Shown here: piece after piece, positions 1 through 28,394 of the stretch
Numbering within the stretch: position 1 is the stretch's first letter
Layout: each line of letters begins with the position of its first letter
IMG/VR virus record: IMGVR_UViG_3300025141_000562
Span: 1-28,394 of that record
Length of the DNA: 28,394 bases
Reading direction: 5' to 3' (one strand)
From: a virus
Notes under the pieces: model-generated
What the model saw: only the letters and a program-made list of their open reading frames with translations
The model's database searches: none
Told to the model about the DNA's origin: nothing
Made by a program: the position numbers and the translations under genes

Positions 1-181
1 AGGTAAGGGGGCCTGCGACCTGATCATCGTCTAGGCCACAGGCACGTTGGTATGCTCCGATGGAGGACGTTGTGTTCGGCCCAGCTATGCCGTCGTCAGA
101 GCCACGAGACAAGAAGCCAAGGCGTATCAAGAAGCCCTGGAAAGACTTGACCTCCTCACCCCTCGACCCTCGCCTAATCAT
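1..181 (-). CDS. Partial endolysin: N-terminal peptidoglycan-binding domain
   Basis: An open frame starts at ATG (181-179) and runs off the left edge, giving 60 codons. The visible residues match a PG_binding_1 three-helix domain: GSRGEEV at residues 5-11, FQ at 14-15, LGFL at 21-24, DGIAGPNT at 30-37, AYQ at 43-45, then GL, D and GPLT near the end. In this family the domain anchors cell-wall hydrolases to murein, so the missing C-terminal part is probably the catalytic domain of the lysis enzyme (inference). The start overlaps the stop of the upstream membrane-protein gene as ATGA, which indicates translational coupling and a lysis cassette. No strong Shine-Dalgarno sequence is visible. The domain could instead belong to a virion-associated hydrolase; only the sequence beyond position 1 would decide. 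Confidence 0.82.
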   Translation of the reverse strand, partial: MIRRGSRGEEVKSFQGFLIRLGFLSRGSDDGIAGPNTTSSIGAYQRACGLDDDQVAGPLT

Positions 182-471
182 TTACATCGAGCCCCAGGTA
201 TAGCGGAGCATATCGCTGCGATGTTCTCTCCTGCGTCAGCCATATCGCGTCGAAGCTCCCGCTGCTCCATCAAGATTGTCTCCATCTTAGCCTCACCAAC
301 GGGGTGGGCCTTGAGCGCAGTGTGAATCTTGAGCCCCTCTTCAACCTGCTCGACTCGCTCGGACACGTCCGCGCTCCCAATGGTCAGGAATCCGTAAAAT
401 GAGCCGGCGCTAAATATTAGAGGGATAGCCCACAAAGCCATCTTGAGCCTGTGTTCGGTCTGGGAGGTCAT
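178..471 (-). CDS. Small single-span membrane protein (holin- or spanin-like)
   Basis: 97 aa. A short charged N-terminus is followed by one hydrophobic segment at about residues 11-31 (from MALWAIPLIF to GFLTI). The rest is hydrophilic and probably helical, rich in Glu, Arg and Lys, with a coiled-coil-like stretch around residues 36-85. Two Cys lie near the C-terminus (AICSAIPGARCK). One N-terminal transmembrane helix plus a charged helical tail fits either an i-spanin-like protein or a class III/XhlA-like holin partner; the sequence does not separate these. Its position directly before a peptidoglycan-binding endolysin, with an ATGA overlap, supports a lysis role. The start at 471 lies 13 nt after the upstream stop and lacks a strong ribosome-binding site. 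Confidence 0.75.
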   Translation of the reverse strand: MTSQTEHRLKMALWAIPLIFSAGSFYGFLTIGSADVSERVEQVEEGLKIHTALKAHPVGEAKMETILMEQRELRRDMADAGENIAAICSAIPGARCK

Positions 472-484
472 TGCTTATCGCCCG

Positions 485-1387
485 TCAGCCTGCGCCGCCA
501 TCCCGCCCGCCAAGGCGAAGGATCCTGACGGACGAAAAGTAGTTGTAGAAGGCGGTTCCACTGCTCACCTTAAAGCTCGCAAGAGCCAGTCGCCAGTCGG
601 ACGGATCGATGGCCATGGTCGGCTCAGAGAATGTCCCAGTGGAGGTCATAGGATCTCCTGAGGCCTGGACCCATGCTCGATCTGTCGAGATCGTTTCCAG
701 CGGAACAGCGCTGGTGGCTGTCGATGTTGAATGAGCACAGATCGCATTTCCTCCAGTGAGGTAGACGACGATCTCAAAACTTCTTGGGACTGTCGCTACC
801 GCACCACTTGTCGTGGCGGACGCAGGGTTGGCATCCTCGCCGGCGACCTGCCAAAGACGGGTATTATTATTGTAGTAATTTCGGTAATAGACCCACTTGC
901 TAACTGCAGCAAGGTTAGACGCAGGCTCATACAGGACAACACCATATCCATCGTGGTTGGCGGCGATGGTGACTGGCTCCTCAGTGAACACCTGAACACA
1001 GATGACATCTTGGCTCGTCAGGTTTGGTATGCAGTCCGTCAGGGCTACCGTGAGACAGGGAGAGTCTAAGCCCGCACTCCATGTATTGGTGCCAGCTGCT
1101 GGGGTGATTTTGAGCCCAGATCCGCTCACCCATTCAAGGGTCCCGATAGCTGCGGCAGGGTCGTCGTCGTCGTCCTCTTCGGCAGTCCAGTTCACAGCCT
1201 GACCGTCAGCGTTCCGCGCCCCAAGCTCTATCACAGCATTGTCGGCTATCGACCCAGAACTCTGCGTGGTGAAGTCGAACTCGTACTCCACATACCAAGC
1301 ATCGTCCACTAGATCGCCGCCTCCGCCGCCAGAAAGGCTGGGGGGATGACCCCTGGTGCCAAAACCTGTTCCGGGGTGACTGGGCAT
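485..1387 (-). CDS. Beta-rich virion protein, candidate adhesin
   Basis: 300 aa from the ATG at 1387, which overlaps the preceding stop by one base (TAATG). I prefer this start over longer upstream extensions because of that coupling. The protein opens with a Gly-rich linker (SGGGGG, about residues 20-25), then alternates beta-type segments such as WYVEYEFDF and FEIVVYLTG. It ends in a pattern (WRLALASFKV, then FSSVRILRL) that resembles the last strands of concanavalin A/LamG-like jelly rolls. An acidic run (EEDDDDD) sits in a predicted loop near residue 72. No enzyme motif is seen. Its place at the end of the structural operon, just before lysis, is where podoviruses often encode receptor-binding or decoration proteins. 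That role is inference, and the fold assignment is tentative. Confidence 0.65.
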   Translation of the reverse strand: MPSHPGTGFGTRGHPPSLSGGGGGDLVDDAWYVEYEFDFTTQSSGSIADNAVIELGARNADGQAVNWTAEEDDDDDPAAAIGTLEWVSGSGLKITPAAGTNTWSAGLDSPCLTVALTDCIPNLTSQDVICVQVFTEEPVTIAANHDGYGVVLYEPASNLAAVSKWVYYRNYYNNNTRLWQVAGEDANPASATTSGAVATVPRSFEIVVYLTGGNAICAHSTSTATSAVPLETISTDRAWVQASGDPMTSTGTFSEPTMAIDPSDWRLALASFKVSSGTAFYNYFSSVRILRLGGRDGGAG

Positions 1388-1830
1388 TAACCGTTTCCGG
1401 CAATAGACTTGATATAGAAGGTGACGAAGACGTCCGCGTTTGGGTCCACCGAGCACTGGATAGTGAAGTACGGGGGCGAGAAAAACGGGATGCCCTGAGC
1501 CACCAGATTCGACGACTTGTACGGGGAGGCCGACAGGTCCAGCCCCACGTTGTAGAGCTCGTCCGTCTTGCTGTCGTCGCTGTAGACCCTGATTGTCACG
1601 GTGCCGGCGGCTGCGCCGCCCCCGGTGCCGGAGGTAGCCCGGACACCAACAATCAGCCCGCGGGCAATGCCAGGTGAGGCCGCCTCGACCGCGGCGTCGT
1701 GGGCTCCTCCGATGGCCGCCTCTCCGCTGTGGCGAATCTTTAGGGCAGTGCCCGGATACTCAGATGTTCCGCCAGGATCGCCCACGTTTTGGCGCAGGCA
1801 GTTTGTGTAAACGGGAAAGGTGATTGCCAT
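1387..1830 (-). CDS. Small beta-sandwich-like virion protein
   Basis: 147 aa, ATG at 1830 with AGGAG about 9 nt upstream. After an extended N-terminus, the chain alternates short hydrophobic strands with Gly/Ala/Ser turns, for example ARGLIVGVRA, GTVTIRVYSDD and the final ADVFVTFYIKSI. This is typical of small jelly-roll proteins on phage heads or tails. No catalytic or binding motif is seen and I do not recognise a named family. It overlaps the next gene by one base (TAATG), so the two are probably made together and may form one appendage. It could be a head-decoration protein, a tail-fibre accessory or an adhesin; the sequence alone does not choose. Confidence 0.65.
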   Translation of the reverse strand: MAITFPVYTNCLRQNVGDPGGTSEYPGTALKIRHSGEAAIGGAHDAAVEAASPGIARGLIVGVRATSGTGGGAAAGTVTIRVYSDDSKTDELYNVGLDLSASPYKSSNLVAQGIPFFSPPYFTIQCSVDPNADVFVTFYIKSIAGNG

Positions 1831-1938
1831 TACGAGTCTCCTGGCTTTCGGCCCCCGCTCGTTAGGGGGCTATTGTTTTCACATTACAGGGAAATCCCAC
1901 AGAAGCGAACGCTGACTATGGGCTACTTGATGATTGGG
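1831..1938 (-). other. 108-nt intergenic gap with a small hairpin
   Basis: This is one of the largest non-coding gaps in the window. It lies between the stop of the 189-aa gene and the start of the 147-aa gene. A 6-bp GC hairpin sits at 1851-1856 paired with 1865-1870 (GCCCCC/GGGGGC, 8-nt loop), just upstream of the ribosome-binding site of the 147-aa gene. No U-tract follows on the minus strand, so it is not a classical intrinsic terminator. I see no convincing promoter and no small ORF. Confidence 0.5.
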
Positions 1939-2508
1939 CTAAACGGCTGCCATGAAATACTTAACTGTAATAGCAGCGTCCTGAGCTCCGCCTGAGTTGT
2001 TGTCGAGGTGGACCGCATAGTTCTTGCCAGGACCAATGATTAGATTGCCACCGTGATTTACGTTTAAGGGGGTGGTGCTCAGGGTGTATGCCCCCAATAC
2101 GTCCGTGGTGCCACTTAGCCCGCCAATGCCGTGGTTGCTGCCGTCCCAGATGTATGCGCTGACAGAATTATTGTCTGGGTATGTAGTGTTGAGTGCGTTT
2201 GAGCTTGCAACGTCGGCGTCAGCAATGGTCCCCACCGTATAACCTGAGCGCTCCCAGAAAACGAGTTTTGTGCTGTCGCCACTTACCGTCACTTGGTCAA
2301 TCAAAATAGAATCAGTCTGGCTGTCGTTGATTAGGAGAAGCATGACCCCTCCGGTTGATGTCACTCCAGCCGCTGGGATCCCAGCTACTGTGTAGGCTTT
2401 TCCGTTCCTCGATGCTTGAGACGAAGCCTCCAGCGCTTCAGTGGCGAGCCGATTGTCCTGAGTAACTTTGGCGACGTATCCGCGCCCTGTTCCATCATTG
2501 ATCTGCAT
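1939..2508 (-). CDS. Phage structural protein, beta-rich, candidate appendage or adhesin
   Basis: 189 aa from the ATG at 2508, chosen because GAGGAG lies about 9 nt upstream (2518-2522 region); a longer in-frame start exists but lacks this support. The N-terminus (QINDGTGRGYVAKV, then DNRLATEA and a GKAYTVAG stretch) resembles a recurrent opening of uncharacterised phage virion proteins in which an extended arm precedes a beta-sandwich. The remainder alternates strands such as GGVMLLLIND, ILIDQVTV and KLVFWERSG, and ends ITVKYFMAAV. No enzymatic motif is seen. The gene start overlaps the end of the preceding 103-aa gene by 14 nt. A surface or adhesion function is inference from its composition and its place between the ejection and lysis genes. 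Confidence 0.65.
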   Translation of the reverse strand: MQINDGTGRGYVAKVTQDNRLATEALEASSQASRNGKAYTVAGIPAAGVTSTGGVMLLLINDSQTDSILIDQVTVSGDSTKLVFWERSGYTVGTIADADVASSNALNTTYPDNNSVSAYIWDGSNHGIGGLSGTTDVLGAYTLSTTPLNVNHGGNLIIGPGKNYAVHLDNNSGGAQDAAITVKYFMAAV

Positions 2509-2806
2509 AGTCAACGTCTCCTCTAAGATCTTCCCCCGAAAGCACCTCAAGATGCAATCGGATATGTTTCAATTCATACAGGACTTCTTTTAGCAAGTCT
2601 TGCGTTGTTAAGTCCGAGGTAAGGAGCCCGCCCTCTTTTAGGCGAGCTGTAGATAACTTGGACGTATTACCATCAGGGTCTTCGGCCTCGATGTCCCCAG
2701 TCACCCCAACCGAGATCTTCGATGGAAGTGATCGGACGATTGTTCGCTGCGGCGGCTTCTCGTCGCTTGGCCGAGCTCTCTTGAATCGCTTGGGGTCAAC
2801 TGGCAT
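2495..2806 (-). CDS. Small phage protein with C-terminal amphipathic helix
   Basis: 103 aa. ATG at 2806 is only 2 nt after the stop of the giant gene, so it is probably read by ribosomes finishing that gene; a GAGAAG just upstream is a weak ribosome-binding site. The N-terminal half is basic and extended (PKRFKRARPSDEKPP). The middle is short and beta-like, and residues about 68-92 form a leucine-rich amphipathic helix (LLKEVLYELKHIRLHLEVLSGEDL). Short proteins with this LLxELxxIxxHL pattern recur in tailed-phage structural operons, but their job is unknown to me. The helix could mediate trimerisation or a coiled coil with the neighbouring 189-aa protein. No function is assigned. Confidence 0.6.
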   Translation of the reverse strand: MPVDPKRFKRARPSDEKPPQRTIVRSLPSKISVGVTGDIEAEDPDGNTSKLSTARLKEGGLLTSDLTTQDLLKEVLYELKHIRLHLEVLSGEDLRGDVDYADQ

Positions 2807-2808
2807 GG

Positions 2809-5800
2809 CTACTTCTCAGGCAAGGCGGGTGTCGCAGGGCCAACTGGGAACCCCGCGTCAGGAGGGGTCGCCCCCTCCGAACTCTGGATGTTCATGATCT
2901 GATCCATGAGATCATTCCTAGCCTTCTCAGACTCCCCGTACCTCATTATGGCGTCAATGTCAGCCTCGGTAAGTTTGGTGTTCTTTCTCAGGTATGCGCG
3001 GTGACCGACTTGATCCATGTCCCCCATAGCATCCCACAAGGTCTTATTGTAGCCACGCCAGAAGTTCCGCCGCTCCTGGGCCTCGTTGAGGTCGTAGAGC
3101 TTGATCCCCGTGAAGACCGGGAGGGCCCTTGTTCCCCAAGAAATGGGCTCCGGGTCCGCCCCGACCTCTCCGCTTGTCCCAAGGAGGTATCTCTCGGCAA
3201 TCATCTTGTTGTACTCAGTGACCAGCCGCCACATCGGGAAACTCTTAAGCATGGCCATCCGATAAGTCCCCAGCGAATTACTGTACCTGGGCTCGCCATT
3301 CTCCCCGATAAAGTGGCCAACCTCCCACTTCGTCCCAGACGGAATCTTAGCCCCCTTCTTGTACTCAAAGGTAGGGACTTCCTTCAGGCCAACAAACTCC
3401 CGGAACGGCCTCGGAAGATAGAGCACGTCGCGCCCCGACTTGATGGTCTTGGTTGGGACGTTGTAGTACATCTCATGGCCAAGGAAGCGTGAGAGGATCT
3501 GAGTCGCAGGGTGGGTCCTCGAGATAAGGTCTCCCGGCCTGAACATCGAGATGATGTCCTCTTCCGGGGTGCCGTACCTGGCGATAATCCGCGCCTTGCC
3601 CATGTTGGCGGCCAGGGTGAACTGGAGGTGCTCTGGGGTGAACAGGATGTCGTCCTTCTCAGAGAACCCACGTTCACCCATCATCATGACGTGTTGGAAG
3701 GCCGCGTACCTCTTTGGCTCGTTCGCCAGTAGGTAGGGCTGGAGAAGTCTGATGTTCTTTGACGACCAAGTGTAGAAGGGGAAGATCCTCCTCATCACGT
3801 TCTTCTCAAACGGCGAGAGCTTGAAGTAGTTGAAGATCGTCGCGTCCACAATCTCCCGGGCAGCGTCGTCGCTCAGCCCCTTGGCCTTTCCGGCAAACCA
3901 ACCAACGGCCTTCGCCTGCTCCTCAATCTTCACCCCGACCCCAGCGTGAACGATGAAGGCGGAGTTGGCCGCAACGGCAGCCCCACCACCACCAAGGAAC
4001 CCATACAGCATGTTTTTGACGATACGCTCAGGCCGACTCTCGTCCGGGGCCAGCGGGGAGAGAGCCCCGAAGCCGGCACCAGCAACACCCGTGGCCAGGC
4101 CCACCTTCGTTGCCGGGGACCCAGTAACCCCCTTAGCAAGGCGCTCTGCCCTAGACACGTTGGAGAGGGGTTTCGACCCGGTTGTAATTGAGTCCAGCCA
4201 GACATCAAGCGCGGCCGAGGTCGCAGCCTTGGTATTCCCCCACAGGCTTGGGTGCGCCCGAACGACCCCAGTCAAGTCTTGGCCCGGCTTAAAGGCGCCC
4301 CGGGCTGCCTTCAGGGGCTCCTTCATGTACAGGTCATAGATCGCCCCGGGGGCAGCGCCTCCGGTTCCACCCATTAAGACTCCGGCGAAGGCTTGGACGA
4401 GCTTTCTCCCCTCTGGGGTGTCGTCTGGGCCCATGTTGTAGCCAATCACCCCGCCTGCGGCGGCTCCTATGCCCGTGGTGACGAGGGGGGTGCCCAGACG
4501 ACCCGCCCGCACGATGTCTCCGCGGCTTTTCGCAGCTCTACGCATTTCCTCTGACCTGTAGCCGGGGCTAACCCACCCGGTCTTCATCCTCTTAAAGCCA
4601 AGCTGGATGTCCGACGGGTTCCAGTCGTCCATGAGGACGCCGACGTTCCTCATCTTCTCTTTCCACTCGCGGATCGTGCGAACTTCCTTTGACTTGAGTC
4701 CGGTGACCGGGTCGTTGATGTTCAGAGTGAATGTTCTCGGGCCAGCCTTCCGCCCGAGTCCGATCTCAAACTTCGTGATCTCCTCGGGGGCCACCAGGAG
4801 CCACATCATCTCCATTTGACGGACAGGATTGAGCGCGGCGGCCCCGTGGGCAATGTACGTAGTTACTACGTTTGAGAGCGCATTTCTCCCGTGAAACGCG
4901 ATTGCTGACACTGTGACCGACGCTTTAAAAAAGTTGAGCGTGTCCTGGAAGGTTCCTCCCACCAGCTCTTGGACCGGCCCAAGGCGCCGCCAGTCCGAAA
5001 GCCAATCTGGCTTGTTCATGTGTTCGACGAACGTCGCGACCTCATTCGGCAGGTAGAGCTCGTTCGCCAAGACCCTGCTTTGCATTTCCACAATGGGGTC
5101 TGATACGTCAATTTTTTGCTCCCTGAAAAAGCGCATGACGTCGTCAACGGCCGTTTCTGGGGATGAGTTCTTTAGAAGGGTAGAGACCTGGGCTTCGTAG
5201 GTCCTCCACCCCTCCCAAGCATTCGCCTCAAACACACCGCGGACGTAACTGACGCTATCAACCTTCCGATACCCGGCCCTGGTCGCCTCGAGATCAACAA
5301 TCTGCCTAGCCTCGCCCACAGTCTTCGGCATCTCCCCCGAAGCATTCCTCATGGTCTTCCAACGACCCCCACGAAGCATCCCAACGAAGGTGTCCCCCTT
5401 TGGGAATTGTTTTGCCATGTCTCGGCCAAACCGCTGCATTGCAACGCCAGCGGAGATGGCGTCCCCGTAGTGCTTCATGACGATGTGTGCTTGGTGCTCG
5501 TAGTAGCGGATCTTGTCGAGGCCCTCCTTCTCGACAAGGTGCAGCAGTTCGTCCAGGGGTGGGATCTCCTTTGCCGGAAAGGTTGGGTTCTTCTCCCGCC
5601 AAAGCATCTCGGCCATGCCAAGCTGGGTTCGCTGCTCCTTCTCGATCAAGATCCCCTTCTCTGTTCGCTGGAGGAGGGGTGCCGCAGCCGTGGGGTCCTT
5701 CCTCGTCATCAACTTGCTAAACTTCTTGAACCCACCCACGGTCATCATCTGGTGGGTATACCCCTCGACCTGCATCTTCTCGTACCACCAGGCCAGAGAC

Positions 5801-8800
5801 CGGCCCTTCGGCAAGAGCCCCTCTAGCTTCAGCAACTCAAAGGCCATCTTCTGCATGTCCCGAATAGCCTCGACAGCGGTCTTTGCTGCTGCCGACAGGT
5901 TCTTGTACTCAGCCGGGTCGAAGGTTGGGCGGCGAAGGGCTCGAGCTGACTGCCTGACATCTGCCAAAGACATTCCCTCGAGGGCCTCCAGATAGTCGTC
6001 AACAAAGGCCGGGTCCAGGGCCTTGGTTGCCTTGGTTACGACCCTGTCAATGTTGTCGTGAATTGAGCGGAGCGCTCGCAGTTCGTCAGCGTCCGCCACC
6101 CCGAGGAGTTCCTTGACCGTCTGCCTTATGATCTGAGCTCGGCCAACTTCGGCCTCAATCATCCCAAGGACTGGGCGCTCAAGAATGTCTGGCCCCGGAA
6201 CCCTCTCAAGGTCAGCCCCCCGAACGTCACGGATACCCGGACGCTCAAACTGCCTGCCCTCCTTCAGGGCGGGCTTATGCCTAGACAGTTTCTCCCGCAT
6301 ATTGCGGAGTTTCGCTGTGGTCGGGCGGGGCTTGAGCTTGGCAGGCTTGGCGATGTCCTCGATGATCCCAGCGGCGGAGACGGGGGGAGCGACTGGGGGA
6401 GTGACGGCCGCGGGGGGAGCGGGCTTCGGGGGCACCTTCGGTCGGCTCTCGTGGACGACATCAACAAGCCCGTCCACGACCCTCTTTGACGAAAAGGCCT
6501 CAAGCCCCGCCTTATCAAACGCCCATTGCCCAGGCCTACCCTCCGCCTTTCCAATCTTTTGGTACTTGTTCAGGGCCTTGTTGTAGTCCGACCTCCACGA
6601 CCGAGCCACCTTAGCCAGCGCCGGGTCAAGGGGGAGTTCGGATGAGATGTCGGATATTGTACGGAGATACGTTTCCAACTTGGTGCCGTGCTCGCCAAAA
6701 AGGGCGAGCCTTCTGGCGGCGGCGTCATCCATGCCCTCCTTCCCAGAGAGCCTGTGCTCATAAAGCCGAGAAAGGTACTCGTCCCTCTCTGCCTTAGTGG
6801 CCGTCGCTGGAGGCATATCCGGGGCAACCGGGGTGGGCTTAGCAATGTCCTCGATGATCCCAGCGGCCGAGGCGGGAGGGGCTTCGGGGGTGTACCTGGG
6901 AAGCGCCTCGCCAATGATAGTTGGTTCGTTCTCCCAGCCCAACGGTTTCTCAATTTTCCGGATCTCATCGTTGGCAATTTTTACGATGTCTGCGGTACGG
7001 TCAGACGGCTTTTTCTTCGCCTTACCTAAGATGGCGAGGGCGGCCTCTCTAGCGTCCACGACCGAACCGAAGAGCCAGCCCCCGAAGTCGGGGCTAAACA
7101 AATCTCTTGTGGTGGTTTTAGATATATCAACCAGTTGTCCAGGGTACTCCCACGGGGCCTGCCCTCCGTAGCCAGAGACAGTCAACTCCCACCCCTCGCC
7201 AGGAATTTTCGCAATGGTGGCGTTGGCGTGAAAGTGTTCGCCGGTTTCTGGGTGGGTTACGGTTCCTTGCCAAGACTCGCCCTTGTTCTTTGCGTAGTTT
7301 GTTCGTTCGGGGGCGGTCGCCTGAACGGGAGCGAGGGCCTCCTCGGCACCTGCTGCTGCGGCTGCAGGGGGTGGTTCGGGGGCTGCGGCTGGAGTTGGGG
7401 GCTTCTCGACCTTCGGCTTTCCGGGGAGCTCGTAGTACTCGGGCTTGATGCGGAAGCCATTTCCGTCGTCGGTCTTGGTTACGATCCCACTCTCAATCAA
7501 GTCGTCCAGAGCCTTATCCAGTTGTGTCTCGGAAACTGGCTTCGCCTTCTTGCGTCCACTCAGGAACGTAGAGAGGTCGTCCTTTGTGAAGGTTAGGCCG
7601 TGCTCGAGGAAACTCTCCGATGCCGGGATGTTGAGGTCCCGGATTGCTACGAGTCCCGCCTTGTTCTCTGCGATCATGTGCCTAGCAACCGTCTTGCTGA
7701 GCCTCCCGGATGGCAGCGGCGGGATGTCGGCCCTGGCAGCGGTCCTGGCTACGGGTCGGTACTGAATCCCCCTAGAGACGTGGCTCGTTACCCCCTGGAG
7801 GAGGCTCATCCCAACGTCGGCCATGTCGACGGGCTCCCCAAGGGCCTCCACGAACTTGCCTATCAGCTCGGCCTCCTTCTTGGTCCCCTTTGCCAGCATT
7901 ACGTCGTAGGCGAGCTTGTGGAACTTTGACCCGATAGCCCTCCTTGCTATGTCCTGCTTCCAGTACCCCTGGACGACCCGCTGGGCCTCTTGGTCTGTGA
8001 TCAGGTCGATGAGCTTCGCCGGCTTCCAGTTGGGAGCCTCCTTCGTCCCGTGGTTGACGTTCCACCCAAGGACACTGCTGTCCACCCCAAAGGCCCTCTG
8101 GACAAAGTCCGTCATGGGGCGCCTGCCCTCATACGCAAAGATTGCGTGATCGACCTGGGCCACCATCCGGCCAGCCCCGTCAAAGACCTTGAATAGGTTC
8201 CCCGTCGTCTTTTTCGGGAACATGCTGGCGGGCCTGAGTGGGTCGAACATCTCTGCCAACATGTGGTCTACGACCTCGTCTGGCGTCAGCTTCTTTGGAG
8301 CCTTGAGTCTCTCTATCTTTTTCTCTAGGTCGGCAATCTTCTTTATCTTGCGGGCCCTGGCGGCCGAGTCACCAAAGGGCACCGTGTAGGAGCCCGCGGC
8401 ATGGGTGCGATGCGCTTCGTCCCCTCTCAACTCGCCCCTTGCTGCATCAAGCTGGTCTTGAAGTCGAGTTGCCTGAGCGGCCTTCCCCTCGGGGATGACC
8501 ATCACGGGGGCCTCTTCGGGAATCAGGCCCCTTCTCTGTCGAATCTTCCGAGCGGCCCCCTTCCCGTAAAGGAAGTCACGAACAGCCTCCGCCCCAGGGG
8601 AGCCCTTCCCAGCAGCCGCAATCCTGTCAACAACTGCACCCACGGAGGGGATGGCGTCGTCCCCGTAGGTCACCAGAATCTTTGTACTGTCCAGGTATGG
8701 CACCCCCTCGTCAAAGCGGATGGCCTCGTCAAAGTCGATGTGCTTGACCTCGAGCCACGCGGGATCACCCTTCCCCCGGGCATGCCTGAGCGCCACAGTC

Positions 8801-11019
8801 CCTTTCCCGAGGTTTTCTGGGGTGTACTTAGCCCCCGCGCTGGCGAGGGCGGCTACTTGGTTGTAGACCTCATCCATGTTCCCGATGAACAGGTCCATGG
8901 CCGCGTTCTTTTCGCTCTGGCTTAGCTCTCGCCCGGCAGCAAGGGCGCGCTGCTCCATCTCCCCGACGACCCGCTGAGCCTGCCTCGCCTGCTGGGCGGT
9001 CCTCATCCGGTCGCCATGGCTCGTGAAGTATGACCCACCAGCCTTGAGCTTCGGTGCGCCCAAGAGTTTTTGGGCGCCAGCAAAGACCCCCTCGTAAGGC
9101 GCCGCAAGGTCGGGGGCGATGATTTGGAACATGTTCGCCGTCCACATTCCGGCAAGGGGGTCGCCTTCCTCGATCTGCTTGAGGATGTCCTTCCTCTTGG
9201 CCCCCGGAGTAAACAGCGCGGCAATGGGGTCTGGCGGCCCCTTGTAGTACTTGCTATCAATTCCCAGGGTGGTACCAAGGCCCCACCACCGGGCGTCCAC
9301 ATGGGACATCCACCGCTGCTCCTCCTTTGAGATGTAGGCCATCATCGCTGGGTCGTCTGTCTTAATCGGGCTTCCCCAGATCTTTGCCGCGAGGCCGCGG
9401 GACCGAATCTCCTGTGGCCCACTAAGCCGCTCCCCCGCCGCGATGATCCCCCCTCTTTCGATCTTCTGCCACGGGTGCGGAAGGTGGATGTTGAACCCGT
9501 AGGGGTCTAACGCATTGGCGTCCCAGTAGGCTTTCCTGAGTTGATTCTTCAGGCCCATCAGTCTGGCGTGGACGTTCGCGTCGTACAGACCCTCGACCCG
9601 GTTCTGCTCCTCGATGATTGATGGGATCTGCCCACCAGTCCCGCCAATTTCCTCAAAAATCGGCCCTCTCGGGTCCTTCGGGTGGAGGTTGTCAATCCAG
9701 GCCTGACGCTCGCCAGCCTCCATCTTGAAGAGGTAGTCCAAGTCGGCAGAGGCTGAGACCGTCGCGTAGAAGGGCCGACTGAACCAGGACAACACCTTCT
9801 CCAACTGAGTCGCCTTCTTCCAGCCCGGCGTCAGTCCTCCGGCCATGGGTGGCGTGTAGCCCTGGGCCATGAGGTTGTAGTCCTCCTGGTTGGGCAGTTG
9901 TGTATAGGCGTGTTCGGTGACGTACTTGGCAAGGGCCATTGCCTCGACTTGCTCCTGGGGGATACCAAGGATTTCGGAGATCTTTTCCGCCTTGTTGACG
10001 ACCTTCCTGGCCTTTGCATATTCTTCCTCCCTAGCTACGAGATTGGTTACGTGCTTGGTGGCGATGCGGTCGAGAAAGCGCCCGATGGCGGTACCCCCAG
10101 GCCCATAACCCCTGTGCTCATAGGCCAGGTCGTCTGCGATCCTGCTGGCGGCCTGCTGCAACTTCGCCTGACCCTCTTCGGTCCCGGGATCAAGCCAGCC
10201 CTCTTTGTCCCCCTCCATGATCTCAGAATAGGCCTCGTCAGCCCTCCGAGTCGTCGCGATTAGTGCCTCATGCTTAAGACCGTCTCGGTAAGCCTTCGTC
10301 ACCATCGCAGCCCGAGACGACACCCTGTCTGGGTGGCCCTCTGGGAGGTCATAGTTCACCCACGACGTAAGGGCTTCCGGACCCATCTCCTCCACAAGGT
10401 TAGATATTTCCGTCGCTTCGCTTGCACTCATCCCAAGCGCCTTTAGTCGCAAGAACTCCTCGCTCTGCTTGATGTCTCTCTGTGCGCCAATGTCCCGCCT
10501 CAGGGCCATGGCCTCCCGCTTGTGCTCGGCCCTCTCCGCGGGGTCTTCCGCCTGTGCCGCCCGCACCTCAATTCCTTGAATAGCGGCCTCCTCTGGGGTC
10601 TTGCCGGTCAGTGTCGAGCCGGGGTCCCACGCATCGAGAGGGCCCCATGTCGGATCGGGTGCGGCGCCGGGACCAGATACGCCCCCCTGCTGGATGCGAA
10701 GAGCCGGAGATTCCGGCACTGGGCCAAAGAGTCTCGCCTCGTCCAACTCCTTCTGCAGGGCCTCCTCCTCGTCTTTCATGCGCGTAACGAGGGCCTCGAC
10801 CTCCGCGTCTAAGCCCTCCGACAGCCTAACGGACACTGGGTCGAGCTCGGGAGCGCCTGGGGGCCCGACGAGCTCTTCTTCGGCCCCCCCAAGCCCGGCA
10901 AAGGGATCTGGCGCGGCTTGGGGGGCTACCTCAACGCCCGCCCCAAGGCCAGCGAAAGGGTCAGTCCCCACAGCGGGGGCCTCCTGTTTCGCGCCGAGAC
11001 CGGCAAAGGGGTCAGCCAT
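2809..11019 (-). CDS. Giant 2736-aa internal virion/ejection protein (T7 gp16 position)
   Basis: ATG at 11019, 9 nt after the upstream stop, preceded by a GGCGGGG ribosome-binding site. What is seen: three DPFAGLG motifs in the first 45 residues; a charged helical N-terminal third; a coiled coil near 843-910; a possible winged helix near 1140-1190; a Pro/Ala linker near 1203-1240; a small beta domain near 1253-1336; and a repeated SAAGIIEDIAKP motif near 1383 and 1547. Further on are long helices, AFHGRNALSNVV near 2040, Gly-rich hydrophobic stretches at about 2180-2232 and 2303-2364, and FPFYTWSSKN near 2410. Pairs like HxRNxLSN and PFYTW recur in very large phage structural or polyvalent proteins (recollection, not searched). 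By position and size it should be a core/ejection protein delivered into the host. I see no lytic transglycosylase or RNA polymerase signature. It is about twice the length of T7 gp16. Confidence 0.8.
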   Translation of the reverse strand: MADPFAGLGAKQEAPAVGTDPFAGLGAGVEVAPQAAPDPFAGLGGAEEELVGPPGAPELDPVSVRLSEGLDAEVEALVTRMKDEEEALQKELDEARLFGPVPESPALRIQQGGVSGPGAAPDPTWGPLDAWDPGSTLTGKTPEEAAIQGIEVRAAQAEDPAERAEHKREAMALRRDIGAQRDIKQSEEFLRLKALGMSASEATEISNLVEEMGPEALTSWVNYDLPEGHPDRVSSRAAMVTKAYRDGLKHEALIATTRRADEAYSEIMEGDKEGWLDPGTEEGQAKLQQAASRIADDLAYEHRGYGPGGTAIGRFLDRIATKHVTNLVAREEEYAKARKVVNKAEKISEILGIPQEQVEAMALAKYVTEHAYTQLPNQEDYNLMAQGYTPPMAGGLTPGWKKATQLEKVLSWFSRPFYATVSASADLDYLFKMEAGERQAWIDNLHPKDPRGPIFEEIGGTGGQIPSIIEEQNRVEGLYDANVHARLMGLKNQLRKAYWDANALDPYGFNIHLPHPWQKIERGGIIAAGERLSGPQEIRSRGLAAKIWGSPIKTDDPAMMAYISKEEQRWMSHVDARWWGLGTTLGIDSKYYKGPPDPIAALFTPGAKRKDILKQIEEGDPLAGMWTANMFQIIAPDLAAPYEGVFAGAQKLLGAPKLKAGGSYFTSHGDRMRTAQQARQAQRVVGEMEQRALAAGRELSQSEKNAAMDLFIGNMDEVYNQVAALASAGAKYTPENLGKGTVALRHARGKGDPAWLEVKHIDFDEAIRFDEGVPYLDSTKILVTYGDDAIPSVGAVVDRIAAAGKGSPGAEAVRDFLYGKGAARKIRQRRGLIPEEAPVMVIPEGKAAQATRLQDQLDAARGELRGDEAHRTHAAGSYTVPFGDSAARARKIKKIADLEKKIERLKAPKKLTPDEVVDHMLAEMFDPLRPASMFPKKTTGNLFKVFDGAGRMVAQVDHAIFAYEGRRPMTDFVQRAFGVDSSVLGWNVNHGTKEAPNWKPAKLIDLITDQEAQRVVQGYWKQDIARRAIGSKFHKLAYDVMLAKGTKKEAELIGKFVEALGEPVDMADVGMSLLQGVTSHVSRGIQYRPVARTAARADIPPLPSGRLSKTVARHMIAENKAGLVAIRDLNIPASESFLEHGLTFTKDDLSTFLSGRKKAKPVSETQLDKALDDLIESGIVTKTDDGNGFRIKPEYYELPGKPKVEKPPTPAAAPEPPPAAAAAGAEEALAPVQATAPERTNYAKNKGESWQGTVTHPETGEHFHANATIAKIPGEGWELTVSGYGGQAPWEYPGQLVDISKTTTRDLFSPDFGGWLFGSVVDAREAALAILGKAKKKPSDRTADIVKIANDEIRKIEKPLGWENEPTIIGEALPRYTPEAPPASAAGIIEDIAKPTPVAPDMPPATATKAERDEYLSRLYEHRLSGKEGMDDAAARRLALFGEHGTKLETYLRTISDISSELPLDPALAKVARSWRSDYNKALNKYQKIGKAEGRPGQWAFDKAGLEAFSSKRVVDGLVDVVHESRPKVPPKPAPPAAVTPPVAPPVSAAGIIEDIAKPAKLKPRPTTAKLRNMREKLSRHKPALKEGRQFERPGIRDVRGADLERVPGPDILERPVLGMIEAEVGRAQIIRQTVKELLGVADADELRALRSIHDNIDRVVTKATKALDPAFVDDYLEALEGMSLADVRQSARALRRPTFDPAEYKNLSAAAKTAVEAIRDMQKMAFELLKLEGLLPKGRSLAWWYEKMQVEGYTHQMMTVGGFKKFSKLMTRKDPTAAAPLLQRTEKGILIEKEQRTQLGMAEMLWREKNPTFPAKEIPPLDELLHLVEKEGLDKIRYYEHQAHIVMKHYGDAISAGVAMQRFGRDMAKQFPKGDTFVGMLRGGRWKTMRNASGEMPKTVGEARQIVDLEATRAGYRKVDSVSYVRGVFEANAWEGWRTYEAQVSTLLKNSSPETAVDDVMRFFREQKIDVSDPIVEMQSRVLANELYLPNEVATFVEHMNKPDWLSDWRRLGPVQELVGGTFQDTLNFFKASVTVSAIAFHGRNALSNVVTTYIAHGAAALNPVRQMEMMWLLVAPEEITKFEIGLGRKAGPRTFTLNINDPVTGLKSKEVRTIREWKEKMRNVGVLMDDWNPSDIQLGFKRMKTGWVSPGYRSEEMRRAAKSRGDIVRAGRLGTPLVTTGIGAAAGGVIGYNMGPDDTPEGRKLVQAFAGVLMGGTGGAAPGAIYDLYMKEPLKAARGAFKPGQDLTGVVRAHPSLWGNTKAATSAALDVWLDSITTGSKPLSNVSRAERLAKGVTGSPATKVGLATGVAGAGFGALSPLAPDESRPERIVKNMLYGFLGGGGAAVAANSAFIVHAGVGVKIEEQAKAVGWFAGKAKGLSDDAAREIVDATIFNYFKLSPFEKNVMRRIFPFYTWSSKNIRLLQPYLLANEPKRYAAFQHVMMMGERGFSEKDDILFTPEHLQFTLAANMGKARIIARYGTPEEDIISMFRPGDLISRTHPATQILSRFLGHEMYYNVPTKTIKSGRDVLYLPRPFREFVGLKEVPTFEYKKGAKIPSGTKWEVGHFIGENGEPRYSNSLGTYRMAMLKSFPMWRLVTEYNKMIAERYLLGTSGEVGADPEPISWGTRALPVFTGIKLYDLNEAQERRNFWRGYNKTLWDAMGDMDQVGHRAYLRKNTKLTEADIDAIMRYGESEKARNDLMDQIMNIQSSEGATPPDAGFPVGPATPALPEK
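6344..6375 (-). repeat. Direct repeat copy encoding SAAGIIEDIAKP (copy 2 in reading order)
   Basis: This segment matches 6836-6867 with only two mismatches. It includes a 23-nt identical core (6353-6375 versus 6845-6867) and lies exactly 492 nt, or 164 codons, away. Both copies encode the same 12-residue peptide inside the giant protein, each embedded in a Pro-rich linker. This may be recent duplication of a linker or conservation of a functional linear motif. Confidence 0.85.
6836..6867 (-). repeat. Direct repeat copy encoding SAAGIIEDIAKP (copy 1 in reading order)
   Basis: Partner of the 6344-6375 repeat, with a 23-nt identical core at 6845-6867. In the protein the peptide follows PEAPPA and precedes TPVAPDMPP, so it sits in a flexible linker between two helical domains. 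The intervening 164 residues do not look duplicated. Confidence 0.85.
10885..11013 (-). repeat. Three DPFAGLG-encoding repeats at the N-terminus of the giant protein
   Basis: The motif DPFAGLG occurs at residues 3-9, 20-26 and about 39-45 of the 2736-aa protein, separated by 10-12-residue linkers rich in Ala, Val, Pro and Glu. The DNA copies are similar but differ at third codon positions, so the peptide rather than the DNA appears to be conserved. Such spaced short motifs in a disordered tail usually act as docking peptides; the partner is unknown. Confidence 0.8.
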
Positions 11020-11028
11020 TATCCCCGC

Positions 11029-13446
11029 CTATAGCCTTGTGCGGGCGTCGGAAATCCCGAAATTATTACCTTCGGGGCTGGTGAACTCTTGGGTCGTGGG
11101 ATCCCAGGCGTAGCCCGGCTGCGCGAGGACCCGGTCGATCACCTGCTGGTCGGTGGGGCCGCCACCAGCGGGCCGTTCCGGCTGAGTGACCACAGGGGTC
11201 GGGGAGGGGGCAGGGGGTCGGGGAGGGGTCGGCGTTGTGCGCGGCCCCCTCATGCCGGGATACTGCTCTTGAACGGCAGCAATGATGGACAGAAAGTCTT
11301 CCCCTGACGGCGGGCGCCTAGTGCCCATCTGACGGAACATGGTTGAGAGGCGATTGTGCCCAGGTCGGCCCTGGGATTCCTCTCGAGCGATCATGCTCTC
11401 GGCATAGTTCTCATCTTCTGCCGTCACCGGGGTGTCTTGCTCTCCGGCCCTATTGTCCGCCCAGGCCTGAGAGAGGAGCCCCTTCAAGGCGTTCCTCTCG
11501 GAGAAGTTCAGCCTCGCCCCCTCAGTCATCTCGGCCTCTCTGGCGGCCTTCTCCTTGGCCCTGAGGCCAGCGTCCCAATTCGGAGCAAGCGAGCGGGCGA
11601 TGGCGTCCGTCCGCTCCATTTCCTTCCTAGCCTTGTCTACTCCCGTTCCCGTCTCTAGGGCCTGATCGTAGGCCGCTCTCGCCAAGACGGCATCGTTAAT
11701 GGCCCCCTGCTTGCTGGCCGCAGCCGCGACGGCAAGCCTATCTTTCCTCTCTGTGGCAAGACGGCCCCCAGCCGGATCTTGCATGAGAAGGCCCTCGCCC
11801 AGGTCGCCCTCTGGGGACCACTCACCAAGGCTGTCCTTCAACTTCTTGCGTTTGTCTCCAAGTCGAATCTTCTCAGCCTCGTCGGTTTCTATTGCCAACA
11901 TCGCATTTATCTCGTCAATCGCATCGAGGGTGGGTTGACGATCCTGGGCCTTCTGGTCAGCCCAGGCCTTCGACTTCTTCTCTCGGGTCTTCTGCTTGTC
12001 CCGAAGTTGGGAAAGACCAACCACGTTGCCGATGTGCCTGAGGCGCTCCGCCTGGGCTCGGTCGAGGAACTTGAGGGCCAGGGCCTTTGTGTCTTCGCGG
12101 GACATCTGCTCGGCCAGGTTCATGACGAAGGCGTCGTCCTTTCCCTTGAGGGACCGCTCCCCACGAAGCATCGAATAGGACCTCTTCACGAAGTCCTTTC
12201 GGACGGTCTCCGAGTACCTGTACTCATCGTTCATGGCCGCAGCCATGCGCTCCGCACCAATCTTGTCGCCCTCGTCCCGGAGGCCCTGCAGGTGGGCCGC
12301 TACGTCGTTGTACGCGGCCCTGAGGTCTCCCTGGCCTCGCTTGAACGGACGCCGTCCCTTGAGCTCTGAGTAGATGTCCTTGCCCATGGGGCCCGTGAGG
12401 ATGTCGACGAACTCAACCATTGAGTTGGGGGTCGCCCCGCCCAGCCGATCAAGGATGTCTGGACGCTTCAAGTCCCTGGCCTTTATCTGCGCCTCAACGG
12501 ACTCCACAAGTCGGTCTGCCCCACTAGCCCTCGGACCAGCCTTACCCGTAGCCCCTCTCTCGCGGCGGGCCTCAGCAAGTTGCTCAGCCTTTGTCGGACC
12601 TGGCAGGGTGACGGTCGGGGTCGGCTGCCCCGTGATCTGCTCCATAATCCCAGCGCCAGTGCCAGCCTTCCGCCTGGCCGACGCCGTCGCCCCGCGGGCC
12701 TCGCGGAGGGCCCCCTTGTGTGCTTCGGCAATGCGACGGGCCGACTCTCTTTCCGAGATCGGGTCTTCGGTTGACGCAAGGCCAGGCTGCACCTGTGTCG
12801 GAGGCCCCTGCCTTTCCACGGGAAGACCTTCTGGGATCGACTCGCCCGAGCCTGCCCGGTACGCAGCCTCAAGGGCCACCGGATCAATTACCGCTTGGGC
12901 GGGAGCCCTGTACTCCTCCCCGAGAAGGTCCGCAACCGGATCGGCGGCCCTTTCGGGCACCACGCCTGCGCCTGGACTGGTGAGCTCTCTGAGCTGCTTC
13001 TCGGTCTCGAGGTACGCCTTTAGTTGCGCGGCATCCCTGGCCCTCTGGGCCTCGATGTCATCGAATCCTGGAGCAAACGTCCTGGGGCCCCAGCCGCTCT
13101 GAGGCCCGGCTCCGCCTGTGCGCTGCATCCCAGTGGCTGGGTCAATGTAACTGTAGGGGGCTCCTGCGGCTCCTGCGGCGCCACCGCCGCTACCACCACG
13201 ACCGCCGCCACCGCCACCGCCACCGCCAGCCTCTCTCCTTTTGGCGGCACCAAGAATCTCAGCTCGCTCTTGGATCCGCTTCTGCTCTTCAAACTGGTCC
13301 TCCTTGAGGGCCATCATTCTGGCCATGCGCTCATGGGCAAGCAGTTGCCCCGGAATCTGGGCAAGGGGGGCGAGCGCCCGACTTTCGATCAACTCACCAG
13401 AAAGCGAACTTCCCGGGTAGTACTCATAACCACCTTGCTTTGACAC
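11029..13446 (-). CDS. 805-aa helical ejection protein (T7 gp15 position)
   Basis: GTG start at 13446 with AGGAG about 7 nt upstream, 22 nt after the preceding gene. The N-terminus (about 1-73) is helical and charged. A Gly-rich tract follows (residues 74-97, nine Gly in a row, then RGGSGGG and AAGAAGAP), and then a long Arg/Glu/Ala-rich, mostly helical chain. Pro-rich spacers occur near 740-760 (PTPPRPPAPSPTP). The C-terminal 45 residues (from GPTDQQVIDRVLAQPGY) look like a small folded cap. No enzyme motif or transmembrane segment is visible. Placed between a short hydrophobic protein and a giant protein, it matches the size and position of T7 gp15, which forms the periplasmic conduit for DNA ejection. 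That equivalence is inference from synteny, not from sequence similarity. Confidence 0.75.
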   Translation of the reverse strand: MSKQGGYEYYPGSSLSGELIESRALAPLAQIPGQLLAHERMARMMALKEDQFEEQKRIQERAEILGAAKRREAGGGGGGGGGRGGSGGGAAGAAGAPYSYIDPATGMQRTGGAGPQSGWGPRTFAPGFDDIEAQRARDAAQLKAYLETEKQLRELTSPGAGVVPERAADPVADLLGEEYRAPAQAVIDPVALEAAYRAGSGESIPEGLPVERQGPPTQVQPGLASTEDPISERESARRIAEAHKGALREARGATASARRKAGTGAGIMEQITGQPTPTVTLPGPTKAEQLAEARRERGATGKAGPRASGADRLVESVEAQIKARDLKRPDILDRLGGATPNSMVEFVDILTGPMGKDIYSELKGRRPFKRGQGDLRAAYNDVAAHLQGLRDEGDKIGAERMAAAMNDEYRYSETVRKDFVKRSYSMLRGERSLKGKDDAFVMNLAEQMSREDTKALALKFLDRAQAERLRHIGNVVGLSQLRDKQKTREKKSKAWADQKAQDRQPTLDAIDEINAMLAIETDEAEKIRLGDKRKKLKDSLGEWSPEGDLGEGLLMQDPAGGRLATERKDRLAVAAAASKQGAINDAVLARAAYDQALETGTGVDKARKEMERTDAIARSLAPNWDAGLRAKEKAAREAEMTEGARLNFSERNALKGLLSQAWADNRAGEQDTPVTAEDENYAESMIAREESQGRPGHNRLSTMFRQMGTRRPPSGEDFLSIIAAVQEQYPGMRGPRTTPTPPRPPAPSPTPVVTQPERPAGGGPTDQQVIDRVLAQPGYAWDPTTQEFTSPEGNNFGISDARTRL
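13159..13227 (-). repeat. Gly-rich low-complexity tract with hexanucleotide repeat
   Basis: Within the 805-aa gene, the sense strand reads three GGCGGT hexamers in a row and then continues with near-copies, encoding nine consecutive Gly and then a Gly/Ser/Ala-rich spacer. The repeat is prone to slippage in units of two codons, which would change linker length without a frameshift. Confidence 0.8.
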
Positions 13447-13468
13447 AACCGACTCCTATCTAACGAAA

Positions 13469-14116
13469 CTATCCGTAAAGGCCACTGGGACCATAAACTC
13501 CGTACCCAGAGCCACCAAAGAGGGGACGACTAGTCCCACCCAAGGTCTCACGCCGACGCCTCCGCTCCAAATCACTAGCCATACCACCAAGGCCAATGGC
13601 GCCCTGGAAGCCGCCACCGATGGCCCCAAACGGGACACCCTCAAGGTCGGTACCCTCAGCCGCCTTCTCTGACATCTTCCCAGCAGCAGAGGAGGCCATT
13701 GCGGTCATCTTTGCCAAGGCCGCCCGCCTCTCTTTGCTAGCGGCCTCAAGGCCCGTCTTTTCCTGCATCGCGGCGCCCTCAAGCGCGCCCACGCGCTGCT
13801 GAGCCCTGAGTTGCTCCCCCTGGAAGGCGCGACGGAACGCGGGCATCATCGCGCCACCAAGGTCCCCCACGCCCAGATACCCGGCCTTGCTGCCGAGGTC
13901 TTTTAGGGCTCCACGCCTAGCCGCTCCAGCCCCCTGGGCTGCGGCAATGCCACCCGCCCTCTTGGCCTGCTCAATGCCCTTATACCTAAGCCACTGATCT
14001 GGGGTCATTCGGTTTTCAGGCCGATCCCCCTCAATGCCTGCCGCAATCCCCTGGGCGCCAGCCCCAACCCCAGCCGCAATGAGGGTGGGAAGTATCGCTG
14101 CTAAAGCCGGTAGCAT
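13469..14116 (-). CDS. 215-aa Gly/Ala-rich hydrophobic virion protein (T7 gp14 position)
   Basis: I place the start at ATG 14116, because GGAGGG lies 7 nt upstream (14124-14129) and the upstream gene stops at 14118; an earlier in-frame start would overlap that gene by 80 nt. Residues 1-27 are hydrophobic (LPALAAILPTLIAAGVGAG...), like a membrane-inserting helix. The middle is an Ala/Arg/Gln-rich helix, followed by Gly-rich hydrophobic turns (PFGAIGGGFQGAIGLGG), an RRRRR cluster, and a Gly/Tyr-rich end. A short ejection protein with an N-terminal membrane-active helix, directly before an 805-aa and a giant protein, parallels T7 gp14, which enters the outer membrane. This is inference from features and order; no homology has been shown. 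Confidence 0.72.
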   Translation of the reverse strand: MLPALAAILPTLIAAGVGAGAQGIAAGIEGDRPENRMTPDQWLRYKGIEQAKRAGGIAAAQGAGAARRGALKDLGSKAGYLGVGDLGGAMMPAFRRAFQGEQLRAQQRVGALEGAAMQEKTGLEAASKERRAALAKMTAMASSAAGKMSEKAAEGTDLEGVPFGAIGGGFQGAIGLGGMASDLERRRRRETLGGTSRPLFGGSGYGVYGPSGLYG

Positions 14117-14117
14117 A

Positions 14118-14777
14118 TCAACGCCCTCCGCCGAGAAGTGTGGCCTCGAGCCGGTCTGTTGGTAGATGGGTTGGGTAGCGCAACCACGTCCCGTCACCCC
14201 GGGTATCCATCGTCATCCAGGTTCCCCCAACCTTCTTGTATACCCACGGGTCCCCCTGGTTCCGCACGACCGGAGACTCTGCCGAAACAGGCGCCGGGGT
14301 GACACTCTCTAGGGGGATTAGTGGTTTTTCTGGGGCGATACTTGGGGGCGTGACGGCGGGGGGCGTTACTGTGGAGGGGGTCGTTGCTGTGGGGGTCGTT
14401 GCTGCTGGGGCGTCCCCAAAACCGAGCTCCCACGGCTTCTTCTTCGCAATAAAGTCAGCGAAGGCGCCGAACGCGGCAGTCCCAAGGTCTGCGGCGGCGC
14501 CGGACTTAGCCCCCTCGATTGCGGCCCGTCGAACCCTTGCGGCTTTCGCCGCTTGGAGGTCGCGCTGTGCCCTCGCCGCACTAAGCCCAGCCATAGCTTG
14601 GTTCTTTGCGGAAAGGAGGTTCGCTTGGAGATCTCCAGCACCAAGGAAGGCAGCTCCGCCACGACGCCCAAAATCAAGCGGCCTTCCACCGATAGACTCG
14701 CCCGCCTCAAAGAGCCGCCCCGTTGCCCCCTGAAACCTGACGTCTTCCGGGAAGACTGTGCGTTCTGCTTTTTTCAT
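14118..14777 (-). CDS. 219-aa putative virion/ejection-associated protein
   Basis: ATG at 14777 with GAGG about 5 nt upstream, 22 nt after the previous gene. Residues 1-60 are basic and Gly-rich; about 60-120 form an Ala-rich helix with many Arg and Gln. Residues about 125-155 are a low-complexity Thr/Pro/Ala linker (PTATTPSTVTPPAVTPP). The last 50 residues form a compact segment with Trp and Tyr (DPWVYKKVGGTWMTMDTRGDGTW), resembling a small beta-hairpin module. The stop lies one base from the next start (TGA-T-ATG), so the two are probably co-translated. Its composition resembles the other ejection proteins, so it probably belongs to the same internal core, but no family is recognised. A scaffold-like or tail-plug role cannot be excluded. 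Confidence 0.65.
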   Translation of the reverse strand: MKKAERTVFPEDVRFQGATGRLFEAGESIGGRPLDFGRRGGAAFLGAGDLQANLLSAKNQAMAGLSAARAQRDLQAAKAARVRRAAIEGAKSGAAADLGTAAFGAFADFIAKKKPWELGFGDAPAATTPTATTPSTVTPPAVTPPSIAPEKPLIPLESVTPAPVSAESPVVRNQGDPWVYKKVGGTWMTMDTRGDGTWLRYPTHLPTDRLEATLLGGGR

Positions 14778-14799
14778 ATTATCCTCGGCTCAGGTCACG

Positions 14800-15633
14800 C
14801 TACTCAATGCGACCGCGCAATGAGTCATGCTCATGCTGCTTGTCATCATATTGCAGTGTCGTCTTTTTTGGTCCGTAATCAGCGACAACAACAAGTTCTG
14901 TGTTGCCAAAGACAAGGCAGGGGTCGTCAGAGCTCGACGCAAGCAGGCTCACTGTGTGTCTAATGTTGTGCCAGCCCGCCTGGAGTAATCCCCCCTCAGG
15001 CAGGCCTGCGCTGGGGGTGGTGTGTGGGTGCATCCTTAAATCGGAAATCGGCTTGGTTGTCAGCCCATCCATCGGCCGAATCTTCCACGGCAAGAAGACG
15101 CCCTTTGAAGTGTTTGGCCTGTCATGCGAAGACCTGACGCGGACAATCGTTGAGGCTTGAGCGTACTCGTCCCCGGGCTCCTTGTTCTCCCCCTCCCACA
15201 GGGCCGTGAACTTTCCATAGAAGTTAGCCGTCTGAATCACCGGGTTCCGGCTTGAGTTTGTCTTGAATAAGTCGTGCCTAGTCAGACTGATGTCTCTCGT
15301 GTTGTGTCGGTAAATAACCGCCGAGAAGAAGACCATCACTGATGCTGGAGCGCGGAGTCTGAACCGGAGGGCTCCGCCCGGGATGTCCCTTGACTGCTCA
15401 GACGTCGAGGGCCAACAGACCCAAGGGTCGGAGTCTGACTTCCGCTGGAAGACCTCCGTTAGGCCCCTTTTCCTGAAGTTTTCCCCGCGGAGCGAGTTGG
15501 TCTGGAAGTTTTCCCCGTGGACACCTGCCTGAAAAACGCCCTCAACGACATCAAGGGGATCGCCCCAATGGTCCGCCTCCATCTCCCCGTAGTCCGTGAA
15601 GTTCGGCGGATGGGTAAAGTTGATCAGGCTCAT
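14800..15633 (-). CDS. 277-aa beta-rich tail or appendage protein
   Basis: ATG at 15633 overlaps the previous stop as ATGA and has no separate ribosome-binding site, so translation depends on coupling. The N-terminus holds a short acidic helix followed by ENFQTNSLRGENF, a helix-linker arrangement also seen in the two genes before it. The remainder alternates strands (LRFRLRAPASVMVFFSAVIY, FYGKFTALWEG, STIVRVRSS, TELVVVADYG), which suggests a beta-sandwich. No catalytic motif is seen. Lying between the nozzle and ejection genes, it is probably part of the tail or an adsorption appendage. The shared layout suggests that 277, 197 and 253 aa are distant paralogues, which needs a profile comparison to show. 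Confidence 0.65.
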   Translation of the reverse strand: MSLINFTHPPNFTDYGEMEADHWGDPLDVVEGVFQAGVHGENFQTNSLRGENFRKRGLTEVFQRKSDSDPWVCWPSTSEQSRDIPGGALRFRLRAPASVMVFFSAVIYRHNTRDISLTRHDLFKTNSSRNPVIQTANFYGKFTALWEGENKEPGDEYAQASTIVRVRSSHDRPNTSKGVFLPWKIRPMDGLTTKPISDLRMHPHTTPSAGLPEGGLLQAGWHNIRHTVSLLASSSDDPCLVFGNTELVVVADYGPKKTTLQYDDKQHEHDSLRGRIE

Positions 15634-16223
15634 CGGTCAATCACAAACACAACAAGGTTTATTCTTGCCGGCCGGCCTGTTGTCGGACCAGTGTCCGGGC
15701 CATGGTGAGTAAACTCAAAGGAGACCTCATGCTGCGTCCCAGCCTCAACGCGATACGCCCAAACGATCCCAGCGCCCCCGTTGGCCTCAAGGTTATACAC
15801 AGAGGGCTGCTCATACGAACCCGTCTGAGTGCCCTGAGCAATCGAGCGGGCCGAGAGTCTTAGCCTAGCCCTCCTCGGCCCAATGACGTAGTTGGTGGTC
15901 GAGCTCGCATCCCACGACGCGCTAGCCGTAACATAGACCCCATTGTCCGGCCGGACGGGAAACGAAAGGCGGGCCAACTCCGTATAGGCGGGGTAGTGGG
16001 GGGGGTACGTGGAGGAATCAAACTCCGCGTACTTCCCCGCGATCTCCTTGTACGCCTCCCCCGGCTTGACGTGGAACTGGTCAAGAGAACCCCGGTCTAC
16101 ATTGACCCAAGTCAGGCCATTAACCGCGTCCTGGATGTCCTCGAGGTTGTCTTTTATGTCCCCGGGCCGCGTCAACTCCCCCTCCTGCTCTCGGAGATCT
16201 TTTGTGTATGTGTAGATGGGCAT
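15630..16223 (-). CDS. 197-aa beta-rich tail or appendage protein
   Basis: ATG at 16223 overlaps the upstream stop by one base (TGATG); no clear Shine-Dalgarno sequence is seen. Residues about 10-35 form a helix (GDIKDNLEDIQDAVNGL), then NVDRGSLDQFHV, a pattern I associate with the neck of phage tail-attached proteins. A beta-sandwich-like region follows (ARLRLSARSI, GIVWAYRVEAG, EVSFEFTHHG) and the protein ends on a strand, INLVVFVIDR. The start MPIYTYT looks like an FmdB zinc-ribbon opening, but there are no cysteines, so that was rejected. It is coupled at both ends to neighbours of similar layout, which suggests a hetero-oligomeric appendage. Function unknown. Confidence 0.65.
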   Translation of the reverse strand: MPIYTYTKDLREQEGELTRPGDIKDNLEDIQDAVNGLTWVNVDRGSLDQFHVKPGEAYKEIAGKYAEFDSSTYPPHYPAYTELARLSFPVRPDNGVYVTASASWDASSTTNYVIGPRRARLRLSARSIAQGTQTGSYEQPSVYNLEANGGAGIVWAYRVEAGTQHEVSFEFTHHGPDTGPTTGRPARINLVVFVIDR

Positions 16224-16984
16224 CAGCGGTACAGCCCAAACGCGAAGATGTTTGCCCGAGTAACGTGCAACTTCCAGTCGCTGTTATTCAGGAGTGACCG
16301 GAAGAGGACGCTTGGGGAAAACTCAACCGGACCACCGCGCACAAAGAAGCAGGACACGGTGGAGATAGAGCACCCGTGAATGTAGGAGTTGAACCCCCCC
16401 ACAGCCTCTGCAGCGGAGAGGCCGCCCTGGCTACTGCGAATCCTAAGGTGCAGGCTCCCTCTCTGCTCCTGGTCTAAAGCCTCGGCCCAGTCCGCTGCTG
16501 AATAAGTCTTCGCCGCCTTCTTTTGCTGCCCCGCGATGGTGGGGTCGGGCGGGTCCACAGAAAGGTCGATGTAGTCCCCGCGGGTGGTCGGCTCAATACG
16601 AAGTGGATTTGCAACCACGGCAGAGACCGACGCCCCGACAATCCAAGGGGCATCGCCGCGAGAAACAGCCTTCAGCCTCAGGCCTTTCCGCCCAAGGTCA
16701 TACCAAGACCCCTGATTGGACGAGGTAAACTCCCTAATCGGGACGCCGGCGGCGGCAAGCTTCTCTTTATAGAGGAACGAATTGTCGACCCCAATGATGT
16801 CACTTATCCCGTTGTGGTCAGGATCGAAGGGGGCAACAACAAGATCCCTGCCTATCGTATTCGGAGCGACGTTGTTCTGATCTACCCCAGATAGGTGCTC
16901 CCGGATGCGCTGAAACTCTGCCCAAACGTCGCCCGGGACATCCGCATGGCCACTCTTTGGGTAACTGCCTTTTCGGTAGTACAC
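16223..16984 (-). CDS. 253-aa beta-rich tail or appendage protein
   Basis: GTG start at 16984, 4 nt after the preceding stop, with GAGG about 8 nt upstream. Residues about 15-45 form a helix and neck (VWAEFQRIREHLSGVDQNN, then APNTIGRDL). Next come DPDHNGISD, an acidic loop that could bind a metal (speculative), and a beta-rich body with segments LHLRIRSS, GCSISTVSCFFVRG and a final strand ANIFAFGLYR. The end and the helix-neck arrangement parallel the 197-aa protein encoded next. Cys residues occur in the strand before the final one. No enzyme family is recognised. Its position after the nozzle gene suggests a tail-attached protein; a receptor-binding role is possible but unproven. Confidence 0.65.
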   Translation of the reverse strand: MYYRKGSYPKSGHADVPGDVWAEFQRIREHLSGVDQNNVAPNTIGRDLVVAPFDPDHNGISDIIGVDNSFLYKEKLAAAGVPIREFTSSNQGSWYDLGRKGLRLKAVSRGDAPWIVGASVSAVVANPLRIEPTTRGDYIDLSVDPPDPTIAGQQKKAAKTYSAADWAEALDQEQRGSLHLRIRSSQGGLSAAEAVGGFNSYIHGCSISTVSCFFVRGGPVEFSPSVLFRSLLNNSDWKLHVTRANIFAFGLYR

Positions 16985-16988
16985 GACG

Positions 16989-17195
16989 CTAGCCTCGGTG
17001 ATTCTCTATGGCCCGGATGGCCCGAAGGACGCTCATTGGCTTCTCAAGGGTAACAAGACCCCCCACACCAACCCTCTTCAACACAAAGTTCGCCCGCCTG
17101 TCCAGAGAGAACGACGAGGGGGCCCCAATGTTCGCCCGCTTCATGGCGCGCTCGAGGCGCACCGTGAGGCGCTCCATGTCATCGACCTCACTCAT
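16989..17195 (-). CDS. 68-aa helical protein of unknown function
   Basis: The start is placed at ATG 17195, which overlaps the nozzle stop as ATGA and has GGAG about 9 nt upstream. The protein begins MSEVDDMERLTVRLERAM, an amphipathic helix, and has a hydrophobic middle (NFVLKRVGVGGLVTLEK) and a basic C-terminal helix (SVLRAIRAIENHRG). There is no Cys, no transmembrane helix and no known motif. Tight coupling to the nozzle gene and the following appendage genes suggests a tail-assembly chaperone or small structural connector, but that rests only on context. Confidence 0.55.
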   Translation of the reverse strand: MSEVDDMERLTVRLERAMKRANIGAPSSFSLDRRANFVLKRVGVGGLVTLEKPMSVLRAIRAIENHRG

Positions 17196-19606
17196 CGTTG
17201 GCGCTCCGCACCCTTGCTCGCTCGCCACAAAACAAACCCATCAAGGCCAAACGGCTCATCGCTATTGCTGTTCTCAAACTCAATCTCAATCTCCCGACAA
17301 ACCACCGAGTTCGGGAAGACGATCCGCTGAAACAACTGAGGCTCGCCACTCCATGATGAGGTCCCCCAGGACTTGCCTGCGCCGCCCCATCCCGTTTTCT
17401 GGGTGAGGTCCGTGTTCTGGTCCTTCTGGGCCGACGTTCCGCTCTGGTGGAGTTTGAACGTCCTCTCGCCCTCAGCGACAGGGTTCCGGTTCTTGTACCA
17501 CCGCACAGTGAGTTCGTGGTCTCCGGCGTAGGGGAAGAAGACGTCAATCCCAGTGACCTCCATCTCCTCCACAGAGTCCCAGCTCGTCTGGTTCGCGCTG
17601 TAGGGCCCAAATCGAATCCTCCCGGCACACGCCCCGGCAGACACGACGTCTCGCCCTCCCCTAAACTCGCCGGGGGCAAACTCATAAGAGTACGAGTCGC
17701 CAAGCCCCCAGATAACAAGATCTGAGTTGCGAATCGGGTCGCCCTTCTTCTTGGGGGAAGTCTTCTTGCCGCCGACTAGCGGACTTACGCCCCGCTCGGG
17801 CTCGCCTCGGGGCTTCAACTTCAGCTTCTTCTCGTCGTGCTGGACGGCAAGAATCGCCTCGCCCTTGTAGTGGGCTGATGCTGTGATCTTCTGGCCCTTG
17901 ATGATCGTAATGGCGTCGAGCTGGTAGTGATAGCAAATGACCGTGTCGTTCACGGAGTCCGGGCCAGACTGGAGGGAGATAAACAGACGCCGCTCAGCCT
18001 CATCTAGCCACGAGGTTGCTGTGGAGAGCCCGCCCTTGTAGACATTCTCCCACCAGGCGTTCAGGTTTTTCGACAGGGGCTTGATGCTTCCCCCGTTGTA
18101 CTGATAGACCCCATGCCGACCGACGAAGACAAGCCTCCCATACGCCCTGATTGCAGCTCGCGGGGCGAGGCTCCCCACAGACTCATCCACCGGAGTCAAG
18201 ATGGGGGAGCCGTCGGCCAGGGCCGTTACTTGCCAGATGGAGTCTTCCTTAAAGACAATCAAGGAATCCTCAAAGGCGTAAAGCCCCGTGATGTCAGACC
18301 CCTCTGAACTATTCACGTCCAGAAACTGAAGGGCAGACGACATCTGCTCCGGAAGGTCCTGGTCGCTGTAGGAGACGATAGAGGGGGTCTCTGGGGACAC
18401 GTAGTACCCACGTCCGCGAAAGAAGGCCACGAACCTGCTAGTCGGAGGAGCCATTAGCTCCTCCTTCAGCGGCGACCCGGTGGCGGCCGACTCAAGCGTG
18501 TCTTCGTGGTCGTAGACGATCTTCTCGTTCACAGCAACTTGGCGCCAGAAGTAGTACTCCCCGTCCCGAGCTCGCTTGTAGATGTTCCTCCAGACGATGT
18601 CTGGCTGAGTCGGCCTGTCTAGCCCGCTGATGTGAATGACTGAGCGATGGGGGTTCCTTGTCAGCGGAGTCCCCCCGCTTCCGTCGTTCGGGTTCTGGGT
18701 CTCCTCGATCCAGCAGTGCGGGCCCTTGGTCGCGGCACGAACGTCGTTAAACGAGGCAAACTTATACGTTTCCCCAGTTACAGCAAACTCCCCCGCCTCG
18801 CTCGGAGGACCCTCTGCTCCGCTCGCGCTGACAAAGGTCGCCCGGTACTGGAATTTCTGAACAACACTAGTCCCATTTCCCCGGTCGCCCTCACCAATGC
18901 CCACAAACTCGTCGTTTATCGAGAAGTCGGGGTGAAGGTTCTTGTCATCTGGGTTCGGGGTAACCGAAACCGCCCGCGGAGGGGCCGGCCTCTCCTGAAC
19001 CCCAACCCTCGAGGCGTAGTCACCGTTCCACTTCAGGTTTGCATCAACGCCATTAACAATAAACAGAAACCCGCCCCAGTTCGTGAAGTAATCTCCGCCA
19101 AACTGGTCCTCAGGCAAGACCCTTCGCGCCGCAATGAATTGGTCGCCCCGTGGGTCTGTAGAGTAACTCTCCTGCCACGGGCTCCCCTCCCCAATGTGGG
19201 GAAGGTCCATGTTCTCGAGGCTGTCGCACCTAACAACCAGCACCCGACCCGCTCGGTACTTGTCTTTTGTGGCTCCACCCTCCGTCAGTGGGTCCGAAGA
19301 CAGGTCTGGGTAGTGCAACTCCGCGTCACCACTGTCCCCGGACAGGGATACCACAAGCTCCATTGGGCCACCCTTCGCCTGGAAGGGTGTGATTGCGTTA
19401 ATCCTCGTATTCAGTAGATGGTGGTTTCGCCAGTGCCAGTCCACTAGGTTTCTGACGGCCTTTGCCTTCTCGACCGTACCGACCACCTGGAAGTAACAAC
19501 CGTCAACCTGACGGGCCTCCCCGTTAGACAACCAGACCTGATCACTAAGCCCCCTAGTCAGGAGGGGGACCGCCCGGACTCCAGGACCCTGTGCAATTCT
19601 AGCCAC
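17192..19606 (-). CDS. Tail nozzle / tail tubular protein B-like (T7 gp12, P22 gp10 type)
   Basis: 804 aa, GTG start at 19606, 9 nt after the adaptor stop, with a weak GGGGG upstream. The central part carries repeated beta-propeller-like strands, notably FEDSLIVFKEDSIWQVT followed by YGRLVFVGRHGVYQYNGGS and PLSKNL. This 'energy reading, then gdGvyxydGgs' pattern is typical of podoviral nozzle and stabilisation proteins, which form the distal end of the short tail and gate DNA. An Ig/FN3-like segment (YRATFVSASGAEGPPSEAG) sits near residues 260-280. A Lys/Arg-rich low-complexity insertion occurs at about 588-626. The C-terminal part (CREIEIEFEN, then DGFVLW) is a further beta domain. The length is close to T7 gp12 (about 790 aa). 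The adaptor gene just upstream matches the usual T7 order 11-12. Confidence 0.85.
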   Translation of the reverse strand: MARIAQGPGVRAVPLLTRGLSDQVWLSNGEARQVDGCYFQVVGTVEKAKAVRNLVDWHWRNHHLLNTRINAITPFQAKGGPMELVVSLSGDSGDAELHYPDLSSDPLTEGGATKDKYRAGRVLVVRCDSLENMDLPHIGEGSPWQESYSTDPRGDQFIAARRVLPEDQFGGDYFTNWGGFLFIVNGVDANLKWNGDYASRVGVQERPAPPRAVSVTPNPDDKNLHPDFSINDEFVGIGEGDRGNGTSVVQKFQYRATFVSASGAEGPPSEAGEFAVTGETYKFASFNDVRAATKGPHCWIEETQNPNDGSGGTPLTRNPHRSVIHISGLDRPTQPDIVWRNIYKRARDGEYYFWRQVAVNEKIVYDHEDTLESAATGSPLKEELMAPPTSRFVAFFRGRGYYVSPETPSIVSYSDQDLPEQMSSALQFLDVNSSEGSDITGLYAFEDSLIVFKEDSIWQVTALADGSPILTPVDESVGSLAPRAAIRAYGRLVFVGRHGVYQYNGGSIKPLSKNLNAWWENVYKGGLSTATSWLDEAERRLFISLQSGPDSVNDTVICYHYQLDAITIIKGQKITASAHYKGEAILAVQHDEKKLKLKPRGEPERGVSPLVGGKKTSPKKKGDPIRNSDLVIWGLGDSYSYEFAPGEFRGGRDVVSAGACAGRIRFGPYSANQTSWDSVEEMEVTGIDVFFPYAGDHELTVRWYKNRNPVAEGERTFKLHQSGTSAQKDQNTDLTQKTGWGGAGKSWGTSSWSGEPQLFQRIVFPNSVVCREIEIEFENSNSDEPFGLDGFVLWRASKGAERQR

Positions 19607-19615
19607 AGCAGCCCC

Positions 19616-20980
19616 CTATGAGGTGCTCACGGTTCGCGGCCAGCGGCCGTTACCGAGGTGCTCCCCGTAGACGTCTGGCTCGCCGCGACCAATCTGAACA
19701 ACCGTTCCGGGGTCGGAGTCCTCGTCCCGCTCCATCCGCTCAACCATCTCCATCGCGATGCCCCGCTTCTGGGCCGCCGCCGAGTGGCTCTCAGACTCGC
19801 CCAGAGCGTAACTCTCAGCCAGGTCTAGGATGGCTGGCTGAAACTGCAGTGGAACCACAGGGACGTCCGTATCTAGGGTCATCTCTTTTGGCGCCACAAA
19901 GAAGGTCATGTCGACAACGTACTCCTCGTCGGGCGGGGGCCACAGTCGAATGTGCTCCGACCCACTAACCTCAGAGGCCCGGGGTGCCACGGCGCCAATG
20001 TTCGTGTCCATCGCCGCACCTGTGGTGTCGAGGTCGAAATGCTTGAACCCGAGTTGCGAGTCAACGTACAGGTCCTGCAGGGTGGTCGTGGTGAAGTCTG
20101 TGGTGGGGGCGTTCCTGTGGTGGAAGAACTCTGAGCCACCAACCTTGGTGCGATAGATGGCTACACCGAAGTCTGCCCGACGCTCATAGGAGAGCTCGAC
20201 AGTGTTCCCCAGGGCGGTTACCGAGGTTGTCCCGGTCGGAGAGAATGGCCCCATCTCCTGAGTCTTCGTGTTGAGGTAGCAGTACTTGTACCCGTAGGCT
20301 CCGGTAGCCATGGCGCCGCCCCCCACGGGAGTCCCAAAAGTTGGGGCCGATGATGGGGCGGGGATGAGGCTGTGTCGCTCGATGGCGTAGAACTGTGGGT
20401 AGGAGTCGTAGTCCTTCACCGTCAGCGTCTTCATGTGCTGGGGAAGGAGGCTTTGCTCGGGAACGTGGTAGACGAACCCGTTGCCTGTGCAGATGATCGA
20501 CTCAATCCCAGACGTTCCGGCCGGCAAAGGGTACTCGTCGAAGTAGATCTTCCAGGAGTCCCGGTAGGTCGGCGGGGTATCGCCTGGGGCCAACGCGGGC
20601 GAGTTCGCTCCCCCGTAAAGCGCCTCGAGATAGGCGTTCGTGGCCGAGTCATGGCTTGCAATCCGGTGAACCGTCCCGTCTGGGCAGGCCAGGCGAGCCC
20701 CAGACCGGGTGTGATTGCCAGCAATGGCTGTCATGTTGGCTACGATGCGGCTTCCATTTGTAAACGTCGCCCCAGCCACCGCTGTCGTGGGGTAGTCCGA
20801 TGCCGTAACAGACTCTGGCGCATGTGTACTGAACTGGTGCGTTCGACGCAGCCAGCTCCAGGTCTGGCGGCGACCACAGATTGTCATGTATGCGTCGTTA
20901 ACAAAGTCCCCTAGTCGGGACTCATTTCCGTCGAATCCGCGCCGCCTACCTAGGCGCTGCTTGAGTGTCGCAAAGTTCAC
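19616..20980 (-). CDS. Head-tail adaptor (T7 gp11 / P22 gp4-like) with an extra beta domain
   Basis: 454 aa, GTG start at 20980 with GGAGG about 6 nt upstream. The N-terminal 45 residues (NFATLKQRLGRRRGF, then LGDFVNDAYMTICGRRQTWSWL) form the helical opening typical of gp4/gp11-like connectors that dock on the portal. The C-terminal region also reads as helical (FQPAILDLAESYALGE, then AAQKRGIAMEMVERMERDE), as in this family. Between them lies a large beta-rich insertion of about 300 residues, including GYKYCYLNTKTQEMGPFSP, which resembles a FN3/Ig-type repeat. The protein is more than twice the length of T7 gp11 (196 aa), so the insertion probably forms extra density at the neck or binds appendages. 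The gene lies just after a strong hairpin and just before the nozzle gene. Confidence 0.75.
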   Translation of the reverse strand: MNFATLKQRLGRRRGFDGNESRLGDFVNDAYMTICGRRQTWSWLRRTHQFSTHAPESVTASDYPTTAVAGATFTNGSRIVANMTAIAGNHTRSGARLACPDGTVHRIASHDSATNAYLEALYGGANSPALAPGDTPPTYRDSWKIYFDEYPLPAGTSGIESIICTGNGFVYHVPEQSLLPQHMKTLTVKDYDSYPQFYAIERHSLIPAPSSAPTFGTPVGGGAMATGAYGYKYCYLNTKTQEMGPFSPTGTTSVTALGNTVELSYERRADFGVAIYRTKVGGSEFFHHRNAPTTDFTTTTLQDLYVDSQLGFKHFDLDTTGAAMDTNIGAVAPRASEVSGSEHIRLWPPPDEEYVVDMTFFVAPKEMTLDTDVPVVPLQFQPAILDLAESYALGESESHSAAAQKRGIAMEMVERMERDEDSDPGTVVQIGRGEPDVYGEHLGNGRWPRTVSTS

Positions 20981-21002
20981 CTGAGCCTCCAGTTCGGGGG
21001 TT

Positions 21003-21035
21003 TAGGGGTGCGGGGCAGGTCACCCCGCACCCCTA
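21003..21035 (-). terminator. Perfect 13-bp GC hairpin, terminator-like without U-tract
   Basis: Bases 21003-21015 (TAGGGGTGCGGGG) pair perfectly with 21023-21035 around a 7-nt loop. On the transcribed minus strand it falls between the 162-aa gene and the adaptor gene, 23 nt before the GTG start. The next minus-strand bases are AAACCCCCGAAC, so there is no U-run. It could be a weak or factor-assisted terminator, an RNA-stability element or a processing site between capsid and tail genes. A comparable role is played by the T7 terminator after gene 10. Confidence 0.65.
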
Positions 21036-21049
21036 GAGATTACCCGAGT

Positions 21050-21538
21050 CTAGCGACCGGGAGGCGATACTCGGAACAGGAGTTGAACAAGGAACTCAGT
21101 GTCGGACTGGTCAACGCCGGAGTCATTCTTCGTCATGGTGAGTTTCAAAATGTCACCCTCAGCTAGGAAGACCTTCTTCGGGGTCGCGGCCTCAGGACCA
21201 TCAACGTCCAGTGCATACGAAGTGTCTTCGGTCATCCCAGAGATACTGGTCAGCCCGGTTCCGCCCATATCATCTGAGCCAACCTGCAACATGAACGTCC
21301 AGTAATTCGCCGCGTGAGCCGCGATGGTTACCGAGGGGATGACGAGCGCGGACTCGAGCTTCCACATCCCACCCGCCGAAACGGCCGGGGCAACAAAACA
21401 GCTCCTAGAGACCGTGTCGGCGTCTCCAAAATGATTGATGACTATTGGAACAAGACCGACGCCGTGAACCCGGTTTCCGCCCTTAATAGCGTTCCAGATG
21501 GGGCGGCCGAAGCCTGTAGGTGCAGTAGTAGTAGCCAT
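21050..21538 (-). CDS. 162-aa jelly-roll-like virion protein
   Basis: ATG at 21538; upstream AGAGAGAAA is only a weak ribosome-binding site. After a short arm, the chain shows the pattern 'SRSCFVAPAVSAGGMWKL, ESALVIPSV, NYWTFMLQVG', then a 'VFLAEGDILKLTM' segment and a final strand FLVQLLFRV. Many small phage virion proteins follow this order of strands, with an [R/S]xFxVAP opening and a GDxLxL segment near the end. They are usually annotated only as structural or decoration proteins. It lies between the capsid genes and the tail adaptor and is bracketed by two GC hairpins. It could be a capsid decoration protein or a head fibre. The fold is inferred from pattern only. Confidence 0.65.
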   Translation of the reverse strand: MATTTAPTGFGRPIWNAIKGGNRVHGVGLVPIVINHFGDADTVSRSCFVAPAVSAGGMWKLESALVIPSVTIAAHAANYWTFMLQVGSDDMGGTGLTSISGMTEDTSYALDVDGPEAATPKKVFLAEGDILKLTMTKNDSGVDQSDTEFLVQLLFRVSPPGR

Positions 21539-21567
21539 AATAGTTTCTCTCTTTCTCGACCTGGTTA

Positions 21568-21591
21568 GGTGGGGGGCCGAAACCCCCCACC
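21568..21591 (-). terminator. 9-bp GC hairpin between capsid-associated gene and 162-aa gene
   Basis: GGTGGGGGG (21568-21576) pairs with CCCCCCACC (21583-21591) around a 6-nt loop (CCGAAA; TTTCGG on the minus strand). It lies in the 104-nt gap 21539-21642. No U-tract follows on the minus strand, so intrinsic termination would be weak. With the hairpin at 21003-21035 it flanks the 162-aa gene on both sides. Confidence 0.6.
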
Positions 21592-21642
21592 CTCAGGCGT
21601 GTTGCCCGCCGACGACCCTAAAGCGGCCGACGAGCGAGTTTG

Positions 21643-22251
21643 TTAACCGGCAATGCCGATTGGGTTGTTGAACAACATCACCGGAGCGACCACATAAGCG
21701 TCAGCAGCAGTGACCGCAGTGGTCACTAGTGCCTTGGCCCGAACGGTCTGGTGAAAGTCGCTGTAGTGCGCGGCATTCGTGAACGAGTCCCCAAATGTAC
21801 TGATCTGGTTGCTAGCCGCGCTCTGAGTGACAGAGGTAACCAGTTTTCCGGCAGGAGCAGCCCCGACGTTGGAGTCACCGACATAAAGCCAGCAACCCTT
21901 CGTCAGGTTGACCGAGACGTAGTAGACGTTCGCAAGGCAGGCTCCAGCAATCACGACGCTAATCGTGTCTCCTGCGTCACCAGCCGAGGTCCGACCACTG
22001 CCGTCCAATGCCATCGTGGGATACGTTGCCGCATCCACGACGCCAAAGGTTGGCGACTCAAGGTCATCCTGTGCGGGGTTTGAATCCGTAATGTAAGCCG
22101 TCCACTTGAAGGCATACGTCTTCAGGTCGTCAACGGCCGCGACGACCGGAGCGAACTCAGGAACAAGCTTGACTACGTCGCCATAGAAAACAGTCGCGCC
22201 TGCGGCAATCGTAGCCTCAACAACAACGCGGGTAGGGTCTGAAAGTGCCAT
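21643..22251 (-). CDS. Putative capsid decoration / head-associated protein
   Basis: 202 aa from the ATG at 22251. This start is chosen because AAGGA (22260-22264) is 8 nt upstream; an earlier in-frame start would overlap the capsid gene. The N-terminus VVEATIAAGATVFYGDVVKLV and the later GDTISVVIAGACLANVYYVSVNL and CWLYVGD stretches form a run of short strands. They resemble the small beta-barrel of DUF2190-type capsid decoration proteins (a control element of 'GDTVxVxxxGxxxxxx' type). An Ala-rich tail ends AAPVMLFNNPIG-like. It follows the major capsid gene by 14 nt, the typical location for a decoration or head-stabilising protein. Family membership is tentative, and a structural role is likely. 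Confidence 0.65.
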   Translation of the reverse strand: MALSDPTRVVVEATIAAGATVFYGDVVKLVPEFAPVVAAVDDLKTYAFKWTAYITDSNPAQDDLESPTFGVVDAATYPTMALDGSGRTSAGDAGDTISVVIAGACLANVYYVSVNLTKGCWLYVGDSNVGAAPAGKLVTSVTQSAASNQISTFGDSFTNAAHYSDFHQTVRAKALVTTAVTAADAYVVAPVMLFNNPIGIAG

Positions 22252-22265
22252 TTTAGTATTCCTTT

Positions 22266-23348
22266 CTAGGCGCTGTAGGCGCCGCCAGCAAAGTTGAAGC
22301 AACCCTGCTCGCGGAGGTTGTTGACGGTAAGGATGCCGTGGAACTTAGTCTTGGAAATCCAAGCCCATTGTTCCTGCGCGAGGCGCCAGTCATCCATGAA
22401 GAAGTGAGCATTGGGATTAATCCAAAGCTTCATATTGCCCAGGTTGGTCTGGCCCTTGCTCTTGCCCTTGACGGGGTCGAGGTATCCAGGCTCAAAGTTG
22501 TGGCCCGAAGCGCCGCTCGGAGAGCCGCCCGTCAGGTTCAACATGAAGCCCTCACCACTGTTCTCAGTGATGTTGTAGTCGGGAATGACCAGAGCACCCT
22601 TGAATCGGAGGCTAGTGAAGCCGGCGCTTCCCATGTCCTCGTCAACCAGAGCTCGCTCGGGACCACACCATTCCTCGTAGCCGTCGTAGACAGCCGGGTC
22701 GACCAACATAACGTCAGGACGACGTCCGAACTTGGCGCACTCTCGGTAGAGCTTGGTCCAGGTTGGAATACCCTGAGCCATGAAGCCGCCACCAATCTGT
22801 TGGAACTGGTTGTGGTGGTAGGTCGGGTTCTTGGTGACGTTACCAACCGTGCCGGTCTGCGCGGAAGGAGCAGCAAAATCAATCATTCCGCGAATACCGT
22901 CGATGTCGCCACTCACGCTGCTTGCAGTGTGAAGCTGCTCCTCGATGTAGTTCCGCATCGTGATCGCGCACTGCGTGAGCTCGGCATCAAGAAGCTTGCC
23001 GATCTGACGTTTCGCGCCCTGGTTGAGGTCCACCTTGTCGCAAGCGACAACCGACTGGCAGGAAATCTGACCCCAACTGTCCCAAATGAACGGCTTGGCA
23101 AACTCGCTGTCAGCGGTGTTCAGTACCTGGGATCCCTGATAGGTCTGAACGTTAGGGTTTTCGGCATGTACGAACGGAATTCGCGCATAAGGTGCTGCTT
23201 CCAGGTGGATAGCCCCCTTCTTGTACATGAGGTACAAGAGAGGTGACTGCTCCAGGATAAGCCAAACCAGCTTTTCCCAAGAAGCACCCCACGTAAGCGA
23301 GAACGCCTTCGTGTAGTCACTAAGAGTTGTTGAAAATGGAGCGCCCAT
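22266..23348 (-). CDS. Major capsid protein
   Basis: 360 aa, ATG at 23348 with GAGG upstream. The gene follows the scaffold, the classic position for the coat protein. Sequence features fit an HK97-fold coat: an N-terminal helical region (LSDYTKAFSLTWGASWEKLVW), a long spine-helix-like segment (LLDAELTQCAITMRNYIEEQL), a central P-domain with VMLVDPAVYDGYEEW, and a C-terminal beta segment with KLWINPNAHFFMDDW. The length of 360 aa is usual for podoviral coat proteins (T7 gp10A is 345 aa). There is no separate protease domain and no N-terminal delta region; the adjacent scaffold supplies assembly. A broad match to other phage major-capsid families is probable, but the exact family cannot be named from the sequence alone. 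Confidence 0.85.
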   Translation of the reverse strand: MGAPFSTTLSDYTKAFSLTWGASWEKLVWLILEQSPLLYLMYKKGAIHLEAAPYARIPFVHAENPNVQTYQGSQVLNTADSEFAKPFIWDSWGQISCQSVVACDKVDLNQGAKRQIGKLLDAELTQCAITMRNYIEEQLHTASSVSGDIDGIRGMIDFAAPSAQTGTVGNVTKNPTYHHNQFQQIGGGFMAQGIPTWTKLYRECAKFGRRPDVMLVDPAVYDGYEEWCGPERALVDEDMGSAGFTSLRFKGALVIPDYNITENSGEGFMLNLTGGSPSGASGHNFEPGYLDPVKGKSKGQTNLGNMKLWINPNAHFFMDDWRLAQEQWAWISKTKFHGILTVNNLREQGCFNFAGGAYSA

Positions 23349-23375
23349 TTGTTGTGTTTCCTCGTAAGCCTATGG

Positions 23376-24338
23376 CTAGCTCAACCGGCCACCTAGGTCA
23401 GAATCCTGCCCCAACACCGCGTTAAGGATTTCGTCCATCGACATGTTTGCCGTGGATCCTACGGGTGAAGAGGCTGTTCCGGCCTGAGTTGCTGGAGGGG
23501 CCGCTTCGGCTCTTCGCTTGGCAGTGTTAATCAGACGGCCCTCATTGACCGCCCGAATGGCTCGTTCTCCCGCCAAAGACAAGGCCGCCCGATAGGCGTC
23601 CTCCGTCCCCGACGAGAGAAGCTTGGTGATAGTCGGATCGTTGGAATCCAAGATCTGGCGAACCTGACCCTGAACCCTCTCGTCACGAAACTCCCTATAC
23701 TGGCCACCCTTCATGTCCTCAAAAATCGCGTTCAGACGACTGGCCTCCCTGTGCGGAGCAAAAGTCTCCGCCACAGAGTCAACCTGACTTCTGAGCTTCT
23801 CGATCTCGCCCATCAAGGCAACCTCCCGCTCAGAAGAGCCGGGGTTTGCCTTGAGACGGGCGTCCATCACCTCAAGTAGGGCACCAAAACCATCTCCATT
23901 TTGTGCTTTTTCGGTGAACCGCTGTCGCAGCTCATCAACGGTAGGTGCAGTCTCCTGCGCCGCATTGTCGGCCCCATTCGGCCTCTGGCCCGCCTGTTGC
24001 GCTTGAAGCGCCAGGAAGGCCTGTTGGAGTTGATTTTGGTTGTCCTGCAACTTAGCCCGCTCAGACTCAATGTCTCGCCTCATATCAGCGACTTCTTGAG
24101 TTTTCCTGGTCAGGCCAGATTGCATCTCTCGGTAGATGGCGAGGTTTTCGGGCTCCAGGTCAAGGGGGTTCCCCGACCAGAAAGACCCTGAACCGTCTTC
24201 ACCATCGCTCGAGCCTTCGGTCCCATTCGCTTCAACGTCAGCCTGCGTGTCGATCTCTCCGGCGGCCACCGGGGAGTTGTCGCCTATGCCTGCGTCTGCA
24301 TCAACCTCTGGGTTGTCGTTGCCAAGCTCTGGATTCAC
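23376..24338 (-). CDS. Scaffold protein
   Basis: 320 aa, GTG start at 24338 with GGAG about 6 nt upstream, 18 nt after the preceding stop. The first 60 residues are acidic and disordered (Asp, Glu, Asn, Gly). A long coiled-coil-like helix follows from about 70 to 115 (TRKTQEVADMRRDIESERAK then Gln-rich), and more helices follow to residue 270. The C-terminus is short and helical, with NMSMDEILNAVLGQD, a candidate coat-binding motif. High charge, helix content and position directly before the major capsid gene are the standard signature of phage scaffold proteins (T7 gp9, P22 gp8). No protease signature is visible, so scaffold release rather than proteolysis is more likely. Confidence 0.85.
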   Translation of the reverse strand: MNPELGNDNPEVDADAGIGDNSPVAAGEIDTQADVEANGTEGSSDGEDGSGSFWSGNPLDLEPENLAIYREMQSGLTRKTQEVADMRRDIESERAKLQDNQNQLQQAFLALQAQQAGQRPNGADNAAQETAPTVDELRQRFTEKAQNGDGFGALLEVMDARLKANPGSSEREVALMGEIEKLRSQVDSVAETFAPHREASRLNAIFEDMKGGQYREFRDERVQGQVRQILDSNDPTITKLLSSGTEDAYRAALSLAGERAIRAVNEGRLINTAKRRAEAAPPATQAGTASSPVGSTANMSMDEILNAVLGQDSDLGGRLS

Positions 24339-24356
24339 GGAATCTCCAGGTTGCGA

Positions 24357-24923
24357 CTAAGTGTTGAGTTGTTCCCGAACTAGTCGCTCAAGTTCGGGCC
24401 TCTTTGTTGTACTGGGGGCTTTAATCCCCAGCAACTTAGCTTGCGCCTTTAGCGCCGGCCAAGTCTCAGCGACAATCGTATCCGCTTCTACTACATCTGT
24501 GTCAACGGCTACTTGATTGTTTTTATCATGCTTGTCTTGGGACGACTCCCTTTCCGCCGCCCAACGGGCCACGATCTCAGCCTCTGTATACGATCTCGTA
24601 CCTGACGTTGACCTTCCCTTGGGAAGGTTTCCGGCCTCTACCAAACCATGCTTTTTTAGGATTGCCTTCGCCTCGGACTTTGTCACCGTCTTATTTACAA
24701 GGCGCTCTTCTGGGGCGTTTTCAGAGAAGGTGTACTCGTCCCTGTGTACCACCTGGCTCCTCGCGTCCGCCATAAAGTCATGCTTAAGTGTGCCTCGGCG
24801 CTTACACCGAGAGCACCTAAGAAACAAAAACTTCTGGGCCTCTTGGGCCCTGAACCCCGCGACAGTAAATCCCTGCCCGGAGCTGTGCTCGCATCGAGTG
24901 CAGGCGAGTGTGTAGATAGGCAT
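24357..24923 (-). CDS. Zinc-ribbon (FmdB-like) protein with C-terminal SAP/HeH-like helix pair
   Basis: 188 aa, ATG at 24923 preceded by a strong AAGGAGG (24928-24934), 12 nt after the portal stop. It begins MPIYTLACTRC and has four Cys, C8-x2-C11 and C37-x2-C40, forming a probable zinc ribbon of the FmdB type. The middle carries an acidic, Lys/Arg-rich stretch with TKSEAKAILKKHGLV, a short helix. The last 30 residues (LKAQAKLLGIKAPST, then RPELERLVREQLN) match a SAP/HeH/Rho-N-like helix-hairpin that often binds nucleic acid. Genes of this kind turn up between portal and scaffold in some podovirus-like genomes (recollection). A role in head assembly, portal handling or host-gene control is possible; it is not a known essential morphogenesis factor. 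Confidence 0.7.
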   Translation of the reverse strand: MPIYTLACTRCEHSSGQGFTVAGFRAQEAQKFLFLRCSRCKRRGTLKHDFMADARSQVVHRDEYTFSENAPEERLVNKTVTKSEAKAILKKHGLVEAGNLPKGRSTSGTRSYTEAEIVARWAAERESSQDKHDKNNQVAVDTDVVEADTIVAETWPALKAQAKLLGIKAPSTTKRPELERLVREQLNT

Positions 24924-24935
24924 GAAGCCTCCTTC

Positions 24936-26873
24936 CTAGAAAGTTGGGACCCCGGGGGACGGGGCAAACGATGATTGCGCCGCGGCCGGGATAGTTAACG
25001 GCTCCCCCGTTGCTGGGTTCACGGCAGCGCCCGCCGCAATAGACTCCTCCGGCCCCGGGCCAGCCATCTCCCCCGGCGGCGGCTGCTGCTGCGGGCCCCC
25101 GCCAGCCTGAGTTGCTGCCTGGCCGAAGAGTTGGGCGAAACTGTCTCGGAGCTCAGGGCTGTCCTGTTCCCAAAGAGAGAGCGCCTTGTTGTAGAAGAGA
25201 GCGACCGCCTCCTGGGGAACCTGGGCCACGGTGAGCGCCTGAGCAGCAGACGCCAAAGCGTTCATGAATCCAATGTAAGCCTGGCGTTCAGCCTCGGGGC
25301 CAATCGGCTTCATTGAGCCGGCGTGGACACCGACGTCAAACTCTCCCCGGATGTCATGTCTTGTATACGACATCGGGGTGTCTCCTCCGGTAATCCGGAC
25401 CCACCGCTCTGCATCGTAGAACTGCTGCATAACCTGCAACGTCTTCCTTGCGACCGTGCGAACAAAGACCTCAAAGATTCGGAGTTTCGACTCCGAGCGG
25501 CCAGCGTGCATCGCAGCTCGGTACGAAACCTCCGTCGCTGACTTCGCGGAACTCCGCCCCCCGCGCATCGCCTCATCCCCGGCGCCCACTTCGTTCATGA
25601 GCCCACGAAGGATGTTGAAGGTTCCAAGGAACTCCTGGGGGAAGGCGGGCATGACTAGGTTGCGGACGTCGGCCGCCACGTTCTTACTCTTGGCGGCGAC
25701 CATCTGAGGGGTCTTCGATCCAAGAGCCGCCTTGGCCTGCTTGTCAAAGATGCCATCCTTGTAAACCGTCTTGAGCGCCATCGACGCCTCGAGGCCAGAG
25801 ACCGCCCCGTCAACTAGGCGCTGAAGACGCTCTGCCAGGGGGAGCATCTTGTGAACCAGGGAGATTCCGTAAAACTGGTCGTTCACCTTCTCAAAGCGGA
25901 GGTCGACAAAGGGGTAGCCCTCCATGTCTAGGGGGGAAAGTGCGTGCTTCAGGATAGTCGGCCCGCTGCCCTTAGAGCTTGGCTGCTGACAAGCCCACAG
26001 AACCCTCAACTCCTTCACTCGACGACGCTTCTTGCCGCCGCCCGTCCGAACAACTCGACTAGCCCAATCGTGATACCAGATCTCATAGACCTCGATGTGC
26101 TCAGCCTCTTCCTTCCGCCAAACATTCCCAACGCCGTCCTCATTGAGCGCGTCAATAGACTTCACCTTGTCTGGGAACAGGTGCTTTGTGTTTCCAAAGC
26201 GGTCGTCGTTTTTAATCTCGTCAATGTGAATTAAGTGGCGAACGGCAACCCACGGCATCCGGTGAATCTCGTCGTACCCGGGCGGGAAGATGAAGTTGAA
26301 CGGGGAGACTCTGAGCATCGTCGCATGTGCAGCAGACCTATCTGGGGGGATTCCCATCTCCTCGAGGCGGTCGCGAATCGTCTGCATGACCGTGTCGTCC
26401 TCGTCCACGTCATCCTCGTCCAGGTCCCGGTCATAGTCCTCGACAGGAACAAAGACCCCGGCGGGCTGATAGGTCACGCGACCAATTCCGGCAGACAGAA
26501 TCAGGGCGTCGTCGAGGATCTTCTTGCACTCGTTATTGAAGCCCCCCTCCTCCCACTCGTACATCAGAGCGGCCTGAGTCAGCTTTGCCTTCTGCTTCTC
26601 CTCGCCCAGCTCGGACGGGTTTCTTGGCTTTGCGAAGATCGACGGATCGTTGTGGAAAATATGAGGCTTGAGTGCGTCGATGGACGCCGAGATAATAGCG
26701 AGGCCGCGGTCCCCGTTCGGGCGCTCAACCCCAAGGCGGTAGGAGTCGAGCAACTTCCGCCAGTCGTCAAAGTGAGCCTTTCGGATGATCGACTCCGCGC
26801 TCAGGACCTTGTCCAAAAGGGCGGAAGCCTTCTCCTTCTTAACTGGCAGTTTCGTGGGGTCGAACTTCGCCAT
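24936..26873 (-). CDS. Portal protein
   Basis: 645 aa from the ATG at 26873, which overlaps the terminase stop as TGATG; GAGGT (26881-26885) lies 8 nt upstream. A longer GTG start at 26882 is possible but is less favoured. The N-terminal helices (LDKVLSAESIIRKAHFDDWRK), NDPSIFAKPRNPSE, a SPFNFIFPPGYDE stretch and later long helices fit podoviral portals in size and order. The P22-like group carries a similar asymmetry of charged loops. An acidic loop (EDYDRDLDEDDVDEDD) lies at about 142-160. The C-terminus is Pro/Gln/Gly-rich, probably disordered. It follows the large terminase directly, the usual packaging-module order. A dodecameric ring with the terminase docking on it is the expected role. 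Confidence 0.85.
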   Translation of the reverse strand: MAKFDPTKLPVKKEKASALLDKVLSAESIIRKAHFDDWRKLLDSYRLGVERPNGDRGLAIISASIDALKPHIFHNDPSIFAKPRNPSELGEEKQKAKLTQAALMYEWEEGGFNNECKKILDDALILSAGIGRVTYQPAGVFVPVEDYDRDLDEDDVDEDDTVMQTIRDRLEEMGIPPDRSAAHATMLRVSPFNFIFPPGYDEIHRMPWVAVRHLIHIDEIKNDDRFGNTKHLFPDKVKSIDALNEDGVGNVWRKEEAEHIEVYEIWYHDWASRVVRTGGGKKRRRVKELRVLWACQQPSSKGSGPTILKHALSPLDMEGYPFVDLRFEKVNDQFYGISLVHKMLPLAERLQRLVDGAVSGLEASMALKTVYKDGIFDKQAKAALGSKTPQMVAAKSKNVAADVRNLVMPAFPQEFLGTFNILRGLMNEVGAGDEAMRGGRSSAKSATEVSYRAAMHAGRSESKLRIFEVFVRTVARKTLQVMQQFYDAERWVRITGGDTPMSYTRHDIRGEFDVGVHAGSMKPIGPEAERQAYIGFMNALASAAQALTVAQVPQEAVALFYNKALSLWEQDSPELRDSFAQLFGQAATQAGGGPQQQPPPGEMAGPGPEESIAAGAAVNPATGEPLTIPAAAQSSFAPSPGVPTF

Positions 26874-28394
26874 CACAGCCACCTCGAGCCAACGTCGGCC
26901 TCGGCGGGCTGACGCATATCATCATCATCGTCCCATACACCGTAGTTTGGTGGTGGGTCTTCTTTTCTTCGTGGGTCGTTCCGGTTCGCCGCCCCGTGTT
27001 CAATATCACAAACAGCCTGCGCCTGTAGCCAACACATGACAAGGTCGTCGTGTTCTCCGGGCGGCGCCCCCACCTTTACTCGCTTGTGCATTTCGTCTCC
27101 AGATACCAGCGCCGTTGAGCTCGTACTCTTCTTCGTAAGCTCCATGAACATCCGCATCTCCTTAACTAGCCTCTCGCTACGAACTACCGGCATCCTAGAT
27201 CCAACAATGTCTATCCCGACGTGAACCATCACAGGCTTCGTCGCCACCGTAGTGCTCCACCCATACCTAGCATCGAAGTTTACCGACTCGATCATCTCGC
27301 GCTGGTACAGGTTCCAGTACTCAGTCTGCATTATCCCAAGGGATACAGCATGACCAACCCCGTTAATCTCCCAAGACAGGAGCGCATCGTTGTAGTGAAG
27401 AGCCAACAGCACGGCCCTTGCAGACGTCGGCAGGGCCTCCATCCGACTCTGAAGCTCGGCAACCTGGACCCTCGTATCTGTCCGAATGACCTGTATGGCG
27501 GTGTAGTCCCCTGACGAGCGCCCGGACGCCGGGTCAACGGCAACGATATAGTTGACCCCCTCCTGTGGGTGCTCCCAGACCCAAAGAGAGTCGTCTTCGG
27601 CAAGGCTCTTCCTCTTCAGAGTGGGCTCCATATAGCCCGCAAGGTTAAGCCTCTTGTCTGAGAAGTCCTGACCAGACTCGTCCACAATCGACCCCACGAA
27701 GATCGGCTTACGAACTCCGACCTTCTCGATCTCGGCCAACGACGGCTCCTCAAATACCCGGCTCGCAGAGAAGGCGAACGCCTCCTCCGGCTTCCCAGGA
27801 TACTCCTGCTTGAATAAGTCCCAGTCCCCCTGACACTTGTCCATCCAAGTCTTGTGAGCCCAGTGGGCCTGCTCAGGAGAGAGCCCGTACTCTCGAGTCA
27901 TCTCCAGGAGCGTCTCGTCAAACCTGGCCAGGATGTCCTTTGGCGAAACGCCTTCGGGCAACGGCCTCGCGTAGTTTGGCATCTCATGCCACGGGTAGAA
28001 GATCGACTCCCAATCGCTATCGACCTTGTTTCCCTTACTGTCCTCCCCGCGCCAGGCCTTCCAGAACTCTCGGTGGAAGTAACCACCCGACCCGTTTGCC
28101 GTCGACTCCAAAACCACCAGAGTCTCCGGGTCATCGGAGATAGTCTGCATCAACCCCAGCATGAAAGTCTCCGGATCGCTCCAGAACGCAATCTCAGAGC
28201 CGTGAAAGTAATGAATCTCAAAACCTCGCGTGGAGTGGACCGCATCAGCGACAGAGACCTCAAATCTTGAGTTAAGACCCGCCGTCTCGTCCAGTGGATG
28301 AGTCATCCAAAGCTCATTGTCGTTGTTTCTCCTGAGCTCTGGCCGAAGGTCCTCCATCTTCTTGCCCTCATCGAGCGCCTCGAGCAACTCCTCC
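26873..28394 (-). CDS. terL: Terminase large subunit, C-terminal part (5'-truncated)
   Basis: The frame is open to the right edge (28394), so the gene starts outside; the ATPase Walker A region is missing. Visible motifs, numbered from the first in-frame TTG at 28387: a Walker-B-like FEIHYFHGSEIAFW near residue 60, a coupling motif VLESTANG near 95, and then an RNase H-like nuclease. The nuclease has VAVDPASGRSSGDYTA (Asp near 285), SWEINGVG (Glu near 340) and GEHDDLVMCW (Asp pair near 455), matching the three acidic positions of phage headful nucleases. The tail is Pro-rich and acidic (VWDDDDDMRQP), as in terminases whose C-terminus contacts the portal. Its function is ATP-driven DNA translocation and concatemer cleavage. 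The stop overlaps the portal start. Confidence 0.92.
   Translation of the reverse strand, partial: EELLEALDEGKKMEDLRPELRRNNDNELWMTHPLDETAGLNSRFEVSVADAVHSTRGFEIHYFHGSEIAFWSDPETFMLGLMQTISDDPETLVVLESTANGSGGYFHREFWKAWRGEDSKGNKVDSDWESIFYPWHEMPNYARPLPEGVSPKDILARFDETLLEMTREYGLSPEQAHWAHKTWMDKCQGDWDLFKQEYPGKPEEAFAFSASRVFEEPSLAEIEKVGVRKPIFVGSIVDESGQDFSDKRLNLAGYMEPTLKRKSLAEDDSLWVWEHPQEGVNYIVAVDPASGRSSGDYTAIQVIRTDTRVQVAELQSRMEALPTSARAVLLALHYNDALLSWEINGVGHAVSLGIMQTEYWNLYQREMIESVNFDARYGWSTTVATKPVMVHVGIDIVGSRMPVVRSERLVKEMRMFMELTKKSTSSTALVSGDEMHKRVKVGAPPGEHDDLVMCWLQAQAVCDIEHGAANRNDPRRKEDPPPNYGVWDDDDDMRQPAEADVGSRWL

Follow-up and report, generated by a model that had tools for sequence, protein, structure and literature searches.

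Phages with short tails need an envelope-crossing machine of their own, and the gp16-type proteins diverge fast and are mostly unannotated. The genes of the podophage ejection operon follow a common order, in which a gp14-like protein (about 180-240 aa) is succeeded by a gp15-like protein (431-982 aa) and a gp16-like protein (609-1337 aa) (PMC8954989). Members of the last group are strongly divergent, and the N-terminal lytic transglycosylase present in T7 gp16 is absent in P22 gp16 (PMC8954989). The virion RNA polymerase of N4 represents another type of giant virion protein that is injected together with DNA (cited in PMC5512222).

The window analysed here is an entire IMG/VR record of 28,394 bases from a marine phage, with undefined ends, and the lineage of the record as a whole appears to be without isolates. 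Its most extended gene product, called the giant protein below, is encoded on the minus strand by 2736 codons open from an ATG (Table 1). Our results describe its relationship to a wide superfamily of large phage proteins. We propose that it is probably an ejection protein in the gp16 position of a podovirus related to P22 and SU10, composed of three parts and designed as a delivery protein of the polyvalent type.

The gene order on the minus strand begins with the terminase, a P22/SU10-type portal, the major head protein (PHROG 9953) and a protein with the SU10 adaptor domain. It continues with an 804-aa gene resembling virion or internal proteins, three smaller genes and a 219-aa gene, and ends with a 242-aa gene, an 805-aa gene, the giant gene and five smaller genes. 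Gene order and the portal and adaptor matches place the giant gene amid virion or late genes. The trio of 242, 805 and 2736 aa has the ejection order described in PMC8954989, with the third gene far larger than the gp16-like range. Neighbours of this kind are kept in relatives, where a small hydrophobic protein and a protein of 575-916 aa precede the giant one. The preliminary description, which had put the gene at the T7 gene-16 position and called its product ejection-type, is supported by this order and by the conserved neighbours. Comparison of T7 gp14 and gp15 and of P22 gp7, gp20 and gp16 with the two neighbours revealed no sequence homology, and for no member of the trio did we find significant homology to the ejection proteins of T7 or P22. 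Two further observations concern the surrounding genes. Searching 50,697 phage records by tblastn with the portal protein (24936-26882) gave no match at E<=1e-3, though Pfam recognises a P22/SU10 portal. An 18-base tandem repeat at 13183-13228 is translated into a poly-glycine tract of the 805-aa protein.

Between the 805-aa gene and the giant gene downstream of it, the start follows the preceding end by 9 nt, and a purine-rich AGGCGGGG terminates 3 nt ahead of its ATG. A homologue with 3204 open codons is present in a related record (L002/L099, IMGVR_UViG_3300006736_000017). The two proteins share 71% identity over 2685 aligned codons, in which changes amount to 0.34 at codon position 3 versus 0.22 and 0.18 at the other two. 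Because of the long open frame of the relative, this identity and the excess of changes at the third position, the frame is protein-coding and does not occur by chance; it is genuine and conserved, as the uninterrupted 8.2-kb frame noticed earlier had implied. A third contig represents nearly the same phage in its upstream part, and about ten further members of the family exist. With 2.08 times the length of T7 gp16 (1318 aa), the protein agrees with the earlier estimate of about twice. Both the Pro/Ala linkers (about residues 1205-1238, 1376-1405 and 1528-1550) and the Gly-rich hydrophobic segments described before are present, the latter including a second stretch found by eye at residues 2179-2225.

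Table 1. Features of the giant gene and its two upstream neighbours, with residues of the giant protein where applicable.
Feature	Residues	Positions	Strand	Basis
Giant 2736-aa ORF, probable ejection-type protein in gp16 position	1-2736	2809..11019	-	Open frame from ATG and gene position
805-aa protein in gp15 position		11029..13446	-	Gene position; counterpart adjoining giant in relatives
242-aa protein in gp14 position, with strong hydrophobic segment		13469..14197	-	Gene position and hydropathy; counterpart adjoining giant in relatives
Motif copy 1, DPFAGLG	3-9	10993..11013	-	Repeat search
Motif copy 2, DPFAGLG	20-26	10942..10962	-	Repeat search
Motif copy 3, DPFAGLG	38-44	10888..10908	-	Repeat search
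N-module	345-1120	7660..9987	-	Conserved in close family, 23-28% identity
Hypervariable middle, putative cargo region	1121-1559	6343..7659	-	Alignment
Winged-helix-like segment, weak	1146-1198	7426..7584	-	Secondary-structure prediction, together with several Pfam matches below threshold
Cassette 1, part predicted beta strands	1239-1380	6880..7305	-	Structure prediction
Linker repeat 1, PPASAAGIIEDIAKP	1381-1395	6835..6879	-	Repeat search
Cassette 2, predicted helical	1396-1540	6400..6834	-	Structure prediction
Linker repeat 2, PPVAPPVSAAGIIEDIAKP	1541-1559	6343..6399	-	DNA nearly identical to last linker of L099
C-module, helical	1560-2736	2812..6342	-	Aligned throughout close family; predicted structure
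Superfamily core part 1, NFFKASVTVSAIAFHGRNALSNVV region	2028-2051	4867..4938	-	Conserved columns, profile comparison
Gly-rich hydrophobic pair, possible membrane segments	2306-2363	3931..4104	-	Hydropathy scan; stretch absent from distant relatives
Superfamily core part 2, FPFYTWSSKN	2413-2422	3754..3783	-	Motif and conserved columns

Searches with the giant protein itself returned little. Neither the whole protein nor its C-terminal third has a significant tblastn match in the 50,697 phage records, and scans of the whole protein against Pfam, PHROGs, NCBIfam and PDB sequences gave sub-threshold scores only. The preliminary description had proposed a piecewise search for enzyme or polyvalent-protein domains; Pfam scanning of ten pieces yielded nothing above threshold. 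Its statement that signatures of transglycosylase and N4-type polymerase are missing agrees with the Pfam scans: no SLT transglycosylase domain was matched in the protein, whole or in pieces, and no RNA polymerase module of T7 or N4 type in Pfam, PHROGs or the pieces. More generally, no effector or enzyme domain was recognised by Pfam, PHROGs, NCBIfam or the piecewise scan, so that a known enzyme in the giant protein is not supported by domain scans. The LPD38 model (PF18857) has no match in 30 records, nor in any control genome, and other LPD domains were missing from Pfam scans of the giant protein, whole or in pieces. A full-length match to a characterised gp16 family, regarded in the preliminary description as contrary to its view, was looked for and not found.

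Relatives were obtained through the C-terminal part of the protein. Loci were gathered by a DNA scan of IMG/VR for FPFYTWxxKN, which retrieved 86 stretches. Analysis covered 80 loci, and in these the motif is located near the end of long ORFs, the longest with 2275 aa. Close relatives score 230-550 bits and distant ones about 20-77 bits. Full-length members of the close family have 1900-2196 aa, except the 3204-aa one, and in an alignment of eight members the C-module is alignable almost throughout. The signature of the superfamily core reads K...FHxRNxxSN ... GxxIE ... FExxvmRRiFPFYTWxxKN, with K, FHxRN, N, GxxxE, FxY, E, R, FPFxTW and KN as conserved columns. The hydrophobic pair located between the two parts of the core passes the hydropathy scan with maxima of only 1.39 and 1.36. 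Comparison of close and distant profiles by hhalign gave E=2.6e-41 as a whole. Since the loci had been collected by the retrieval motif, it was cut out of the profiles; the upstream parts then still matched at E=5.7e-16 and the downstream parts at 4.8e-8, with reversed controls at 0.1-0.3. Judged by these profiles, the C-terminal core of the giant protein is homologous to a wide superfamily of large phage proteins, which is unrecognised by Pfam and NCBIfam scans. The earlier view of the gene as the largest unexplained block of the window therefore no longer holds for the C-terminal 1177 residues, which belong to this broad phage superfamily; in the variable middle, the scans recognised no enzyme.

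Proteins bearing the core are Arthrobacter phage Jasmine gp29, Cellulosimicrobium phage DS1 QSJ04773 and Microbacterium phage Shocker gp37, further Phormidium phage Pf-WMP4 ORF31 and one from a Manatee Spring record that goes under the name Podoviridae sp. In all of them, the core gene is situated within the structural or late region; it is followed by a gene for an endolysin or peptidoglycan peptidase in Jasmine, DS1 and Shocker. Of these, Jasmine is a podovirus, and its tail measures 10 nm (PMC5513430). Pf-WMP4 ORF31 matches PHROG 19395 along its whole length and the profile of the distant superfamily at E=3e-5, and one distant locus (L016) matches PHROG 19395 at E=3e-11. A homologue of ORF31 has been solved (PDB 9k3a_A, 'Tail protein', E=1e-76); the paper behind this entry was not found in our literature search. 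A direct link from the giant protein to 9k3a was dropped, as the match is lost once Pf-WMP4 ORF31 leaves the profile. Directly upstream of ORF31, ORF32 (L192:5708-10087), labelled ParB-like, carries a C-terminal ADP-ribosyltransferase (Pfam, 38 bits over a cutoff of 23.4). A genome scan for the core revealed only two contigs, both labelled archaeal MAGs. These short contigs (L172 and L173, labelled Pacearchaeota and Natrialbaceae) are probably viral or misbinned, though an archaeal host is conceivable.

The middle of the protein behaves differently from its flanks. In the eight-member alignment, residues 1121-1559 are hardly alignable except with the nearest relative, and even between the giant protein and this 3204-aa relative the flanks are conserved and the middle is largely unalignable. 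The variable region is bounded by linker repeats: a Pro-rich linker ending SAAGIIEDIAKP is present twice in the giant protein and, in variant form, three times in L099. The last linkers of both are approximately identical in DNA while the sequence between linkers differs, a pattern that suggests swapping of cassettes at these repeats. Neither cassette has IMG/VR relatives outside its own phage. At the end of the L099 slot, a stretch (VNDGIHRLEALRKMGKK) resembles a ParB/Srx motif by eye, without confirmation by Pfam. In a distant member (L067, 7762-12888, minus strand), the core is preceded by a Zeta-toxin kinase (Pfam, 36 bits, cutoff 22). From these sequence patterns we infer that the middle slot has a lineage-specific cargo function. 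Another distant core protein (L088, 585-5576, minus strand) includes a kinase-like stretch, HGIIMGDTHGSNLMI ... MDAGRFDD, with a weak PHROG kinase match at E=0.035.

The N-terminus carries three copies of the peptide DPFAGLG, which is absent elsewhere in the record; none of 100 shuffles reached the repeat score. Pairwise comparison of the three copies, with the counts added up, gave differences at 15 of 17 synonymous sites and 0 of 46 replacement sites. As synonymous sites have diverged and replacement sites have not, the copies are old and constrained, and by this measure they are under strong purifying selection. Relatives have N-terminal peptides of their own: SRFGGVLE (three copies), DRFGNPIDE (two), SRFLDEE (three), SEVDWSGVD (two), IRLTDI (four) and DFxPTxK (four to five). 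In twelve proteins with N-terminal repeats, ps is 0.65 and pn 0.09, with non-independent pairs and with eye-picked patterns that lower pn. A uniform test detected an N-terminal tandem motif at p<=0.01 in 14 of 33 core proteins, in contrast to 15 of 239 other ORFs (6%) of the same contigs (Fisher p=2e-7, the true significance being lowered by kinship within each set); about half of the core proteins have no detectable repeat. A peptide kept within a protein but differing from phage to phage points to a private partner, in the simplest case a component of the head, and the repeats may serve as a packing or docking tag. A literature search on N-terminal motif arrays brought nothing useful. In two relatives, a tandem motif (HPDGSLAAK / HPRGTAATK) also begins the product of a gene downstream of the giant one (L106, 10909-11931; L033, 3331-4308), perhaps another docking repeat.

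An AlphaFold2 model of the C-module (pLDDT 62, pTM 0.45) is almost all-helical, and the long helices of the preliminary description are thus borne out at the level of prediction. Searched with this model, PDB gave no fold match at E<=0.001, and a viral fold library gave eight at E<=0.001 with low TM-scores. The list of viral folds is rich in names such as 'Large polyvalent protein associated domain', 'ART-PolyVal-like', 'Zeta toxin' and 'LT_GEWL'. These model-based matches support kinship to polyvalent proteins without proving it, the TM-scores being low. The model of the N-module and middle (pLDDT 47) was left out of fold searching, and the N-module alignment used for one scan offered no conserved part suited to it.

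Several other interpretations deserve consideration. A divergent true orthologue of T7 gp16, serving as a mechanical DNA conduit in which the extra length is a spacer and no separate cargo exists, would fit the gene position and neighbours; gp16 proteins are, as PMC8954989 emphasises, highly divergent. The C-module aligned with T7 gp16 alone at E=0.0016 in hhalign, the best value among the reference proteins tried. This tempting match is lost with family profiles, however: E rises to 0.022 with the gp16 family profile and is 0.3 with the distant superfamily profile. The SLT transglycosylase domain is also missing, and the middle is cassette-like between repeated linkers rather than a simple spacer. 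We therefore regard orthology as unlikely. Far less credible is a tape measure protein of a long-tailed phage. Glycine-rich hydrophobic stretches are a feature of some tape measures, and the giant protein shares them, together with great length, helical character and a place in the late structural region; yet the portal is of P22/SU10 type and the adaptor of SU10 type, no tape-measure match was found in Pfam or PHROGs, no tail-tube gene was recognised in the record, itself a fragment, and the core-bearing isolate Jasmine is a podovirus.

Hardly more credit can be given to a tail fibre or host-specificity protein, the label borne by Pf-WMP4 ORF31 and PHROG 19395. The label of this nearest named family and the 'Tail protein' name of 9k3a favour it; the giant protein is, however, predicted to be almost all helical and lacks fibre repeats, separate smaller genes after it are fibre candidates, and the label resembles an old transferred annotation. 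The N-terminal repeats might also be a neutral by-product of recent duplication with no docking involved, the remaining ejection model being kept. Short repeats arise easily, 6% of other ORFs score too, and the copies of L103, L078 and L183 hardly differ in DNA. The DPFAGLG copies, with about 17 synonymous sites almost all changed and no replacement, argue against this, as does the enrichment in core proteins, though the phages are related; we consider a neutral origin improbable.

The ejection protein reading is favoured by gene order, portal and adaptor type, conserved neighbours, the core superfamily, the podovirus Jasmine and the polyvalent-rich fold list; a literature search found no virion proteomics for any superfamily member. 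Packaging, ejection, docking by repeats and cargo function of the giant protein are what we infer from these data. During head assembly, the N-terminal tail with its three phage-specific DPFAGLG copies would dock the protein to a matching partner, probably a portal, scaffold or core protein. By analogy with what is thought for T7 gp16, it would then exit the head via the portal in a partly unfolded state and regain its fold in envelope and cytoplasm. The conserved helical C-module would act as a structural core and help DNA and cargo across the envelope, and exchangeable modules on the repeated linker would bring lineage-specific activities in the middle slot. Tentatively, a widespread unnamed class of injected proteins could represent a delivery chassis, with a C-terminal ejection module, an effector slot exchanged at linkers and an N-terminal, phage-private docking array that co-evolves with its head partner and decides packing. 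The signature FHxRNxxSN ... FPFYTWxxKN, marking such proteins across unrelated phages, would make many hypothetical proteins assignable. The N-terminal tandem peptides offer a simple, testable handle on the recruitment of internal proteins into the capsid; new injected activities may be sought in the slot between the linkers.

Compared to described systems, the giant protein shares with T7 gp16 (internal virion protein D) and gp16-like proteins the position after gp14- and gp15-like genes, a helical character and hydrophobic stretches towards the C-terminus; it differs in its doubled length and in the lack of the SLT transglycosylase domain and of significant homology. Unlike the N4 virion RNA polymerase, it has no polymerase domain in Pfam scans. 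Jasmine gp29, Shocker gp37 and DS1 QSJ04773 are likewise large (1743-1803 aa), uncharacterised, core-bearing and encoded in the structural region, with a likeness confined to the core; N-module and cassettes were not detected in them. Pf-WMP4 ORF31 and 9k3a_A have the FPFYTW-type core in common with the distant superfamily; their link to the giant protein is indirect, as the profile of the close family fails to match ORF31 (E=0.13). Polyvalent proteins (Iyer et al. 2017, PMC5512222), with their LPD domains, are similarly very large, multi-modular and encoded among late or virion genes. They carry effector domains, as does the distant relative of the giant protein with the Zeta toxin; in the giant protein itself, the scans recognised neither several disparate effector domains nor an enzyme, and its C-module matched no Pfam model, LPD38 being silent in the control genomes as well. 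As a probable polyvalent-type ejection protein it would belong to a kind that is already known, and it is the putative cargo slot and the N-terminal repeats that look new.
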